Shown: positions 1 to 64,000 of the stretch, in pieces
How positions within the stretch are numbered: the first letter of the stretch is position 1
Layout of the letters: each line of letters opens with the position of its first letter
Made by a program: the position numbers and the translations under genes
Notes under the pieces: model-generated
The model's input: only the letters and a program-made list of their open reading frames with translations
What the model was told of the DNA's origin: nothing
The model's database searches: none
Source of the DNA: Fimbriimonadaceae bacterium
GTDB lineage: Bacteria > Armatimonadota > Fimbriimonadia > Fimbriimonadales > Fimbriimonadaceae
Reading direction: 5' to 3'
NCBI GenBank assembly: GCA_019638795.1
Contig: JAHBTB010000001.1
Coordinates: 1-64,000 of the forward strand
DNA length: 64,000 bases

Positions 1-2501
1 CCCGCGAGCCGGAGATGGTGAAGGCCTATCGCGACACCTGGACGCTGGGAGTTCACTCCTACCTGTCTTACTTGCGGGACCGGCTACTGCTCTGCAAGGA
101 GTTGCTAGCGGACTCGGGCAGCATCTTTGTTCAAATCAGTGATGAGAATCTACACCGCGTACGCTCTCTTTTAGATGAAGTATTCGGGGCTGAAAATACG
201 ATTAGCGTAATTTCGTTCACGACAACTGGTGGGTTTGCAACGAAGTTCCTTAGTCGGGCTGGCGACTACCTGCTCTGGTATGCCAAGGACAAGGAGAAAG
301 CTCGCTACTATCAGCTTTACCGCCTCAAGGCTGATGGCGGCCTGCAAGGTGACGACTACCGCTACCACCAAACACCGGAGGGCGAACTTAAGACGGCCAC
401 CGAGGAAGAGCATGCCGTCGTTGACCTAATGAGGCTTGACAACACCGTCAGCCAAGGAGCTGCTTCGGGGCCACAGCCCATAGAAATTAGTGGCCGCATC
501 TACTCACCCAACGAGCGCACTCATTGGAAGGCGCAGTATCCCACCGGAATGACACGGCTGACGCAGGCGGGTCGATTATTCGCTAGGAGCGACAGCTTGG
601 CATACAAGCGGTTTGTTTCCGACTATCCTGCCTTCGAACAGACAAGCCTGTGGGGCGATACCTCCATTGCTGGAACGGCCGCTGGCAAGGCTTACATCGT
701 GTCAACCAACCCAAAGGTAATCGAACGGTGCATCCTCATGACGACTTCGCCCGGGGACCTGGTGCTCGACCCTACTTGTGGAGGAGGAACAACTGCTTTG
801 GAGGCTGAGGACCTCGGGCGACGATGGATTACAGCGGACACCAGCCGGGTCGCCCTCAGCATTGCGCGGCAACGGCTGATGACGGCTCGGTTCGACTCCT
901 ACAAGATGCGTGCCCTTGACGGCAAAGATGTTGGGCAGAACCCAAGCGGCACGTGGCTGACCGACCCGAGCGGCGAACTCTCCGGACCGGTGACGTTCGA
1001 CTGCAAGACGGTCCCCCACATCACCCTCAAATCCATCGCTCAGAACCAAGCCCTCGACCCCGTCTTCGACCGGTGGGACCCACAACTCAGGGAAGCCTGC
1101 GAACGAGCGAACGATGCGCTCCGAGCGTGTCCGGCTGACCTGCGGGTCAAGTTGCTCACCAAGGCGAAGGACTCCCTCGGCGAGAAGAAGGCCAATTCGG
1201 TGGGCAACGACCTCGCCAAGTTGAAGAAGGCGCTCTCCGACGCCGACTGGCGTCGATGGGTGCTCCCGCCCGACCTCAAGCCCACGCGCAACTACACGAC
1301 CGTGGCGAACGACTTCGACGGCTGGTACGAGTGGGAGATGCCGTTCGACGCGGACCCCGACTGGCCGCAGCCGCTCCAGGACGCGGTGCGGCGCTACCGC
1401 GAGCTTTGGAAGGCGAAGATGAAGGAGGTCAACGACACCATCGCCGCCCGCGCGGAGCAGGAGGAGTTGGTCGACCAACCCATCAAGGTCCCCGGCGTGC
1501 TCCGGGTGAGCGGCCCCTTCACGGTCGAGGGGGTGATCCCGGTCGAGGAGAACATCGACGTGGACGAGGAGTCCCCCATCGAGCCCTACGACGAGGAACT
1601 CGACACGTTCGAGCCTGGTGCAAACGGATCCACAAGCATCGACGTGGCCGACGTCTCGAACGCGGACAGCTACCTCGACCAAATGACCGGGCTCTTGCGG
1701 AAAGACGGCGTCCGGTTCCTCAACAACAAGGTGCAGGAGTTCGCCCGACTCGACCGGGTCATGGGGGCCACCCACCACGCGGAGGGCGAGTGGGAAAACG
1801 GGCCCGACGGCAACGCGGCAAAGTCCGTGTACGTCGTGTTCGGCCCGCAATACGGCGCGCTGACGCGCGGCGTGGTGGACGATGTTCTGGCCCGGTCGCG
1901 GAAGGCGGACGTCGTGCTGTTCGTCGGGTTCTCCTTCGACGCGGAAGCAAGCGGCGAGCTTGGCTACCGCAAGGAGTTGTTCGAGGCCGAGCAGAAACGC
2001 GATCCCGGCTCGACCAATGTGCAACAGGTTGAAATGGTGCAGATTCGCCCCGACGCCAACCCGGCGATGGGCGACCTGCTCAAGACCACCGTGCACCAGC
2101 AACTCTTCACGGTGAGCGGCACTCCGCGGACCCGACTGGGCAAGTCGCCGACTGGCGAGCTCCAAGTCTTGATGGAAGGCGTCGACATCTACGACCCGAT
2201 TGAGAACGTGGTGCGGTCGAGCGGAGCGGACAAGGTGGCGGCCTGGTTTGTCGACGGCGACTACGACGGCCGCACGTTCTGCGTGACCCAGGCGTTCTTC
2301 CCGGACAAGTCGGCATGGGAAAAGATTGCCAAGCACCTGGACAAGAGCGGCGCGGTCGACATGGAGCGGTTCGAGGCGTTCAGCGGGACCACGTCGCTCC
2401 CCTTCCCACCGGGCAAGCACAAGCGGGTCGCAGTGAAGGTCATCGACCCGCGTGGCAACGAGGTCATGAAGGTGCACCGACTGGAGGGATTCGGGTCGTG
2501 A
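1..2501 (+). CDS. Type III-like adenine-specific DNA methyltransferase (Mod), 5' end missing
   Basis: The reading frame is open to the left edge, so the N-terminus, which should carry the DPPY catalytic motif IV, is outside the window. The visible part begins just after motif IV (SGSIFVQISDEN), passes through a putative target-recognition region, and reaches the AdoMet motif I DPTCGGGTT near visible residue 252. This IV-before-I order is typical of beta-class N6-adenine methyltransferases such as type III Mod. About 530 further residues follow, an acidic C-terminal extension of unclear role. The stop overlaps the next gene's GTG start (GTGA). The gene opens a four-gene operon ending in a Res-type nuclease, so it should protect host DNA. 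The first ~900 bases are visibly less GC-rich than the rest, suggesting a recombined recognition module. Confidence 0.85.
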   Translation, partial: REPEMVKAYRDTWTLGVHSYLSYLRDRLLLCKELLADSGSIFVQISDENLHRVRSLLDEVFGAENTISVISFTTTGGFATKFLSRAGDYLLWYAKDKEKARYYQLYRLKADGGLQGDDYRYHQTPEGELKTATEEEHAVVDLMRLDNTVSQGAASGPQPIEISGRIYSPNERTHWKAQYPTGMTRLTQAGRLFARSDSLAYKRFVSDYPAFEQTSLWGDTSIAGTAAGKAYIVSTNPKVIERCILMTTSPGDLVLDPTCGGGTTALEAEDLGRRWITADTSRVALSIARQRLMTARFDSYKMRALDGKDVGQNPSGTWLTDPSGELSGPVTFDCKTVPHITLKSIAQNQALDPVFDRWDPQLREACERANDALRACPADLRVKLLTKAKDSLGEKKANSVGNDLAKLKKALSDADWRRWVLPPDLKPTRNYTTVANDFDGWYEWEMPFDADPDWPQPLQDAVRRYRELWKAKMKEVNDTIAARAEQEELVDQPIKVPGVLRVSGPFTVEGVIPVEENIDVDEESPIEPYDEELDTFEPGANGSTSIDVADVSNADSYLDQMTGLLRKDGVRFLNNKVQEFARLDRVMGATHHAEGEWENGPDGNAAKSVYVVFGPQYGALTRGVVDDVLARSRKADVVLFVGFSFDAEASGELGYRKELFEAEQKRDPGSTNVQQVEMVQIRPDANPAMGDLLKTTVHQQLFTVSGTPRTRLGKSPTGELQVLMEGVDIYDPIENVVRSSGADKVAAWFVDGDYDGRTFCVTQAFFPDKSAWEKIAKHLDKSGAVDMERFEAFSGTTSLPFPPGKHKRVAVKVIDPRGNEVMKVHRLEGFGS

Positions 2502-2812
2502 GAAAAGAGGAGGTCCTCAGCTTGATCGTCAAGCGCATGCGCGAAACGTTCGAGGTGCGCCGCATCATCTTGTTCGGTTCCCAAGCGCGGGGCGACGCAG
2601 ACCCGGAGAGCGACTTTGACGTCCTCGTGGAAGTGGAGAGCGACTTGCCCTTGCGAGCAAGGCTCCTGGCCGGCCAAGCCGCGTTGAGTAAGCGCCGGTT
2701 CTCGATCGACCTGCTGGTCCTCACCCCCGAGGAAGTCGCCCGGCAGGCCAGCTTTCGCGGATCGGCAGTGGACTGGGCCCTTGAGGAGGGGGTGACGATC
2801 TATGCCCGGTGA
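2498..2812 (+). CDS. Minimal nucleotidyltransferase (MNT) domain protein, putative antitoxin
   Basis: A 104-residue protein starting at a GTG that overlaps the methyltransferase stop. It carries the MNT signature: GSQARG at residues 27-32, SDFD at 38-41, and a third acidic residue in SIDLLVL (Asp71). All catalytic carboxylates are therefore present. In HEPN/MNT (type VII) toxin-antitoxin modules such enzymes neutralise the partner HEPN RNase, in one studied case by adenylylating it. The HEPN gene follows with an 11-bp overlap, the normal pairing. The unusual part is the location inside a restriction operon. A longer upstream frame exists but would read through the methyltransferase gene, so the GTG at 2498 is preferred. 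Confidence 0.85.
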   Translation: MRKEEVLSLIVKRMRETFEVRRIILFGSQARGDADPESDFDVLVEVESDLPLRARLLAGQAALSKRRFSIDLLVLTPEEVARQASFRGSAVDWALEEGVTIYAR

Positions 2813-3167
2813 ACCGGAGAAGTGGCTCACCAAGGCCCGACAGGACGAACGGGCGGCGGAGATCTTGCACGGCGCGGGAGGTGCGCGAAGCCTTGTCGCC
2901 TACCACCTCCAACAGGCGGCAGAAAAGCGGATGAAGGCGGAAATGGCGGCGATGGGCTTGCGGCCACGGAAGACTCACGACCTGGAGGAAATCGCCGTGG
3001 CCCTGGAACGCCCGGTCACTGACGAAGTCATGGAAGCCTTGAGGTCACTCTCGACACTTGCCTGGATGACGCGTTACCCCGACTGGGACGAGCCTACCGA
3101 AGCCGAACCGGCCCAATTCATCGCGGAGCATCGCCGGGTCGTGGACTGGCTGGGAGCCCGAGATTGA
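2802..3167 (+). CDS. HEPN-domain protein, putative RNase toxin partner of MNT
   Basis: A 121-residue all-helical HEPN protein. The conserved helix AYHLQQAAEKRMKA (residues 33-46) is followed by RPRKTHDL (54-61), which fits the HEPN RNase motif R-x4-H with Arg54 and His59. The residue two after the His is Leu, so the RX4HXY tyrosine that is adenylylated in the Shewanella HepT system is absent. The protein belongs to the other large HEPN branch, which usually also pairs with an MNT protein. It overlaps the MNT gene by 11 bp, and its TGA stop overlaps the TTG start of the nuclease gene. Possible roles are a toxin that guards the restriction system or a regulator of the operon; the sequence alone does not decide. 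Confidence 0.82.
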   Translation: MPGEPEKWLTKARQDERAAEILHGAGGARSLVAYHLQQAAEKRMKAEMAAMGLRPRKTHDLEEIAVALERPVTDEVMEALRSLSTLAWMTRYPDWDEPTEAEPAQFIAEHRRVVDWLGARD

Positions 3168-6100
3168 GGCAAGAGCCACAGCCGATCCAGCCCGTCGAGT
3201 CGCCGGTCATCTGCAGCCCCTACCGGGAGCCGGACTGGCATTACGATTACGACCGCAAGACGGGCGAAGCGACCAAGAAGCCTGGACGACGCCCGGCCTA
3301 CTACTGGTTCAAGTCAGAGGAGCGGGTGCGGGGCCAGGGCCAACTGTTCGAGACGGAGGAAGAGCGGCGCGAACTCGACTTGGTCAACAAGCTGCGCCAG
3401 GACGTGAAGCGGTGGAGGGAGTCCGGCTACCCGGGGGCGGAGAACGTCACCAAGGAGTTGCTGCGTCACTGGTGGCGGGCCGACCGTACCCGCCGACTGT
3501 TCTTCTGTCAACTGGAAGCGGCCGAGACCATCATCTTTCTGAACGAGATCCGCGGCCTCAAACGGGACGGGTCTCGCCGCCGACCGGTCTGGTCGCCGGA
3601 GTTCTCGGACACGGACTTCCAGGCCCTCACCGACCGACCGGCCGACCCCGGCTACGCGCCGCTGACCCGCATGGGCGCCAAGGTCTGCACCGGCGCAGGA
3701 AAAACCACGGTGATGGCCATGCTGATCGCCTGGGCCTTCTGCAACCGGGCCCGTGTCCCGAGCGACGAAAGGTTTCCGAAAGCGGCCCTCGTCTGCTGCC
3801 CCAACCTGACCATCAAGGAGCGGCTCCAGGTCCTCCGCCCCGACGCCAAGGGTCAGGACATCTACACCCAGTTCGACCTAGTCCCGACGCTCTACCGGCC
3901 CTTGCTGCAGACGGGCAAAGTCGAGATTGTCAACTGGCACGCCTTCAACCCGACGAGCGAGCACAGCGAGGGCGGCAAGTCGTACGCGGTCGTCCAGAAG
4001 GGTGCGGAGGACGACGAGTCGTTCGCCCGCAACCGGCTCGGCACGCTGTACGACATGGGCCCCCTGCTCGTGATGAACGACGAGGGGCACCACGCCTACC
4101 GCCCCAAGCCCGCGGACGGCAAGCTCTTCGTCGAGGGGAGCGACGACAACGACGAGGCGACCGTTTGGGTCCAGGGTCTCGACCGCATCAACAAGTCCTG
4201 CGGCATCCAGGTCTGCGTCGACCTCTCGGCGACGCCGTTCTATATCAAAGGGTCGGGCTTTCCCGAGGGGGAGCCGTTCCCGTGGATCGTCAGCGACTTT
4301 GGCCTGGTCGACGGGATCGAGAGCGGGATCACCAAGATTCCTCGACTCCCCGTCAGCGACACGACCGGCCGACCCGACGCGAAGTACTTCAGGCTGTGGA
4401 AGAACATCACGCGCGATTTGGCTGCCTCTCAGCGGGTCGCGGGTCGAAAGCCGAAGCCGGAGGTCGTCTGGGAGCGGGCCCAGGACGCCCTGGTCCAGTT
4501 GGCCGGCGAATATAGGAAGGCATTCGACGAGATCCAGGGGGCCAGCGACCTCCAACTGAAGGCTCCGCCGGTCATGATCCTCGTCTGCGACAACACGCAG
4601 ATCGCCGAGCTCTTCTTCCGCAGCATCAGCGGTGAGGACGAGGTCGAGGCGCTCTACGCCGCCGAGTCCGATGACGACTCGGACGAGCCAGAAGTCGAGG
4701 AGGACGGACCCAAGAGGAAGGGCAAGAAGGCGAAGAAGAAGGTCGTGTACCGTGGCTCGCCAGACTGGGCCTCCTTGTTCGAGAACGGCCCGAAGTCCAG
4801 GCACACGATCAGCATCGACAGTAACCGCTTGGCGAAGGTGGAGAGCGAGGACCCGACGGCGACGAAGGACAAAGCCGCCCGGGAGCTGAGGGAGATCGTC
4901 AACACCGTCGGACGGATCGGGAAACCGGGGCAAGACGTCCGGTGCGTCGTCTCGGTCGCCATGCTGACGGAAGGCTGGGACGCGAACAACGTCACCCACA
5001 TCCTGGGGCTGCGGGCCTTCGGCTCCCAGTTGCTTTGCGAGCAAGTCGTCGGTCGCGGCCTGCGCCGGATGAACTATGACCCGGACCCGGAGACCGGGCT
5101 GTTGCCCGAAGAGTATGTGGACGTGTACGGCATCCCGTTCTCGGTCATTCCCTACAAGGGCAAGCCGAGTTCCGCGCCGCCGGACAAGCCAGTCAACTTC
5201 ATCCGGGCCGTTCCCGAGAGAAGTCACTTTGAGATCCGCTTCCCCAATGTCGAGGGATTCGTCTTCGCCCTAAAACGCAACCTCATCCGGGCTGACATCG
5301 ACCAGATGGAGCGCATGGTCCTCGAACCGGAGCTGACACCGACCGCGACATTCCTCCGCATTCAGGCGGGGTATTCGGAGGGTGCGGCTTCTGGCAAGGG
5401 GCTCGGCGCATTTGTCGTGCACAACCGCGACGACTACTACGCGATGCATCACCCTCAGCAAATCGAGTTCGAGGTGGCGCGGCAGGTCGTGTCTGCCCTT
5501 GTGGGCGAAGGTGAGTTCGCGCCGGTCGGAGGGAACGCCCGGACCCGAGGCTACGCCCGCCATGAACTTTTCCCGCAGGTCGCCCGCCTGGTGCGGAAGT
5601 ACGTCTCCACCAAGGTTGACTTCAAAGGCGCCGATCCTTGCGAACTCGGCCTCGACAAGTATGTGCGCCGTATCGTCGAGCGGTTGCGCGACGCTATCGA
5701 GCCGGACGACGACCAAGGGGAGGTGCCGTTGCTTCCGGTCCTGAACCGGTTCAATCCGGTGAGCAGCACGTCGGACGTCGAATACACGACTAAGCGCCCC
5801 GTGCACGCCACCGTCCGCTCCCACATCAACTCGGTGGTGCTGGACAGCACATGGGAGCAGACCGTTTCGTTCCATCTGGAGCGACTCACGTCTCTCGTCA
5901 GGTGCTATGCCCGGAACGACCGAGGATTCCTGACCATCCCCTACGAGTTCGAAGGAGTGCAGCACACCTACAGCCCGGACTACCTCGTCCGGCTGGCCGA
6001 TGGTGCTGTGCTGCTTCTGGAGGTGAAGGGCCTGGCCGACGACGAGACCAACCAGAAGCACCAGGGCGCGCGGCGGTGGGTGTCGGCGGTGAACAACTGG

Positions 6101-6220
6101 GGGCAGCTCGGCCGGTGGGCCTTTGCGGTGTGCGGCAAGCCCCACGAATTGGAGGCGCTGCTGAGGGGATTTTTGCCGGAGGGGGAGGGCCCGAAGCGGG
6201 GGGTCGCGGGCGCCCGATGA
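3164..6220 (+). CDS. Type III restriction enzyme Res-like helicase-nuclease (BPTD_3080-like)
   Basis: A 1018-residue superfamily 2 helicase fused to a nuclease. A Walker A-like GAGKT lies at about residue 178, a DEGHH Walker B near 306, an SAT motif near 354, TEGWD near 602 and the arginine-finger motif QVVGRGLRR near 630. The C-terminus carries a PD-(D/E)XK nuclease (SPDY near 936, LLLEVKG near 953). The N-terminal block (SPYREPDWHYDY, then PGRRPAYYW) recalls the restriction enzymes named BPTD_3080 family, which normally pair with a large adenine methyltransferase; this is from memory, not a search. The start is TTG at 3164, overlapping the HEPN stop as TTGA. It would translocate on and cut unmodified DNA together with the methyltransferase at the left edge. 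Confidence 0.88.
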   Translation: MRQEPQPIQPVESPVICSPYREPDWHYDYDRKTGEATKKPGRRPAYYWFKSEERVRGQGQLFETEEERRELDLVNKLRQDVKRWRESGYPGAENVTKELLRHWWRADRTRRLFFCQLEAAETIIFLNEIRGLKRDGSRRRPVWSPEFSDTDFQALTDRPADPGYAPLTRMGAKVCTGAGKTTVMAMLIAWAFCNRARVPSDERFPKAALVCCPNLTIKERLQVLRPDAKGQDIYTQFDLVPTLYRPLLQTGKVEIVNWHAFNPTSEHSEGGKSYAVVQKGAEDDESFARNRLGTLYDMGPLLVMNDEGHHAYRPKPADGKLFVEGSDDNDEATVWVQGLDRINKSCGIQVCVDLSATPFYIKGSGFPEGEPFPWIVSDFGLVDGIESGITKIPRLPVSDTTGRPDAKYFRLWKNITRDLAASQRVAGRKPKPEVVWERAQDALVQLAGEYRKAFDEIQGASDLQLKAPPVMILVCDNTQIAELFFRSISGEDEVEALYAAESDDDSDEPEVEEDGPKRKGKKAKKKVVYRGSPDWASLFENGPKSRHTISIDSNRLAKVESEDPTATKDKAARELREIVNTVGRIGKPGQDVRCVVSVAMLTEGWDANNVTHILGLRAFGSQLLCEQVVGRGLRRMNYDPDPETGLLPEEYVDVYGIPFSVIPYKGKPSSAPPDKPVNFIRAVPERSHFEIRFPNVEGFVFALKRNLIRADIDQMERMVLEPELTPTATFLRIQAGYSEGAASGKGLGAFVVHNRDDYYAMHHPQQIEFEVARQVVSALVGEGEFAPVGGNARTRGYARHELFPQVARLVRKYVSTKVDFKGADPCELGLDKYVRRIVERLRDAIEPDDDQGEVPLLPVLNRFNPVSSTSDVEYTTKRPVHATVRSHINSVVLDSTWEQTVSFHLERLTSLVRCYARNDRGFLTIPYEFEGVQHTYSPDYLVRLADGAVLLLEVKGLADDETNQKHQGARRWVSAVNNWGQLGRWAFAVCGKPHELEALLRGFLPEGEGPKRGVAGAR

Positions 6221-6273
6221 CAGGGCCTATTTGGGGTCCGGCGGGGGGCGTGGACGGGGGCTCGGACGAAAAA

Positions 6274-6306
6274 GTGAGCGAAAGGTGAGCGAAAGGTAAG
6301 CGAAAG
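6274..6306 (+). repeat. Three tandem copies of an 11-bp unit
   Basis: GTGAGCGAAAG is repeated three times head to tail (6274-6284, 6285-6295, and 6296-6306 with one change, GTAAGCGAAAG). It sits in the 140-bp gap between the restriction operon and the convergent murB gene. No hairpin or coding function is evident. It could be slippage-prone spacer DNA or a remnant of the junction of the defence island. Confidence 0.85.
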
Positions 6307-6360
6307 GGTAGCACCAGTCGCGGAAAGGGCCCCGAAAGCCCGGTCCGGACGGTCGTCGGA

Positions 6361-7317
6361 CTAGGCCCGGCGCCAGCCCGACCAGTCGCCGAGATAGAGG
6401 ACTTCTTCCTCCAGACGGACCCCGAATTTCTGGGCGACACAGGCGGCGACGTCTTCGGCGAGGCGGCGGATGTCGGCGGCGGTGGCCCCGGCGACGTTGA
6501 GGATGAAATTGGCGTGTCGGCGGCCCACGGCGGCCCCACCGAGCCGCCTTCCCTTCAACCCGCACCGTTCGACCAGGTGACCGGCGGGGACGACCCCGGC
6601 GGCCTTGAGGGGGTCGGGGAGGTCGGGGAGCGACCGGGCGAAGGCGGCGTCGACGACGTTCTTGAAGAAGCTGCCGGCGCTGGCCGGGGGGGGTTGCTTG
6701 CCGATGCGCTGGCGCTGGTAGTCGCGGGCCAGGGCGTAGACCTCATGGGCGTCGCCGCGGGGGAGCACGAACCTGGCGCGGACCAAGCAGACGGGCTCGG
6801 CGCCGGGCTGGCGGAGGCGGGAGTCGCGGTAGGAGAACGCCATGAAGGCGGGGTCTTCCCACCGGCGGCGGCCCTCGTGGACGACTTCGACGGCGACGAG
6901 GTGGTCGCTGATGTTGGCGCGGTAGGCCCCGGCGTTGCTGACCAGGGCGCCGCCGACGCTGCCGGGGATGCCGACGGCGAAGCTGAGCCCGGCGAGGCCG
7001 GCTTGGGCGGTTTTGAGGAAGAGGTCTTGCAGCGGTGCGCCGCAGTCGGCGGTGACGGTGCCGTCGGCACCGACCTCGATCTGGCGGGTGAGGTTGAGGA
7101 CGGTGAGGCCGGGGACCCCGGCGTCGCTGGGCAGGACGTTGCTGCCCCCGCCGAGGTAGGTGGCGGCGACGCCCTCCCGCTGGGTGTAGAGGGCGGCTTC
7201 GGCGAGGTCGTCGGCGCACCGCGCCACGGCGAACGACTCGGCGGGCCCGCCCGCCTGCAGGGTGGTGTAGGGGGCGAGGGGCTTGTTCCGGACGATCTGG
7301 CCGGGGTCAAACGCCAA
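6361..7317 (-). CDS. murB: UDP-N-acetylenolpyruvoylglucosamine reductase MurB
   Basis: A cytoplasmic FAD enzyme that reduces UDP-GlcNAc-enolpyruvate to UDP-MurNAc with NADPH in peptidoglycan synthesis. The 318-residue protein has the FAD-binding LGGGSNVL near residue 55, the GIPGSVGGAL segment, YRDSR, the catalytic serine in SAGSFFKN (about Ser216) and the C-terminal glutamate in EEEVLYLG (about 305). Order and length fit the family. It overlaps the upstream tsaB gene by 11 bp on the same strand, so the two are probably co-transcribed. The long open frames on the opposite strand are shadows of its high GC content. Confidence 0.95.
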   Translation of the reverse strand: MAFDPGQIVRNKPLAPYTTLQAGGPAESFAVARCADDLAEAALYTQREGVAATYLGGGSNVLPSDAGVPGLTVLNLTRQIEVGADGTVTADCGAPLQDLFLKTAQAGLAGLSFAVGIPGSVGGALVSNAGAYRANISDHLVAVEVVHEGRRRWEDPAFMAFSYRDSRLRQPGAEPVCLVRARFVLPRGDAHEVYALARDYQRQRIGKQPPPASAGSFFKNVVDAAFARSLPDLPDPLKAAGVVPAGHLVERCGLKGRRLGGAAVGRRHANFILNVAGATAADIRRLAEDVAACVAQKFGVRLEEEVLYLGDWSGWRRA

Positions 7318-7861
7318 AGGTCTCTCCCATGATGTGGGCGCGCTTGGCCTGGCTGATGCTGGGTCCGGCGACGTAGTGGGCGGCGAGGGCGAAGGCGTCG
7401 CCGAACTGGAGCCCGGCGAGGAGCGGGCCGGCGTTCTGCGCCCGCGGGACGACGTCTTCCCCGCTGGCGGCGTCGGCGGGGAGCCCGGAGACGACCGAAG
7501 CCACCCCGTCGGCGGAGCGGTAGAAGTATTCGCCCTTGCGGGACGGCAGGGCCACGGCGGCGGGCGCGCCGGTCAGGTCGAAGGAGGTGGTGGCGGCGAC
7601 AGGCACCGCCAGCGCGTAGGCCCAAGTCTTGGCGACGGCCAGGCCCACCTTGACCCCGGTGAAGCTGCCGGGCCCCGCGTCGACGACGATCCGGCTGACG
7701 GAGGCGAGCCCGCGGTCACCGAGCAGGGTCAGGGCCAGTTGGATGACGGTGCCGCTCGCCGCCCGTGGGGCAGTCGCCTCGGCGGCGCCGGAGAGGCGCC
7801 CGTCCTCGTCGAACACGGCGACGCTCACCAAGGGCGACGACGTGCTGAGGGCCAGCGTCAT
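7307..7861 (-). CDS. tsaB: tRNA threonylcarbamoyladenosine biosynthesis protein TsaB
   Basis: A 184-residue member of the ASKHA fold that supports the Kae1/TsaD enzyme in making t6A37 in ANN-decoding tRNAs. The start MTLALSTSS and the GPGSFTGVKVGLAVAK segment (about residues 63-78) are diagnostic of TsaB. The protein is shorter than the E. coli one (231 aa) but contains the core dimer fold. Its ATG overlaps the TGA of the preceding gene (ATGA) and its 3' end overlaps murB by 11 bp, so it lies in a tight three-gene operon. tsaD and tsaE are not in the window. Confidence 0.92.
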   Translation of the reverse strand: MTLALSTSSPLVSVAVFDEDGRLSGAAEATAPRAASGTVIQLALTLLGDRGLASVSRIVVDAGPGSFTGVKVGLAVAKTWAYALAVPVAATTSFDLTGAPAAVALPSRKGEYFYRSADGVASVVSGLPADAASGEDVVPRAQNAGPLLAGLQFGDAFALAAHYVAGPSISQAKRAHIMGETFGV

Positions 7862-8883
7862 AGCACCGTTTCGACGGACATGCGGTCGATCAGGTCTTGG
7901 ACCAGGTCTTTGTCCGCCTCATAGTCGGCCTTGCTGACGGCCCGGTAGTCGAGCAACCAGAACTTGTCGTCCGACCAGCCGAGGGCGTAGACGGCGTACA
8001 AGGGCCCGGCGGTGCCCTGTCCCCACCGGCGACCGACGAGGACGCCGACCCCGGCCCGGTTCGGGTAAGGGGCGGTCTCCTCCCGGTGGTCGACCTTGGT
8101 GAACTCGGCAAGGGAGACACCGCCGATCCGGAGCCAGCTGTTGCGGGCCTGGACGGCATTGCCGGTGGCCGCCCGCAGGGTGACGGTGCCCTTCAGGCCC
8201 GCGTGTTTGGCGACCTCGCCGGTGACCGTCCAGCCCTCGGGCATGTAGTAGTCCCACTTCTCGACGCGTTGGCGGTTGGTCGCTTTCCCGGTCTTCGGCG
8301 GGGCCTGCAGCTTGGGGTTCCAGACTGTCTCAGACTTGGGTTTGGTCGGCTTGACCGGTGTCTCGACCTTCGTCCCCGGGGCCTCCGCCTTGGGCACCAC
8401 ACCCGAGACCGTCCTGATGGTGAGCAGGGCGGAGCGCCATTCGGCCTCGGCTTCGTCCGACGCCGCGGCCGAGGAACTGACCCGGAAGTTCAGCTTCTCC
8501 GCCGTCCGTGAATAGAGGAGTCCGATGAGGGTGACGCGGGTCTCCGCGCCCACCACCTCGGAGGTGCGGGTCAACAGCAAGGGGACACCGAGCAACTCCT
8601 CGGTCCATTGCTTGAGGACCTGGCGCTTGCTGGTCTCGCTGATGTCCCGCTGCAGGCTTTGCCACTTCTCCGCGTCGCTCCGGTAGGCGGTGTCGATGAT
8701 CTGGACCTTGACAGGCTGGCCGGACTTGGTCTTGAACTCAATCACCGAGAAAAGGCGTTCTTTGCGGACGGCCCACGCCTTGGGGTGCTGGAACTCCAAC
8801 CCAAGGCTCTCGTCGCGGTATGTCCGCATGTCTTTGGCTTGCACGATCGCCAACATCGCGAGGGCACAGGTCGCTACCGGCAT
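7858..8883 (-). CDS. Secreted protein of unknown function, first gene of tsaB-murB operon
   Basis: A 341-residue protein with a short N-terminal hydrophobic stretch (about residues 3-14) that looks like a signal peptide. The first half, containing YRDESLGLEFQHPKAW, resembles the PsbP/DcrB-like fold of many exported lipoproteins, where a 'LGFSFxxPxxW' block is common. A Pro/Lys-rich linker near residues 175-205 separates it from a second domain with a similar motif (WDYYMPEGWTV). Two PsbP-like repeats are therefore plausible. No catalytic motif is seen. It ends with ATGA overlap into tsaB; any functional link with tRNA modification is unlikely. Confidence 0.7.
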   Translation of the reverse strand: MPVATCALAMLAIVQAKDMRTYRDESLGLEFQHPKAWAVRKERLFSVIEFKTKSGQPVKVQIIDTAYRSDAEKWQSLQRDISETSKRQVLKQWTEELLGVPLLLTRTSEVVGAETRVTLIGLLYSRTAEKLNFRVSSSAAASDEAEAEWRSALLTIRTVSGVVPKAEAPGTKVETPVKPTKPKSETVWNPKLQAPPKTGKATNRQRVEKWDYYMPEGWTVTGEVAKHAGLKGTVTLRAATGNAVQARNSWLRIGGVSLAEFTKVDHREETAPYPNRAGVGVLVGRRWGQGTAGPLYAVYALGWSDDKFWLLDYRAVSKADYEADKDLVQDLIDRMSVETVL

Positions 8884-8960
8884 AGGTCAGCTCTTCAGAC
8901 GGCCGACGGGCCCCGGCAGGATCGCAGGGCGGGTCGGAAGGTCAAGTTACCCCATGCTGG

Positions 8961-8966
8961 TACCCT
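8961..8966 (+). promoter_or_regulatory. -10 hexamer TACCCT placing +1 at the GTG of the SIS gene
   Basis: TACCCT ends exactly 6 nt before GTG 8973, with no Shine-Dalgarno sequence between. The same geometry recurs at eight other genes in the window and suggests a leaderless transcript. It favours GTG 8973 over the ATG at 8991. Confidence 0.55.
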
Positions 8967-8972
8967 CGGGGC

Positions 8973-9920
8973 GTGGCCTTGGGCGTGCAGATGGAGCGGG
9001 AGATCCGCGAGCAACCGACAGTCTTGGCGGCGAACCGCGACCGGTACTTGGCCGAGTTGTCCGCGGCCCTCCGCGGGCGGTCGTTCGACCTTGTCCTCCT
9101 CGCCGCCCGCGGCAGCAGCGACAACGCCGCCCTTTACGCCCGGTACCTGATCGAGATCCACCTGGGCGTCCCGGTCACCTTGGCGGCGCCATCCGTCATC
9201 ACGCGCCACCAGTCGGAACTTCGGTTCCCGGGCCGGACGCTGGCGATCGGCATCAGCCAAAGCGGCGCCGCCCCCGACGTCAGCGAGGTCCTCGCCTACA
9301 TGCGCCGCCAGGGCCACACGACCCTGGCCGTGACCAACACTGCCGGTTCCAGGCTCGCCGGGGAAGCCGAGTTCGCCCTCGAACTGGGGGTCGGGGTCGA
9401 GGGAAGCATCGCGGCGACCAAGACGTACAGTTCGTCGCTTCTCGCCATGGCCCAGGTCGTGAGGGCCTTGGGCGCGGACCTGCCCGCACCGACGGTCCCC
9501 GACGAAGCCTGGGTCGACGCCTGCGAGGCGGCGGCGGAGCAAGTGTCGGGACTCTTCGTCCGGTCGTCCTTGGTCTTTTGCCTTGCCCGGGGGTACGACT
9601 TTGCCACCGCCCAGGAGACGGCCCTGAAGATGATGGAGTGCGCCATCGTCCCTGCGAAGAGCTTTTCGACCGCCGACTTCGCCCACGGGCCCCAAGCCCT
9701 CGCCGAGCATGGGACCGTGGCCCTCGTCTATGGTGAGGTGCCCGACGGACTTTCCGGAACGGGCACGGCCGTCGTGCCCGCCCCGCAAGCGGGACAAGGC
9801 GTCTACGACCCGCTCTGGCATGTCGTCTTCGGCCAATGGGTCGCCCTGAAGGTGGCCCGGGCCAGGGGCTTCGACCCCGACCGGGCGCAAAACCTCTCGA
9901 AGGTGACCAAGACGCTCTAG
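8973..9920 (+). CDS. SIS-domain aminosugar isomerase/deaminase, GlmS C-terminal-like
   Basis: A 315-residue protein with two SIS domains, equivalent to the isomerase half of glucosamine-6-phosphate synthase without the glutaminase domain. The N-terminal MEREIREQP, ARGSSDNAA (about residue 46), ISQSGAAPDVSEVL (about 93-106), SIAATKTYSSSLL and the C-terminal LSKVTKTL match the GlmS/AgaS/NagB-II group. Such proteins commonly act as glucosamine-6-phosphate deaminases or in amadori-sugar breakdown rather than in synthesis. It is a single-gene unit. The start is GTG 8973, judged from the -10 hexamer 6 nt upstream; ATG 8991 is possible. The true substrate cannot be read from sequence. Confidence 0.85.
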   Translation: MALGVQMEREIREQPTVLAANRDRYLAELSAALRGRSFDLVLLAARGSSDNAALYARYLIEIHLGVPVTLAAPSVITRHQSELRFPGRTLAIGISQSGAAPDVSEVLAYMRRQGHTTLAVTNTAGSRLAGEAEFALELGVGVEGSIAATKTYSSSLLAMAQVVRALGADLPAPTVPDEAWVDACEAAAEQVSGLFVRSSLVFCLARGYDFATAQETALKMMECAIVPAKSFSTADFAHGPQALAEHGTVALVYGEVPDGLSGTGTAVVPAPQAGQGVYDPLWHVVFGQWVALKVARARGFDPDRAQNLSKVTKTL

Positions 9921-9992
9921 CACGGGGGCTTTACACCCACTCCCCCAACCCCGTCGCGCCGAGTCCCGTCCCTTTTGTTACAAGCTGAGACT

Positions 9993-10220
9993 ATGGAACG
10001 CCGTACCGTCCGCAACATTCTGGTCGTCCTTGTGCTGGTCTTCGCGGCATGGCTTGCCTGGAAGGCCGTCATCGGTATCGCGTTCGGATTGCTCGGCGCC
10101 GCGTTCAAGGTGGTCCTGCCCGTCTTGGTGGTGGCTGGAGTCAGCTTCTGGGTGTACAAGAAGCTCTTCGGTGAACGCTCTCTGAGCGACCCGGGGCATC
10201 CCCGCCTGCCCCGCCGGTGA
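9993..10220 (+). CDS. Small two-helix membrane protein, unknown function
   Basis: A 75-residue protein starting at ATG 9993 (MERRTVRN). Two hydrophobic helices are visible, about residues 9-25 and 29-51, followed by a basic tail ending PRLPRR. A TTG 18 bp upstream could extend it by six residues, but the ATG is preferred. It stands between the SIS gene and the acylase gene on the same strand. No family is recognised; the organisation (positive N-terminus, short loop, positive tail) suggests a hairpin inner-membrane peptide. Confidence 0.6.
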   Translation: MERRTVRNILVVLVLVFAAWLAWKAVIGIAFGLLGAAFKVVLPVLVVAGVSFWVYKKLFGERSLSDPGHPRLPRR

Positions 10221-10240
10221 CGGCCGACCTCCGGACTGGC

Positions 10241-10246
10241 TAGACT
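10241..10246 (+). promoter_or_regulatory. -10 hexamer TAGACT, leaderless-type promoter of the acylase gene
   Basis: TAGACT lies exactly 6 nt before GTG 10253. The preceding TGGC is shared with the sulfatase promoter at 20131-20134. No Shine-Dalgarno sequence is present. A weak -35-like GTGACG lies 17 nt upstream. Confidence 0.6.
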
Positions 10247-10252
10247 GGCGAC

Positions 10253-12472
10253 GTGACGACGCTGATCCTGGCCTCCCTTCTCCTTCCCAACCAGCCGAAC
10301 ATCGAACGTGACCCCTTTGGCGTGCCGAAGGTCCACGCTGAAAACGTCGTCGAGGCGTACAGGCTTGACGGCTTGGCCTGCAGCCAGGACCGCCTGTGGC
10401 AGATGGAAATGAGCCGGCGGCAGTGCCGGGGCAAACTGGCCGAGGTGCTCGGCCCGGCCGCCGAAAGGAGCGACCGCCAGGTTCTCGCCCGAGCCTACAC
10501 CGACACCGAGCTCCAGGCCCAGTTCGATGCCCTGCCCGCCGACGTCCGGGCGGCGTTCGCCGCCTATTCCGACGGCGTGAACCAGGACATTGCGGACCGG
10601 ACGAAGGCGGGCAACCTCCCCGCCGGCTACAAGGAATACGGCTTCACTCCGGAGCCATGGACCGTTCTGGACTCTTGCGCCATCGTCGTCCGTTTGGCGC
10701 GGCTCTTTGGCACCGGCGGCGCGGGTGAGCTCCGGAACTTGGCCCTCCTCTCCTACCTCACGACCCAGAAGGTGAAGGGGCACGAACTCGACGTGCTCGA
10801 CGACCTGGCGTGGCCCAACGACCGTCGGAGCCCGACGACGGTGGCCGGCGACGGCGGCCCTGCCCAAACCATCTTTGGCACCCCCACCAGAGCCGCGACG
10901 GCCGCCCAGTTCGCCGCCATACCTCGGCCAAACCTCCTGGAACTTGCCGGGGCCATCGCTATGGCCGACCAGACCGACAGCAAGTTGCTGGCCAGCCATG
11001 TCGGTGCGCCGTACAAGACCGGCAGCTACGCCGTCTTGGTGCCCCGCTCGAAGAGCGCCACCGGCAACCCGCTCCTGCTTACCGCGCCGCAAATGGGTCA
11101 CGCGACTCCGAGCATCATCCACGAGGTCGCCATCGACGCCCCTGGGCTCCAGGTCGCCGGCATGGAAGTGCCCGGTATCCCCGGGGTCGCCATCGGCACA
11201 AGCCCGCAGATGGCCTGGGGCCTGACCAGTGGCGTGGCCGACATCGAAGACGTGTTTTGGGCCCCCATGGTCGGCAGGGACGGCTACACCTACGACGGCA
11301 AGACGCTGCCGATTGAAAAGGTCGTCTTCAACGTCAAGGTCAAGGGCCGGCCCGACTCGACCTTCACCCAACTCCGCACCCATCACGGGCCGGTGTTGCT
11401 CCTGAGTAGCGGCGCCAAGGTGGTCTTCAGTCTGAAGTCGGGGCTCTGGAAGAAGGAGCTGGCGATGACCCACGCCTTGTCGGGCCTTGCCACCGCCAAG
11501 ACCGCCGCCGACGTGGACAAAGCGGTCGACTCCGTGCCCACCACCTTCAACCTGTTCTATGTCACCCGTGACGGCCACTCGGGATACCGCTATGTCGGCC
11601 ATGTGCCGACCCGTAACCCGGCCCTGGACCCGCGCCTCCCGAGCGAAGACACCCCGGCCAACCAGTGGCGTCCCGCGGTGCCCCGCCCGGCGATGCCCCG
11701 CCTCGACGACAGCCCCCAGGGCCTCATCTCGAACTGGAACAACAAGTCGGTCGCGTGGTGGCCCAACGGCGACACCCCGGTCTGGGGGCGGATCTTTCGG
11801 GTCGACACCCTGCGCGCAAGCCTCGGCAAGGCCAAGCTGACGGCCTTCGACTTGGAGAAGGCGGCCTGGGACATCGCCCGCCGGGACGACACGAACGGCT
11901 TCTTCCGCGCCGAGATCGTCCGCGCCGTCGCCAAAGACCGGGGACGTTCGCCAGCCACCGAGGCCGAGAAGCAACTGGCGGGGTGGGACGGTTGGTCAGT
12001 CCAGGGGTCGGTGGGGGCCGAGGTCTACCGCGAGTGCGTCCGGCAGCTCCGCATGGCTCTCTTCCTGAAATCGATCGGCAACCTGACCGGCGAGGGGCTC
12101 TTCGTCCAAGCCGTCCAGCCCTCCGTGATCGCGGAAGCCCTGGACGGCAAGACGAAGTACGACTACTTGGCAGGGACGACCAGGGACGCCGTGCTCGTCG
12201 CGTCGTTCAAGGCGGCCCTGGCCGAGCTGGCCATGAAGCATGGCTCCGACATCCGGAACTGGCAGTACGGTGCCGGGTCCATCACCGTCCCCGGCGAAAC
12301 ACCTGTCCCTTACATCAACCGAGGGACTTACATCCAGGTGACCGAGTTCTTCCCCGACGGCCCCATGGCGCGGAGCGTCGCCTCGCCGGGGGTCAGTGAG
12401 TCCGGCCCCCACGCCTTCGACCAAGTTCCGCTCGCGCGGGCGTGGACTTTCAAGCCGATGTGGCGATGGTGA
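10253..12472 (+). CDS. Penicillin acylase-family N-terminal-nucleophile hydrolase
   Basis: A 739-residue protein with the family hallmarks. RDPFGVPKVHAEN near residue 22 matches the RDxxGVPHI block, ACSQDRLWQMEM near 43 matches the A/R-x-QDRLWQM block, and the nucleophile lies in TGSYAVLV (Ser258 after Gly). As an Ntn hydrolase it would be self-cleaved before this serine into two chains, then hydrolyse amides such as acyl-homoserine lactones, N-acyl amino acids or related compounds. The usual DPH segment after the nucleophile reads TAPQMG here, so substrate preference may differ. A short hydrophobic N-terminus (TLILASLLL) may be a signal for export. The start is GTG, supported by a -10 hexamer 6 nt upstream. 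Confidence 0.88.
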   Translation: MTTLILASLLLPNQPNIERDPFGVPKVHAENVVEAYRLDGLACSQDRLWQMEMSRRQCRGKLAEVLGPAAERSDRQVLARAYTDTELQAQFDALPADVRAAFAAYSDGVNQDIADRTKAGNLPAGYKEYGFTPEPWTVLDSCAIVVRLARLFGTGGAGELRNLALLSYLTTQKVKGHELDVLDDLAWPNDRRSPTTVAGDGGPAQTIFGTPTRAATAAQFAAIPRPNLLELAGAIAMADQTDSKLLASHVGAPYKTGSYAVLVPRSKSATGNPLLLTAPQMGHATPSIIHEVAIDAPGLQVAGMEVPGIPGVAIGTSPQMAWGLTSGVADIEDVFWAPMVGRDGYTYDGKTLPIEKVVFNVKVKGRPDSTFTQLRTHHGPVLLLSSGAKVVFSLKSGLWKKELAMTHALSGLATAKTAADVDKAVDSVPTTFNLFYVTRDGHSGYRYVGHVPTRNPALDPRLPSEDTPANQWRPAVPRPAMPRLDDSPQGLISNWNNKSVAWWPNGDTPVWGRIFRVDTLRASLGKAKLTAFDLEKAAWDIARRDDTNGFFRAEIVRAVAKDRGRSPATEAEKQLAGWDGWSVQGSVGAEVYRECVRQLRMALFLKSIGNLTGEGLFVQAVQPSVIAEALDGKTKYDYLAGTTRDAVLVASFKAALAELAMKHGSDIRNWQYGAGSITVPGETPVPYINRGTYIQVTEFFPDGPMARSVASPGVSESGPHAFDQVPLARAWTFKPMWRW

Positions 12473-12688
12473 GACCGGCCCTGCAAGGTGGTGCCGTTTT
12501 TCCCCCGACACTGGGGTAGTTGATGGTCGTCCGCCGGCCACCCACCGTCTTTCGCCTGCTACAGGCCCGCGCCCCTGCGTGACGGGGCGGGAGACTCCCC
12601 GCCATGGGCCTTCGCCAGGGCTGAGGACGGCCCTCGGGACCGGTGCGCCCCGAGGCCCTTGGCCGGGGTATCTTCCTGGGGCCAGCGT

Positions 12689-12762
12689 GCTCCCGTCGTC
12701 TAGCGGTTCAGGACATCGCCCTCTCACGGCGAAGATCGCGGGTTCGAATCCCGTCGGGAGTA
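12689..12762 (+). tRNA. tRNA-Glu (anticodon CTC)
   Basis: A full cloverleaf is readable: acceptor GCTCCCG/CGGGAGT with a G1-U72 wobble, D-arm, anticodon stem TCGCC/GGCGA around loop CTCTCAC (anticodon CTC), and T-arm GCGGG-TTCGAAT-CCCGT. The discriminator is A and CCA is encoded at 12763-12765. The 216 bases upstream contain no gene; a TATCTT at 12670 could be its -10. A low-GC Fic gene follows directly, and the tRNA 3' end recurs in degenerate form at 14256-14287. Confidence 0.96.
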
Positions 12763-12896
12763 CCACCTCTTTTTGAACCTATTTGAACGGATGAGATTCG
12801 AACCATCTTGAGGTTTGTCCGAGTACCTGGTTTGGATCGCGTACCTAGCCTCCGAAGAGCGCCACAACTCGCGCAACTCGGTAGACTGCGTCGTAA

Positions 12897-14231
12897 ATGT
12901 CTCTACCACTGGAAGGAACACCGTATTTAGCGACCCGGGAAGTCGAGCATGCGATCGAGTCAAGACTCTCTGAACTACAAAAGCGAGTCGATCGTTTGCG
13001 TGGAGATGGGGTTCTGAGCTCGAGCGCTTTACAGCGGTACTACGGTCAAAAGCGTTTTGAGCAGGTCGCCGAATCAAATGCTATTGAAGGCAGTACCCTT
13101 ACAGTTCGTGAGACCGAACTCGCCATTACGAAAGGGATAACTATAGACGAGCACAGCCCTAAGTATATAGCAGATGCTCGAGCCCTGGATAAGGCGCACG
13201 AAAGACTAGTCGAGTTAGCCTCGGCGGACAGGATCATTGATAATTCGGTAGTTAACGAGTTACACAGCCTTCTTCTCGCAGGTCATGGAGGCTCCGGGAT
13301 GTTCAGGTCATCGAGTGTTCGCATCACTGGAGCCAAACACACTCCACCAAAGACTCGGGAACAGGTCACGAGTCAGATGGCTTCATGGCAAGAATGGTCA
13401 CGACAGCATCAGGATACTTCGGCTCCGATTCGCTCGGCAATCCTGCATGCTTGGCTCACACACATTCACCCGTATACGGACGGCAATGGCAGGACCGCGC
13501 GAGCCGTGGGCAACCTGCAGCTTATTCAAGCAGGATATCCCCCAATCATTATCAAGAAGGTCGAGAGGGAGCGCTATTACGATTGCCTGAGCGAATCAGA
13601 TGAAGGCAATCTAGGTCCGTTCTTGGAGCTGATCTTTGATCGATGCGAATCTTCCTTGATCGGGATTGAGCAAGCGACGAAGGCCGTGGCCACAGGACCT
13701 GTGCTGACAATTCGCGAACGTCAATTCAAACAACTTGAGATTTGGAACACAGCGGTCCATCTTCTCGGCCAAATGGTCGACTTGGAGGTCTCTCGAGCGA
13801 TGGAACAGGTCGGTGGTTCTTCTAGTGTCCGCCTATTTGAAAGCAACTTCTCCCTCGAGGACTACCTTGAACTGTGTCAAAAACGGCCAGTTCCAAGATC
13901 ATGGGCATTTCAGGTTCGCCTGACGATTCCAGGTCTTAGGCCGTTTGAGGCCTTGGCCTGGGTTGGGCCGCGCACGCCACCTATGTTCCACAAAATGGGG
14001 CACCAGGGCGGACCATCTGTTTTCTGGTCCGTTTTGAACCCTGACGGCTTTCCTCGATGGGTTCAAGATTACGAACACTCCCTTTTTGGTCACGAGATTA
14101 CGTCGAGAAGCGGAAACGGGGATGCCTGGACTGTCTACGTAGGCAGTTCGACCTACGTAGAGTGCACTACAGGTGACCTCGCGGCAAAGATTAGCGATTC
14201 TCTATTAAATGCTGTCGCGGTGGCGGACTGA
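12897..14231 (+). CDS. Fic-domain nucleotidyltransferase (AMPylator) with N-terminal autoinhibitory motif
   Basis: A 444-residue Fic protein. The active-site loop HPYTDGNGRTAR starts at His191 and has all key residues (His, Asp, Asn, Arg). The inhibitory motif S-N-A-I-E-G at residues 60-65 fits (S/T)xxxE(G/N) and lies before the Fic core, which makes it a class II, self-inhibited enzyme. It would transfer AMP, or another nucleotide, to hydroxyls of target proteins once the inhibitory Glu64 is displaced. Residues from about 270 to 444 do not look like the winged-helix domain usual after such cores; their role is unknown. Base composition is clearly lower in GC than both neighbours and codon use is looser, so recent acquisition next to the tRNA-Glu gene is likely. 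Confidence 0.92.
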   Translation: MSLPLEGTPYLATREVEHAIESRLSELQKRVDRLRGDGVLSSSALQRYYGQKRFEQVAESNAIEGSTLTVRETELAITKGITIDEHSPKYIADARALDKAHERLVELASADRIIDNSVVNELHSLLLAGHGGSGMFRSSSVRITGAKHTPPKTREQVTSQMASWQEWSRQHQDTSAPIRSAILHAWLTHIHPYTDGNGRTARAVGNLQLIQAGYPPIIIKKVERERYYDCLSESDEGNLGPFLELIFDRCESSLIGIEQATKAVATGPVLTIRERQFKQLEIWNTAVHLLGQMVDLEVSRAMEQVGGSSSVRLFESNFSLEDYLELCQKRPVPRSWAFQVRLTIPGLRPFEALAWVGPRTPPMFHKMGHQGGPSVFWSVLNPDGFPRWVQDYEHSLFGHEITSRSGNGDAWTVYVGSSTYVECTTGDLAAKISDSLLNAVAVAD

Positions 14232-14255
14232 GCTGGGGCGATTCATATCTGCAAG

Positions 14256-14287
14256 GCGGTTCGAAGCGTGTACACTTCGGAGTACCA
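14256..14287 (+). repeat. Degenerate copy of the tRNA-Glu 3' end, possible attachment-site scar
   Basis: GCGGTTCGAA (14256-14265) and GGAGTACCA (14279-14287) match GCGGGTTCGAA and GGAGTACCA of the tRNA T-arm, acceptor and CCA (12738-12748 and 12757-12765), in the same order and with 4 bases more between them. The copies bracket the low-GC Fic gene. This fits integration at the tRNA 3' end followed by loss of the integrase, though the match is short. Confidence 0.5.
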
Positions 14288-14380
14288 TCCATCCCCAAGT
14301 CCTCAAGAGTCGGCCTGGCGCATCCCGTAGGTAGAGCCCAGTTGCCACCGGCACCGCCGCGAGGGTAAGACACGCCCACG

Positions 14381-14782
14381 ATGGACCAGGGCATCCGCGA
14401 CTATCACGACAAGCAAGACGACGACGTCCGGGCGGTTTGCGAAAAGCTCTATGGCGAGATCGTCGCCGCCCTCCCCGAGGCCGAAAGCAAGGTCTGGCAT
14501 GGCAGCCCCGTCTGGTTCCTCGACGGAAACCCCGTGGTCGGCTACCACAAGTTGAAGGCGGGGGTCCGTTTGCTCTTCTGGAGCGGGAGGTCGTTCGACG
14601 AGCCCGGACTCAAGCCCGAGGGCTCGTTCAAGGCTGCCGAAGCGATGTACAAGTCTTTGGACGACATCGACACCGTCGTCCTGCGCGCCTGGCTTGCCAA
14701 GGCGCGGGACATCCAGTGGGACTACAAAAACATCATCAAGCGACGGGGCGAACTCATCCTATTGAAGGGCCCCGGAGTCTAG
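14381..14782 (+). CDS. DUF1801 (YdhG-like) family protein
   Basis: A 133-residue protein with the DUF1801 pattern: the block ESKVWHGSPVWFLDG (about residues 36-50), then GYHKLKAGVRLLFWSG, and a C-terminal helix rich in Lys. Members are small iron-chaperone-like (frataxin-fold) proteins of poorly known function; YdhG of Bacillus has been linked to intracellular iron handling. It is a stand-alone gene, convergent with the DUF2156 gene at 14790, with only 7 bp between stop codons. GC content returns to the genome norm here, marking the end of the Fic islet. Confidence 0.78.
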   Translation: MDQGIRDYHDKQDDDVRAVCEKLYGEIVAALPEAESKVWHGSPVWFLDGNPVVGYHKLKAGVRLLFWSGRSFDEPGLKPEGSFKAAEAMYKSLDDIDTVVLRAWLAKARDIQWDYKNIIKRRGELILLKGPGV

Positions 14783-14789
14783 GGCCGGT

Positions 14790-15851
14790 TCATCGGTGGG
14801 ACAGCCACGCGGCGAAGCGCCGGAGTTCTTCCCGCAGGGCCTTGGCACAACCTTTGGCCACCGCCAATTCCGGCGGCCCCACCGTGAACGCCCGGCCGAT
14901 CGCCCGAAGGTGCTTCAGGCGGAACCGGTCGCCCTGGATGACGACCACGACCGGTTGCCAGTGGGGCGGGTGGAACTTTCCCTTGAACTCGGCCAGTCCC
15001 CGGAAGTTGTAGAACCGCGTGTAGTGTGCCCTGGCCCAGCCCCGGACAAGCCGTAACCACGTCGGGTCGGTGTCCAGTTCGGCCCCGTTCGCGACCAGGG
15101 GGACGATCCCCATGGTGAAGTACAGCGCCCCCGCTTCGGCAACCGCCTTGGCCGAGTGGTAGAGCAACAACTCGACCGTGCCGTTCGGCGCCTCGGGCCC
15201 GCGGACAAACTGCTCGGTCAGCCAGCCCCGGCGCGCCGGCACCGGGCACAAGGTCACGAAACCGATCGGCCGACCATGCCGTTCGGCGACGAAGATGCGC
15301 CGGTCGCGCAGGTCGCCGAGAGTCTCCGGTTCGACCAAGAAGTGGAGCGTCGGCAGGCCGCGGGTGGCGAGCCACGCTTGGAGCACCGCCTTCAGGGCTG
15401 GCTCGTGCTCAGCCCTCTCGCGAGACCATTCCGACACCTGGACATGCTTGTTACGGGCACGGTTCAACTGGGCGCGGAGCGAGGCGTCACCCTCCACCAA
15501 TGCGACAAACTCGGCGGGGTCCCACTCGGGCTGAGACCCCAGGACGACGTTGACGTAGCCAGTCCGGGTGTCCAAACAATCCTGGAGGCGAGACTCGGCC
15601 CCGAAGTAACAGGCCTGCAACCCTTGGCCACGTAAGTACCCGTCCCACTCCTCCAGGGTCGCGTCCAGCCGATAGGCGGCGCAAACGGGGGCGCCCGCGA
15701 CGATCGCCATGCCCCCCGACCGGACGAATCCGACCATGCTCTGCCCGTCGGCCGACCACCAGTGCTCAATGCCGTCATTGAGTAGCTGGTAGCAGGTGCT
15801 GTTCCAGCCGTGCCTCAAGACCAAGGCACGGTTCCGCTCCGACGCGGCCAT
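14790..15851 (-). CDS. DUF2156 / phosphatidylglycerol lysyltransferase C-terminal-like GNAT protein
   Basis: A 353-residue soluble protein resembling the C-terminal, double-GNAT domain of MprF (LPG synthase) without its membrane-spanning flippase. Supporting segments are MVGFVRSGGMAIVAGAPVC near residue 39, the RNKHV(Q)VSEW region, GRPIGFVTLCPVP near 205, and the block TVELLLYHSAKAVAEAGA. Membrane-bound relatives transfer amino acids from aminoacyl-tRNA to lipids; the acceptor of soluble forms is uncertain. It is transcribed away from the Fic islet and is followed upstream by an SRPBCC gene on the same strand. Confidence 0.8.
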   Translation of the reverse strand: MAASERNRALVLRHGWNSTCYQLLNDGIEHWWSADGQSMVGFVRSGGMAIVAGAPVCAAYRLDATLEEWDGYLRGQGLQACYFGAESRLQDCLDTRTGYVNVVLGSQPEWDPAEFVALVEGDASLRAQLNRARNKHVQVSEWSRERAEHEPALKAVLQAWLATRGLPTLHFLVEPETLGDLRDRRIFVAERHGRPIGFVTLCPVPARRGWLTEQFVRGPEAPNGTVELLLYHSAKAVAEAGALYFTMGIVPLVANGAELDTDPTWLRLVRGWARAHYTRFYNFRGLAEFKGKFHPPHWQPVVVVIQGDRFRLKHLRAIGRAFTVGPPELAVAKGCAKALREELRRFAAWLSHR

Positions 15852-15861
15852 CTCCCCAGGT

Positions 15862-16479
15862 TTACCTGGCTTCGAGCTGCGCTTTCAGCCTGTCGAACGC
15901 CGCGCCCCATGCCGCCCGCAGGCCGTCGGCCTCTTCCCTGCTCTGGATCCGCGCATGGGTCAAGGTGATCCCAGTCTTGCCTCCGCCTTTGTCGGCAAAG
16001 GCGGCGTCGACCTGGGTGCCGTGTTCGACGCCCTTGGTGCGCCATGCGATCCTCACGTCCTTGCCGGGCCGCAGGCGGAGCCATGTCCCGGTGTTCCCAC
16101 CTGAATCACGGTACGCCCCGCCTTCTGTCGCGCCGTCGCAACCCAGCCAGCCACAGAGAGGGGCGTCGGTGAAGGCCTGGTAGACCGCGTCGGGGGTGGC
16201 GACGACCGTCTTGGTGACGCAGATGTTGTAACCCTCGCCCAAGCAGTCCTTTTTGTTGACGACGCCTTTGGCGCGCTCGTACTCGACCCAGACCGTCGTC
16301 GGCCACCACACGTCTTTGCCCCGCCCGGTCTGGTCATAGAGCCACTGGATGACCTCGCGCCTGCCGTCGGACGTTCCCCGGTCGTCCAGCGTCGCGAACC
16401 ATTCAGTCAACGTCTTGCCGGTAGCCGCCTGGGCGGCGGCGTCGGTAACCGGAAAATCACTTTGCAGTGTCACATCCAT
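15862..16479 (-). CDS. SRPBCC (AHSA1-like) protein with N-terminal DUF4287-like region
   Basis: A 205-residue protein. Residues 1-75 (LTEWFATLD, then EVIQWLYDQ) look like the DUF4287 module. Residues 85-200 form a START-like SRPBCC domain (VVATPDAVYQAFTD near 95, followed by a GGNTGTWLRLRPG strand and a C-terminal helix, WGAAFDRLKAQLEAR). Such proteins bind hydrophobic ligands; no ligand can be inferred. The ATG at 16479 is chosen because the longer open frame upstream has no coding character and would run into the ankyrin gene. It lies 11 bp from the DUF2156 gene start and may be co-transcribed with it. Confidence 0.78.
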   Translation of the reverse strand: MDVTLQSDFPVTDAAAQAATGKTLTEWFATLDDRGTSDGRREVIQWLYDQTGRGKDVWWPTTVWVEYERAKGVVNKKDCLGEGYNICVTKTVVATPDAVYQAFTDAPLCGWLGCDGATEGGAYRDSGGNTGTWLRLRPGKDVRIAWRTKGVEHGTQVDAAFADKGGGKTGITLTHARIQSREEADGLRAAWGAAFDRLKAQLEAR

Positions 16480-16520
16480 CTTGGTGTCCTTGTCCCGGCA
16501 CGCCGCCGCCCTAGTCGGAG

Positions 16521-18380
16521 TCACCGCTTGACCATCGGCGCCAGCGCCATTGTGGCGTAGCAGGTCGCGATAAACGACGAGTATTGCGATTCCCCGTGGG
16601 GGAAACCGGCTTCCATGTAGTTGTTCGCCGGGATCGCCCTCTTCACCACGTACCACGTCCCGTCGGGGTCTTGGTTCCGGAGCAAGAACTTCGCGCCCTT
16701 CGCATAGGCCGGCGAAGTCACTGGAGTCCCCGCCTTGCCCAAGGCGTAAAGGGCCAACGAGGTGCCGTAGGCGTCGCTCGGGACCCCAGACGCGGAGGCC
16801 CAACCTCCGTCGGCGTGCTGGTCGGTGGCCAGGTCGGCGGCGGCGGCCCTCACGTCCTTGGCCGGTGCACCGGCCCACTTCAGGCCGAGCACCTTGAACG
16901 CCTTGTCGTCAAGGGTCTTTGCCGGTGTCGCGGCGAGCCACTTGGCCGCCAAAGCGACCTTCCCTTTGTCGGGGGCGTATGCGGTCAAGGCGCGGACGGA
17001 GAGCGCCGTGTAGGTGAACAGGCTGGACTGCATCGGCGCCCGGGGCAGGCCGAACGACCAACTTCCGTCGGGGGCCTGGAAGGCGCCCAGCGCTTTGGTC
17101 ATCGCCACGCGCCCGGCGTCGGCCTTCTCGCCTTTGGCCACCATGCCGACGAGCATCCAGGTGTATCCGGGGGTGACTTCGTTGACCTCGGCCAGCGGGA
17201 TGTTGATCAGCTTCCGTGGGTCAGCGGCCCCGTCTTCGTTGAGGGGCTTCAGGGCGGTGACGGTCATGCCGACCCGTTGGGCCTGGACCTTGTCCAATTC
17301 TGCGCTGGTGGCAAATCCGTTCGCCTTGGCCACCGCCGTCGCCATGCGCCCCAACCCCTCGTGATGGCACGACACGCAGGCCGCGTTGTCAGCGAAGGTC
17401 TTCATCGACTTCTCGATGGCCTTGACGCTGGCCGCCACCGCCCGTCGGGCGGTCGGGACCGCGGACGCGGGGGCCTTGGCCCCGAGCAATTTGGCCGTCG
17501 CCGTGTGGCCCCGTCGCGCTGCGACGGCACCGGCGGCGGCCACACTACCCGACCTCGACCGGAGGTTTTCGACGACGCCGGGATAGTCCCCGTACGTCGC
17601 GGCCAGGACCAAGGCGTCGCGCCCGCTCTTGTCCTTGGCGTCCACCTTTGCGCCTCGGTTCAGGAGCATCTTGACAAAGTCGGCGTGGCCGTTCATGGCC
17701 GCCATAAGCAGGGGGGTCAAGCCCTCCTCGTCGGCGTGGTCCACGTCGGCACCGTGTTCGATCAGAATCTGGCCGACTTGCACATGGCCGCCTCGGGCGG
17801 CGTAGGTCAAGGCCGTCGCGCCGCTCGTGTCGGTCGTGTCGACCGCCGCCTTATGAGCGATCATTTCTTGGACAAACGGCACCGAGCCGGCGTTGGCCCC
17901 GTTCATTAAGGCCGTCTTGCCGTCGGCGCGGCTGGCGTTCACGTCGGCACCGTTGGCCAGCAGTATCTGCGCCCCGGGGGCGTTCCCGCTCAATCCCGCA
18001 AAGAGCAGCGCGGTGCCATACGGGCTGTCCGCGTTGACGTCGGCCCCGGCCTTGATCAGTTTGCCCATCACGCCCATCTGGAACGTGGCCGAGGCCAGGT
18101 AGAGCGGCGTGAACTCTAGTCCGTTCCGGGCATTGACGTCGGCTCCCCGGCCGATCAAGTCGTCGACGCCCTTGTCGTCGCGACGACCGACCGCCATGAA
18201 GAGCTCGGGGCCGAGGTTCCCACGGCTCATCGTCGGCGGGTCTGTGCTCCGTCGGTGTTGTTGTCCCTGCTGCACCGGGCCGAGCCCGGGGGCGACAGCA
18301 GCAGCGACGACCGCACCGACCGACAAGCACAAGGCAGCGCTATTGATTCGCGAAACGTTCATATTTGACAACTTTTTCAT
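16521..18380 (-). CDS. Exported ankyrin-repeat protein with single haem site and cyclase-like C-terminal domain
   Basis: A 619-residue protein in three parts. A signal-like hydrophobic segment near residues 14-38 suggests export. About seven ankyrin repeats occupy residues 55-310 (repeated GADVNAR/GADVNAS and LLMAAMNGHADF-type units). A single cytochrome c haem motif CVSCHH follows at about residues 335-340. The C-terminal third (about 400-619) has QW-like repeats (DGSWSFGLP, DGGWASASG, DPDGTWYV), typical of the alpha-toroid of squalene-hopene cyclases and prenyltransferases, but lacks a DxDD acid motif. A redox or sensing role in the periplasm is more likely than catalysis of cyclisation. 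The start ATG 18380 is preferred; ATG 18362 is possible. Confidence 0.8.
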   Translation of the reverse strand: MKKLSNMNVSRINSAALCLSVGAVVAAAVAPGLGPVQQGQQHRRSTDPPTMSRGNLGPELFMAVGRRDDKGVDDLIGRGADVNARNGLEFTPLYLASATFQMGVMGKLIKAGADVNADSPYGTALLFAGLSGNAPGAQILLANGADVNASRADGKTALMNGANAGSVPFVQEMIAHKAAVDTTDTSGATALTYAARGGHVQVGQILIEHGADVDHADEEGLTPLLMAAMNGHADFVKMLLNRGAKVDAKDKSGRDALVLAATYGDYPGVVENLRSRSGSVAAAGAVAARRGHTATAKLLGAKAPASAVPTARRAVAASVKAIEKSMKTFADNAACVSCHHEGLGRMATAVAKANGFATSAELDKVQAQRVGMTVTALKPLNEDGAADPRKLINIPLAEVNEVTPGYTWMLVGMVAKGEKADAGRVAMTKALGAFQAPDGSWSFGLPRAPMQSSLFTYTALSVRALTAYAPDKGKVALAAKWLAATPAKTLDDKAFKVLGLKWAGAPAKDVRAAAADLATDQHADGGWASASGVPSDAYGTSLALYALGKAGTPVTSPAYAKGAKFLLRNQDPDGTWYVVKRAIPANNYMEAGFPHGESQYSSFIATCYATMALAPMVKR

Positions 18381-18555
18381 GCCCACATCCCCCCACAACC
18401 CCTATGCGGCATAATCTACCACTCCGCGATTGCTTGGGGTCGCAACCGGCCAGCTTGGGCCACGCCGGTTGGATTGACAAACTTACGGGGCGGGGAGGAG
18501 TCCGACGTTGCAACCAGCGCCAGAACGGGGCGATATGCCCGGGCCTCTTGGGCCC

Positions 18556-19410
18556 TCAGTCGCTCCGCGCGGGACCTTCCACCACCTTCCTCGCCGAAGC
18601 TCCCGACGAAACGATGGTCGATGTCACTTGCGAGACATAAGGGTCGCCGGTGGCACGGTGGAGCTTGGCAAGCCCGTCGATGATGTCAAACCTTATCTGG
18701 ATGCTGTTCTTGCCCGACGTGCAGTTGTGGAACCAGTCTTGTAGCCCGTCGACGACCGTCCGTCGCAGGCCCTCTGACACCAAACCGACCCGCCAGATCT
18801 CGCGAAGGACCGTCCGCGCGACCGCCAGGCGGTCGTCCTTCACCAGCGCGAACACCCGGTCGAAGTCTCGGGACATGCGGGCTTCCTGGCCGTCCTTCGC
18901 AAGGAGACACAAGAGTCGGCCGGCCGCGGCACAGTTATCATTGGCCGGGCGACAGGCGATGGCGAGGACGAGGTCCCATGCGGCGTCGGCCCATGCGACC
19001 GGGCCGGAAGCCTGCTCGGTGATGGCGGCGATGGCGGTGGCCTGTTCGCGAGTCGTGCCGTTGGCCAGTGCATCCAGCAAATCAGAGTGACCTAGCGTGG
19101 CCAGCGGTGCGCGGGCCGACTCCGGATCTCTCGACCTATGTTCGTTCCCCGGTCGGAATTGGTCTAGCCAGGCGTCGACCTCTGCCATGGCGGCAGGCTC
19201 AAACGTGTAGATCCGACGCGTCCCCGCGGGTCGGACAGAGGCGAAGCCGGCGTCACGCAGGACTTTCAAGTGTTGGGACACCGCGGCCTGCGAGATCGGG
19301 AACTCGGCCTGCACCACGTCGACCATCTCGCCCGACGTCGCTTCTCCCTTACCCAGACGCTCCAAAATCCGCCGCCGGACCGGCTCGCCAAGGACCTCAA
19401 AGGCGTGCAT
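18556..19410 (-). CDS. ArsR-family transcriptional regulator with long C-terminal extension
   Basis: A 284-residue protein. Residues 1-85 form an ArsR-type winged helix: EPVRRRILERLGKG, then the recognition region ISQAAVSQHLKVLRDAGFASVR, and a wing ending TRRIYTFEP. The remaining ~190 residues are helical, without the cysteines of metal-sensing ArsR proteins, and resemble stacked-helix repeats. The same N-terminal type often controls SRPBCC genes; here the DinB-like gene at 19480 is divergent and only 70 bp away, so it is a likely target. ATG 19410 (MHAFEV) is chosen over a GTG at 19440. The stretch 18399-18555 upstream of the ankyrin gene shows nothing. Confidence 0.82.
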   Translation of the reverse strand: MHAFEVLGEPVRRRILERLGKGEATSGEMVDVVQAEFPISQAAVSQHLKVLRDAGFASVRPAGTRRIYTFEPAAMAEVDAWLDQFRPGNEHRSRDPESARAPLATLGHSDLLDALANGTTREQATAIAAITEQASGPVAWADAAWDLVLAIACRPANDNCAAAGRLLCLLAKDGQEARMSRDFDRVFALVKDDRLAVARTVLREIWRVGLVSEGLRRTVVDGLQDWFHNCTSGKNSIQIRFDIIDGLAKLHRATGDPYVSQVTSTIVSSGASARKVVEGPARSD

Positions 19411-19467
19411 CGCCACAGCCTTAACAATATCACACGGCACTTATACTGGGGTCCCCCGGGGGACAGA

Positions 19468-19473
19468 TAGAAT
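19468..19473 (+). promoter_or_regulatory. -10 hexamer TAGAAT, 6 nt before ATG 19480
   Basis: TAGAAT is followed by GACCCC and the start codon, with no ribosome binding site. The geometry fits a leaderless transcript. Confidence 0.6.
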
Positions 19474-19479
19474 GACCCC

Positions 19480-19947
19480 ATGGACGCACTCAACCAGGCG
19501 GTCTGCACCCTGTTCACCGAAGTCTTTGAGGGCACCCCGCCCGGTGCCGAAGGGACGTATTTTGTCCAGGGCGGCGAGGCAATGTGGGCGACTCTCGACG
19601 ACCTGACCGCCGCCGAGGCGTCGACCCGCGTCTTCCCCGGGGCGAGCACGGTGGCGGCCCACACCATCCACACCAGCTACTACCTGGACTTGACGCTACG
19701 ATGGATCGCCGGCGAGCGTCCGGAAGGGGATTGGCCGGGCAGTTGGGCCAAGCAGGAAGTCACCGACGAGGAGTGGGCCGGTGTCAAGGAAGAGTTCCGC
19801 CGCAAGGTGGCGGCCTTCGTCAGCCACGTGGCTTCAGCCACTCCGGACGAAGGCGACCTGCTGGGGATGCTCGCCAATTTAGGTCACGTGGCGTACCACC
19901 TGGGCGCGGTCCGTCAGTTGTATTTGGCAGTCGCCTCAGGACGCTGA
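19480..19947 (+). CDS. DinB-like four-helix protein
   Basis: A 155-residue protein with the layout of DinB/YfiT metal-dependent four-helix bundles. A first His pair lies in the HTIHTSYYLDL helix (about residues 66-76), and a third His lies in the C-terminal GHVAYHLGAVRQL helix (about 137-149). Family members include thiol-S-transferases and DNA-damage-induced proteins of unknown activity. It is transcribed divergently from the ArsR-type gene at 19410. The 200 bases after it contain no gene, only the sulfatase promoter at the far end. Confidence 0.7.
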   Translation: MDALNQAVCTLFTEVFEGTPPGAEGTYFVQGGEAMWATLDDLTAAEASTRVFPGASTVAAHTIHTSYYLDLTLRWIAGERPEGDWPGSWAKQEVTDEEWAGVKEEFRRKVAAFVSHVASATPDEGDLLGMLANLGHVAYHLGAVRQLYLAVASGR

Positions 19948-20134
19948 GAAGATTTTTTGCCCAAATTGACGTTCGGGGAACTCGCCGCGCACGACGGCGG
20001 GTAGTGGGTGCAAAGGCTGTCGTAAGACCCGCGGTGGCCGCAAGAATCGCTCACTCCTGATCGCCAATGCCGTCGCCCCCGGCCCTGGAAACGCCGGAAA
20101 TCCGGGGGGACCGCACTTCTTCCTCCCGCCTGGC

Positions 20135-20140
20135 TAGACT
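20135..20140 (+). promoter_or_regulatory. -10 hexamer TAGACT, 6 nt before ATG of the sulfatase
   Basis: TGGC-TAGACT-AGGGTC-ATG. The ten bases TGGCTAGACT are identical to those before the acylase gene at 10253. No Shine-Dalgarno site is present. Confidence 0.62.
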
Positions 20141-20146
20141 AGGGTC

Positions 20147-21586
20147 ATGACCGCCCTCGTCGCCGCAGCCCTCCTGCAACCGGGCCGGCCCAACATCGTC
20201 TTCATCATGGCCGACGACTTGGGCTATGGCGAGTTGGGTTGCTACGGCCAAGAGAAGATCCCGACCCCCCACATCGACCGTTTGGCAGCCGAAGGGGTCA
20301 AGATGACGCGGTATTACTCCGCCAGTCCCGTTTGCGCGCCCGCCCGTTACTCCCTGATGACCGGCAAGCACCAGGGCCATGCCGCTATCCGTGGCAACAC
20401 CGAGCGAGGCGGCGCCGGACCGAACGACCCCGAAGGACAGACCCCTTTACCTGACGGCGAGACGACCCTCGCGGACGTGCTGCACCGGGGCGGCTATCGG
20501 ACCGGTGTCGTCGGCAAATGGGGCCTCGGCGGCCCCGGGCCGGACGGACACCCGCTCAACCATGGCTTTGACTTCTTTTACGGCTATATCTGCCAAAGGC
20601 GGGCCCACAACTACTACCCCGTCTACCTCTGGAACGGCTACCAACCCGACATCCTGCCGGGCAACAAACTGATGAGCGCCCACCAGCGGATCAAGGAGCC
20701 CTTGGCGTCCGAGGACGACTACTACACCCGGTTCGGTGGCCAAACTTATGCACCGGCCAAGATCACCGAAAACTGCCTCGACTTCATTCGGTCATCAAAG
20801 AAACAACCGTTCTTCTTGTACTACGCGCCGACCCTTCCCCACGTCTCTCTGCAGGCACCGAAGGAGTGGGTCGACAAGTTTCCGAGGGACTGGGACGCAA
20901 AGCCTTACCTCGGCGAGAAGGGCTACCTCCCGACGGCCCGCCCACGGGCGACCTACGCGGCGATGATCGCCTATCTGGACGACTCGGTCGGCCAGATCAT
21001 GGCCGAGCTTGACCGGTTGGGGCTCAGCAAGGACACCTTGGTGGTGTTCACCAGTGACAACGGGGCCACCTTCACCGGAGGGATGGACCGCGCGTTCTTC
21101 AAGTCGAACGGAGCCCTCCGCGAAGGCAAAATGAGCCTTTACGACGGTGGCGTCCGCGAGCCGTTCATCGCCCGGTGGCCCGGCAGGATCACTCCTGGCA
21201 CGACGACACCGCGCTTCGCCGTCGGATACGACGCTTTCGCCATGTGTTGCGAAGCGGCCGGGCTGAAGGCGCCACGGACCGACGGGCGCAGTTTTCTGGC
21301 CACGCTCACCGGCAAGTTCCAGCCCGTGCGCCCCTGGATGTACTTCGAGTATCCCGAGGCGTCGGCCCAGCAGGCCGTCTTCCTGCGCGAGCGGTGGAAG
21401 GTCGTCAGGCCTGACCTGAACAAGCACCCCGAGAAGGCCGAGCTCTACGACATTGTCGCTGACCCTTCGGAAACCAAAGATATGGCCCTCGCGCACCCTG
21501 AGCTGGTACGCGAGGGCCTTGACCTCATGGCCAAGGAGCACCGGCCCAACCGGCTGTTCCCCTTGGGACAAGCGGAGAAGGACTAG
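20147..21586 (+). CDS. Type I arylsulfatase (formylglycine-dependent)
   Basis: A 479-residue sulfatase. Metal ligands appear at once in NIVFIMADDLGYGE (about residues 17-30). The active-site signature C-A-P-A-R starts at Cys63, which must be oxidised to formylglycine, and TGKHQGH follows. Later blocks GVVGKWGLGG (about 120), PFFLYYAPTLPH (about 223-234) and VVFTSDNGA (about 302) complete the S1 family pattern. A short hydrophobic N-terminus could be an export signal. It would remove sulfate from glycans or aromatic esters. No formylglycine-generating enzyme is visible nearby. It ends 4 bp inside the convergent SRPBCC gene. Confidence 0.92.
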   Translation: MTALVAAALLQPGRPNIVFIMADDLGYGELGCYGQEKIPTPHIDRLAAEGVKMTRYYSASPVCAPARYSLMTGKHQGHAAIRGNTERGGAGPNDPEGQTPLPDGETTLADVLHRGGYRTGVVGKWGLGGPGPDGHPLNHGFDFFYGYICQRRAHNYYPVYLWNGYQPDILPGNKLMSAHQRIKEPLASEDDYYTRFGGQTYAPAKITENCLDFIRSSKKQPFFLYYAPTLPHVSLQAPKEWVDKFPRDWDAKPYLGEKGYLPTARPRATYAAMIAYLDDSVGQIMAELDRLGLSKDTLVVFTSDNGATFTGGMDRAFFKSNGALREGKMSLYDGGVREPFIARWPGRITPGTTTPRFAVGYDAFAMCCEAAGLKAPRTDGRSFLATLTGKFQPVRPWMYFEYPEASAQQAVFLRERWKVVRPDLNKHPEKAELYDIVADPSETKDMALAHPELVREGLDLMAKEHRPNRLFPLGQAEKD

Positions 21587-22035
21587 CCCTCGACCAGTCC
21601 GGCCAAGCGGGCCATGGTGTCGGCCAACCCCTTGTCCGCACCATACGTGTCGACACAGAGCACCTTCTCCTCCAGAGTCGGGAACTCCATGCTGAACGTC
21701 ATCCGCGTCTCCTCACTGTTGAGGGCCTCGATGTCCACGGTGGCTTCAAAGTGCACGGCACCTCCGTCACCATAGTGCGTGTAGGTGATCCTGTCCGGTC
21801 CAGTTTGGTGGTACTTGAGGCGGTTGGGGTAGTCGCGCCCGTCGGGCCCGTGCATGGTCAAGACCCACCAGCCGCCGGGCTCGAACGCCAGTTCGTGGGT
21901 CGTCGTGGTGAAGCCGACCGGCCCCCACCAGTTGCTGAGGTGGACGGGGTCCGACCACATCGAGAGGAGCTTCTCTGGCGTCGCCCGGTACACCCTGCTC
22001 AGGGTCAGGGTCCGCTCGGGATGCAGGACCGTCAC
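21583..22035 (-). CDS. SRPBCC / AHSA1-like protein, third gene of an ArsR operon
   Basis: A 150-residue START-fold protein with the typical VYRATPEKLLSMWSDP opening (about residues 15-30), NWWGPVGFTT near 35, FEPGGWW near 51 and the amphipathic C-terminal helix. This family includes hydrophobic-ligand carriers and stress proteins similar to the Hsp90 activator Aha1. It overlaps the preceding SRPBCC gene by 4 bp, which itself overlaps an ArsR gene. ArsR-SRPBCC pairs are common and the regulator is thought to sense the same ligand. Confidence 0.85.
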   Translation of the reverse strand: MTVLHPERTLTLSRVYRATPEKLLSMWSDPVHLSNWWGPVGFTTTTHELAFEPGGWWVLTMHGPDGRDYPNRLKYHQTGPDRITYTHYGDGGAVHFEATVDIEALNSEETRMTFSMEFPTLEEKVLCVDTYGADKGLADTMARLAGLVEG

Positions 22036-22514
22036 CGGACCACCTCCAACGAGCCCAGAAGGGTGTCGAGCTTCTCGAACCCTTCCCGGACACCGCGCTC
22101 CATGCCGAAGGCGACCATACCGTCGCGTGAGGCCTTGTCAGGAAATAGCGAATGGTAGGTCACTCTCGTGCCGTCCCCTTCCGCGTCGAAGGTGACGGTG
22201 TTGACCAGGGTGTGCCCGGGCGCGCCGTCCCACAGGAAGGTCGTGACGAGCCGCGACTTCACCACGACCTCGCGCACTTCGCCGTAGAACCGTTGTTCCG
22301 CGCCGTTGGAGTCCGCGCAGACCGAGTCCCAGATGCCGCCAGGCCGGCAGTCCATTTCGTACTTGGTGTACTTGATGGAGTGCGGGCCTTGCCAGCGGGC
22401 AAGGTGTTCGCCCTTCGTGTGGACGTCCCACACCAGGTCGACGGGAGCGGCGAAGAACCGCGAGAACTGGAGTTCCAGGTCTGACGGCATCAGGATGTCA
22501 AGGCTTTGCTTCAT
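22032..22514 (-). CDS. SRPBCC / AHSA1-like protein, second gene of the ArsR operon
   Basis: A 160-residue paralogue of the gene at 21583, with FAAPVDLVWDVHTKGEHLARW (broken by the usual loop) near residues 20-40, CRPGGIW near 55 and a C-terminal EGFEKLDTLL helix. ATG 22514 (MKQSLDI) is used; it overlaps the end of the ArsR gene by 17 bp, and the longer frame upstream would only repeat that gene out of phase. Tight overlap on both sides indicates one transcript controlled by the ArsR protein. Confidence 0.85.
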   Translation of the reverse strand: MKQSLDILMPSDLELQFSRFFAAPVDLVWDVHTKGEHLARWQGPHSIKYTKYEMDCRPGGIWDSVCADSNGAEQRFYGEVREVVVKSRLVTTFLWDGAPGHTLVNTVTFDAEGDGTRVTYHSLFPDKASRDGMVAFGMERGVREGFEKLDTLLGSLEVVR

Positions 22515-22851
22515 GGTTCGGATCCTTATTGGACTGAAGGTCACGGAGGTAGGCGTCCAGGCGCTCGAAGCTCTCGTCCCAGTACCGCCGGTACGGTTCG
22601 ATCCAGTCTTGCGCCTCTTTGAGCGGATCGGCGACAAGCAAGCGCACGCGCTGTTGCGCCCGCTTATCGACCTTCACCAGCCCCGCCTTCTCCAGCACCT
22701 TAAGGTGCTTGGTGACCGCCGGGCCGGTCATGTCAAAGGTGCCCGCCACCTCGCCCATCGCCTTCGGCCCTTCGGCGAGCTGGGCCAAGATGGCCCGCCG
22801 CGTCGGGTCGGCGAGGGCAGAAAAAACGAGACTGAGGTGGTCGGACGCCAT
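22498..22851 (-). CDS. ArsR-family repressor of the SRPBCC operon
   Basis: A 117-residue winged-helix protein: ALADPTRRAILAQLAEG (about residues 12-28), MTGPAVTKHLKVLEKAGLV (about 40-58), and a wing with KRAQQRVRLLV. No metal-binding cysteines are present, as is usual for the SRPBCC-associated branch. The C-terminus (YRRYWDESFERLDAYL) is the typical dimer helix of that branch. A 30-bp palindrome sits immediately upstream of the start codon and would be its operator, giving autoregulation of the three-gene unit. Confidence 0.9.
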   Translation of the reverse strand: MASDHLSLVFSALADPTRRAILAQLAEGPKAMGEVAGTFDMTGPAVTKHLKVLEKAGLVKVDKRAQQRVRLLVADPLKEAQDWIEPYRRYWDESFERLDAYLRDLQSNKDPNHEAKP

Positions 22852-22854
22852 TAG

Positions 22855-22884
22855 TTACCGTGTGGTTTTATTACCACTTGGTAA
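22855..22884 (-). promoter_or_regulatory. 30-bp nested palindrome, probable ArsR operator
   Basis: Two nested inverted repeats share one centre: TTACC (22855-22859) with GGTAA (22880-22884), and GTGGT (22862-22866) with ACCAC (22873-22877). Only the two bases between them mismatch. It ends 3 bp from the ArsR start codon and is AT-rich in its centre, so bound repressor would block promoter access or the start of transcription. Confidence 0.75.
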
Positions 22885-22942
22885 TATATCAGCCCACATC
22901 CAGAAAAGCAAGGGCAATTGTTGAAAAGTCCTTCCGTTTGGC

Positions 22943-23482
22943 TCAGAACCCGCGCAGGCCGGGCTCTCCGCGGAGCTTGGCGTACATCACGATGTCCTGG
23001 GGCGCGCCGCCCACCCAGAAGACGTGGCGGAGGACACCCTCCTGAACGAACCCGCACTTCTCCGCCAGCCGACGGCTGGCGGTGTTCCCTTCTTCGGCCT
23101 GGATCTGGATGCGGGCGAGGGGGAGCCAATCAAACAGATAGTCGACAAACAGGCTGACCGCCTCGGTGCCGTATCCCTTGCCTCGGTCGGCCAGGTCATA
23201 GAGGATGTAGCCGATCTCCTTCGTCGCATCATAGTAGTGCTGGGCGTTGAAATAGGAGACCGACCCGATGATGCGGTCGGTGACCGGGTCGACGATCAGC
23301 ATCGTGCCGTCCTCCTTGCCCCACATCCCGTCGTCGTCAAAGCTCTTTTGAATGGCGACCTCACTGTGGAGGTCGAGGGGAAAGTACTGGCCCCGCGACC
23401 GAACCTCGGACCGAAGCTCCACAAGCTTTGGCAGGTCTGCGCGGCGGACCGTCCGCAGGTTGACGTGCTTTCCCCGCAACAT
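22943..23482 (-). CDS. GNAT N-acetyltransferase (RimJ/RimL type)
   Basis: A 179-residue acetyltransferase opening MLRGKHVNLRTVRRADLP, which is the usual start of the Acetyltransf_3 group. The acetyl-CoA loop is in GYILYDLADRGKGYGTEAV (about residues 105-123, with the RGKGYG P-loop), and the following ANxxSxRLAEK equivalent is EGNTASRRLAEKCGF. The target could be a ribosomal protein N-terminus or a small molecule. It lies 2 bp downstream of the DUF1080 gene and is therefore probably co-transcribed from the -10 hexamer at 24163. Its C-terminus is short (ends LRGF). Confidence 0.88.
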   Translation of the reverse strand: MLRGKHVNLRTVRRADLPKLVELRSEVRSRGQYFPLDLHSEVAIQKSFDDDGMWGKEDGTMLIVDPVTDRIIGSVSYFNAQHYYDATKEIGYILYDLADRGKGYGTEAVSLFVDYLFDWLPLARIQIQAEEGNTASRRLAEKCGFVQEGVLRHVFWVGGAPQDIVMYAKLRGEPGLRGF

Positions 23483-23484
23483 GT

Positions 23485-24156
23485 TCAGAGGTTCTCCAGT
23501 GTCACGGACTTGAACTCGACCTCGGTGCCCTCCGCCTGGAGCGCGATTTTGCCGTGGTCGGCGGTGCAATCATGGCCGTCGTTCACCAGGTCACCGTTGA
23601 CCCAGATGGTGATGTCCCTTCCCTTACACCTGATCACCATCGTGTTCCACTCGCCGAGCGGTTTCTCGCTGTTGTCCGTCAGATTCACGATACGGCGGTT
23701 CTTGTCGCCGTCTACCCCCCATTTTTCTCTGGGGCCACGGCGTATCTCCATGTTCGGCACGACAATGTCCTCGCCGATGCACCAAAAGTCACCGGCGTCG
23801 CCACTCTGCATCTGGCACTCCATCGACTGGGGGAACATGCCGCTGAGCCTCCGGAGCTTCGACGCGTGGACGAGGACCCCGCAGTTCCCCGGCCTGCCGG
23901 TGAAGCGATACACCACCGTCAGTTTGTAGTCGCGGTACTCCTTGGTCGTCAAGAGATGGCCGCCCGGTGTGCCAAGGCTGACCAGTTTGCCGTCGCGCAC
24001 GATAAAGGGCACCTTGCCGTTGGGGTCGTTGTCCAAGGCTGGGACGTCCATCGTCCAGCCTGTGAGGTCCTTCCCATTGAAGAGCTCGACGGGTGCGCCT
24101 TGGGCCGTGGGGACCGACGGTCCCAGCAAGGCGAGAGTCGCTATCCAGGTGAACAT
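23485..24156 (-). CDS. Secreted DUF1080 (3-keto-disaccharide hydrolase-like) protein
   Basis: A 223-residue protein with an N-terminal signal peptide (hydrophobic residues 4-18). The family block LFNGKDLTGWTMD (about residues 25-37) and the strand GKIALQAEGTEVEFKSVTLENL near the end (beta-jelly-roll) are diagnostic of DUF1080. Some members split 3-keto-glucosides made by periplasmic dehydrogenases; others are only carbohydrate-binding. No oxidoreductase partner is nearby. The gene precedes a GNAT gene by 2 bp. TAGAAT lies exactly 6 nt before the ATG. Confidence 0.88.
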   Translation of the reverse strand: MFTWIATLALLGPSVPTAQGAPVELFNGKDLTGWTMDVPALDNDPNGKVPFIVRDGKLVSLGTPGGHLLTTKEYRDYKLTVVYRFTGRPGNCGVLVHASKLRRLSGMFPQSMECQMQSGDAGDFWCIGEDIVVPNMEIRRGPREKWGVDGDKNRRIVNLTDNSEKPLGEWNTMVIRCKGRDITIWVNGDLVNDGHDCTADHGKIALQAEGTEVEFKSVTLENL

Positions 24157-24162
24157 ACGCGG

Positions 24163-24168
24163 ATTCTA
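24163..24168 (-). promoter_or_regulatory. -10 hexamer TAGAAT, 6 nt before ATG 24156 (minus strand)
   Basis: Read on the minus strand: TAGAAT-CCGCGT-ATG. It is the minus-strand example with the exact 6-nt spacing. Confidence 0.6.
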
Positions 24169-24278
24169 ACTCAATCCTAGGTGCCCCTCGAAATACTTCC
24201 AGCTAGCCAGCTTCCCGGTTCAAGACGCGGCCTTTCCACCTGGCATGGCCTTTGCCGTTTCTTGACGTCCGAGAGCCC

Positions 24279-24911
24279 ATGAAAAAAGCCCTTTCCCTTG
24301 TCACTCTTTCGTTCGCCTCGGCCCTGAGCTTCGCCTCGTTGACTCTGCATGTCGACGGTCAGATCAGCGGTCAGCACGCCGGCATCGACGTCAAATACTT
24401 TGGCAACTCCAAGTCTTGGGGTGCCGGACCGTTCTCCGGAAACCTGGACGGCGGAGCGACCTTCCGCATGTACTGCGTCGACCTGGACCACACCGTGTCG
24501 CCGCCGGACAACTACGAAGTCGACCCTCAGTTCATTCCGGGTCTTTCGCTGTCCGACCGCCATCACTGGGCGATGCAACTCTATAACAAGTTCGACAGCA
24601 CTGTCGACAACGCCACCAAGGGCGCCGCGCTCCAGATGGCGATCTGGGAAGTCATGGTCGACGGTAATGGCGACCTCGCCCACGGCAACTTCAAGGACAA
24701 CGGCACGACCGCCGCGATCCGCAACCTCGCCGACACGTTCCTTGCCACCGACATGACCGGCGTCAGCGACGAAGGCTACTGGCTGAAGTCGGTCAACCAC
24801 CGGGACGGCCAGAACCAGGACATGATCGGCCCCGTGCCCGAGCCGGCGAGCATGTCCGTCCTCGCCCTGGGTGCCGCCGGCCTGCTCCGCCGCCGCAACA
24901 AGAAAGCCTGA
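24279..24911 (+). CDS. PEP-CTERM sorted surface protein (pair A, copy 1)
   Basis: A 210-residue exported protein. It has a Lys-rich signal peptide (MKKALS, hydrophobic to about residue 20), a beta-rich body with a cysteine in MYCVDLDHTVSP (about 66), and the C-terminal PEP-CTERM signal VPEPASMSVLALGA followed by LLRRRNKKA. PEP-CTERM tails are cut and anchored by exosortase in diderm bacteria with extracellular polysaccharide; no exosortase is in the window. ATG 24279 is chosen over an upstream ATG because the signal peptide begins there. It is about half identical to the next gene by eye, a tandem duplicate. Confidence 0.88.
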   Translation: MKKALSLVTLSFASALSFASLTLHVDGQISGQHAGIDVKYFGNSKSWGAGPFSGNLDGGATFRMYCVDLDHTVSPPDNYEVDPQFIPGLSLSDRHHWAMQLYNKFDSTVDNATKGAALQMAIWEVMVDGNGDLAHGNFKDNGTTAAIRNLADTFLATDMTGVSDEGYWLKSVNHRDGQNQDMIGPVPEPASMSVLALGAAGLLRRRNKKA

Positions 24912-24922
24912 GCCTTGCACCG

Positions 24923-24953
24923 AAGGTCCCCGGGGTCACCCGGGGACCTTTCT
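24923..24953 (+). terminator. Intrinsic terminator after PEP-CTERM copy 1
   Basis: A perfect 12-bp stem AAGGTCCCCGGG / CCCGGGGACCTT with a GTCA loop, followed by TCTAGTTTG. Confidence 0.85.
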
Positions 24954-25046
24954 AGTTTGTGGGCCTGACCGTTCGCTAACCTTACCAGTATTGCCCTTGA
25001 GCGGTCAACGCGGCACCACAATTGCTCTTCCAACGGGCATAGTGCC

Positions 25047-25670
25047 ATGAATAGGATCACTACCCTCGCCACTCTCGCCGCTTGCTCTTCTCTGAGCTTC
25101 GCCTCGATCAACCTCCACGTCAACGGCCTGGAAGGCGGTCTCCACTCCACCGTCCACGTCAACTACAACGGCAACAACAAGGACTTCAGCGCTGGCCCGC
25201 AGACCGGCCATCTCGGCGCCGGCCCGGACTTCCGGATGTTCTGCGTGGACCTCGACCACACCGTCTCCCCGGGGAGCGACTACCAAGTCAACCCGACGTT
25301 GATCCCCACCATGGGCAACGCCGGCATGACCCTCGCCGCCAAGCTGTACAACAGCTTCGCCGGTGGCGTCACGACCGCTGACGAGGGCGCCGGCCTGCAG
25401 ATGGCGATCTGGGAAGCCGTCGTCGACAATGGGGCCGTCGATTTCTCGAGCGGCAACTTCAAGGACAACGGGACCGCGGCCGGCATCATGACCAAGGCCA
25501 ACTTCTACCTGGCCAACATCGGCAGCAACGACGCGGCCTACTTTCTGGACGCCGTCCACATCCAAGACAAGAACCAGAGCATGATCGGCCCTGTGCCCGA
25601 GCCGGCCAGCATGTCCGTCCTCGCCCTGGGTGCCGCCGGCCTGCTCCGCCGCCGCAACAAGAAGGCCTAA
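25047..25670 (+). CDS. PEP-CTERM sorted surface protein (pair A, copy 2)
   Basis: A 207-residue paralogue of the preceding gene. It shares the signal peptide style, the FCVDLDHTVSPG block (about residue 66), GLQMAIWEAVVDNG (about 121), SGNFKDNGTAAG and an almost identical tail (VPEPASMSVLALGAAGLL, then RRRNKKA). The last 25 codons are nearly identical to copy 1 even at DNA level, pointing to recent duplication or gene conversion. Each copy has its own terminator, so the two are separately transcribed. The function of the body domain is unknown. Confidence 0.88.
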   Translation: MNRITTLATLAACSSLSFASINLHVNGLEGGLHSTVHVNYNGNNKDFSAGPQTGHLGAGPDFRMFCVDLDHTVSPGSDYQVNPTLIPTMGNAGMTLAAKLYNSFAGGVTTADEGAGLQMAIWEAVVDNGAVDFSSGNFKDNGTAAGIMTKANFYLANIGSNDAAYFLDAVHIQDKNQSMIGPVPEPASMSVLALGAAGLLRRRNKKA

Positions 25671-25696
25671 GGCAAACCCTTAGTCCCCATGAACCC

Positions 25697-25725
25697 GGCC
25701 CCGCCGACTACGTCGGCGGGGCCTT
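25697..25725 (+). terminator. Hairpin terminator after PEP-CTERM copy 2
   Basis: A perfect 12-bp stem GGCCCCGCCGAC / GTCGGCGGGGCC with a three-base loop; the T-tract is weak. It lies between convergent PEP-CTERM genes. Confidence 0.75.
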
Positions 25726-25764
25726 CACGCTTGCTGGGTTCTACCGGTCTGACGACTTTCCTGT

Positions 25765-26430
25765 TCAGCGGCGACGGCGCTTGAGCGCGAGCACCCCGAG
25801 GCCGAGGACGGCCATCGTCGCCGGCTCCGGTACCGCGTCAGTCTGGGAGAAGCTGATGTTGTCGATCCCCGCGTTGACGTTGGTCCCCCACTCGATCTTC
25901 AGGGTCTGCCCTACCAGATCAGGGCTGTAATGGTCGTGGGTGGGGCCAGCCCCGTGGGCGACGGTGGCACCAGAATCCCACACGATGTTGTCGCCCCCGT
26001 CGCGTACACGCAGGAACGTCAAGGGTTGGTCGGCAACGGGCCAGCCAGCCATGTCGAAGCTCTCCAGCCGGACCGCCCACCCGGCGTCTGCGGTCAGGAT
26101 GACACGCCCGATCCCGGCCGAACCGTACGCCACGTGGTTCAGGTCGCCGTAGTCCGCACCCCAGTGGACCAATTGGTCGGAGACTTGGCCGAGGCCCGAG
26201 TCCAGACTGGCGTACGACGTGACGACGTTTGGCGTCCAGCCGCTACCCATACCGTACGAGCCGACTGCGTCGGACGTCGCCGTCACGTTGTCACCGTAGG
26301 CCGTGTCGATCGCGGCGGCATCACCAAGGGGTGACCCTGCACCGTCAGTCAAATCACTGAATGTCAAGATGGTCGCTTGGGATGTGCAAGCAAGTGCGGC
26401 CAAAAACGCCAACAGAGGTAATCGATTCAT
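25765..26430 (-). CDS. PEP-CTERM sorted surface protein (pair B, copy 1)
   Basis: A 221-residue exported protein: signal peptide MNRLPLLAFLAALACTSQA, a beta-sandwich-like body with AGWAVRLESFDMAGWP (about residues 115-130) and DNIVWDSGATVAHG (about 145), and the tail VPEPATMAVLGLGVLALKRRRR. The body resembles carbohydrate-binding or discoidin-like sandwiches, but no family can be named. A strong Shine-Dalgarno sequence (GAGGAGAGGAC) precedes the ATG, in contrast to the leaderless genes. It is a tandem duplicate of the gene at 26628. Confidence 0.88.
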   Translation of the reverse strand: MNRLPLLAFLAALACTSQATILTFSDLTDGAGSPLGDAAAIDTAYGDNVTATSDAVGSYGMGSGWTPNVVTSYASLDSGLGQVSDQLVHWGADYGDLNHVAYGSAGIGRVILTADAGWAVRLESFDMAGWPVADQPLTFLRVRDGGDNIVWDSGATVAHGAGPTHDHYSPDLVGQTLKIEWGTNVNAGIDNISFSQTDAVPEPATMAVLGLGVLALKRRRR

Positions 26431-26575
26431 GTCCTCTCCTCAAGGCCACAGAGGCGGCTCTGCCAAACGATACTCGATCTTTTGCGGGGGATGATGTAAG
26501 GAATGCAGTTGACACTGCACTTTTTCGGGCAACGTCTTCGACGTCCAAACTTGGCTCACCCCCCTCAATTGAAAA

Positions 26576-26607
26576 CGGCCCGACCGACATTGTCGTCGGA
26601 CGGGCCG
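26576..26607 (-). terminator. Intrinsic terminator of PEP-CTERM pair B copy 2
   Basis: On the minus strand a CGGCCCGTCCGAC / GTCGGTCGGGCCG hairpin with small internal asymmetry is followed by TTTTC. It ends the gene starting at 27299 before the next copy. Confidence 0.75.
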
Positions 26608-26627
26608 CGGGGTATGGTCTTCCAAAG

Positions 26628-27299
26628 TCAGCGGCGGCGGCGCTTGAGGGCCAAGGCCCCGAGGCCGAGCACGGCCATCGTCGCCGGCTCCGGTACCGCG
26701 TCAGTCTGGGAGAAGCTGATGTTGTCGATCCCAATGTTCCAGTTCTGACCCCACTCGATGATGAGAGTCTGGCCGACGATGTCGGGGGCGTAGTGGTCGT
26801 GCGTCGGCCCTGCCCCATGGGCGACCGTGGCACCGGAATCCCAAACCGTGTTGTAGCTCCCGTCTAGGACCCGAAGAAATGACAAGGCATGGTCTGCGTT
26901 GGGCCAGCCGGCGAGGTCGAAGCTCTCCAACCGCACACTCCAGCCGGCATCTGCCGTCAAGATGACGCGGGCGGTACCATTGCCGACCTCGGCGAACGCA
27001 ATGTGCTCCAGGTCCCCGTAGTTAAGATCCCAGTGCAGGAGTTGGTCGGAATAGTGGAGGAGTGCCCCGTCCAAGGTCTCATACGATGTGGTGACGTTGG
27101 GCGTCCAGCCGGTGCCCATGCCATACGACCCGACCGCGTCGGACGTCGCTGTCACATTGTCGCCGTAGGCGGTGTCGATCGGGCCGTAGTTGCCCAGGGG
27201 GGCGCCGGCAGTGTCCGTCAGGTCACCAAACGTCAAAATTGTCGCTTGGGACGCGCATGCAAGGGCGACCAGGGCCGCCAGTAAAGTCAATCGGTTCAT
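26628..27299 (-). CDS. PEP-CTERM sorted surface protein (pair B, copy 2)
   Basis: A 223-residue paralogue of the gene at 25765. It has the same signal peptide type (MNRLTLLAALVALAC), near-identical central blocks (GDNVTATSDAVGSYGMG, GAGPTHDHYAPD) and the tail VPEPATMAVLGLGALALKRRRR. ATG 27299 with Shine-Dalgarno GGAGAGGAC is used; a longer open frame starts upstream but lacks a signal peptide at its head. The GAGAGGACATG start context is shared by both pair B genes. Confidence 0.88.
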   Translation of the reverse strand: MNRLTLLAALVALACASQATILTFGDLTDTAGAPLGNYGPIDTAYGDNVTATSDAVGSYGMGTGWTPNVTTSYETLDGALLHYSDQLLHWDLNYGDLEHIAFAEVGNGTARVILTADAGWSVRLESFDLAGWPNADHALSFLRVLDGSYNTVWDSGATVAHGAGPTHDHYAPDIVGQTLIIEWGQNWNIGIDNISFSQTDAVPEPATMAVLGLGALALKRRRR

Positions 27300-27412
27300 G
27301 TCCTCTCCGCAAAGCCAGATTTCTGGTTCACCATAACATACTCGCAAATTTCCCTTTGACCGCACTTGATTTGCCAACCTGGTACAAACTCTGGCAAGAA
27401 AGGATTAGGTTG

Positions 27413-27428
27413 GCGTTACATGTAACGC
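27413..27428. promoter_or_regulatory. Perfect 16-bp palindrome, likely regulator binding site
   Basis: GCGTTACATGTAACGC reads the same on both strands. It lies in the 205-bp gap between the divergent PEP-CTERM gene (start 27299) and the GNAT gene (start 27505). Its dyad, without a loop, fits a dimeric helix-turn-helix operator rather than a hairpin. A second dyad, TTGCCA/TGGCAA, flanks it at 27371-27397. Confidence 0.65.
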
Positions 27429-27492
27429 TCCAGTATGAGAAAGGGCCAAGCGCGGCCCCCGAGCCCGGAGCGCCCCCGCCAAAGACGTCGGC

Positions 27493-27498
27493 TATCCT
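27493..27498 (+). promoter_or_regulatory. -10 hexamer TATCCT, 6 nt before ATG 27505
   Basis: TATCCT-TACCGC-ATG with no ribosome binding site, the common leaderless geometry of this window. Confidence 0.6.
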
Positions 27499-27504
27499 TA
27501 CCGC

Positions 27505-28002
27505 ATGCCCTGGGCTCTGCGACCCGCGAAGCTGACCGACGTCCCCGAGTTGGGCCGTATCCATATCCAATGCTGGGACGAGACCTACCGCGGCTGGGTC
27601 CCCGACGAGGAGATCGACCGGCACACCGCGGAGTCCCGTTCCGGGGCATGGGCCCGGGCCGTCGGCGCGGGTGACTGGGTCCTTGTCGCCGAACGGGACG
27701 GGCGGGTCGTCGGCTTTGTCCACGCCGGCCCGGCCCGAAAGAACCAACCCGGGCATCCGGGCCAACTCCACTCCATCTATCTGCTCAAGGAAGTCCAGGG
27801 CCTCGGGATCGGCCAGGCCATGTTTGAAGCGGCCCGGCGACACCTCACCGAGGGGGGCTTGACCCCGTTCTTTTGTTACTTCCACCCCGACAACCCGGTC
27901 GCCGGCTTCTATCTGCGCAACGGCGGGGTCCGGATCGAGGCCGCCGAGCTGGCCGACGACAACCCGGGAGACGTCTGCGAAGGCTGCTTTTCCTTTAGCT
28001 GA
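27505..28002 (+). CDS. GNAT N-acetyltransferase
   Basis: A 165-residue acetyltransferase starting with the standard LRPAKLTDVPELGRIH block. Strand beta4 (GRVVGFVHAGP, about residue 66) and the acetyl-CoA motif QLHSIYLLKEVQGLGIGQAM (about 87-106) are clear, followed by NPVAGFYLRNGGVR. The acceptor is unknown. It is convergent with the dehydratase gene, with 10 bp between stop codons. The C-terminus is unusual in ending with two cysteines' worth of loop (DVCEGCFSFS with one C-x2-C), which might bind a metal. Confidence 0.87.
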   Translation: MPWALRPAKLTDVPELGRIHIQCWDETYRGWVPDEEIDRHTAESRSGAWARAVGAGDWVLVAERDGRVVGFVHAGPARKNQPGHPGQLHSIYLLKEVQGLGIGQAMFEAARRHLTEGGLTPFFCYFHPDNPVAGFYLRNGGVRIEAAELADDNPGDVCEGCFSFS

Positions 28003-28012
28003 ACCGTCGGTC

Positions 28013-28960
28013 TCAGAACAGCCGCGCCAATGCGACGACGTCGGCGTTGCCGCCGCTGACCACGACCCCGGTCCGCTTACCGGCCGCCGGAACCTTGCCG
28101 AACATCACCGCGGCCAGTCCCAGCGCCCCCGTCGGCTCCACGACGCACTTCAGCCGCTCCCACGCGAACTTGGTCGCCTGGACGAGTTCCTCGTCCGAGA
28201 CCGTGACAATGCCGTCCACGTGACGCCTCGCCAGACCAAAAGTCAGTTCGCTGAGGCTCGGTGTGCGTGCGCCGTCGGCGATCGTCTGTGGGTTGTCGAC
28301 CCTCTGGATCGATCCCGCCGCCAGCGACCGCGCCGCGTCGTCTCCATTTTCGGGTTCGACTCCAAAGACTTGGGTTCCGGGCCGCAAGGCCTTGGCTGTC
28401 AGCGAGCATCCGCCCATAAGCCCGCCGCCTCCGCACGGGACGACGACCAAGTCTAGGTCGGGACAGGACTCGAGGAGTTCCAGTGCGGTCGTGCCCGCGC
28501 CCGCGACGATGTGCGGATGGTCGTAGGGTGGTATCAGCGTCAACCCGCGTTCCTCGGAAAGCCGCCTGCCCAACTCTTCGCGGGACTGCTCGGCCCGGTC
28601 GTAGAGCACGACTTCGCCTCCGTAACCTTCGGTAGCCGACTTCTTCACCGCCGGGGCGTCATGGGGCATGACCACCGTCACCGGACAACCCAGGAGCGAG
28701 CCGGCCAGCGCCAGCGCCGCGGCATGGTTCCCACTGCTGTAGGTCAGGACACCCTTCCGCCGTTGCTCCTCGCCCAGTTGCGACAGGGCGTTGTAGGCCC
28801 CACGGAACTTAAATGATCCTCCACGCTGGAAGCATTCCATCTTGCAAAAGACCGAAGCCCCCGCCCGTGCGTCCAGAGTGCGGGAGGTGACGACAGGCGT
28901 CACGTGGGCGACGCCACGGAGCCGCCCTCGCGCCGCTTCGACGTCGGCAAGACTGACCAT
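28013..28960 (-). CDS. Threonine/serine dehydratase-like PLP enzyme
   Basis: A 315-residue fold type II PLP enzyme. The Schiff-base lysine lies in GSFKFRGAYNAL (about residues 48-59), the SSGNHAAALALA loop follows at about 75-86, and the glycine-rich phosphate loop is CGGGGLMGG (about 178-186). There is no ACT regulatory domain, so it is a short, catabolic-type threonine ammonia-lyase or a serine racemase-like enzyme; these cannot be separated by eye. On the minus strand CATACT lies 8 nt before the ATG. Its start codon overlaps that of a possible short plus-strand gene (CCATGG). Confidence 0.88.
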   Translation of the reverse strand: MVSLADVEAARGRLRGVAHVTPVVTSRTLDARAGASVFCKMECFQRGGSFKFRGAYNALSQLGEEQRRKGVLTYSSGNHAAALALAGSLLGCPVTVVMPHDAPAVKKSATEGYGGEVVLYDRAEQSREELGRRLSEERGLTLIPPYDHPHIVAGAGTTALELLESCPDLDLVVVPCGGGGLMGGCSLTAKALRPGTQVFGVEPENGDDAARSLAAGSIQRVDNPQTIADGARTPSLSELTFGLARRHVDGIVTVSDEELVQATKFAWERLKCVVEPTGALGLAAVMFGKVPAAGKRTGVVVSGGNADVVALARLF

Positions 28961-29075
28961 GGGTTCTCAGTATGCCGACATCAAGACAATGGGCAAGATG
29001 ATTTGGGACCACCTCGCCGTCGTCGTCGCCGTGCTCGCCGGGATCGCCACCGTCGGCCTCCATCACATCGGTTAG
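28959..29075 (+). CDS. Possible 38-residue single-span membrane peptide
   Basis: A short frame from ATG 28959 to TAG 29073 encodes a polar head, then a hydrophobic segment (LAVVVAVLAGIATVGL) and a short HHIG end. An internal ATG at 28989 would give a 28-residue peptide with the same helix. It sits in the gap between the dehydratase and SPFH genes and shares its ATG with the dehydratase start on the other strand. No ribosome binding site is clear, so the call is tentative. Confidence 0.35.
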   Translation: MGSQYADIKTMGKMIWDHLAVVVAVLAGIATVGLHHIG

Positions 29076-29136
29076 GCCCGCAAAACCCGCCGTCGCCCCA
29101 CCTCGTATACTGCAGTGTCAGGAGACGACTGAAGTA

Positions 29137-30216
29137 ATGAGTCTGTGGGACAAGATCAAAGGCGAGTTTGTCGACATCATCGAGTGGACTGACGACTCCA
29201 CCGACACGATGGTCTACCGCTTCGAGCGGCATAACAACGAGATCAAGTACGGCGCCCAACTCACCGTGCGTGAGTCTCAGGTGGCCGTCTTTGTCGACGA
29301 AGGCAAGTACGCCGACGTCTTCACGCCCGGCATGTACACGTTGGAAACGCAGAACATGCCCCTCCTCAGCACGCTGAAGGGCTGGAAGTACGGGTTCAAC
29401 AGCCCGTTCAAAGCTGAGGTCTACTTCATCAACACCAAGCGGTTCAACGACCTCAAATGGGGGACGATGAACCCGATCATGATGCGCGACGCCGACTTTG
29501 GTATGGTGCGCGTCCGCGCCTTCGGAACTTACGCGATGCGCATTGTGGACGCCAAGAAGTTCCTGAGCGAGGTGGTCGGCACAAACTGGGAGTTCACCAC
29601 CGACCAGATCAGCGAGCAATGCCGCAACAACGTCGTGAGCGCCTTTGCCAAAGCCATCGCTGACGCCAACCTGCCGGTCCTCGACCTGTACTCCAGGTAC
29701 GAAGAAATCGGGTCGAGCCTGCTCACCAAGGTCCAGCCGACGATGGCCGAGATGGGTATCGAACTGCTGAACCTCCTTGTCGAGAACGTCTCCGTGCCAC
29801 CCGAGGTCGAGCAGGCCATCGACACCCGCAGCAAGATGGGCGCGGTCGGCGACATGAACAAGTTCATGCAGTTCCAGGCCGCCGAAGCCATGGTGAAGGG
29901 TGCGGAGAACCCGGGCGGGATGGGCGGTCTGGGCGCCCAACTGGCCGCTGGCCAGATCGCCGGCCAAGTCATTCAAAACGCCCAGTCGGCCCCACCGCCG
30001 GTACCTGCCCAGAAGCAGTTCCACGTGGCCGTCAACGGTGCCCAGCAGGGCCCGTTCGGCATTGACGCCTTGCGCGGCATGGTCGCGTCGGGACAGCTGA
30101 CGCCCTCCTCGCTCGTATGGAGCCAAGGCATGGCCCAGTGGCAGGCGGCCGAGACGGTCGGGGAGTTGCAAGCCCTCTTCGCGGCGGTACCGCCGCCGAT
30201 GCCTCCTTCGTCCTAA
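29137..30216 (+). CDS. SPFH/Band-7 protein with C-terminal GYF_2 domain
   Basis: A 359-residue protein. Residues 1-245 form an SPFH domain of the YdjI type, often annotated as 'virion core protein-like' (IIEWTDDSTDTMVYRFERHN near residue 14, then GKYADVFTPGMYTLET). An Ala/Gly/Gln-rich linker follows. Residues 290-350 are a GYF_2 module (GPFGIDALRGMVASGQLTPSSLVW). There is no membrane span; YdjI-type proteins are recruited to membranes in envelope-stress systems, usually beside a zinc-ribbon membrane protein, and such a protein is encoded at 31055. Promoter TATACT (29107-29112) and Shine-Dalgarno AGGAG give this gene an ordinary leader. Confidence 0.87.
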   Translation: MSLWDKIKGEFVDIIEWTDDSTDTMVYRFERHNNEIKYGAQLTVRESQVAVFVDEGKYADVFTPGMYTLETQNMPLLSTLKGWKYGFNSPFKAEVYFINTKRFNDLKWGTMNPIMMRDADFGMVRVRAFGTYAMRIVDAKKFLSEVVGTNWEFTTDQISEQCRNNVVSAFAKAIADANLPVLDLYSRYEEIGSSLLTKVQPTMAEMGIELLNLLVENVSVPPEVEQAIDTRSKMGAVGDMNKFMQFQAAEAMVKGAENPGGMGGLGAQLAAGQIAGQVIQNAQSAPPPVPAQKQFHVAVNGAQQGPFGIDALRGMVASGQLTPSSLVWSQGMAQWQAAETVGELQALFAAVPPPMPPSS

Positions 30217-30238
30217 AGGGACTCCCGGGACAAACGAA

Positions 30239-30268
30239 GAAGCCCCGCCACTGGAGTGGCGGGGCTTC
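30239..30268. terminator. Bidirectional terminator between SPFH and PEP-CTERM genes
   Basis: A 14-bp perfect stem GAAGCCCCGCCACT / AGTGGCGGGGCTTC between convergent stops, followed by CTTG on the plus strand and preceded by a purine-rich stretch. Confidence 0.82.
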
Positions 30269-30285
30269 CTTGTCCTCAAACGGAC

Positions 30286-30894
30286 TCAGGCTTTGCGGCG
30301 GCGCTTGAGGGCCAACGCGCCAAGGCCTAGGACGGCCATCGTGGCCGGCTCCGGCACCGCGCTGTCGGAAATGACGTCGCCCGGGCCACCGCCGACGCCG
30401 ATCGAATAGTCACCCCAGGTCCTCACGTCGGCAGCGTCGTACACGTCAAACGTCGTCGCGACGAGGACGTAGTTGACACCGGCGGTGAGGGTCGTGCTGA
30501 GCGAGGACCGCAGCAGTCCACCGGTCTGATAATCAGCGTCCGGCAGGACGACGAACGCCGCCGAGTTGTCGTCGTTACCCGCCACGTAGTTTGTCAACGC
30601 GTCGTTCGCGTCAAACGGGGCCTCATAGATGAACATAAACGTGTCGATCGTGTTCGACGACGTGTTGGGGTTGCCCATTTCGGCCGTGTAGGTACCGGTC
30701 GCGGTGACGTGAAACGCGTGGGTAGCGTAAAGGTTGTCGACACCGACGCTGCTCAACCCGCTCCCATCAGCGAAGGGCCGGTTCCAGTGGGGGGAGTTTG
30801 CGTCCAGCGTGCCGTTCTCGATCAGGTTGACACCAGCGAAGCTGGCCGATGCGACGGCGGCAAGCACTACGAGGGACAATGTTCTCTTCAACAT
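30286..30894 (-). CDS. PEP-CTERM sorted surface protein (single copy)
   Basis: A 202-residue exported protein starting MLKRTLS with a signal peptide to about residue 20. The body is beta-rich, with an NLIENGTLDANSPHW opening typical of PEP-CTERM proteins that carry a carbohydrate-binding-like sandwich. The tail is VPEPATMAVLGLGALALKRRRKA, the same sorting signal as pair B, so only the C-terminus is shared. ATG 30894 with GGAG 8 nt upstream is preferred to a GTG at 30903. It separates the SPFH gene from its presumed zinc-ribbon partner. Confidence 0.85.
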   Translation of the reverse strand: MLKRTLSLVVLAAVASASFAGVNLIENGTLDANSPHWNRPFADGSGLSSVGVDNLYATHAFHVTATGTYTAEMGNPNTSSNTIDTFMFIYEAPFDANDALTNYVAGNDDNSAAFVVLPDADYQTGGLLRSSLSTTLTAGVNYVLVATTFDVYDAADVRTWGDYSIGVGGGPGDVISDSAVPEPATMAVLGLGALALKRRRKA

Positions 30895-31054
30895 AAGGAT
30901 CACTCCAGCAAAATCAACAGATTCTGCGACACCCTAAGCATGACCCATCCGCTCTCCCCGTGTAACCATGGGGTGCCTAAAAACCCGTAGATTTGTCGGG
31001 GAAGGCGGGTCTACCGTAACCAGCCGGTCCCCGAGCGGGTAAGAAGGGAGAGAG

Positions 31055-32128
31055 ATGGCTGAGCGGTTCCCTTGCGCCCAATGCGGCGCCCAACTGGAAT
31101 TCGCGCCCGGCACGACCTCGCTCAAGTGCCCCTATTGCGGCTTCGTCCAAGCACTGGTCGTTTCGACTTCAGGCGTCGTCGAGCTTCCCTACGAGCAATG
31201 GGTCCACGCGGACATCGCCCCCAACCCCAATCTCCAAGAAGTCGTCTGCCAATCTTGCGCGGCGACCTTCAGCCTACCGCCCAACCAAGCCGCCGGGGCC
31301 TGTCCCTTCTGTAGCGGCAACATCGTTTTGCCGCCCCACCAGTCGGGACAGATCCAGCCCCGCGCCCTGCTTCCGTTCGCGGTCGATAAAAAGCTCGCCC
31401 GCGACAAGTACCGCCAATGGATCGGGAGCCGGTTTTGGGCTCCTAACGACCTCAAGAAGCTCGCCATGGTCGAAGGTGGCTTGACCGGCGTCTACGTCCC
31501 GTTCTGGACCTTCGACAGCCATACCGTCACGGCGTACACCGGCATGCGCGGGATCGACCGCTACGTGACCGAGACCTACACCGACTCCGATGGTGAGACC
31601 CAGACGCGGACGCGCGTCGAGACCGACTGGTGGCCGGCGGCAGGCACCGTCGAAGTACCGTTCGACGACGTCCTCGTCCTTGCCAGCGGGCGTCTCCCGC
31701 CCCGGTACGCCCAGGCCATGCACACCTGGCAGCTCGGCGGGCTCATCACCTATGCGAACGAGTACCTCTCCGGCTTTCAGGCGGTGCGCTACGACAAGGG
31801 GCTCCAGGACGGCTTCACAACCGCCTGCGAAATGATGCAACCGGGGATCGACCAAGCCATCCGGTCTGACATCGGGGGCGACCGCCAGCAAATCAACAGC
31901 AAGGACACCGACTACCTGGACACGACGTTCAAGCACGTTCTGCTTCCCATATGGAGCGGTGCATACCGGTACCGGGGCAAGACCTGGAACTACCTGGTCA
32001 ACGGCCAAACGGGCGAAATCCAGGGCGAGGCCCCGGTCAGCCCCTGGAAGGTCGCCATCGCCGTGATCCTCGGTCTGCTCGTGCTCGGCGGCATCCTCTA
32101 CCTGTATATGCAGGACAAGGGCCACTAG
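31055..32128 (+). CDS. Zinc-ribbon membrane-anchored protein (YdjG/YdjL-like partner of SPFH)
   Basis: A 357-residue protein with two zinc ribbons: CAQC...CPYC (about residues 7-28) and CQSC...CPFC (about 69-90). A long globular part contains GGLTGVYVPFWTFD and TETYTDSDGETQTRTRVETDW-type strands (about 140-190). A single C-terminal transmembrane helix (VAIAVILGLLVLGGILYLYM, about 332-351) ends it. This layout matches the TFIIB-type zinc-ribbon proteins that accompany YdjI-like SPFH proteins. The RBS AAGGGAGAGAG precedes the ATG. The gene would anchor the SPFH assembly at the membrane. Confidence 0.82.
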   Translation: MAERFPCAQCGAQLEFAPGTTSLKCPYCGFVQALVVSTSGVVELPYEQWVHADIAPNPNLQEVVCQSCAATFSLPPNQAAGACPFCSGNIVLPPHQSGQIQPRALLPFAVDKKLARDKYRQWIGSRFWAPNDLKKLAMVEGGLTGVYVPFWTFDSHTVTAYTGMRGIDRYVTETYTDSDGETQTRTRVETDWWPAAGTVEVPFDDVLVLASGRLPPRYAQAMHTWQLGGLITYANEYLSGFQAVRYDKGLQDGFTTACEMMQPGIDQAIRSDIGGDRQQINSKDTDYLDTTFKHVLLPIWSGAYRYRGKTWNYLVNGQTGEIQGEAPVSPWKVAIAVILGLLVLGGILYLYMQDKGH

Positions 32129-32185
32129 GCATGCCGGAGACAGGTCGGGGCACCGACGCCGTCATGTTGTATGCTCAGGGGCACC

Positions 32186-33397
32186 ATGCCGGGTCTCTCG
32201 CAACGTGCCGCCGCAATGCCTGCCTCGCCGATCCGCAAGCTGGCTCCGTTCGCCGAGGCGGCGGCCAAGCGCGGCGTCAAGATATTCCACCTCAACATCG
32301 GCCAACCTGACGTCCGCACCCCGGACGAGTTTTGGGAGGCGGTGCGCCGCCCCGACTTGACCGTGCTGGAGTACAGCCATTCAGCCGGCCCTGTCGCCCT
32401 GCGCGAAGGAATCGCCGCGGCCTACCGGGACATGGGCCTGGACGTCAAAGACGACGAGGTGATCGTCACCACCGCCGGCTCCGAGGCTCTGTCGTTCGCC
32501 ATCGGCAGCGTGTGCGACGCGGGCGGCGAGGTCATCGTCCCCGAACCCATGTACGCCAACTATATCGGCTTCGCCGCGGGGATGGGCGTCAAGGTCGTGC
32601 CCATCACGACCCGGATCGAGGACGGGTTCGCCCTTCCTTCCGTCGACGAGTTCGCCAAGCGGATCACGCCGCGCACCAAGGCGGTCGTCGTGTGCAACCC
32701 CAACAACCCGACGGGGACGGTTTACTCGGACGACCAACTGGAGGGTCTTAGAAAACTCGCCCTCGCCCACGACATCTTCATCATCGCCGACGAGGTGTAC
32801 CGGGAGTTCAACTACCTGGGCGGGCGCCCCAAGTCGGTCTTGGAACTCGAAGGGCTCGAGCAGCACGCCGTCATGGTCGATTCGGTCAGCAAGCGCTATT
32901 CACTCTGTGGGGCCCGGGTCGGCTTCATCGTCTCGCGGAACAAAGACCTCATGTCCGCCGCCCTGCGCTTCGCCCAGGCCCGGCTCTCCCCGCCGACCTT
33001 GGAGTGCCTCGGCGTGATCGGCGCACTCCGCACCCCGGCCAGCTACCTCGAAGAGGTCCGGACCGAGTACCAGAAGCGGCGTGACGTCGTGGTCCGGCGG
33101 ATCAACGCGATCCCGGGCGCCCTGTGCCCGAGGATCGACGGCGCGTTCTATGCGACGGTCCGGCTGCCGATCGACGACTGCGACAAGTTCTGCCAGTGGC
33201 TGCTCGAGTCCTTCGACCACAACGGCAAGACGGTCATGTTCGCCCCCGCCACCGGCTTCTATGCCACGCCGGGCCTCGGAAAGGACGAGGTGCGCATCGC
33301 CTATGTCCTCAACACTGACGCGATGGAAGAGGCGATGGACTGCCTCGAAGCAGGCTTGGCCGCCTACCCCGGCCGCAAGTCACTGGCGGGTGTCTGA
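32186..33397 (+). CDS. Class I/II PLP aminotransferase
   Basis: A 403-residue fold type I aminotransferase. Key blocks are NIGQPDVRTP (about residue 38), NPNNPTGTVYS (about 173), the ADEVYREFNY segment (about 200) and the PLP lysine in SVSKRYSLCGARVGF (about 237-251). It resembles aspartate/alanine aminotransferases of the AspB-like group that act with no clear single partner. ATG 32186 is chosen since a potential ATG at 32171 lies inside a likely -10 hexamer (TATGCT) and GGGG precedes 32186. A strong terminator follows. Confidence 0.88.
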   Translation: MPGLSQRAAAMPASPIRKLAPFAEAAAKRGVKIFHLNIGQPDVRTPDEFWEAVRRPDLTVLEYSHSAGPVALREGIAAAYRDMGLDVKDDEVIVTTAGSEALSFAIGSVCDAGGEVIVPEPMYANYIGFAAGMGVKVVPITTRIEDGFALPSVDEFAKRITPRTKAVVVCNPNNPTGTVYSDDQLEGLRKLALAHDIFIIADEVYREFNYLGGRPKSVLELEGLEQHAVMVDSVSKRYSLCGARVGFIVSRNKDLMSAALRFAQARLSPPTLECLGVIGALRTPASYLEEVRTEYQKRRDVVVRRINAIPGALCPRIDGAFYATVRLPIDDCDKFCQWLLESFDHNGKTVMFAPATGFYATPGLGKDEVRIAYVLNTDAMEEAMDCLEAGLAAYPGRKSLAGV

Positions 33398-33417
33398 ACC
33401 GCCAAACCCGGACAAAA

Positions 33418-33454
33418 AGAGAGCCCGGTCCTCGTCGAGGACCGGGCTCTCTTT
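33418..33454. terminator. Bidirectional terminator between aminotransferase and rpmB
   Basis: A 17-bp near-perfect stem built on AGAGAGCCCGGTCCTCG and its complement, with TTT on the plus side and an A-tract (T-tract on minus) on the other. It serves both convergent genes. Confidence 0.88.
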
Positions 33455-33472
33455 ACATGAAAGTGGTCGGTT

Positions 33473-33739
33473 TCAGACACCGTAGCCGGTTTTCTTGAGC
33501 CATTCCTTGGGAACCGGCTTGAGGCCACAGAGCACCTGGGCGAACATCTCGCTCTTCATGACCGACGTGGCGACCGTCAGGCGGACCTTGCCCGTCGGCG
33601 TGGTGATGGTCACCTTTTGCAGGTTGGCGTCCTGCACGCGGTTCTTGTGCGGGGCACGGAACTTCCATGCCGAGTGCCGGTGGCGAACATGCTTCGCGTG
33701 ATTGGCTTTCTTACCGCTGACTTGACAAACCCTGGCCAT
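33473..33739 (-). CDS. rpmB: 50S ribosomal protein L28
   Basis: An 88-residue protein opening MARVCQVSGKK, followed by HVRHRHSAWKFRAPHKN, which is the L28 rRNA-binding core, and ending KKTGYGV. A Shine-Dalgarno AGGAG lies 7 nt before the ATG. It lies downstream of tRNA-Asp and tRNA-Phe on the same strand. L33, its frequent neighbour in bacteria, is not here. Only one cysteine is in the N-terminal motif, so this is the zinc-free (C-minus) form. Confidence 0.95.
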   Translation of the reverse strand: MARVCQVSGKKANHAKHVRHRHSAWKFRAPHKNRVQDANLQKVTITTPTGKVRLTVATSVMKSEMFAQVLCGLKPVPKEWLKKTGYGV

Positions 33740-33863
33740 CGACTTCTCCTAACTGGTCAACGCCTGCTTCCAGGCGGTCTGACATGGTACTCGGCACACC
33801 CCGCTCAGTTCAACAGACCGGGCCTTGTGGCGTCCCGCCCCTGTCCAAAGGAGAAGAGGGTGG

Positions 33864-33936
33864 TGCCGCAGGCCGGACTCGAACCGGCGACCCAAGCATT
33901 TTCAGTGCTTTGCTCTACCAACTGAGCTACCGCGGC
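33864..33936 (-). tRNA. tRNA-Phe (anticodon GAA)
   Basis: On the minus strand: acceptor GCCGCGG/CTGCGGC, D-arm AGCTCAGTTGGTAGAGC, anticodon loop CTGAAAA (anticodon GAA), and T-arm CCGGTTCGAGTCCGG. CCA is encoded (33861-33863). Confidence 0.96.
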
Positions 33937-33943
33937 ACTATGG

Positions 33944-34016
<73 letters not shown>

Positions 34017-34085
34017 GCGTTGCAGAGGCAGATTATTCCATGGATCGCCCCAAAAAAACGTGAGGACTGGGCCCCCGCGACCCCG

Positions 34086-35180
34086 TCATTCGGCGAGAAA
34101 AGCTCGGACCGCCTCGGTCTGACCAACATCGTCCAGCAAAAAGGCGTCATGTCCCATGGGCGCGTCGATCTCGACGTGCCGGGACCGGCACCCCGCCGCC
34201 TGGGCCATGGCATGGAGTTCGGCGCTCTGGTGCGTGGGATAAATCCAGTCGCTCGTGAAGCTGGTGAACAGGTATTCCGTGGTCGAACCCGCCAAGGTCT
34301 TGAGGTCGAAGTAGTCGATCGCCCGCGTCACGACCAAGTAGCTGTTGGCGTCAAACCGTCGGGTGAACTTGTCCCCCTGGTAACTCAGGTAGCTCTCCAC
34401 GGCAAACTCTGGGCTGTAGGAAAAGTCGTATGCCTCCTTGTCTTGGAGGTTCCTCCCAAACTTCTTCTCGAACGCCGCTTCACTCAGGTAACTGAGGTGC
34501 CCCACCATGCGGGCCACGGCGAGGCCCTGGGTCGGCGGGTCGTCGGCCGGGTAGTCGCCGTCCCGCCACTTGGGGTCGCGCATGATCGCCTGGCGGCCCG
34601 TCTCGTTAAAGCCGATTTGCATGGCGTTATGGGCCCGGCATGTGCCCGTCCCCCAGACCTTTCGGACAAAACCGGGAAACCTTATGCTCCATTCCAAGGC
34701 CTGCATGCCGCCCATGCTGCCTCCGCACGCCAGCGCAAGGCCCGGGACACCCAGCCGGTCGAGCAGACGCCGCTGGACCTCCACCATGTCGCCGACGGTG
34801 ACAAAGGGAAACCGGGAGCCATAGGGCCGGCCGTCAAGCTCGGACGCCGGCCCCGTCGTGCCCTGGCAACCGCCGAGCACGTTGGTGCCGATGACGAAGT
34901 ACTTGTCGGTGTCGACCGCCTTCCCGGGGCCGACGATGCGGTCCCACCACCCCACGACGTGGCTGTCCCCGGTCAAGGCGTGACAGACCAGCACCGCGTT
35001 GTCCTGGGCGGCGTTCAAAGTGCCCCAGGTCTCGTAGGCGACGGTCACCGCGGGAACCACCGCGCCGCTTGCGCAGGTCAGGGACCCGACGTCCACCGTT
35101 TGGCGTCCGGACTCCACCGGCGCCTGGCGGTCGTTGTCCTGAAAGAGGGCGTGGTCGACCTCGTGCAATCCGCTACTCAC
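34086..35180 (-). CDS. metX: Homoserine O-acetyltransferase
   Basis: A 364-residue alpha/beta hydrolase that activates homoserine for methionine synthesis. The oxyanion and Asn blocks VLVCHALTGDSHVVGWWD (about residues 62-79), the nucleophile in GGSMGGMQALEW (Ser about 154), the acid in TSDWIYP (about 311) and GHDAFLLD (His about 345) are all present. Starting GTG overlaps the pilT stop (GTGAGTAG), an odd link between methionine synthesis and pilus retraction. No SAM riboswitch could fit upstream because of that overlap. Whether it uses acetyl- or succinyl-CoA cannot be decided by eye. Confidence 0.93.
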   Translation of the reverse strand: MSSGLHEVDHALFQDNDRQAPVESGRQTVDVGSLTCASGAVVPAVTVAYETWGTLNAAQDNAVLVCHALTGDSHVVGWWDRIVGPGKAVDTDKYFVIGTNVLGGCQGTTGPASELDGRPYGSRFPFVTVGDMVEVQRRLLDRLGVPGLALACGGSMGGMQALEWSIRFPGFVRKVWGTGTCRAHNAMQIGFNETGRQAIMRDPKWRDGDYPADDPPTQGLAVARMVGHLSYLSEAAFEKKFGRNLQDKEAYDFSYSPEFAVESYLSYQGDKFTRRFDANSYLVVTRAIDYFDLKTLAGSTTEYLFTSFTSDWIYPTHQSAELHAMAQAAGCRSRHVEIDAPMGHDAFLLDDVGQTEAVRAFLAE

Positions 35181-36345
35181 GCTTGATCTGCTGACGCCAC
35201 GGCTGGCCCTTCACCCCGGCTGACGGAGGAGGAGGGTTGCCGTCAGGGCCGGCCGGCGGGTTGCCGGTCGCAGGCGCCTTGGCACCAGTGTCGAGGATGC
35301 GCATGAACTCTCCGGGGTCCTTGGCTTTCCGTTTGGCTTCCTCGACATCGACAAGCCCGCCCTCGACCAATTTGGCCATGTACTGGTCCAACGTGTGCAT
35401 CTTTTGCTTCGATCCCGTTTGGATGATCGAGCCGATCTGATAGGTCTTGTTCTCCCGGATCAGGTTGCGGACGGCGTGGGTGGCATAGAGCACCTCAAAG
35501 GTGGCGATGCGGCCGCGGCCGTCTTTCCGCTTGAGCAAGGTCTGGCTGATGACGCCCAGCAAGTTGACCGAAAGCTGCATGCGGATCTGCTGCTGTTGGT
35601 GTTGGGGGAAGACGTCGACGATGCGGTCGACGGTCTGGAGGGCGTCGACGGTGTGCAAGGTCGCAAAAACCAGGTGCCCGGTCTCCGCCGCGGTGATGGC
35701 CAAGTGGATCGTCTCCAGGTCACGCATCTCACCCACCAAGATGACGTCGGGGTCCTGGCGGAGCACGTACTTGAGGGCGTTGGCGAAGCTCAGGGTGTCG
35801 AAGTCCAGTTCGCGCTGGTTGATCAGGGCGACGTGGTCGTCGTGGACAAACTCGACCGGGTCCTCGACCGTGACGATGTGACAGTGCTGCTTGCGGTTGA
35901 TCCGGTCGATCATCGCGGCCAAGGTCGTCGATTTGCCCGACCCGGCCGGGCCGGTCACCAGGACCAGGCCGCGAGGCCGCTCAATGAAGTCGTAGCACGC
36001 CTCGGGCAGGTGAAGCTCCTCCATATTGCGGATCTCGTAGGGGATCACGCGGAAGACGGCCTGGGCATGGTTGCGCTGCTGGAAGAGGTTCCCGCGGAAC
36101 CGCGACACGCCGACGATCTCGTGGGCGAAGTCCAGCTCCATGTCGCGGTCGAACTTGGCGACCTGGTCGGGGCGAAGCAGGCCCTTGATCGCCGTGCGGA
36201 ACTCGGCGTCGGTGAACGCAGGGACGTCCTCCAACAGGACCAGGTCGCCATAGACACGGACATAAACCTTGCCGGTGTCGGTCTTGATGTGGAGGTCGGA
36301 CCCGTCCATCTGGACGCACCGACGCAAGAGGTCTTCAATGTGCAA
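35173..36345 (-). CDS. pilT: PilT-family type IV pilus retraction ATPase, copy 1
   Basis: A 390-residue hexameric ATPase. The Walker A GPAGSGKST is at residues 132-140, the Asp box (TVEDPVEFVHDD) at about 160, Walker B VILVGEMRDLETIHLA at about 202 and the His box TGHLVFATLHT follows. The PilT-specific AIRNLIRE-like motif is present as AVRNLIRENKTYQI. A Pro/Gly-rich tail of ~40 residues is unusual. It overlaps the next copy's end by 11 bp and metX by 8 bp. It would power pilus disassembly at the inner-membrane base. Confidence 0.93.
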   Translation of the reverse strand: MHIEDLLRRCVQMDGSDLHIKTDTGKVYVRVYGDLVLLEDVPAFTDAEFRTAIKGLLRPDQVAKFDRDMELDFAHEIVGVSRFRGNLFQQRNHAQAVFRVIPYEIRNMEELHLPEACYDFIERPRGLVLVTGPAGSGKSTTLAAMIDRINRKQHCHIVTVEDPVEFVHDDHVALINQRELDFDTLSFANALKYVLRQDPDVILVGEMRDLETIHLAITAAETGHLVFATLHTVDALQTVDRIVDVFPQHQQQQIRMQLSVNLLGVISQTLLKRKDGRGRIATFEVLYATHAVRNLIRENKTYQIGSIIQTGSKQKMHTLDQYMAKLVEGGLVDVEEAKRKAKDPGEFMRILDTGAKAPATGNPPAGPDGNPPPPSAGVKGQPWRQQIKRE

Positions 36346-37429
36346 GGGTCGTCTCCTCGATGAGGCCGTCCTTCAGGGCGCGGCGGTGGAACTCGCTCGT
36401 GTTGGAGCTCTTGGACAGGGCGTGCTCGTAGTCGATGACCTTGTCGCGCAGGAGTTGGAGCAAGCAACCGTCCAAGGTCTGCATCCCGTGCTCGTGGCCG
36501 GTCTGGATGTCCATGTACATCTGGTGGGTCTTGCCCTCGCGGAGCAGTGTGCGGATCGACGGCGTGGCCACCATCACCTCGAAGGCCGCCACCCGGCCGT
36601 CGCCTTCCCGGGTCGGGAGCAAGGTCTGGCTCACGATGGCGAGCAAGGTCACGCCAAGCTGGGTGCGGATCTGCGCCTGCTGGTCGGGGTCGAAGACGTC
36701 GACGATGCGGTCGATGGTCTGCGCCGCGTCGACGGTGTGCAGGGTCGAGAAGACCAAGTGCCCCGTCTCCGCGGCGGTGATCGCGAGTTGGATCGTCTCC
36801 AGGTCGCGCATCTCACCCACCAAGATCACGTCGGGGTTCTGCCGCATGACGTGGCGCAGGGCGTCGGTGAAGGTGTGGGTGTCGGTGCCCAACTCCCGTT
36901 GGTTGATGATGCTCTGCTTGTCCTGGTGGACGTACTCGATGGGGTCTTCGATCGTGATGATGTGCTTGCGGCTGTTCTCGTTGATGTGGTTGATCATCGC
37001 CGCAAGCGACGTCGACTTGCCAGAACCGGTCGGGCCGGTGACGAGGACAAGGCCACGGGGCGCCATCGCGATGGACTTGGTGACTTCGGGCAAGCCCAGT
37101 TCGTCGACGGTACGGATGCGGTACGGGATCAAGCGGAAGACCGCGCCGATCTTGCCCCGTTGCCAGTACATGTTCACGCGGAACCGGGCCAAGCCCGGCA
37201 CCGCGTGCGACAGGTCGACTTCCTTGAACGAATAGAGCCTTTCCCGCCGTTCCTCGTTGAGGACGGCGAGGAGCATCGCCTGGCTTTCCTCCTCGCTCAT
37301 CGGTGGTCCGTCGATGCGTTTCAGGTCTCCCCGGACACGCATCATCGGCGCGTTGCCTGCCTTGATGTGCAGGTCGCTGGCGTCGAGCCGGACGACCTCC
37401 TTCAGCAGTTCGTCGAGTAAGTAGGCCAT
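36335..37429 (-). CDS. pilT: PilT-family type IV pilus retraction ATPase, copy 2
   Basis: A 364-residue paralogue with Walker A GPTGSGKST at residues 132-140, TIEDPIEYVHQDKQS (Asp box), VILVGEMRDLETIQLA (Walker B), and SIRTLLREGKTHQM in place of AIRNLIREGK. It is closest to canonical PilT by length and by this motif. It begins 12 bp after the third copy's stop and overlaps the first copy by 11 bp. Three retraction-type ATPases in a row suggest different hetero- or condition-specific roles. Confidence 0.93.
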   Translation of the reverse strand: MAYLLDELLKEVVRLDASDLHIKAGNAPMMRVRGDLKRIDGPPMSEEESQAMLLAVLNEERRERLYSFKEVDLSHAVPGLARFRVNMYWQRGKIGAVFRLIPYRIRTVDELGLPEVTKSIAMAPRGLVLVTGPTGSGKSTSLAAMINHINENSRKHIITIEDPIEYVHQDKQSIINQRELGTDTHTFTDALRHVMRQNPDVILVGEMRDLETIQLAITAAETGHLVFSTLHTVDAAQTIDRIVDVFDPDQQAQIRTQLGVTLLAIVSQTLLPTREGDGRVAAFEVMVATPSIRTLLREGKTHQMYMDIQTGHEHGMQTLDGCLLQLLRDKVIDYEHALSKSSNTSEFHRRALKDGLIEETTLAH

Positions 37430-37441
37430 GTCGTGGTCACC

Positions 37442-38521
37442 CTATCTGCGAAGCATCTGCTTCAACTCCGAGACGATGCCCGCGTAGTTCAGGGCGGTCT
37501 CCTCGCTGATGATCCCCGCCTTCACATAGCGGGCCAATCCCTGGTTCATCGTCTGCATGCCCCAGAATCCACCTTCGTTCATCAGGTGGTAGAGGTCGCC
37601 GAAGTGGCCGTCTTCAATCGCCTTGCTCACCGTCGGGGTGCAGATGAGGATCTCGGCGACGACGACGCGGCCCTGGCCGTCGGCCCGCGGGACCAGCTTT
37701 TGGGCGACGATCGCCCGCAACGAGTTGGCCAGGCGCTGGCACAGGTGGACCTTTTCGTGGGGCGGGAACATGTTGACGACGCGGTCCAAGGTCTCGTAAG
37801 CGCTGGACGTGTGGACGGTGGAGAAAACGAGGTGCCCCGTCTCACCGGCCTGCAGGGCGACGTTCATGGTCGTCGTGTCGCGCATCTCACCGATGAGGAT
37901 GACGTCGGGAGCTTCGCGGACGACGGCGCGCATCGCCGGATAGAAGTCCGTCGTGTCGATGCCGACTTCGCGCTGGCTGACGTAGCTGTTCTTGTCCTGG
38001 TGCTCGACCTCGAGGGGGTCTTCGATGGTGACGATGTGGCACCGGCGCTCCTCGTTGATGATGTCGATCAGGGCGCTGAGCGTGGTCGTCTTGCCCGATC
38101 CGGTCGGACCAGTCACCAAGGCGAGTCCCTGCCGGTTCTTGGTGATTTCGGCAAGGCTCGGCGGGAGGCCCAGCTCCTCCAAGTTCTTGATCTTCGTCGG
38201 CACGATCCGCATGACCGCGGCCATCGAGCCCCGTTGGCTGTACACGTTCGTACGAATACGGCATTTGCCTTCCAGAACGAAGGCCAAGTCCATCTCGTTA
38301 TGGTCCTCAAAGTGACGGCGCTGCCTGTCGGTCATGACCGAATAAAGGAGTCTCTTCACGTCCTCGGGTTCAAGGACCGGCCAGTCGCCGGGCAAGTCCC
38401 GGACGAAGCTGTGTTGCTTCATCTTGGGCTTGTTGTGCGCCTTGATCATCACGTCGGAGGCCGTGTTTTCATAGCCCACAGTGATCAGGTCTCGGATGTC
38501 GATCGAGGAAGCGTCTTGCAT
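37442..38521 (-). CDS. PilT/PilU-family ATPase, copy 3, divergent
   Basis: A 359-residue paralogue and first gene of the three. Walker A GPTGSGKTT lies at about residues 138-146, and Walker B VILIGEMRDTTTMNVA follows. Its N-terminal domain and the region after the His box differ from the other two, and the AIRNLIRE block is replaced by TVSKAIEDGHFGDLY. This makes it PilU-like, that is, an accessory retraction ATPase that helps PilT. A TATACT -10 lies about 55 nt upstream, so it has an ordinary leader, unlike many genes here. Confidence 0.87.
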   Translation of the reverse strand: MQDASSIDIRDLITVGYENTASDVMIKAHNKPKMKQHSFVRDLPGDWPVLEPEDVKRLLYSVMTDRQRRHFEDHNEMDLAFVLEGKCRIRTNVYSQRGSMAAVMRIVPTKIKNLEELGLPPSLAEITKNRQGLALVTGPTGSGKTTTLSALIDIINEERRCHIVTIEDPLEVEHQDKNSYVSQREVGIDTTDFYPAMRAVVREAPDVILIGEMRDTTTMNVALQAGETGHLVFSTVHTSSAYETLDRVVNMFPPHEKVHLCQRLANSLRAIVAQKLVPRADGQGRVVVAEILICTPTVSKAIEDGHFGDLYHLMNEGGFWGMQTMNQGLARYVKAGIISEETALNYAGIVSELKQMLRR

Positions 38522-38609
38522 GGTGCGGCCTTGTCGCGCTCTAGCGCGGCTCCGCGTCGCCCGGGGAGCGTCGCGAGTATACCAACGCCCCTGGTCTCCA
38601 CGGCCTGCT

Positions 38610-39323
38610 TCAGCGACTCCCTGGAGACTTGTCTTTCCTCAGCCCCAGATACACCAACACCCCGGCTCCGGCGACACCGATCCCCAGCAGAGGCACGACC
38701 GCCGGGTGCAGCCCTTTCGAAGGTGGTGGCGTGGCCGAGGCGAACGGTTCCTTGTGCGGCACGTTGCGGGGGACGCTCACTTGGGCCGGGTCTTGGGTCA
38801 GCGAGACAACGCGGTACTCGATGCCCGGTTCACCGCCCATCTCGGCAGCCTCGACCCTTACCGTTCCCTTGCGCACCGACCGGACCGTCCGGTTCGTCGG
38901 CTTCTCCCCGTCAAAGACGATCAGGAAGGACTTCACCGCGTACTCCGCAGGCCCACCAATGAAGGACTTGACCAGCGCCTCGATGTTGAGTTCGCCTTCT
39001 TCCCTTTCAATCAGGTGGTTGCAACCGAACTGGGCCGAACTGGCCGTGTTGTCGGCCGGGCCGCCGAGCCAGGAGGCGTATACGTACAGCCCACGGACGT
39101 CGCTCCCCGTCTCCTTGCCGACCGCCTCGCACTGCTTTTGCAGGACGTCGAGCGGATAGCCCTTCTTCATCATCCGCACCTCGACGATGTCCGCCCCGCT
39201 GGAATGCTTGTGGACGGTGATAAAGACGTCGGGGGCCACCGTGCGCGGGTCGACCGTCTCGCCCGACTGGGCAAACGTTATGGCGCACAGAAGGCTGGCG
39301 ACAGCCGCGAAACGCCGACGCAT
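38610..39323 (-). CDS. Exported protein with C-terminal membrane anchor, unknown function
   Basis: A 237-residue protein starting MRRRFAAVASLLCA, a signal peptide. The middle (about residues 30-170) is mixed alpha/beta with FITVHKHSSGADIVEV and a cysteine in FGCNHLIERE. A single transmembrane helix (VVPLLGIGVAGAGVLVYLGL, about 205-225) precedes a basic tail, so it is probably anchored with the bulk outside. ATG 39323 is used; upstream frame has no signal. No family recognised. It lies between the pilT cluster and greA with no overlap. Confidence 0.6.
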   Translation of the reverse strand: MRRRFAAVASLLCAITFAQSGETVDPRTVAPDVFITVHKHSSGADIVEVRMMKKGYPLDVLQKQCEAVGKETGSDVRGLYVYASWLGGPADNTASSAQFGCNHLIEREEGELNIEALVKSFIGGPAEYAVKSFLIVFDGEKPTNRTVRSVRKGTVRVEAAEMGGEPGIEYRVVSLTQDPAQVSVPRNVPHKEPFASATPPPSKGLHPAVVPLLGIGVAGAGVLVYLGLRKDKSPGSR

Positions 39324-39449
39324 AGGTGCCTCAAGATACCAGTAGACCGGACGGACGACCCTGGGGATATCCACCAAGCAACCCGAAACTTTCTGTCCAG
39401 AAGTGGCGTCTCTCCCCGGAAGAGTCCTGGGTTCCGCTAGACCCGGAGT

Positions 39450-39455
39450 TATAAT
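39450..39455 (+). promoter_or_regulatory. Consensus -10 TATAAT of greA
   Basis: TATAAT lies 49 nt before ATG 39505. The leader contains a short dyad CCCTCGCGTGAGGG (39467-39480). No -35 consensus is evident. Confidence 0.6.
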
Positions 39456-39504
39456 GCCCAATCCCTCGCGTGAGGGCATGGTCTGCCGACCAAGGCAAAG
39501 TGAC

Positions 39505-40002
39505 ATGGACGAGCTCGAAATTGAACAGTCAGAACCAGTCCTGCTGACGCAGGAAGGCATGGACAGGCTGAAGGCCGAGCTTCAACGCCTGACCATCGTC
39601 AAACGCGCCGAGATCGCCGAGCGCATCCGCGAGAGCAAAGACCACGGCGAGTTCAGCGAAGACAACAACGAGCTGGACGAGGTCAAGGTCGAACAGGCGA
39701 TCGTCGAGTCGCGGATCTCCGAGCTGAAGACGATCCTTTCTGGTGCCGCCGTGCTCAGCGACGACGACATCTCCACCGACCAGGTCGGGTTGGGGTCACT
39801 TGTCACCGTGACCGACGACGAGCGCGGCTTTAGCTTCGACGTCCGCATCGTCGCCAGCGTCGAGGCGAACGCCGACCTCGACCTGATCTCCGAAGAGTCG
39901 CCGATGGGCCAGGCCCTTACCGGCGCCAAGCCCGGCGAAACGGTTTCCTTCGAAGCGCCGGCAGGCCTGATCAAATACAAGATCGACGCCATCAAGAAGT
40001 GA
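39505..40002 (+). CDS. greA: Transcription elongation factor GreA
   Basis: A 165-residue protein: an N-terminal coiled coil (VLLTQEGMDRLKAELQRL, about residues 12-29) with the catalytic acidic tip GEFSEDNNE (about 48-56), and a C-terminal FKBP-like domain (GSLVTVTDDERGF, about 98). It rescues backtracked RNA polymerase by stimulating transcript cleavage. ATG 39505 gives the normal length; a longer frame begins upstream of the promoter. The tip reads DNNE where many GreA have ENAEY, which retains acidity. Confidence 0.92.
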   Translation: MDELEIEQSEPVLLTQEGMDRLKAELQRLTIVKRAEIAERIRESKDHGEFSEDNNELDEVKVEQAIVESRISELKTILSGAAVLSDDDISTDQVGLGSLVTVTDDERGFSFDVRIVASVEANADLDLISEESPMGQALTGAKPGETVSFEAPAGLIKYKIDAIKK

Positions 40003-40024
40003 CCGTCAGGGCCCACAAGGGCAC

Positions 40025-40052
40025 TTGATTTCTTGTCGTCCGGTGGTATCCT
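40025..40052 (+). promoter_or_regulatory. Promoter of secE-nusG
   Basis: TTGATT (40025-40030), a 16-bp spacer and TATCCT (40047-40052), about 70 nt before secE. A GTCCCC/GGGAC-type dyad lies in the leader (40095-40107). Confidence 0.55.
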
Positions 40053-40124
40053 CGGACATCCCCCCAAAGGCACGGAGCGGAAAAAAGTGTTTGTCCCCTT
40101 GGGACGATCTTCCGTGAACTAACC

Positions 40125-40361
40125 ATGGACGAAAGCAAAAAAGTAGGCAGCCTGCCGTTGCCGTCATCAAAGAAGGGTCTCCGCGGGTTCTTCCGGGACG
40201 TCAAGCTGGAGATGAAGCATGTCACTTGGCCGACTCCCAAGGAAGGCGGCCGGTTGACCTGGATCGTGCTGGGCGTCTGCGCCCTCGTCACGATCATGCT
40301 CACCGTCTTCTCGTACGCCATCGAGATCCTGATCAAGTTGCTGATCACCGGGGGCAAGTGA
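40125..40361 (+). CDS. secE: Preprotein translocase subunit SecE
   Basis: A 78-residue single-span protein. The amphipathic conserved segment GFFRDVKLEMKHVTWPTPKE (about residues 21-40) precedes one transmembrane helix (about 44-68). This is the short, one-helix SecE found in most bacteria, clamping SecY. It is 10 bp upstream of nusG, the standard pairing. Confidence 0.95.
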   Translation: MDESKKVGSLPLPSSKKGLRGFFRDVKLEMKHVTWPTPKEGGRLTWIVLGVCALVTIMLTVFSYAIEILIKLLITGGK

Positions 40362-40371
40362 AGCTGACGCC

Positions 40372-40899
40372 ATGGCACGATCCTGGTACGCCGTCCACAC
40401 CATTTCTGGGCACGAAAACAAAGTCCGCGATTTGCTGACCCGTCGGGCCCAGGTCGAAGGCTTTTGGAACTTCGACCTCTTTGACATCTTGATCCCGACC
40501 GAACAGGAGGCCGCCAACCGCGCCGGCAAGCGCGTGACCCGCGAGCGCAAGGTCTTCCCCGGCTACATCCTCGTCCAGATGAATTTGAACGACGAGACGT
40601 TCAAACTCGTCAAGGGCACGTCCGGGGTGACCGGGTTTGTCAGCAGCGGCAACAAGCCGGTGCCGATGGAGGACTATGAGGTCAGCCGTATCCTCCACAA
40701 CCTGGAAAGGTCAAAGGAAGTCCCCAAGGTGGCCTTCGACAAGGGCGACATCATCCGTGTCATCGACGGCCCGTTCCTCGACTACACGGGCCGCGTGGAA
40801 GAAGTCAATTCCGAAAAGGAAAAGCTCAAGGCGATGATCTCTATCTTCGGCCGCGACACGCCTGTCGAGTTGGAGTTCAATCAAGTCCAGAAGGACTGA
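40372..40899 (+). CDS. nusG: Transcription termination/antitermination protein NusG
   Basis: A 175-residue factor with an NGN domain (SWYAVHTISGHENKV, residues 4-18; KVFPGYILVQM near 61) and a C-terminal KOW domain (FDKGDIIRVIDGPFLDYTGRVEEV, about 120-143, shown in part). It binds RNA polymerase and links it to the ribosome or Rho. The gene ends at a strong terminator, so the usual downstream rplK-rplA genes are not linked here. Confidence 0.96.
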   Translation: MARSWYAVHTISGHENKVRDLLTRRAQVEGFWNFDLFDILIPTEQEAANRAGKRVTRERKVFPGYILVQMNLNDETFKLVKGTSGVTGFVSSGNKPVPMEDYEVSRILHNLERSKEVPKVAFDKGDIIRVIDGPFLDYTGRVEEVNSEKEKLKAMISIFGRDTPVELEFNQVQKD

Positions 40900-40906
40900 C
40901 CCTGCC

Positions 40907-40943
40907 GCCCCCTTGGCCCCGGCCAAGGGGGCTTGCCTTTTTC
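40907..40943 (+). terminator. Intrinsic terminator after nusG
   Basis: A 12-bp perfect stem GCCCCCTTGGCC / GGCCAAGGGGGC with a CC loop core, followed by TTGCCTTTTTC. Confidence 0.9.
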
Positions 40944-41081
40944 AATCTAACGAATTTTGTGCATGAAAAAGGCATTTGACCCTCGTTTGAGGCGAAACCG
41001 CCCTCGCCGGCGTACCTAGTCTTGTCATTGGGGGCGTCTACCGCACAGGTAGGATCAACCCCCAAGGAAGGAACCAACAGA

Positions 41082-41720
41082 GTGTTTTGGATAACCGTAC
41101 TGGCCATCGCCCTTTTCGGCGTCGTTTTTGGAAGTCTGATCGAGGGCCTGTTCCACCAGTTCATCCTTCACACTCCGCAGCGGAAGTTGATGGGAGGGCG
41201 GCTGTACGAGGCGTTTGACAAGCACGCCCTGCAGCACCATCCTGAGTACCGGGAAGACGACTACCACAAAGTCCCCGACCACCACGAGAACCCCATCAGC
41301 CTGGGCCCCCTCATGTGGCCCGCGACGATGCTCTTCACGTCACCGGTGACCATCGCCCTTTGGCTGTGGCTCGGCCCCGTGGCCCTCACCTTCCCCATCA
41401 CCCTCACCGCGTACTACGTGATGTACGAGTTCCTGCACTGGCATATGCACTTCCCGAAGTCGGACGGCACGCCGCGCTGGTATCACCGGTATCCACCCAC
41501 CAAGAACCTTTTTGACTGGTTTGACAAGCGGCACTACGCCCACCACATGATCGACGACTTGAACTTCAACGTCGTCCTCCCGGTCTACGACCTCATGATC
41601 GGTCACTACACCACCGACCACACCAAGCTCCCCTGGGGAATCCGCCGGCGCAAGGCCAAGGCCAAGGCCAAGAGCGAGAGGTTGCGGCAGGAGTACGCCG
41701 CCAAGATCGGCAAAGAGTAG
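41082..41720 (+). CDS. Fatty acid hydroxylase-superfamily membrane di-iron enzyme
   Basis: A 212-residue integral membrane protein with the histidine clusters of the sterol desaturase/hydroxylase superfamily: HQFILH, HALQHH, HWHMH and HYAHH in order, which ligate two irons. Three to four transmembrane segments separate them. It would hydroxylate or desaturate a lipid. GTG 41082 follows a good Shine-Dalgarno sequence (AAGGAAGG) and a TAGGAT -10 at 41050; a TTG at 41022 would lie upstream of that promoter. Only the lipid target is uncertain. Confidence 0.82.
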   Translation: MFWITVLAIALFGVVFGSLIEGLFHQFILHTPQRKLMGGRLYEAFDKHALQHHPEYREDDYHKVPDHHENPISLGPLMWPATMLFTSPVTIALWLWLGPVALTFPITLTAYYVMYEFLHWHMHFPKSDGTPRWYHRYPPTKNLFDWFDKRHYAHHMIDDLNFNVVLPVYDLMIGHYTTDHTKLPWGIRRRKAKAKAKSERLRQEYAAKIGKE

Positions 41721-41743
41721 TCAAGGCCACGCCGCCGAACGAG

Positions 41744-41771
41744 TCGCCACCCCGAGAAGTCGGGGCGGCGA
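41744..41771. terminator. Hairpin between convergent hydroxylase and carB genes
   Basis: TCGCCACCCCGA / TCGGGGCGGCGA, 12 bp with one mismatch and a GAAG loop. It can serve both genes; T-rich tails are short. Confidence 0.65.
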
Positions 41772-41783
41772 TTGCTTTGTGAC

Positions 41784-43454
41784 TTAAGCGTTCTCAAGCA
41801 TCAAGACTTGGTCGTCTTCGGACTCCATCGCACTGTAGTAGTACGGTGTCGCCGACTCGAACTCGCCGGCGCAGGTGTCGACCATCTTGTAGACACTTCC
41901 GCCGGAAGCTTCGGCGATGGTCTGCTCATGTTCGACGGCCAGGGGCCCCAACAACTCGCGGACCGTGGCCGCAGGGACGCCCAAGGCGACCGCGCGGACG
42001 ACGTCGGCGGCCGTCTCGTCCTTCCGCTTCCGGCCGTTGGCGGCCAAGCGGAGACTCTCGGTGACCACGACGACGCCGAGGATCTTGCGCAAGAACCAAC
42101 GGTCGACGCGGCTGTGGGCGTAAACCTCGTCGAGGCTCCACCCCCGGCGCAAAGCCTCGGCCAAAGCCCAGAGCCGCTCGTCAGTCGGGTGGGACAGGGC
42201 GTGGCGTAGCGCAGCGTCGTCGCAGACCTCGGGCGCGAAGTTCGCGTGACGCAAGTCCTTAGCCTTCACTTCGAGCCCCCGCACCGCCTTGAGCAAGGCC
42301 GCCTCAAAGGTGCGGTCGATCGCCATGACCTCGCCGGTGGCCTTCATCTGCGTCGAGAGCCGCCGGTCGCCTCCGCCGAACTTGTCGAAGGGCCAGCGCG
42401 GCACCTTCACGACACAGTAGTCCAAGGCCGGCTCAAAGCACGCCTTCGTCGTCTTGGTGACCGCGTTGTCGATCTCGTCAAGCGTCTTGCCCGTCGCGAT
42501 CTTGGCGGCGACCCGGGCGATGGGATAGCCGGTGGCCTTCGACGCCAGCGCCGAAGAGCGCGAGACACGGGGGTTGACCTCGATGACGTAATAGTCGAAG
42601 CTGTCCGGGTTCACCGCCAACTGCACGTTGCACCCGCCTTCGATCTTGAGGGCGCTGATGATCTTCAGCGACGCCGTCCGGAGCATGTGGTACTCGATGT
42701 CGCTGAGGGTCTGGGACGGGGCCACGACGATGGAGTCACCTGTGTGGACCCCCATCGGGTCGAGGTTCTCCATGTTGCAGACCGTGATGCAGTTGCCTTT
42801 GCCGTCGCGCATCACCTCGTACTCGACCTCCTTCCAGCCGAGCAGACTGCGCTCCACCATAAGTTGGGAGCGCATGGACAGTTTGAGGCCCTTGCGCCCG
42901 GTCTCCCACAGTTCGTCGCGGTTGTTGGCGATCCCGCCGCCCGTCCCCCCCAGCGTGTAGGCAGGTCGGATGATGCAGGGGTAGGGGACGACGTCGAGGA
43001 TCGCTTCGAGGTCGGCTTCACTCTCGACGATCCAACTCTCGGGCACCGGCTCGCGGATCTCGCGCATCAAGGCCCGAAAGAGTTCCCTGTCCTCGGCCTT
43101 CCGGATCGCCTCCAGCTGGGTGCCAAGGAGCTTGACCCCGTACTTCTCGATGATGCCGGCCGCGTCAAGTTGGGAGGCCAGGTTCAGACCCGTCTGCCCG
43201 CCCAAAGTCGGCAAGAGGCCGTAGGGCTTCTCCCTGGCGATGACCCGTTCCAGAAACTCGACGGTGAGCGGCTCGATGTAGACCGCGTCGGCCGTCTCCT
43301 CGTCGGTCATGATCGTGGCCGGGTTGCTGTTGACCAGCACCACGCGATACCCTTCTTCTCGCAGGCTCTTGCAGGCCTGGGTGCCCGCGTAGTCAAATTC
43401 GGCGGCTTGGCCGATGATGATCGGACCGCTGCCGATGACAAGGATGGTCCGCAT
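41784..43454 (-). CDS. carB: Carbamoyl-phosphate synthase large chain, N-terminal half (split CarB)
   Basis: A 556-residue protein equal to the first half of the usual ~1070-residue CarB. It begins with the pre-ATP-grasp [20 protein letters not shown], then an ATP-grasp domain ([12 protein letters not shown] near residue 167, [19 protein letters not shown] near 234, [20 protein letters not shown] near 298). The oligomerisation domain follows, and the protein ends just after [14 protein letters not shown], the point where CarB halves join. A clean stop and a terminator follow, so this is a true split gene. This half makes carboxyphosphate and carbamate from bicarbonate and ammonia. The C-terminal partner and carA are elsewhere. 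Confidence 0.92.
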
Positions 43455-43468
43455 GTTCCAAGGTCTGA

Positions 43469-44491
43469 TTATGCCTGGACTGGCACCGGAGGGGCGGGCC
43501 GGGCCTTCAGGGCGAGCATCGGCTTTTCAAGCAGGAACCAGCTGAGGGCCGCCGCCCCCAGGCTCAGGGCAAATCCGACGACAATGTAGTTCCAGCCCCG
43601 AAGGCCCATCTTGTCGCACAGGGCCAACATGGGGAGATGGAGGACATAAAGACCGTACGAGAGGTCGTCCCTGAGGCGGGGGATTTTGACTTCGAGGGTG
43701 CCGAGCCCCAGCACCCCGAAGGCCCCGCCGACGACCATGAGCGAGAACAACGCCCCGCGCACCTGCACCTCGGCAAAGTTCACGTAGACGGCGGCGATCC
43801 CCACCGAGGTGGCGATGAACGCCCACCAGTAGCGGCGCACCACCGGCAGGTACGGGCTGTCGGCCATGAACGTGCCCGCGACAAAGCTGAACGCCACCGC
43901 GAATCCGGTCGCGTCGCCGTCCATCGCATGCCGGATACGCAACACCGAATAGACCGCCATGACGCAGAAGGCGACCCAGAAGAACCCCCGGTGGAAGTGG
44001 CGGACCCCGTAAGCCCCCACCGCACTCAGGAGCACCATCAGGCCGTAGAGGCACTCCTCGACCGAGAGGCTCCACATCGCGAAGTTCGAACCGACGACCC
44101 CCGGCGTGATGATCGGGTGCATCAAGGCGTAGCTCAGGAGGCTGTCCCGAAGGGCGGGGACGCCGTGGAGCGCCACGGTCACCAGCAACGCGAGAAAGAA
44201 CGCGGGGAGCACGCGCAGGGCGCGGTTCCGCCAGAATGTGCCGATCTTCCGCGTCCTTTGGAGCGATTGGAAGACCAAGAACCCCGAGATCGCGATGAAC
44301 GCGGGCACCGGGTCGATCGGCAGCACCAAGAGCTGGTTTCCCCGGTGGGCGACCGGAATGTGCAACCAAACTACCTCCAAGGCAAGGAAGAGACGGATGT
44401 AATTGAACAGAGGGTAGTGGTGCCGGTCGGGAGGAACCGTGACCGCACCAGGTTCAATCACCCCCGTCAGGTTCAACCCTTCGCCTTGCAT
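43469..44491 (-). CDS. Acyltransferase 3 family membrane protein (OafA/NolL-like)
   Basis: A 340-residue protein with about ten transmembrane helices. The family opening [16 protein letters not shown] (about residues 30-45), ISGFLVFQS (about 69), [12 protein letters not shown] (about 90) and [13 protein letters not shown] (about 140) carry the conserved His, Arg-rich and SxExxF-like blocks. Such proteins O-acetylate surface sugars. It lies 15 bp upstream of carB on the same strand, which may be chance. The TA-rich -10 for carB (CATAAT, 43478-43483) lies in its 3' end. Confidence 0.85.
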
Positions 44492-44532
44492 GTGCTCGCC
44501 GTGAAGCCAGTCTCCACCTGGGCCGCCCGTGG

Positions 44533-45198
44533 TCAGTCGCGATCAAAGAACCGGTCGACCGGGTCTTGACCCAGATAGAACTGACCGAGTTTGACACGTT
44601 TGGAATGGCCGTCCACCCAATAGACCGTGGCCCCTTCGGCGTAGGTCGGTTCGGGCCTTCCCCAGCAGTCGGCGGCGTCCATCGACGGGGGCAGGACGTA
44701 CTTGCCGTCGTCCCCGCACCAACTCCCTTCGACGCTGGACTTGGAGGTGCTGAACAGCACCGAGTCGGCCGGCTCCAAGAACGAACTGGCGGCAAAGGTG
44801 TGCTGGTCGTTCACGTTACTGAAGTCGACCGCCATATCAGTCGTGTAGTGGGCGTTGTAGCCGAAGTGGGTGGTCAGGACCCCGTTCGTGTCCGTCTTCT
44901 TCACGCTCGATCCAGGGCACACCCACACCTGTTTGTCCTTGACGTACGGGTCGAGCAGGTCATGCCAGATGAAGAACCCCGTCTCGTTCCCGTACGCCGC
45001 CGGGACAAAGTGGTCGTCGTAGTCCGAGAGGTAGAGCTGGGACGCGGTGCCAAGGTTGCGCTCGTTGGACATGCACTGGACGGCCAAGGCACTGGCCTTG
45101 GCCTGGGCGAAGACGGGAAAGAGGATCGCGGCGAGGACCGCGACGATGGCGATGACGACAAGGAGCTCGACCAGGGTGAACGCGCGGCGACGGGGCAT
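44533..45198 (-). CDS. Type IV prepilin-like (type II secretion/DUF1559-related) protein
   Basis: A 221-residue protein with a short leader MPRRR, then the prepilin methylation site AFTLVELLVVIAIVAVL with Glu at +5 and a hydrophobic helix, followed by FPVFAQAK. The Gly usual at -1 is not seen; Ala precedes Phe. The C-terminal body contains TASQLYLSDYDDHF and a DGHSKRVKL end. This layout is the abundant pseudopilin family of Armatimonadota and Planctomycetota, thought to be secreted or surface fibres. It would use the type IV machinery whose ATPases are encoded at 35173-38521. Confidence 0.9.
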   Translation of the reverse strand: MPRRRAFTLVELLVVIAIVAVLAAILFPVFAQAKASALAVQCMSNERNLGTASQLYLSDYDDHFVPAAYGNETGFFIWHDLLDPYVKDKQVWVCPGSSVKKTDTNGVLTTHFGYNAHYTTDMAVDFSNVNDQHTFAASSFLEPADSVLFSTSKSSVEGSWCGDDGKYVLPPSMDAADCWGRPEPTYAEGATVYWVDGHSKRVKLGQFYLGQDPVDRFFDRD

Positions 45199-45283
45199 GG
45201 GCGACCGAGACCAATTGTAGCAGGCCAAGGCAGAGCCGGCCCGCCGCATTCGCGGCGGGCCGGCCAGACGGATCCGGGTCGGA

Positions 45284-46279
45284 TCAGAACGGGGAGTCGG
45301 GATAGTAGAACTGGTCAGCGTTCTCGGGCGTGATGAGCTCGCACTTGATCGTGACCTTCTGCTCCGCTCCACCCGGCTTGGTGCCGGCTTTGAGGGCCTT
45401 GACGCACTCATCGACGCCTTGGTAGATCATCTTGGGCGGGTACGTGGTGTCAGCGGGGATCGCAGGGTCCTTGTCCATGATCCGCTTGACGACGTCCTTC
45501 ATTCCGGCCCCACCGAGCATCCAAATGTTCGCGCGGTTGGCTTCCTTCAGGGCTTTCTCGATACCCAGGGCCATGTCGTCGTCACTCGCCCAGATCGCGT
45601 CGATCTGCGGGAACTTGAGGAGGGCGGTCTGGGTGACCTTGTAAGCTTCCTGCCTGTCCCACTTGCCCGGAAGTTCGGCGAGGACTTCGATGCCGGGGTT
45701 GGCCTTAAAGACCGCGTTCGCCGCATCGACCCGGTCGGTGTCGACCGTGCTCGGGATTCCCCGGTACACCAGGATCTTGCCCTTGCCGCCCAGCTTCTTC
45801 ACGATGTACTCGGCGGAGATTTTGCCGAACTCCTTGTTGTCTCCCTGCAAGAAGATGTCGACCGGCGTCTTGACGCCGCGGTCGACCGAGACCAGAAAGA
45901 TGCCTTGGTCCTTCAGCTTCTTCACCGCCGGTGTGACCGGGTCGGTCTCGGTCGCCAGGAAGACGATGGCGTCCATCCCCTGTGTGGCCAGCGTCTCCAA
46001 CTGCTTGACCTGCTCTTCGGGCCCCTTCGCGGTCACGACCGTCACGTCCGCGTCGGCGGCCAAGTCCTTCTTGGCCTGGTTCGCCCAGTAAACGACGCCG
46101 GAGGTCCAGCCGTGGTCGGCCGCGGGGATGCTGACGCCGATCTTGTACTTCTTCCCTGTCGATGCCGTGGCGTCGGGCGCCTTGGCCCCAGGTTCCGTCT
46201 TCGGGGCTTCGGGCGCGTTGCACCCGGCCAGGGCGACCGCCAGAGACGCGGCCGCAAACCAAGCGAAGTTCACCTTCAT
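45284..46279 (-). CDS. Sugar ABC transporter substrate-binding lipoprotein (ribose type)
   Basis: A 331-residue lipoprotein with lipobox LAGC (Cys19) and an Ala/Pro/Thr linker. The periplasmic-binding fold of the RbsB cluster follows: KIGVSIPAADHGWTSG (about residues 45-60), GMDAIVFLATETDP near 100, VDRGVKTPVD near 131 and WASDDDMALG near 217. It is 40 bp downstream of the permease gene. TAGAAT lies 9 nt before the ATG, hinting at an extra promoter. The ligand is a pentose or hexose; which is unknown. Confidence 0.9.
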   Translation of the reverse strand: MKVNFAWFAAASLAVALAGCNAPEAPKTEPGAKAPDATASTGKKYKIGVSIPAADHGWTSGVVYWANQAKKDLAADADVTVVTAKGPEEQVKQLETLATQGMDAIVFLATETDPVTPAVKKLKDQGIFLVSVDRGVKTPVDIFLQGDNKEFGKISAEYIVKKLGGKGKILVYRGIPSTVDTDRVDAANAVFKANPGIEVLAELPGKWDRQEAYKVTQTALLKFPQIDAIWASDDDMALGIEKALKEANRANIWMLGGAGMKDVVKRIMDKDPAIPADTTYPPKMIYQGVDECVKALKAGTKPGGAEQKVTIKCELITPENADQFYYPDSPF

Positions 46280-46320
46280 GGTGACGCCATTCTAGCCGGA
46301 ACGGCCCGACGATTGTCGCC

Positions 46321-47319
46321 CTACCCGCTCTTCTGACCGCGCTGGATGAGCACGGCGAGCAGGATGATCGTCCCTTTGACGACGCCTTGCCAATAGATGC
46401 TGACCCCCGACGCGACCAGCATCGTGGTGATCATGCCCAGCAACAACACCCCCACCAAGGTGCCCCAGACCCGGCCCCGCCCGCCTACCAGGCTCGTGCC
46501 GCCGATCACGACCGCGGCGATCGCGTCGAGTTCGTAGAACGAACCTGACGATGAACTAGAGACGGAGTTGAGCTTGGACGCCCCGATGACGGCGGCAAGC
46601 CCGACGCACAGGCCGACCAGACAGTAGGTGACGATCTTGACCTGGTTGACCGGGACGGCGGCATAGAGCGCGGCCTTTTCGTTGGCGCCGACAGCCACGA
46701 CCCGTCGCCCGTACGGCGTGCGCTCCAGGAGGAACGTCGCCGCCACCACGGCAAGGACAAAAGCGATGACGATGAACTGGACCGTCAACGGCTTGCCGTT
46801 CGTGCCCATGATAAACGGCACCGGGACACCGGCGGAGGCGATGTTCTCAAACGCGCCGGTGCTGAGCGAGTTGATCGTCCCCCCGTCCGATAAGGCTTGG
46901 GTCAACGACCGGAACGCCAGCAGTCCACCCAAGGTCGCGACAAAAGGCGCGATCCGCCCGACGGTGACGAGGAGCCCGTTGACCAACCCTCCCACCGTCC
47001 CGACCGCGACCGATGCCAGGACCCCGGCCATGACGGCAGCCCCTTCGGCCCCTTTCCCCTCGATGACCTTGTTCATGGCCAAGATCCCCACGCCCCCGGC
47101 CAGGGCCATGAGGCTCCCCACGCTCAGGTCGATGCCGCCACTGACGATCAGCAAGGTCATCCCGATCGATATGAAGCCGACCTCGCAGTTCTGGGAAAAG
47201 AGGTTGCGCAGGTTGTCTGGGTTGAGAAAGACCTTCTGTTGGGTGACCATGTTGAACCCCAACAAGGCAAAGAAGGCGATCAAGACGCCCCACTTCTGCA
47301 TGAACTCGCCGAACTTCAA
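46321..47319 (-). CDS. Sugar ABC transporter permease (RbsC-like)
   Basis: A 332-residue permease with 8-10 transmembrane helices. Conserved blocks are GGIDLSVGSLMALAGGVG (about residues 60-77), GLVNGLLV near 111, the coupling region ALYAAVPVNQVKI near 227 and GGTSLVGGRGRVWGTLVG near 272. It overlaps the ATPase gene by 4 bp and so is translationally coupled to it. It forms the homodimeric channel with the ATPase. Confidence 0.93.
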   Translation of the reverse strand: MKFGEFMQKWGVLIAFFALLGFNMVTQQKVFLNPDNLRNLFSQNCEVGFISIGMTLLIVSGGIDLSVGSLMALAGGVGILAMNKVIEGKGAEGAAVMAGVLASVAVGTVGGLVNGLLVTVGRIAPFVATLGGLLAFRSLTQALSDGGTINSLSTGAFENIASAGVPVPFIMGTNGKPLTVQFIVIAFVLAVVAATFLLERTPYGRRVVAVGANEKAALYAAVPVNQVKIVTYCLVGLCVGLAAVIGASKLNSVSSSSSGSFYELDAIAAVVIGGTSLVGGRGRVWGTLVGVLLLGMITTMLVASGVSIYWQGVVKGTIILLAVLIQRGQKSG

Positions 47320-48797
47320 GCCTCGACTCCCGCAACCAACATCATCATCTTCTCTTCCGTCATGTCTGCTCCGGTGAGCTCGCCCACCGTCCTACCGTCC
47401 CTGATCACCACCGCGCGGTCACACAGGCCGATCAACTCGGGCATTTCACTGCTGATGACCAGAAACGTCATTCCTTCCGCCGCCAAGCGTCGCACCAGGT
47501 GGTAAATCTCGCTCTTCGTCCCCACGTCGACGCCGCGGGTCGGTTCGTCGAGGACCAGCAGGCGGGGCTTGGTGTCCAACCACTTGGCCAGACTCACCTT
47601 TTGTTGGTTGCCCCCGCTAAGGGTCCTGACCTCCACGTCTGGCCCGGCGACCTTGATCTGCAGGTCCTTGATCCAGTCCCGGACACTGGCCTCTTCTTTC
47701 TTCCGGTCGAGGACGAGTTTGCCGTACGCCCGCAGGTTGGCCAAGGTCACGTTTTCTCCGACCGACCGGCTGAGGTGGAGGCCCAGTCCCTTGCGGTCCT
47801 CGCTCACATAGGCGAGGCCAGCGGCCAGGGACTGGCGCGGGTTCTTGAATTGGACTTGCTGGCCCGCAAAGGTGACACGGCCCGTGCCCTTGCGGAGGCC
47901 GACGGTCGCCTCGGCCGTTTCGGTACGACCGGCCCCGACGAGCCCGGCCAAGCCGACGATCTCGCCTCGCCGGACCCGAAAGCTGACGTCCGTGGCGTGG
48001 TGGGGTACCTGCAGGCCCTGCACTTCCAGCATCACCTCGTCCGTCCAACGGGGCTTCTTGTCCGGATAGTAGTCGGCCAGCTCGCGGCCCACCATCATCT
48101 TGGCCAGGCTTGCCTCGTCACACCCGCCTCGTGGCGAGGTCGCGACGAACTGGCCGTCGCGGAGCACGCTGATCCGGTCGCAGACCTCGATCAGTTGCTC
48201 CAGGATATGGGAGATGAAGACGACCGTGGTGCCCTGGTCGCGCAACCGGCGCATGAGTTCCAGCAGGGCGGTCGTCTCGCGCTCGCTGAGGACGGCGGTC
48301 GGCTCGTCCATGATCAGCACCTTTGCCTCGTAGCTCAAGGCCTTGGCGATCTCGACAAGTTGCTGGCCCGCGATACTCAGGTCTTCGACCATGGCGTCGG
48401 GCTGGATCTCCGCCCGGACTTCGGCCAACCACCGTGTGGCGGTCTCGCGGGCACGCCGTCGGTCGATCACGCCGAAGGAGCCCGGCTCTCGGCCGAGGGC
48501 GATGTTCTCGGCGACGGTCAGGGTGCCGACCAGGTTCAACTCCTGGTGGATCATCGCGACCCCGTTGGCCAACGAGTCTCGGACGCCGTTCCACTGGACG
48601 GGCCGCCCTTCGACCAGCACTTCGCCCGACGTGGGGCGTTCCACCCCCGAAAGGAGCTTCATCAGGGTGCTCTTCCCTGCCCCGTTTTCCCCGATGACCC
48701 CGTGGATCTCGCCCGGCTCAAAGGCCAAGCTCACCCGGTCAAGCGCCAGCACCCCCGGGTAGCTTTTCGAAACTTCTCGAGCCTCAAGCCTTGCCAC
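47316..48797 (-). CDS. Sugar ABC transporter ATP-binding protein (RbsA-like, two ABC domains)
   Basis: A 493-residue protein with two nucleotide-binding domains. The first has Walker A GENGAGKST (about residues 36-44), signature LSIAGQQ (the usual serine-glycine pair replaced) and Walker B VLIMDEPTA. The second has a degenerate Walker A (GLVGAGRTE, about 286) and an intact LSGGNQQ near 395 with VLDEPTRG. The asymmetric pair of sites is normal for the ribose/galactose class. GTG start; first gene of the rbsA-rbsC-rbsB-like operon. No kinase or isomerase gene accompanies it. Confidence 0.93.
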   Translation of the reverse strand: MARLEAREVSKSYPGVLALDRVSLAFEPGEIHGVIGENGAGKSTLMKLLSGVERPTSGEVLVEGRPVQWNGVRDSLANGVAMIHQELNLVGTLTVAENIALGREPGSFGVIDRRRARETATRWLAEVRAEIQPDAMVEDLSIAGQQLVEIAKALSYEAKVLIMDEPTAVLSERETTALLELMRRLRDQGTTVVFISHILEQLIEVCDRISVLRDGQFVATSPRGGCDEASLAKMMVGRELADYYPDKKPRWTDEVMLEVQGLQVPHHATDVSFRVRRGEIVGLAGLVGAGRTETAEATVGLRKGTGRVTFAGQQVQFKNPRQSLAAGLAYVSEDRKGLGLHLSRSVGENVTLANLRAYGKLVLDRKKEEASVRDWIKDLQIKVAGPDVEVRTLSGGNQQKVSLAKWLDTKPRLLVLDEPTRGVDVGTKSEIYHLVRRLAAEGMTFLVISSEMPELIGLCDRAVVIRDGRTVGELTGADMTEEKMMMLVAGVEA

Positions 48798-48807
48798 GTC
48801 AGGGGCT

Positions 48808-48829
48808 ATCTTAGCTGGTCCGGTAGGAT
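48808..48829. promoter_or_regulatory. Overlapping divergent promoters of the sugar ABC operon and the TSUP gene
   Basis: Minus strand TAAGAT (48808-48813) lies 10 nt from the GTG at 48797, and plus strand TAGGAT (48824-48829) lies 6 nt from ATG 48836. The two hexamers are only 10 bp apart, so two polymerases cannot sit there together. Confidence 0.55.
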
Positions 48830-48835
48830 CAACCC

Positions 48836-49198
48836 ATGGCTTCTCTGGTCATCGCCCTCCTCATCGGCTTCCTCGCCGGCATCCTCAGCGGCATGTTCGG
48901 CATCGGTGGGGGGATCCTCGTGGTCCCCGCCCTCGTCCTGATGAACAAGCTGGACCAGAAGACCGCCCAAGGGACCTCGTTGGCCGCCCTCCTCGCCCCG
49001 GTCGGCATTCTGGGGGTCATCGCATACGCCAAGCAGTCGAAGGTCGATTGGCCGGTCGCGGCCTGCGTGGCCCTTGGCCTTGTCCTCGGACCGATGATCG
49101 GCGCCAAGTTTGTGCTGGATCTCGACCCTCTCACCGTCAAGAGGGTGTTCGGCACCTTCGTCATCCTCGTCGGCCTGTACTTCGTCTGGGGCAAGTGA
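48836..49198 (+). CDS. Half-size TSUP (TauE/SafE-like) membrane protein
   Basis: A 120-residue, four-helix protein. The motif GFLAGILSGMFGIGGGILVVP (in part, about residues 11-30) with the GIGGG turn is the TSUP signature, as is the TSLAAL motif near 46. Full-length members have 8-9 helices from two such halves; this one has only the first and would need to dimerise. Start supported by TAGGAT 6 nt upstream. Substrates of the family are sulfite, sulfonates and other anions. Confidence 0.82.
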   Translation: MASLVIALLIGFLAGILSGMFGIGGGILVVPALVLMNKLDQKTAQGTSLAALLAPVGILGVIAYAKQSKVDWPVAACVALGLVLGPMIGAKFVLDLDPLTVKRVFGTFVILVGLYFVWGK

Positions 49199-49257
49199 GC
49201 CGGTCGACCGGTCCAGGGTCCCGGCCCTAGACTCCCCCGGCGCGTCAGAACCTACTG

Positions 49258-49785
49258 ATGGTCAACGTCCTCGTCGCCGCGCTGTGCCTGGCCGCCTACC
49301 CTGACGTCACCGACGTGAACGGCCACAGTTACCGGCTGTCGGGACGGCCCGCGACGGTCGTGGTCTTCGTCACCGTCGATTGCCCCATCGCCAACCAGTA
49401 CCAGCCTGAGATCGAGCGGCTCAGAAAGAAGTACGAGCCCCAAGGGACCGGGTTCTTCCTTGTCCATGTCGACCCCGACGTGACTGAAACCAAGGCCAAG
49501 GAGCACGCCCGGGAATACGGCGCCGGTGCGCGCCTCGTGATTGACCGTGGCCACACCTTGGCGAAAGCCTTCGGGGCCAAAATCACGCCGGAAGCGTTCG
49601 TCCTGGACTCCCGGGGAAAACTCGCGTACCGGGGCCGCATCGACGACCGGTATGCCGGGCTCGGCAACCAGACGGCCGCGCCAAAGCACCACGACCTTGC
49701 CGACGCCCTCCGCGCCGTCATTGCCGGACGGCCTCCGAAAGTCGCCGAGACCACCGGCTATGGCTGCTTGATCCCGAGGCTCTAG
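49258..49785 (+). CDS. Exported redoxin-like (AhpC/TSA, thioredoxin fold) protein
   Basis: A 175-residue protein with a brief hydrophobic N-terminus and a thioredoxin-like fold: VVVFVTVDCPIANQYQPEI (about residues 34-52) with one active-site cysteine where thioredoxins have CxxC, and KITPEAFVLDSRGKLAYRGRIDD (about 108-130, in part) with the cis-Pro before the strand. The form with DCPIAN is known in the secreted redoxin group of Planctomycetota and Acidobacteriota, often beside haem proteins. It lacks a resolving cysteine within the motif; one at the end (YGCLIPRL) could serve. Confidence 0.82.
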   Translation: MVNVLVAALCLAAYPDVTDVNGHSYRLSGRPATVVVFVTVDCPIANQYQPEIERLRKKYEPQGTGFFLVHVDPDVTETKAKEHAREYGAGARLVIDRGHTLAKAFGAKITPEAFVLDSRGKLAYRGRIDDRYAGLGNQTAAPKHHDLADALRAVIAGRPPKVAETTGYGCLIPRL

Positions 49786-49789
49786 GAGG

Positions 49790-50791
49790 CTACGCGGTCG
49801 CTGCCGCCGCGTCGCCCGACTCCCCGAAGGTGGGGTCCAGCGCAACGTTGGTCAACTCGCCGGTTTCCTCGGCCAAGAGGACAGCCTTCAGCGAAGCCAC
49901 CGCGACCTCAAGGTGCTTTTCCTCCGGCTCCTCGGTGGTGATGTACTGGGTCATCAAGCCCGGCTTGAGGAGCACGTTCACCCAACGCTGGTCCTTGGCC
50001 TTGCCGGCGGCACGGATGATCTCGTAGCTGATGCCGGCGATGACGGGCAGGACACACAACTCGATGCCCAGCCGGATGAGCACGACCAGCGCCATCGGCG
50101 CGTCTGCCTGGCCGAACCGCGGGATGAGGGGGAACAGGAGGAGTCCGACAAGCAGGACGATGATGGCGAAATTCGTTCCGCAGCGCGGATGGAGCCGCGT
50201 CTGGAGCTTGGCCGCCGCGACCGTCAGGTCTTCCTTCGCCTCGACCACGTTGATCGCCTTATGCTCGGCGCCGTGGTACTTAAAGACCTCAAGGATCGCG
50301 GGCAGTCGGCGGATCAGCATCAGGTAACCGATGAAGAAGACAATCTTGATCAGCTCGGCCAGATAGTTGGTCCCGGTGCCCTGCTGGTCTTTGGCACCCG
50401 GCCGCAACCACTGGGCGATCGCCTCCGGCCCGAGCTTGAAAACGAGAAACCCGAACCCGAGCGAGGCGAGCAGGGTCAGGGCGAGGGTCACATTGTCCAG
50501 GGTCTTGGTCTTGGCTTGCCCCTTGGACTCGGCCTCCAGTTGGACGTTCGAGGCGAAGTTCATCGCTCGCGACCCCAACGCCATGGTGTCGAGCATGGCG
50601 AGCGACCCTCGCAAGAACGGCTTCTTGAGCCACTTTTGCCGGCCGATCCAGGTTTGGGTCAGGGGCTCGGTCTTGACGACGATTTGTCCGCTGGGCGCCC
50701 GGCACGCCACCGACCAATAGTGAGGCGAGCGCATCATGACCCCTTCGACGACGGCCATGCCGCCGAACTGCAAGTACTCGCCCTGGGACAT
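49790..50791 (-). CDS. DUF1385 family membrane protein
   Basis: A 333-residue membrane protein with the family opening FGGMAVVEGVMMRSP (about residues 9-23), then four to five transmembrane helices, a FKYHGAEHKAINVVE block (about 185) and HPRCGTNF near 214. DUF1385 proteins are of unknown function; the HGAEHK and HPRCGT histidines may bind metal. ATG 50791 (MSQGEY) is preferred to an ATG at 50833 because the TAGACT hexamer lies 8 nt upstream. It is convergent with the redoxin gene, 4 bp between stops. Confidence 0.88.
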   Translation of the reverse strand: MSQGEYLQFGGMAVVEGVMMRSPHYWSVACRAPSGQIVVKTEPLTQTWIGRQKWLKKPFLRGSLAMLDTMALGSRAMNFASNVQLEAESKGQAKTKTLDNVTLALTLLASLGFGFLVFKLGPEAIAQWLRPGAKDQQGTGTNYLAELIKIVFFIGYLMLIRRLPAILEVFKYHGAEHKAINVVEAKEDLTVAAAKLQTRLHPRCGTNFAIIVLLVGLLLFPLIPRFGQADAPMALVVLIRLGIELCVLPVIAGISYEIIRAAGKAKDQRWVNVLLKPGLMTQYITTEEPEEKHLEVAVASLKAVLLAEETGELTNVALDPTFGESGDAAAATA

Positions 50792-50799
50792 CTGTTTTG

Positions 50800-50805
50800 A
50801 GTCTA
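50800..50805 (-). promoter_or_regulatory. -10 hexamer TAGACT, 8 nt before the DUF1385 start
   Basis: On the minus strand TAGACT-CAAAACAG-ATG. It supports the start at 50791 because the alternative ATG at 50833 lies upstream of this hexamer. Confidence 0.5.
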
Positions 50806-50946
50806 CCGCCGCCACTTCTAGATGATCTGGCAAAAAACCTGACCCCTACAGGGGAACACAGGACTGCCGATATCTGTCAATATTATTGGACGAGTCGGGC
50901 GATGTTGCCCAGCTTGCTCATTCATAAACAATAAGGAGTCACAACC

Positions 50947-51144
50947 ATGGAGATCCGACAGGATCGGTTGGAACTCACCGAAGACGAGGCCTTCGCGCTG
51001 TTGACCCTGGCCATGACCAGCGGCATCGCCCTAGACTCCGTCGGGGAAAGAGCGGTCAGGAAGCTGGCCGAACACTGCAAAGTCCATACAAGAAAACCGA
51101 GCAATCATCGAGATACGGACCGTGAGTTCTGCGAGGCAGGCTGA
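50947..51144 (+). CDS. Small acidic protein, unknown function
   Basis: A 65-residue protein starting MEIRQDRLELTEDEAFALLTLAM. The first 45 residues are amphipathic helix-forming; the tail is polar. A very good Shine-Dalgarno AAGGAG lies 8-9 nt before the ATG, and an intrinsic terminator overlaps its last codons, so it is most likely a real monocistronic gene. An AT-rich stretch (50868-50932) upstream holds no gene and may be its promoter. No family recognised; a DNA-binding or regulatory partner is possible but unsupported. Confidence 0.62.
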   Translation: MEIRQDRLELTEDEAFALLTLAMTSGIALDSVGERAVRKLAEHCKVHTRKPSNHRDTDREFCEAG

Positions 51145-51166
51145 AAAGCCTGCCTCAACCGTTTTT
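51133..51166 (+). terminator. Intrinsic terminator whose loop contains the stop codon of the small gene
   Basis: A 9-bp stem GAGGCAGGC / GCCTGCCTC with loop TGAAAA, then AACCGTTTTT. The TGA of the small gene (51142-51144) is the first loop codon, so a ribosome reaching the stop would cover the left arm. Confidence 0.85.
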
Positions 51167-51176
51167 GGAGGCCCGG

Positions 51177-51182
51177 TAACCT
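51177..51182 (+). promoter_or_regulatory. -10 hexamer TAACCT, 6 nt before ATG 51189
   Basis: TAACCT-GCACGC-ATG without a ribosome binding site. It begins 11 nt after the T-run of the preceding terminator. Confidence 0.55.
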
Positions 51183-51188
51183 GCACGC

Positions 51189-52286
51189 ATGGTCCCCGTT
51201 TCCGCTGTCGTCGCCGCGGTCGAGAGGCTGGCCCCGCCTGAGTTTGCATTTGGGTTCGACAGGACCGGGCTCCAGGTCGGGGTGCCGTCCGCAAGCGTGG
51301 GTAGGGTCGTCGTCTCCCTCGACTCGTCGTTGGCGGCGGTCCGGCACGCCGTCGACGTCAGGGCCCAGGCGCTCGTCTGCCACCACCCCCTGATCTGGGA
51401 ACCCTTGCGAGACCTCGCCGGTGAGGGTCGGGTCGCCCAGGCGGTGAGACTCCTCATGAGGCACGACATCGCCTTCATCGGCGCCCACACCAACTGGGAC
51501 TGTGCTCCTGGCGGGATCAACGACGTGCTGGCCGAAAGGGTCGGCCTCCTCGATGTCACCGCCTTCGGGACCGCCGAGCCAAGGCGCACGACAAAAGTCG
51601 TCACGTTTGTCCCCCCCGAGCATGAACGGGCGGTCATCGACGCCATGTCCGGCGCCGGTGCAGGCCAGATCGGCCTGTACCGGCGTTGCGCCTTCAGCAC
51701 CCTTGGGACAGGCACCTTTGAACCGGACGAGGCCGCCGACCCCTACCTCGGCAGGCCCGGCGAGCGGGAATCAGTGGGCGAATCGCGGGTCGAGATGGCG
51801 GCCCCGACGGCACGGGTCGCGGCCGTGGTCTCCGCATTGCGGTCGGCCCACCCCTACGAAGAGCCCGCCTACGACCTCGTGCCTCTCGCCGACGTCCCCG
51901 GGCAACCGGCGGGAAGGGTCGGGTTCCTTCCCTCCCCCCTGTCGGCCGCCCAGTTCGCCGCTCATGTCGACCAATGCTTGGGCACCCGGACACACCTCTG
52001 GCAGGGGCACGACCGGCCCATTGCCAAGGTCCTCGTCGTCGGCGGTGCGGCGGCGGACTGCTGGCGCGACGCGGTCCAGGCCGGTTGCGACGCCTTTGTC
52101 ACCGGCGAGGTCCCCCAGCACGCCGCCGTCGAGGCGTCCGAGGCAGGCATGACCGTCCTCGCCAGCGGGCACTACGCGACAGAAAACCCCGGCATGGCCC
52201 GCATGGCGGAGTTGCTTGGGGCCGCGCTGCCGGTGGAGGTGGAGTTCTTTGAGCCTGGACCAGGTTGGTCGGGCCGGCCGATCTAG
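51189..52286 (+). CDS. Nif3/YqfO-like dinuclear metal-centre protein
   Basis: A 365-residue protein of the Nif3-like (former GTP cyclohydrolase I type 2) family. Metal ligands are in ALVCHHPLIWEPL (about residues 60-72) and the second half's GHYATENPGM (about 318-327, with His-x3-Glu). Between them lies the PII-like insert (VTFVPPEHERAVIDAM, then GAGQIGLYRRCAF), typical of the longer YqfO form. Members form hexamers; the reaction is unsettled, and a nucleotide or DNA role has been proposed. It ends 4 bp inside the convergent nhaA gene. Confidence 0.9.
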   Translation: MVPVSAVVAAVERLAPPEFAFGFDRTGLQVGVPSASVGRVVVSLDSSLAAVRHAVDVRAQALVCHHPLIWEPLRDLAGEGRVAQAVRLLMRHDIAFIGAHTNWDCAPGGINDVLAERVGLLDVTAFGTAEPRRTTKVVTFVPPEHERAVIDAMSGAGAGQIGLYRRCAFSTLGTGTFEPDEAADPYLGRPGERESVGESRVEMAAPTARVAAVVSALRSAHPYEEPAYDLVPLADVPGQPAGRVGFLPSPLSAAQFAAHVDQCLGTRTHLWQGHDRPIAKVLVVGGAAADCWRDAVQAGCDAFVTGEVPQHAAVEASEAGMTVLASGHYATENPGMARMAELLGAALPVEVEFFEPGPGWSGRPI

Positions 52287-53611
52287 GCCCGGGCCGGCCC
52301 CGTCCGACGTCCGGCCATGGCGAGGAATCCCGCGCCGGCCAAACCGGCCACGACCGAGGTGACGAGGACGGAGAGTTTCGCCACGGTCAGCGCCTCGGTG
52401 CCGGGGAACGCCAGGCCCGCGACAAAGAACGACATCGTGAACCCGATGCCGCCGAGCAGCGACGCGCCAAAAACGTGGCGGAAGGTGACCCCACCGGGCA
52501 AAGGCAGCCGGAAGGCCTTGACCGCGACCCACGTGGCGACGAAGATCCCGAGCGGCTTGCCCAAGAGGAGCCCCAGAAAGACCCCCAAAAAGACGTGATG
52601 GCCGAGTGCCGTCGACAGCCTCGCCGCGTCCACGGGCAGACCGGCGTTGGCCAAGGCGAACAAGGGGACGATCAAGAAGACCACCCAAGGGTGGACGAGG
52701 TGGAGCCAGCGGTTGAGGGGTGTCGTCACCCGCTCGGCCGACCGTTCGAGCATTTGGAGGCTGGACTCTTGGCTCTCGTCCAGCAGGTCTGACTGACAAC
52801 CGCTGATCTCTTCGATCCTTTGCCTCGCGTTGGCCAAGAACTCCGGCACGTCGATCCTCGCCCGGGCCGGCACGGCAAACGCGGTCAGGACCCCCGCGAC
52901 CGTCGCATGGACGCCCGAGTGGTGGGTCAACCACCAAAGGACCAAGCCCAAGACTCCGTAAAAGCCCAGCCACCGGACGCCCAGCCGGCCACCGACGACC
53001 ATGACCACCCAGACCGCCAAACCCGCAAAGAGGTAGGCGGCCTTGACCGAGCCCGCATAGAAGAGCGCGATGACCACGACCGCCCCAATGTCGTCGACGA
53101 TGGCGAGGGCGGCCAAGAACACCTTGAGTCCAGTCGGCACCCGGTCGCCGAGCAGGGCGAGGACGCCCAACGCGAAGGCGATGTCGGTCGCCATCGGCAC
53201 CCCCCATCCCTTGGTCTCCGGTGTGCCCAGGCAGACCACAGAGTAGACCAAGGCAGGAACGGCCATGCCCCCGAGGGCCGCGGCCATGGGGACCATGGCC
53301 CGCCCCACCGACGACAATTCGCCGGCGACCATCTCACGCTTGATCTCCAGCCCCACGGCGAGGAAGAAGACCGCCATAAGCCCGTCGTTGACCCAGGTGA
53401 TGACTGGGTACCCCTCGGTGTACCCAGCCCACTGGAGGCCGAAACGGCTTTGGAGCAGGTCGAAGTAGGGCCCCGCCCAGGCCGAATTGGCCAGGAGCAT
53501 GGCCACAAGGGTCGCCACCACCAGCACCACGCCGCCAGCGGCCTGTTGCTCGGCAAAGGCCTGGAACGGCCTGACGACCCGCTCGATGACGGGGCTGCGG
53601 TGGACCCTCAC
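52283..53611 (-). CDS. nhaA: Na+/H+ antiporter NhaA
   Basis: A 442-residue antiporter with about twelve transmembrane helices. The ion-binding site is intact: ATDIAFALGVL (Asp about residue 142) and AIVDDIGAVVVI (the paired Asp about residues 170-171). The early VGLEIKREMVAGEL loop and the final GFTMSFFVAGLAF match NhaA. A hydrophilic loop with DESQESSLQMLERS (about 295-310) is longer than in E. coli and typical of larger NhaA proteins. The GTG start lies 1 bp after the stop of the upstream Acb2/Tad1-like gene, so translation is probably coupled. Confidence 0.95.
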   Translation of the reverse strand: MRVHRSPVIERVVRPFQAFAEQQAAGGVVLVVATLVAMLLANSAWAGPYFDLLQSRFGLQWAGYTEGYPVITWVNDGLMAVFFLAVGLEIKREMVAGELSSVGRAMVPMAAALGGMAVPALVYSVVCLGTPETKGWGVPMATDIAFALGVLALLGDRVPTGLKVFLAALAIVDDIGAVVVIALFYAGSVKAAYLFAGLAVWVVMVVGGRLGVRWLGFYGVLGLVLWWLTHHSGVHATVAGVLTAFAVPARARIDVPEFLANARQRIEEISGCQSDLLDESQESSLQMLERSAERVTTPLNRWLHLVHPWVVFLIVPLFALANAGLPVDAARLSTALGHHVFLGVFLGLLLGKPLGIFVATWVAVKAFRLPLPGGVTFRHVFGASLLGGIGFTMSFFVAGLAFPGTEALTVAKLSVLVTSVVAGLAGAGFLAMAGRRTGPARA

Positions 53612-53612
53612 G

Positions 53613-53948
53613 TCATGAAGTCTTGCCCGGGACGAGCGTGTCGGCCGACTCGTGGGCCTTGTTGGTGTTGATCACCCCTTGCCGCTCCCGCCGTCGTCGC
53701 CGGATCAGCAGGGCGTCGTGGGCCTCCTGCAAGTGGAAGAGGGCCGTCGCGTTCTCTTCGCAGGCCAGGCCGCGTCCCTGATGGTCGAGCAGCCGTTGCT
53801 GGAGCAACTCGATGACGTCCTCGATGCGGCAACCGTTCTCGCCGACCTCGTTGTAGGGCCCGTGTTGGAAGACGATCTTGATATAGGGCGTCTCGACCGT
53901 GCTTACGCTACCGTCTAGGCTCCGGTGGGCTTCCATGTTTTCTGACAT
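53613..53948 (-). CDS. Small protein resembling the Acb2/Tad1 anti-defence hairpin family
   Basis: A 111-residue protein. The segment FQHGP (27-31), EVGENG (34-39), RL (52-53), ACEEN (62-66), AL/EA-L (69-80) and R-x-R-RERQGV (84-92) followed by T and H follows the pattern remembered for Acb2/Tad1 domain proteins, whose phage forms read FQxGP, ExGxNG, RL, ACEEN, RxxRxxRGV. In phages these small helical-hairpin proteins form hexamers that sequester signalling nucleotides of CBASS or Thoeris defence. Here the gene is chromosomal, in a housekeeping context, and translationally coupled to nhaA. Start ATG 53948 has GGAG 9 nt upstream and a TACAAT -10 at 53986-53991. The assignment needs a search; if right, a chromosomal sponge or sensor is implied. 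Confidence 0.55.
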   Translation of the reverse strand: MSENMEAHRSLDGSVSTVETPYIKIVFQHGPYNEVGENGCRIEDVIELLQQRLLDHQGRGLACEENATALFHLQEAHDALLIRRRRRERQGVINTNKAHESADTLVPGKTS

Positions 53949-54052
53949 CGTCTTTTTCTCCAGGACACCGAGGCGTCCAAGCTTCATTGTAGGAAATCGC
54001 GCCTGCTCTGTGCTGGCAAGTTGTCCACACACCGACCTCACGCTCGCCCGAG

Positions 54053-54058
54053 CATAAT
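54053..54058 (+). promoter_or_regulatory. -10 hexamer CATAAT, 6 nt before GTG 54065
   Basis: CATAAT (five of six bases of TATAAT) is followed by TGGGAC and GTG. It points away from the minus-strand TACAAT at 53986-53991, forming a divergent pair. Confidence 0.5.
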
Positions 54059-54064
54059 TGGGAC

Positions 54065-55987
54065 GTGAACGGAACCGGGCGAATCTCTCTCGTCGCCGCC
54101 AGCTTGGCCCTTGCCTCCACGCCGGCATGGGCCGACGTCCATCTGGCCAGCGTCTTTGGCGACCACATGGTGCTCCAACGCGAGACCCAGGTCTCCGTCT
54201 GGGGTTCCGGCGCGACGCCGGGGCGACAGGTCAGCGTCTTCGGCTCGTGGGGCGCCGCAGCGTCGACGACCGCCGACAGCCAGGGCCGGTTCAAGGTCAA
54301 GCTGAAGACCGGCAAGGCGGGCGGGCCCTATCTGCTCACTCTCCGCGCCCAAGAATCCAAGGTCTACGGCGACGTCATGCTCGGCGAGGTGTGGGTCTGC
54401 TCGGGCCAGTCCAACATGGAGATGCCGGTGGGCTCCTTTGGGTGGCAGCCTCCGATCGACGACGCCCGCAAAGAGGTCGATGCCGCGAACCATCCTGACC
54501 TGCGCCTTTTCCACGTCCCCAACCGCTACTCGGCGACTCCCCAGACCGAGGTCGACGCGCATTGGGACGCCTGCACCCCGACGACGGTCACCAACTTCTC
54601 TGCGACGGGCTACTTCTTTGGCCGCGAGCTGCAGGGCGCCCTCAAGGTTCCCGTCGGGCTCATCATGACCTGCGTCGGCGGCACCGAGGCCGAACTGTGG
54701 ACCAGCACAGACAAGCTCCGCCAACTTCCGGAGTTCGCCGCTTCGCTGGCCGGACGCGCCAAGACCCAGCAGGAGTACGCCGCCCGGGTCAAGGAGGTCA
54801 ACGAATCCAACCTCCAGAAGGACCCCGGCTGGACCAAGTGGCAGGAGCCCGGCCTCGACGACTCGGATTGGGAGGCGACATCACCGACGATGTTTTCGAC
54901 CACCGGTCTCGCCCAGTTCGACGGGCTGGTCTGGTACCGGGCGGTGGTGACTGTTCCGGAGTCGGCCGCCGGCAAGACGGCGACGCTCACCCTCGGCCCC
55001 ATCGACGACGCCGACGTGACCTTTCTCAACGGTCGCCAAGTCGGCACGACCCACGCCTACAACCAGCCGCGCCAATACGCCGTCCCGGCGGGCCTTCTGA
55101 AGGCTGGTGAAAACGTGCTCGCCGTCCGCACCCACGACACCGGCGGCGAAGGCGGGTTCACCAGCCCGGGCGACATCGCCCTGAAGGGTGAGGGTTGGCA
55201 GGGCTCGTTCAGCGGGTGGAAGCGCAAGGTGAGCACCAAGCAGTCCGACCTGACCCCGTTGCCGGGCGCTCCGGGAGGCTACAGCCAACTCTACAACGGG
55301 ATGGTCGCCCCACTGCTCCCCTACACGATCAGAGGTGCGGTCTGGTACCAGGGAGAATCCAACGTCGGTCGCGGATACCAATACCGGACCCTGTTCCCCG
55401 CCATGATCGAAGACTGGCGTGCGCGGTTCGAGTCCGGGGCGTTCCCGTTCTATTTCGTCCAGATCGCCCCGTTCAGCGGCTACGGCGGTGCGTCGCCCGA
55501 CCTACGCGAAGCCCAGTTCTTGACCTTGGGCAGGCTCAAGTCCACGGGGATGGTCGTGACCACCGACCTGACTCCCGACGTCGACAACATCCACCCTCCC
55601 CGCAAGAAGGAGGTGGGGCAACGGCTGGCCGACCTCGCGTTGCGGGAAATCTTCCACAAGACGTTCGTCGTGCCGAGCGGCCCCCTCTACAAGTCCGTCA
55701 CATTTGGCGGCGGTAAGGCGACCGTCAGCTTCGCTTGGAACAAGGGCATGCACGGCACCCTGGACGGGTTTGAACTGGCCGGGGCGGACCAGAAGTGGCA
55801 CCCGGCCCAGGCGTCCGTCGTGGGGGACAAGGTCGTCGTCACCGCCGCTGGCGTCCCCGCTCCTGTGGCCGTCCGTTATGGCTGGAGCGACGTTCCCAGG
55901 CCGACCCTCTTCAACTCCACCGGCCTGCCCGCGTCGCCCTTCCGGAGCGACTCGTGGGGGCGAGTGACCCAGAAGAACAAGTGGTGA
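54065..55987 (+). CDS. Sialate O-acetylesterase-like carbohydrate esterase
   Basis: A 640-residue protein with a signal peptide (to about residue 23). The SGNH-type catalytic block GQSNMEM begins at about Gly114 (Ser116), the GTEAELW block is near 204, and YQGESNVG near 430. A jelly-roll insert (about 265-370) lies in the middle. The last ~100 residues form another beta domain. Such enzymes remove acetyl groups from sialic acid or plant polysaccharides. It is followed by a transporter and a fucosidase, so the cluster may scavenge glycans. GTG start with CATAAT 6 nt upstream. Confidence 0.9.
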   Translation: MNGTGRISLVAASLALASTPAWADVHLASVFGDHMVLQRETQVSVWGSGATPGRQVSVFGSWGAAASTTADSQGRFKVKLKTGKAGGPYLLTLRAQESKVYGDVMLGEVWVCSGQSNMEMPVGSFGWQPPIDDARKEVDAANHPDLRLFHVPNRYSATPQTEVDAHWDACTPTTVTNFSATGYFFGRELQGALKVPVGLIMTCVGGTEAELWTSTDKLRQLPEFAASLAGRAKTQQEYAARVKEVNESNLQKDPGWTKWQEPGLDDSDWEATSPTMFSTTGLAQFDGLVWYRAVVTVPESAAGKTATLTLGPIDDADVTFLNGRQVGTTHAYNQPRQYAVPAGLLKAGENVLAVRTHDTGGEGGFTSPGDIALKGEGWQGSFSGWKRKVSTKQSDLTPLPGAPGGYSQLYNGMVAPLLPYTIRGAVWYQGESNVGRGYQYRTLFPAMIEDWRARFESGAFPFYFVQIAPFSGYGGASPDLREAQFLTLGRLKSTGMVVTTDLTPDVDNIHPPRKKEVGQRLADLALREIFHKTFVVPSGPLYKSVTFGGGKATVSFAWNKGMHGTLDGFELAGADQKWHPAQASVVGDKVVVTAAGVPAPVAVRYGWSDVPRPTLFNSTGLPASPFRSDSWGRVTQKNKW

Positions 55988-56041
55988 CGGAGAAGGGTCG
56001 GGTAACTGCACATTTCGGGTGACAATCCGCCCCCAAGTGTG

Positions 56042-56047
56042 TAGAAT
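56042..56047 (+). promoter_or_regulatory. -10 hexamer TAGAAT, 8 nt before the transporter start
   Basis: TAGAAT-GCCCGACC-ATG 56056 without a ribosome binding site. Confidence 0.5.
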
Positions 56048-56055
56048 GCCCGACC

Positions 56056-57432
56056 ATGGACAACGATGTGGCCTCGGCGGAAGGCCGCGCCGAGCGGCGC
56101 ATATGGCCGGTCATCCTGGCCAGTTCCGTCGGCACCCTGATCGAGTGGTACGACTTCTACATCTTCGGGGCCCTGGCCTCGATCTTGTCCAAGCAGTTCT
56201 TCCCTTCGGGCAACGAGGCCGGCCAACTCCTCAGCCTCCTCGCGACCTTCGCGATCGGCTTTGTCGTCCGCCCGTTCGGCGCGTTGTTCTTCGGCAGGAT
56301 CGGCGACATCGTCGGCCGCAAGTACACGTTCCTTGTCACCCTCCTGGTCATGGGGGGGTCGACCGTACTGATCGGGTTCCTGCCGAGTTTCGCCGTGGCG
56401 GGTTGGATCACCCCGGTGGCCGTCATCGTCCTTCGCCTGGCCCAGGGCCTTGCCCTGGGTGGCGAATACGGCGGGGCCGCGACCTATGTCGCCGAACACT
56501 GCCCCGACGGCAAACGCGGCTTCTACACCAGCTTCATCCAGACCACGGCGACCCTGGGTCTGTTCGTCTCCCTCGTCCTCATCATGGCCTGCCAAAACTA
56601 CTACGGGAAGGCGGCCTTCGAAGACTGGGCGTGGCGTGTCCCCTTCTGGCTCAGCAGCGTCCTCGTCGCCTTCTCGCTCGCCATCCGCGTGCGGATGGCC
56701 GAGTCGCCCCTCTTCGCCCATGCCAAGAACAAGGGCAAGACGAGCGCCAACCCGCTGCGAGACAGCTTTATGAACCCCGAAAACCGGCGGCTCGTGCTGA
56801 TCGCCCTCTTTGGCGCGACGATGGGGCAAGGGGTCGTCTGGTACACCAGTCAGTTCCAGACCCTCTACTTCCTCAAGAGCGTGGTCCACATCGACGGGCA
56901 GATGGCCAACTGGCTTGTGGCGACCGCCCTGATGGTGGCGACACCGCTCTTCGTGTTCTTTGGCTGGCTGAGCGACCGCATCGGGCGTAAGCCCATCATC
57001 ATGGCGGGTTGCGCCCTCGGCGCCCTTGCCTACTTCCCCGCGTTCCACGCTATCGCTGCAGCGGCGAACTACAACCCCGCGACCCCCAAGGCCGCCGCCC
57101 AGAACCCCGACCTGGCGCTCATCTTTTGGATCGTCGTCGGGCTTGTCACCCTCGTCACCATGGTGTACGGACCGATCGCGGCGTTCCTCGTGGAACTCTT
57201 CCCGACGAGGATCCGCTACACGTCCATGTCGTTGCCCTACCACATCGGCAACGGCGTCTTCGGCGGCATGGTGCCGTTCACGATCACCCTGATCCAAGAC
57301 ACCACCAAGGACCCGTTCATCGGGTTCGCCTACCCCGTCGTCATCGCCGCCGTCACGTTCGTGGTCGGCAGTGTCTTCATCAAGGAGAGACGCGACGTCA
57401 AGATGTGGGACGAGGAGGCAGCCCCCGCGTGA
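56056..57432 (+). CDS. MFS transporter, metabolite:H+ symporter type
   Basis: A 458-residue protein with twelve transmembrane helices. SSVGTLIEWYDFYIFG (about residues 17-32) and the loop GRIGDIVGRKYTF (about 77-89) are the signatures of the metabolite:H+ symporter group (proline/betaine, alpha-ketoglutarate, shikimate carriers). The transported compound is unknown; neighbouring genes suggest a sugar acid or related product. The stop TGA overlaps the ATG of the fucosidase by one base (TGATG). Confidence 0.88.
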   Translation: MDNDVASAEGRAERRIWPVILASSVGTLIEWYDFYIFGALASILSKQFFPSGNEAGQLLSLLATFAIGFVVRPFGALFFGRIGDIVGRKYTFLVTLLVMGGSTVLIGFLPSFAVAGWITPVAVIVLRLAQGLALGGEYGGAATYVAEHCPDGKRGFYTSFIQTTATLGLFVSLVLIMACQNYYGKAAFEDWAWRVPFWLSSVLVAFSLAIRVRMAESPLFAHAKNKGKTSANPLRDSFMNPENRRLVLIALFGATMGQGVVWYTSQFQTLYFLKSVVHIDGQMANWLVATALMVATPLFVFFGWLSDRIGRKPIIMAGCALGALAYFPAFHAIAAAANYNPATPKAAAQNPDLALIFWIVVGLVTLVTMVYGPIAAFLVELFPTRIRYTSMSLPYHIGNGVFGGMVPFTITLIQDTTKDPFIGFAYPVVIAAVTFVVGSVFIKERRDVKMWDEEAAPA

Positions 57433-58682
57433 TGCAGTCCTGGTTTCCCGAAGCCAAGTTTGGGATCTTCATCCATTGGGGCGTCTACGCCGTCAACGGC
57501 ACGCTGGAAAGCTGGGAGTTCTTCAATGGGCACAGCACCTACGAGGAGTACTTCACTCAGGCATCCGGTTTCACCGCGTCGAAGTACGACCCGGAAGACT
57601 GGGCCGCCCTGTTCAAGGAGTCGGGGGCCCGATACGCCGTCCTGACGACCAAGCACCACGACGGCGTGGCCCTCTGGGACACCAAGGCCGGCGACCTCAG
57701 CGTCGTCAAGAGCACCACCGCCGGTCGCGACTTGGTCGGGCCCTATGCCGACGCGCTGCGACGCCACGGACTGCGGGTCGGGTTCTATTTCAGCCACCTC
57801 GACTGGTCGCATCCCGACTATGCTTCCATCGGCACCGACGACCCGGCCGCCAACCGCTTTGCCTTCCGCCAGGGCCCGACGGACGAGGCCGGATGGGAGC
57901 GGTTCTTGACCTTCCACCGCGCCCAACTCCGCGAACTTTGCACCCAGTTCGGGCCGGTCGACCTTCTGTGGTTCGACGGCGACTGGGAGAGGGACGCCGA
58001 GACCTGGCGGATGGCCGAGCTGCGCGACCAACTTCACGCCTGGCAACCGACGGCCGTCATCAACTCCCGCATGCAAGGACACGGCGACTACGCCACCCCC
58101 GAACAAGGAATGCCCCTCGTTCCTCCCGACGGCCCGTGGGAGTTCTGCGTGACCCACAACGACAATTGGGGGTGGAGATTCAGTGACAAGAACTGGAAGT
58201 CGCCGCAATACGTCTTGCGGATGCTCCTTGAGACCATCGGTATGGGAGGCAACCTCCTCTTCGACATCGGGCCCCGCGAGGACGGCACCGTCCCGCCCGA
58301 GTCGCGCGCCGCGCTCCTCTTTGTGGGCGACTGGGTGGGCCGGCATGCCGAGGCGGTCTATGGCACCCGTGCTGGCGTCCCCACCAACTGCTTCTACGGC
58401 CCGTCGACGAGGAGCCAAGACGGGAAAACCCTGTACCTCTTCGTCATCGGCGACCCCAAGGGCCACGTCGGTCTGCGGGGCGTCAAGGGCGACATCGTGT
58501 CGGCGACCTTGCTTGACGGGACGCCCTTGACTTGGAAAAGATTCGGCCACAGCGACTGGAACCCCGTCCCGGGAGCCTATGAGGTCGCACTGCCAGAACG
58601 CGGGCTCGATCCCGAGGTCACGGTGGTGAAGATCACGTTCAAGGAACCCTTCAGCGTCTACCAGGGCCCCGGTCGAGACTGA
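57432..58682 (+). CDS. Alpha-L-fucosidase, family GH29
   Basis: A 416-residue glycoside hydrolase with KFGIFIHWGVYAV (about residues 9-21), YAVLTTKHHDGVALWD (about 68-83), and the nucleophile Asp182 in LLWFDGDWE. EFCVTHNDNWGW (about 236) and GNLLFDIGPREDG (about 276) follow. No signal peptide is visible, so it may act in the cytoplasm on imported oligosaccharides. ATG 57432 overlaps the transporter stop, indicating co-transcription and coupling. A longer frame upstream is a shadow of the transporter gene. Confidence 0.93.
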   Translation: MQSWFPEAKFGIFIHWGVYAVNGTLESWEFFNGHSTYEEYFTQASGFTASKYDPEDWAALFKESGARYAVLTTKHHDGVALWDTKAGDLSVVKSTTAGRDLVGPYADALRRHGLRVGFYFSHLDWSHPDYASIGTDDPAANRFAFRQGPTDEAGWERFLTFHRAQLRELCTQFGPVDLLWFDGDWERDAETWRMAELRDQLHAWQPTAVINSRMQGHGDYATPEQGMPLVPPDGPWEFCVTHNDNWGWRFSDKNWKSPQYVLRMLLETIGMGGNLLFDIGPREDGTVPPESRAALLFVGDWVGRHAEAVYGTRAGVPTNCFYGPSTRSQDGKTLYLFVIGDPKGHVGLRGVKGDIVSATLLDGTPLTWKRFGHSDWNPVPGAYEVALPERGLDPEVTVVKITFKEPFSVYQGPGRD

Positions 58683-58756
58683 CCACCCCCTGAATGTCAC
58701 CTCCCATGGAGAAGGACGGTCGGCAAATTGACCGATAAAGACATGAGGGAGGGACC

Positions 58757-60913
58757 GTGGGTAGTACTCAACCAGCGTGGGCTTGGCATAGCGGACGGAC
58801 CAATTCTCGCAACCGGTCTTCGCTGAGGACCAAGTTGATGTTTGCCGCGACCGTCGCGGTGACCGTCATGTCAGGTGTCCTGCTGGCTTCGGTCGGTGCG
58901 ATCGCGCGCCAGGAGGTCGGCCGCTCCACGGCGGCCAGTTCAGAACGGGCCAACGCGGCCCTGGCCTCTCTGGTCAAGCACCGGCAGGAGAAGCACCTGG
59001 CCGACGCCCGGATGCTTGCTGGCCTACCAGTCCTCTCCGCCGCCGTCTTGACCAAGGACGTCGCCTCGGTCGAAGAGGTGACCAAACGCTACCGTTACAT
59101 GGTCGGGTCAGGTTGGCTTGTCCTCACCGACAGCGACGGGAACTACCTTGGGGGCATGGGCCCGGAAGGGAGGGACGTCGGCCATTGGTCGCCCGACCAG
59201 TCGGCCCTCGCCGCCCGGACGGGAAGACCGCTTCAGGGCAACCTGGCCATTGACGGCCGTCTGGCGATGGCCTCGACTGTCCCGGTGGCCCTGGACGGGT
59301 CCAATGTGGGGGCATTGACCATCGCCACCCCCGTTGACGACGGCTTCGCCAAGGAGATCGCCGACTCCGCCCGCACCGACATCGCCTTCGTGACCAAGGG
59401 CCGGGTGCTGGGTTCGTCGGTCCCCATGGACCTCGCGGGCCCCTTCGATGCCCAGCGTCCCGAAGTCAATGTGGACGGTCAGACCTACGCGGTCTCTGCC
59501 CGCGTCCTCCCCGACGAATGGGGTGGTGTGCCTCTTTCCTTCATCAGCCTCTACGACACGTCCAAGGTCGACGGGGCGTTCCACGCGATCCAGCGTGTCC
59601 TGGCCCTCGTCTTTGGCGGTTCGGTCATGGCCGCTTTGTTGATGGGCTACACCTTGGCCGACCGACTGACCAGACCGCTTGAGGACCTCGTCGCCTCGGC
59701 CAGGGAACTCCAAGCCGGGCGATGGCCCGACCCCACTCCGACTAAGCGACGCGACGAGATCGGCCTCCTCCAAACTGTGTTCGACGAGACGGTCGTGTCG
59801 CTACGGGACAGCCAAGAGTCCCTCCTGCAGATGATGCAGGTCGACCCGTTGACCAGACTGCTCAACCACAACACGTTCCGCGACCGCCTCGCCAGCGAAG
59901 TCTTCGCCGCCCAGGCCGCCGGCAGACAGATGAGCCTTGTCCTGATCGACCTCGACAACTTCGAGGAGTTCAACGTGGACCGTGGTCGCGAGGAGGGCGA
60001 CGTCGCTTTGGTGACCGTCGCCGACATCCTCCGCCAGTGGGCCGGCGCGACCGGGTGCGCGGCACGCTTCGGCGGCAACGAGTTCGCCGTCCTGTGCCCC
60101 GACGTCACCGCAGACGAGACCCTCGAGCGGGTCTCCCAGGTACTGGAGGAGATCTTTGTCCGCACCGGGGTGACGGCCAGCGCCGGTGTCGCCCCCCACA
60201 CGTCCTCGACCGCGCGTCCCGATCTCCTGGTCTTGGCGGCGAACCTGGCCGTGCAACAGGCCAAGCTCGCGGGCAAGAACCGATGCCGCGTCTATGCCGG
60301 TGACGTGACCTCCGCTTCGCCCGACGACCTCAAGAGCTTCCTCCAGGGAGGCAGCTACGCCGCCGTGCGGGCCCTCGCCGAAGCGGTCGACGCCAAGGAC
60401 CAATACACCCGGGGACACAGCCAACGAGTCGCCGAGTATGCCCGTGACCTCGCCCGTGCCGCCGGGTACGACGACGGGTTCGTCGAGCTCGTCTTCACCA
60501 CCGGGACGCTACATGACGTGGGCAAAATCGGCGTCCCCGACCATGTCCTTCACAAGGAAGGGCGCCTGACCGACGAAGAGTTCGACCTCGTCAAGATGCA
60601 TCCCGAACTGGGTGAGAAGATCGTCTCCCAGATCGCGACCCTCCATGAGACGCTTCCCGGCATCCGGCACCATCACGAACGGTACGACGGCAAGGGCTAC
60701 CCCGACGGCCTGGCGGGAGAAGATGTGCCTCTGATCGCCCGGATCTTGGCCGTGGCCGACACCTACGACGCCATGACAAGCGACCGTCCCTACCGGCGGG
60801 GGATGCCGGTCGAGGCCGCCCTCGACGAGATCGCCATGAACGCGGGCACCCAGTTCGACCCCGACTTGGCGTCCCTCTTCGTCCTTTTGCGGCGGCGTGA
60901 GCTGGCCGCCTAG
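58757..60913 (+). CDS. Membrane sensor with degenerate GGDEF and intact HD-GYP domains
   Basis: A 718-residue protein: transmembrane helix near residues 28-52, an extracytoplasmic sensor of about 220 residues (sCACHE-like), a second helix near 280-300, a HAMP linker, a GGDEF domain whose active motif reads GGNEF (about 439-443), and a HD-GYP domain (HD of HDVGKIG at about 586-587, HHERYDGKGYPDG at about 637-649). HD-GYP domains hydrolyse cyclic di-GMP or cGAMP; the Asp-to-Asn change and an IDLDNFEEFN motif suggest the GGDEF is weak or regulatory. GTG start with Shine-Dalgarno GAGGGAGGG. It stands alone. Confidence 0.9.
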   Translation: MGSTQPAWAWHSGRTNSRNRSSLRTKLMFAATVAVTVMSGVLLASVGAIARQEVGRSTAASSERANAALASLVKHRQEKHLADARMLAGLPVLSAAVLTKDVASVEEVTKRYRYMVGSGWLVLTDSDGNYLGGMGPEGRDVGHWSPDQSALAARTGRPLQGNLAIDGRLAMASTVPVALDGSNVGALTIATPVDDGFAKEIADSARTDIAFVTKGRVLGSSVPMDLAGPFDAQRPEVNVDGQTYAVSARVLPDEWGGVPLSFISLYDTSKVDGAFHAIQRVLALVFGGSVMAALLMGYTLADRLTRPLEDLVASARELQAGRWPDPTPTKRRDEIGLLQTVFDETVVSLRDSQESLLQMMQVDPLTRLLNHNTFRDRLASEVFAAQAAGRQMSLVLIDLDNFEEFNVDRGREEGDVALVTVADILRQWAGATGCAARFGGNEFAVLCPDVTADETLERVSQVLEEIFVRTGVTASAGVAPHTSSTARPDLLVLAANLAVQQAKLAGKNRCRVYAGDVTSASPDDLKSFLQGGSYAAVRALAEAVDAKDQYTRGHSQRVAEYARDLARAAGYDDGFVELVFTTGTLHDVGKIGVPDHVLHKEGRLTDEEFDLVKMHPELGEKIVSQIATLHETLPGIRHHHERYDGKGYPDGLAGEDVPLIARILAVADTYDAMTSDRPYRRGMPVEAALDEIAMNAGTQFDPDLASLFVLLRRRELAA

Positions 60914-61740
60914 GGGTCGGGGACCATCCGGCGGACCCACTCTTCGACGGAGACGCCCAGCCAGCCATGTCGCCACCGGAGGACCGACAATACGGTCTCT
61001 TCCGTCCCTGCGCGGCCCTGCGCCAGCATCGACTGCCATACCGCGGGGAACTCCGCGTCGATCGTCGCCGCGGTCTCGGGCAACATCAGGGCCGCCCCGG
61101 CCACGACGTACGCCGAGTCGGCCCGTGCCCCGGTGGCCTGGGCCAGCCGGGACATGTCATTGAAGCTGAGGCCGTGAAACGTGGGGCGGTGGTTCTTGTT
61201 CGGGCGCCACTTCCGCGGGACCGTGGCAAACACCGGCTTCCTTTCCTCCTGGCGGACGCGCAGCCACGCCAGAAGCTCCTTGTCCAGCTTGTCACGGTCG
61301 TAGCCCTGCCAATCTTCGGGCACCCGATGGTCGTAGACGACGCTGAAGAGCAGGCCCGCGTCCAACCAGAGCACGTCCCCATAGGCCTTTGCCGCACCGG
61401 TCATCGCCGCGCACTTGGCCAAATACACCATCGGAAGGTGAGGCATCGAGAATTGGGAAAGCCCCTCGTTCTTGGGATGCCACCTCAGACGGACCGCGTA
61501 TTGTTCCTGCCAATCTTCCGCCGCCCAGTACTTGCGGGCCATCTCCACATGGTCGGCGACGGTGACCAACTCAATTCCGTCGACAAAGCCCCACGGTTCG
61601 TTGGTGTAGACGACCATCGGCAGGTCGGTCTGGCCGCGCAACTGGTTCAGGAGGAGGCGGTAGTAGGTGCCCGTGTCCCGGTCGGGCCTCATGCCGAAAA
61701 GAGCCAGGCTGGCGATGGTGAGGGGACGGGTGGCGGCCAT
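60910..61740 (-). CDS. HtrL/YibB-like putative glycosyltransferase-fold protein
   Basis: A 276-residue protein. Features are TYYRLLLNQLRGQ near the N-terminus, LPMVVYTNEPWGFVD, and KCAAMTGAAKAYGDVLWLDAGL (about 109-130, in part), in which a D-x-G end resembles the nucleotide-sugar-binding acid of HtrL/YibB proteins. The RPTFHGLSFND block and a C-terminal helical region follow. The activity is unknown and the family assignment is tentative. ATG 61740 starts directly after the ftsZ terminator. Its end overlaps the sensor gene's stop by 4 bp (convergent). Confidence 0.55.
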   Translation of the reverse strand: MAATRPLTIASLALFGMRPDRDTGTYYRLLLNQLRGQTDLPMVVYTNEPWGFVDGIELVTVADHVEMARKYWAAEDWQEQYAVRLRWHPKNEGLSQFSMPHLPMVYLAKCAAMTGAAKAYGDVLWLDAGLLFSVVYDHRVPEDWQGYDRDKLDKELLAWLRVRQEERKPVFATVPRKWRPNKNHRPTFHGLSFNDMSRLAQATGARADSAYVVAGAALMLPETAATIDAEFPAVWQSMLAQGRAGTEETVLSVLRWRHGWLGVSVEEWVRRMVPDP

Positions 61741-61746
61741 GAGACA

Positions 61747-61778
61747 CAAAAACGCCCCTGGCCTCAGGGCCAGGGGCG
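61747..61778 (-). terminator. Intrinsic terminator after ftsZ
   Basis: A perfect 11-bp stem CGCCCCTGGCC / GGCCAGGGGCG with a four-base loop, followed on the minus strand by TTTTTGTG. The next gene begins only 7 bp beyond it. Confidence 0.9.
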
Positions 61779-61785
61779 GGCAGGG

Positions 61786-63003
61786 TCAGTCCTTCTTCTT
61801 GCGGTGCTCGCGCAAGAAGGCGGGGATGTCGATCTCCGACTCGTCGAAGATCTCATCGGGCTGGCTGGCCTCGCGCTGGGCGGTGCTGGCCTTGTCCCAA
61901 ATGTCCTTGATCGTCGTGCGGCTGGCCCCTAGGCGCGCCTCGGTCTGGCCCGCGTTCGGGGTGAACGGTTGCACGTCTTGCAGGCTGGGCGCCGGCGGCT
62001 CGCCGACCACCGCGGTCGGCGTCGCACTGATGGAGTGCCGGGCCGCGGGAGTGGCCGAATAGGCCGGGCTCGTGAACCCGGTCGCCAAGACGGTGAAGCG
62101 GACTTCGTTGCTCAGGCTCGGGTCGACCACGGTGCCGAAGAAGATGTTGGCGTCCTCGGAGTCGCACAGCGAGTGGATGTAGGCCATTGCCTCGCTCACC
62201 TCGCTGAGAGTGAGGTCTTCGCTGCTCGTGATGTTGACGAGGAGGCCCCGGGCCCCATGGATGGACTGCTCGAGCAGCGGGCTGCTCGTCGCCTGCTGGG
62301 CGGCCTGGAGGGCGCGCTGGTCGCCGATGCCGTAGCCGATCCCCATCAGGGCCGGGCCGGCGTCGGTCATGACCGCCTTCACGTCGGCGAAGTCGACGTT
62401 GATCTGGCCAGGGACGGTGATGATGTCGCTGATGCCTTGGACGCCCTGACGGAGCACGTCGTCGGCGACACCAAAGGCGTCAAGGAACGTCGTTTTGCGC
62501 TCCACCACGTCCAACAATCGGTCGTTCGGGATCGTGATCATCGTGTCGACGCGGCCGACTAGGGAGGTCACCCCGTTCTCGGCCAGGCGACCGCGGCGCG
62601 GGCCCTCAAAGCCAAACGGCTTGGTGACGATGGCGACCGTCAGCGCGCCGATCTCGCGGGCCAGGTCGGCGACGACGGGAGCGGCGCCCGTGCCCGTCCC
62701 CCCGCCCATACCGGCGGTGATGAAGACCATGTCGGCCCCCTCAAGCACCTTGCGCACCTCGTTCTTACTTTCCTCGGCCGCCGCCTTGCCGACCTCGGGG
62801 TTGCCACCGGCGCCAAGGCCGCGGGCCAGGGTGGTGCCCAGTTGGATCTTCTTGCCCGCCAACGAGCGGTCCAACACCTGGACGTCGGTGTTCATCGCGA
62901 TGAACTCGACTCCCTGGATGTTCGACTCGACCATGCGGTTGACGGCGTTGCATCCGCCTCCCCCGACTCCGACGACTTTGATGATTGCGCTGCTACTGCT
63001 CAC
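61786..63003 (-). CDS. ftsZ: Cell division protein FtsZ
   Basis: A 405-residue tubulin-like GTPase. The tubulin signature GMGGGTGTG is at residues 98-106, [14 protein letters not shown] at 11-24, and the T7 loop [11 protein letters not shown] near 206. A variable linker (about 310-380) and the C-terminal peptide [14 protein letters not shown] follow, the site that binds FtsA and ZipA-like partners. GTG start with an AGAGGG ribosome binding site. It is 45 bp downstream of ftsA, the standard order. Confidence 0.97.
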
Positions 63004-63048
63004 TTTGACCCTCTGGTTACCAACTCAACGAAGCGGACTGGCGGGGAG

Positions 63049-64000
63049 CTAACGCGCCCCGAAGAGTGATTTTAGACTACGGACGGTCTCCTGCCACCCG
63101 GACTGGGCGGAAACGGGGACAAACTCGTCGTCGTGCCCGGCCAAGGCGTGCTTGGCGACCCCGACCACGGTGGACATTTGCGGCACCCCGACGTCCCGCG
63201 TGTGGCCGCCCGCCACGCGCGGATGGCTCGTCCGCACCTTTTTGCCGTCCAAGGCCCTGGTGAACAGGACCTCGGTACCCGGCAGAAGGCTGCCGCCGCC
63301 GCACAAGACGACCCCGGCGCGGGGGAACGTGGTCATTCCCGCGTCACCCACGGTCGCCAACGCCAATTGGACGGTCTCCTTCATGCGGCTCTCGACAATC
63401 TCGGCCAACACGTGCCGCTGCATCGGTCGAGAGCTGCCGTCTTCCTGGACGACCTGAACGACGTCGTCGGGGGCGACATGGTCGCCGATCGCACTGCCAT
63501 GGGCGAGTTTGATCCGCTCGGCCTCGTCGAACGAGACGCGGAGCAAGGCGGCGATGTCGTTGCTGACGTGCCAGGACCCGACGGGGATCGTGGCCAGATG
63601 GACACATGCCCCGTTGTCAAACACGGCGATGTTCGTCACCGACCCGCCGATGTCGACGACGACGACCCCGGCCTCGCAGGCGTCCTGGCTGACCACGCCT
63701 AAACCGGCCGCAAGGGACTCGGGGACGATCTCTTCGACGTGGCGGCCACCGGCGGCGACGACTTCCTTGACCGCCAAGGCCTCGGTGCGGTCCACCGTCA
63801 CCAGGTGGGTGGCGACCTCCAACCGGGCGGCATTGTGGCCGACGGGTTGGCCCGGGACGCGGTGCCCGTCGACGAGGAACTCGGCGGGGGTGGACATCAG
63901 GACCTCACGCCCTTCGGCCACCATGACCTGACGGCTGTTGCCGATGACTTGGTGGACGTCTTGGCGGCGGACGACGCGGCCGGTCGGCACGATCGGCACG
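63049..64000 (-). CDS. ftsA: Cell division protein FtsA, 3' part (5' end missing)
   Basis: The frame is open to the right edge, so the gene's start lies outside the window. The visible ~317 residues include the SHS2-like region (VGHNAARLEVATHLVTVD), the second ATPase phosphate motif VVVVDIGGSVTNIAVF, VSNDIAALLRVSFDEAERIKLAHGSA (broken by loops), and the adenosine motif VVLCGGGSLLPG. FtsA tethers FtsZ to the membrane via a C-terminal amphipathic helix; here SGWQETVRSLKSLFGAR has that character. It lies 45 bp upstream of ftsZ. Confidence 0.9.
   Translation of the reverse strand, partial: VPIVPTGRVVRRQDVHQVIGNSRQVMVAEGREVLMSTPAEFLVDGHRVPGQPVGHNAARLEVATHLVTVDRTEALAVKEVVAAGGRHVEEIVPESLAAGLGVVSQDACEAGVVVVDIGGSVTNIAVFDNGACVHLATIPVGSWHVSNDIAALLRVSFDEAERIKLAHGSAIGDHVAPDDVVQVVQEDGSSRPMQRHVLAEIVESRMKETVQLALATVGDAGMTTFPRAGVVLCGGGSLLPGTEVLFTRALDGKKVRTSHPRVAGGHTRDVGVPQMSTVVGVAKHALAGHDDEFVPVSAQSGWQETVRSLKSLFGAR

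Follow-up and report, generated by a model that had tools for sequence, protein, structure and literature searches.

The window analysed here, a 64,000-nt stretch of a Fimbriimonadaceae genome (contig JAHBTB010000001.1), carries on its minus strand a Tad1-like chromosomal gene (53613..53948, 111 aa plus stop), assigned by homology in both sequence and fold. Its 111 codons run from an ATG at 53948 to a TGA at 53615-53613. The longest reading frame opens upstream, at 54128, and the conserved start is the ATG at 53948; a GGAG lying 10-13 nt 5′ of it (53958..53961, minus strand) is, judging from the sequence, a probable ribosome-binding site, and several relatives present AGGAG/GGAGG-like motifs likewise 5′ of their ATG. 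Between the stop and the GTG of the downstream neighbour on the same strand, the Na+/H+ antiporter gene nhaA (52283..53611; Pfam Na_H_antiport_1, 4.4e-137), lies a single base. Motifs follow one another along the protein in the order FQHGP (27-31), EVGENG (34-39), RL, ACEEN (62-66) and RRRRRERQGV. A first-pass annotation of the window had described a 111-residue ORF with its motifs in this order, ending 1 bp from the nhaA start, all of which we confirm in the sequence.

Compared as a single sequence with PDB sequences (phmmer), the window protein finds Tad1 in first rank, with E-values of 1.3e-6 for CmTad1 (8kbb_A) and about 2e-4 for CbTad1. A profile of 50 relatives brings CmTad1 to 1.7e-19 and gp184 of 8y6v to 3e-14, and PHROG 2428 matches the window protein at 1e-16. 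The similarity is far above chance: the ORF is a real gene, homologous to phage Tad1. The curated Pfam model PF24729 (Acb2_Tad1_hairpin) has no match in the window protein at E 10 and none in its own genome, and it matches just 2 of the 50 aligned relatives. For this reason an identity as Acb2 was rejected, and the joint Acb2/Tad1 family membership claimed by the first-pass annotation stands for its Tad1 half, by sequence and fold, and is not supported by the Pfam model for its Acb2 half.

An AlphaFold model of the window protein, built on a 50-row alignment (mean pLDDT 80, average >90 over residues 41-90), shows strands at residues 17-19 and 24-27 and helices at 42-58 and 64-90. As in Tad1, a strand and a conserved loop precede a C-terminal two-helix hairpin. 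Against the PDB, the top 20 Foldseek matches of the model are all Tad1 chains (best E 1.2e-5; rmsd 1.2-1.5 Å for CmTad1), and the rest have E >1. VIA-align against apo-CmTad1 returned Z 9.3 over 91 residues at 2.0 Å, aligned from residue 8. VIA also scored ribosomal proteins and ClpB at a middling level, probably through common helical arrangements, and these matches were set aside. The structural comparison with Tad1 proposed by the first-pass annotation comes out positive, since the best matches of the model in both Foldseek and VIA are Tad1. The Tad1 N-terminus is an anti-parallel sheet, beta1-beta4 (PMC12043709); in the model of the window protein this sheet seems shortened, with two short strands versus the four of Tad1 and low confidence at residues 6-12, so that part of the pocket may be missing.

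Conservation concentrates in a few elements of this fold. The loop of residues 27-41, FQHGPYNEVGENGCR (53826..53870, minus strand), holds the invariant Q28, G30, G36, N38 and G39, along with C40 and R41, which are typical of the Fimbriimonadales lineage. The first hairpin helix, residues 42-58 (53775..53825, minus strand), is defined by the model and the alignment and contains the invariant Q57; the preceding position, residue 56, is F, Y or H in the chromosomal family, being F in most relatives and H in the window protein. Model and alignment likewise delimit the CEEN turn with the second helix, residues 63-90 (53679..53762, minus strand), where C63, E65, N66, R83, R87 and Q90 are invariant. 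Twenty aligned positions are conserved at ≥95% in 47 chromosomal proteins, and 15 of these residues are identical in CmTad1 (Q28, G30, G36, N38, G39, E43, D44, Q57, C63, E65, N66, A69, L73, R83 and R87), compared with 12/54 positions elsewhere (p 5e-5); the same 20 positions are identical in gp184 in 13 cases and in CbTad1 in 11. As read from the alignment, invariance within the chromosomal family thus falls preferentially on residues common to Tad1.

In the same alignment, residues 56, N66, R83 and R87 of the window protein fall on CbTad1 F82, N92, R109 and R113, which we take to be gcADPR contacts. The conserved positions are spread over five elements (loop, first helix, helix turn, end of helix 2 and tail), and Tad1 pockets are composed of conserved loops, the C-terminal tail and helices (PMC12043709). 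That the protein may sense or buffer a nucleotide can be soundly inferred from this conservation of putative pocket residues. A near-constant tail, RTEDxxxxFSATGA, is present in one genus (g6) and its near relatives (L053-L064, L142, L144-L155) and absent in other genera; it is perhaps a binding or localisation peptide.

Tad1-like homologues are found in 63 of the 85 genomes of the window's family, Fimbriimonadaceae (52 of the 70 good ones), and in 5 further genomes belonging to a second family of Fimbriimonadales; beyond this order the gene was not found elsewhere among 291 genomes of the phylum. Each carrier has a single copy or two, and in one genus most members keep two. Given that 18 of the 70 good family genomes are without it, the gene is dispensable. 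Scanning about 85,000 species genomes for two conserved motifs gave 51 loci, titled Fimbriimonadales, Fimbriimonadaceae, Armatimonadetes or plain bacteria, with a few doubtful cases such as Chthonomonas; the patterns came from a narrow alignment, and distant chromosomal relatives from other phyla would escape them. Another of the doubtful loci (L116, JADZEW010000008.1) is titled Methanoregulaceae archaeon and carries a Tad1-like gene, probably in a mislabelled MAG.

The gene is under strong purifying selection. Orthologue pairs show dN/dS of 0-0.06 at dS of 0.08-0.89, and in one such pair all 102 residues are identical at dS 0.40. The gene tree separates the chromosomal proteins from four viral relatives (SH-aLRT 98) and clusters them by genus, with 26 label changes as opposed to 44.2 when shuffled. 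Distances between proteins follow RpoB distances weakly, yet more closely than expected by chance (Mantel 0.20, a value reached in 11 of 1000 permutations), and transfer inside Fimbriimonadales is therefore possible. On the RpoB tree, 14 changes are needed to account for where the gene is present, which we read as repeated loss, with transfer possible in some cases.

Around the gene, the window holds NIF3, nhaA, a sialate esterase, an MFS transporter, a fucosidase, a GGDEF-HD protein and ftsZ, with no phage gene among these identified neighbours. Across the 41 loci compared there is no constant operon partner. Several genera share synteny, with ruvC-like, dprA-like and long alpha-mannosidase-like genes (names given by reading the sequences by eye) just upstream of the Tad1-like gene. 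In genus g32 (L035, L043, L068, L069), a conserved protein of 88-94 aa is encoded 24-43 bp ahead of one paralogue of the pair.

Tad1 is a hexamer that sequesters gcADPR, CDNs and CTNs. The reading we favour, at somewhat better than even odds, is that the gene encodes a domesticated Tad1-type protein of Fimbriimonadales, predicted to act in trans as an oligomeric binder of a nucleotide signal. The chromosomal protein would form a Tad1-like oligomer and bind a cyclic or glycocyclic nucleotide in pockets between protomers, each pocket putatively combining the FQxG...NG loop of a first protomer with the CxEN turn and the R83/R87 helix end of a second. Acting in trans, it would be a buffer or receptor for a host-made signal. 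We judge a host steady-state signal (c-di-AMP) or restraint of the cell's own CBASS signals more likely than anti-Thoeris activity. A wider proposition, namely that a Tad1-type sponge was domesticated throughout the order and now does housekeeping work, receiving or buffering one of the cell's own cyclic nucleotides (c-di-AMP, or CBASS signals, which would make CBASS safe to carry), is one we hold tentatively, at a little below even odds.

As to which signal is available, the window's own genome has no match to models of SMODS or SAVED (CBASS), ThsB (Thoeris) or Cas10 (type III CRISPR), in agreement with the first-pass annotation, which had seen no CBASS or Thoeris operon here. An immune signal cannot, thus, explain the gene in this genome unless another system makes it. 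Diadenylate cyclase (DAC, the c-di-AMP synthase) is detected in 83 of the 85 family genomes, the two misses being incomplete assemblies; since it is everywhere, c-di-AMP is compatible with the gene's presence without singling it out as the signal. One particular form of the favoured reading, which we consider quite unlikely, is a host buffer that soaks up background cyclic oligonucleotides, so that CBASS can be carried without autotoxicity. All 15 genomes with CBASS parts (SMODS PF18144 or SAVED PF18145) are among the 63 carriers and none is among the 22 non-carriers (Fisher 0.009), and all 13 CBASS gains fall on carriers (hypergeometric 0.010), both p-values being uncorrected with several families tested. 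Control families are flat, with no CBASS-like bias (HSDR_N in 33/63 carriers and 11/22 non-carriers; ThsB in 13/63 and 3/22), and Thoeris, type I restriction and type III CRISPR show no positive association with the Tad1-like gene. However, 48 of the 63 carriers, the window's genome included, are without a CBASS match, and on the RpoB tree the bias keeps the same direction throughout with a median p of 0.25, which is not significant; because this tree-corrected test fails, we keep the CBASS association as a lead only. A literature search combining Fimbriimonas and CBASS found no paper. The presence of DAC also counts for a functional pair with nhaA, in which the protein would sense a nucleotide and regulate Na+/H+ antiport, since ion transport is known to be regulated by c-di-AMP; the close spacing in the two genomes of the window's genus (1 and 17 bp) counts for it too. 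Yet nhaA adjoins the Tad1-like gene only there, the loci fetched from >50 further genomes all lacking it at this place, and the neighbours otherwise change freely. A partnership with nhaA as a general feature was rejected for this limited adjacency, the link to ion homeostasis drawn by the first-pass annotation is not upheld as a feature of the protein, and we regard the pair as very improbable.

Still harder to credit is a prophage or mobile-element remnant retaining an anti-defence sponge, even if all its homologues of solved structure are Tad1 from phages or prophages and relatives with up to 49% identity occur on IMG/VR viral contigs. An IMG/VR scan with the alignment of relatives returned 8 viral loci, and one with the window protein alone no match. 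Near-zero dN/dS, a separate chromosomal clade and a plasmid search without match all speak against a remnant, as do the chromosomal genes nearby (NIF3, nhaA, MFS, fucosidase, ftsZ) and the one or two copies kept by each carrier in most of the family; it is refuted in the main by dN/dS, gene tree and neighbours. The description of the gene as a host member outside a prophage is accordingly supported by its chromosomal surroundings, its lineage-wide presence and the lack of phage genes nearby. The more serious challenge, although unlikely, is that the scaffold has been retained for a function that involves no nucleotide, for instance in protein-protein assembly. Helix 2 is highly charged (RRRRRE), orf71 of Lactococcus phage 1706 (L239, EU081845.1 49658-50011) is Tad1-like and annotated as a structural protein, and a viral relative (L077:4890-5249) sits between portal and scaffold/major head genes. 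These two viral copies hint that some relatives may work in the virion or the head module. Against such a role for the chromosomal family, its invariant residues are those common to ligand-binding Tad1, beyond what a bare hairpin scaffold needs.

Sponges of the Acb2/Tad1 type have been described as phage counter-defence, and a long-kept, strictly conserved chromosomal gene of one order suggests that bacteria themselves may use such proteins. An order-wide copy under near-complete amino-acid constraint indicates that the fold also serves cells, beyond phages. If the order-wide domestication is confirmed, a fold known from phage weaponry would have a regulatory use in the host. Should c-di-AMP or CBASS nucleotides be bound, the protein would represent a host receptor or buffer of a new kind, and it might reveal either the origin of phage sponges or the fate of a captured one.

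Among known systems, Tad1 (CmTad1 8kbb-8kbd, CbTad1 7uav/7uaw/8smd/8kbe, gp184 in 8y6v) is significantly homologous to the window protein over residues 21-97 and has in common with it the hairpin fold with the preceding strand, the loop, and the CxEN and R...R residues. Tad1 is phage-borne, whereas the family of the window protein is chromosomal and lineage-wide; about 20 residues precede the conserved strand in the window protein as opposed to about 46-60 in solved Tad1 (tags included), and the lineage-typical C40/R41 are unlike Tad1. Acb2 has a similar two-helix hairpin and is a nucleotide sponge of related type (PMC12043709), but its Pfam model does not recognise the window protein. The viral relatives from PHROG 2428 and IMG/VR (L071-L078) are up to 49% identical to the window protein and most share the NGC-IEDV motif, while being phage-encoded and placed on a separate side of the tree.
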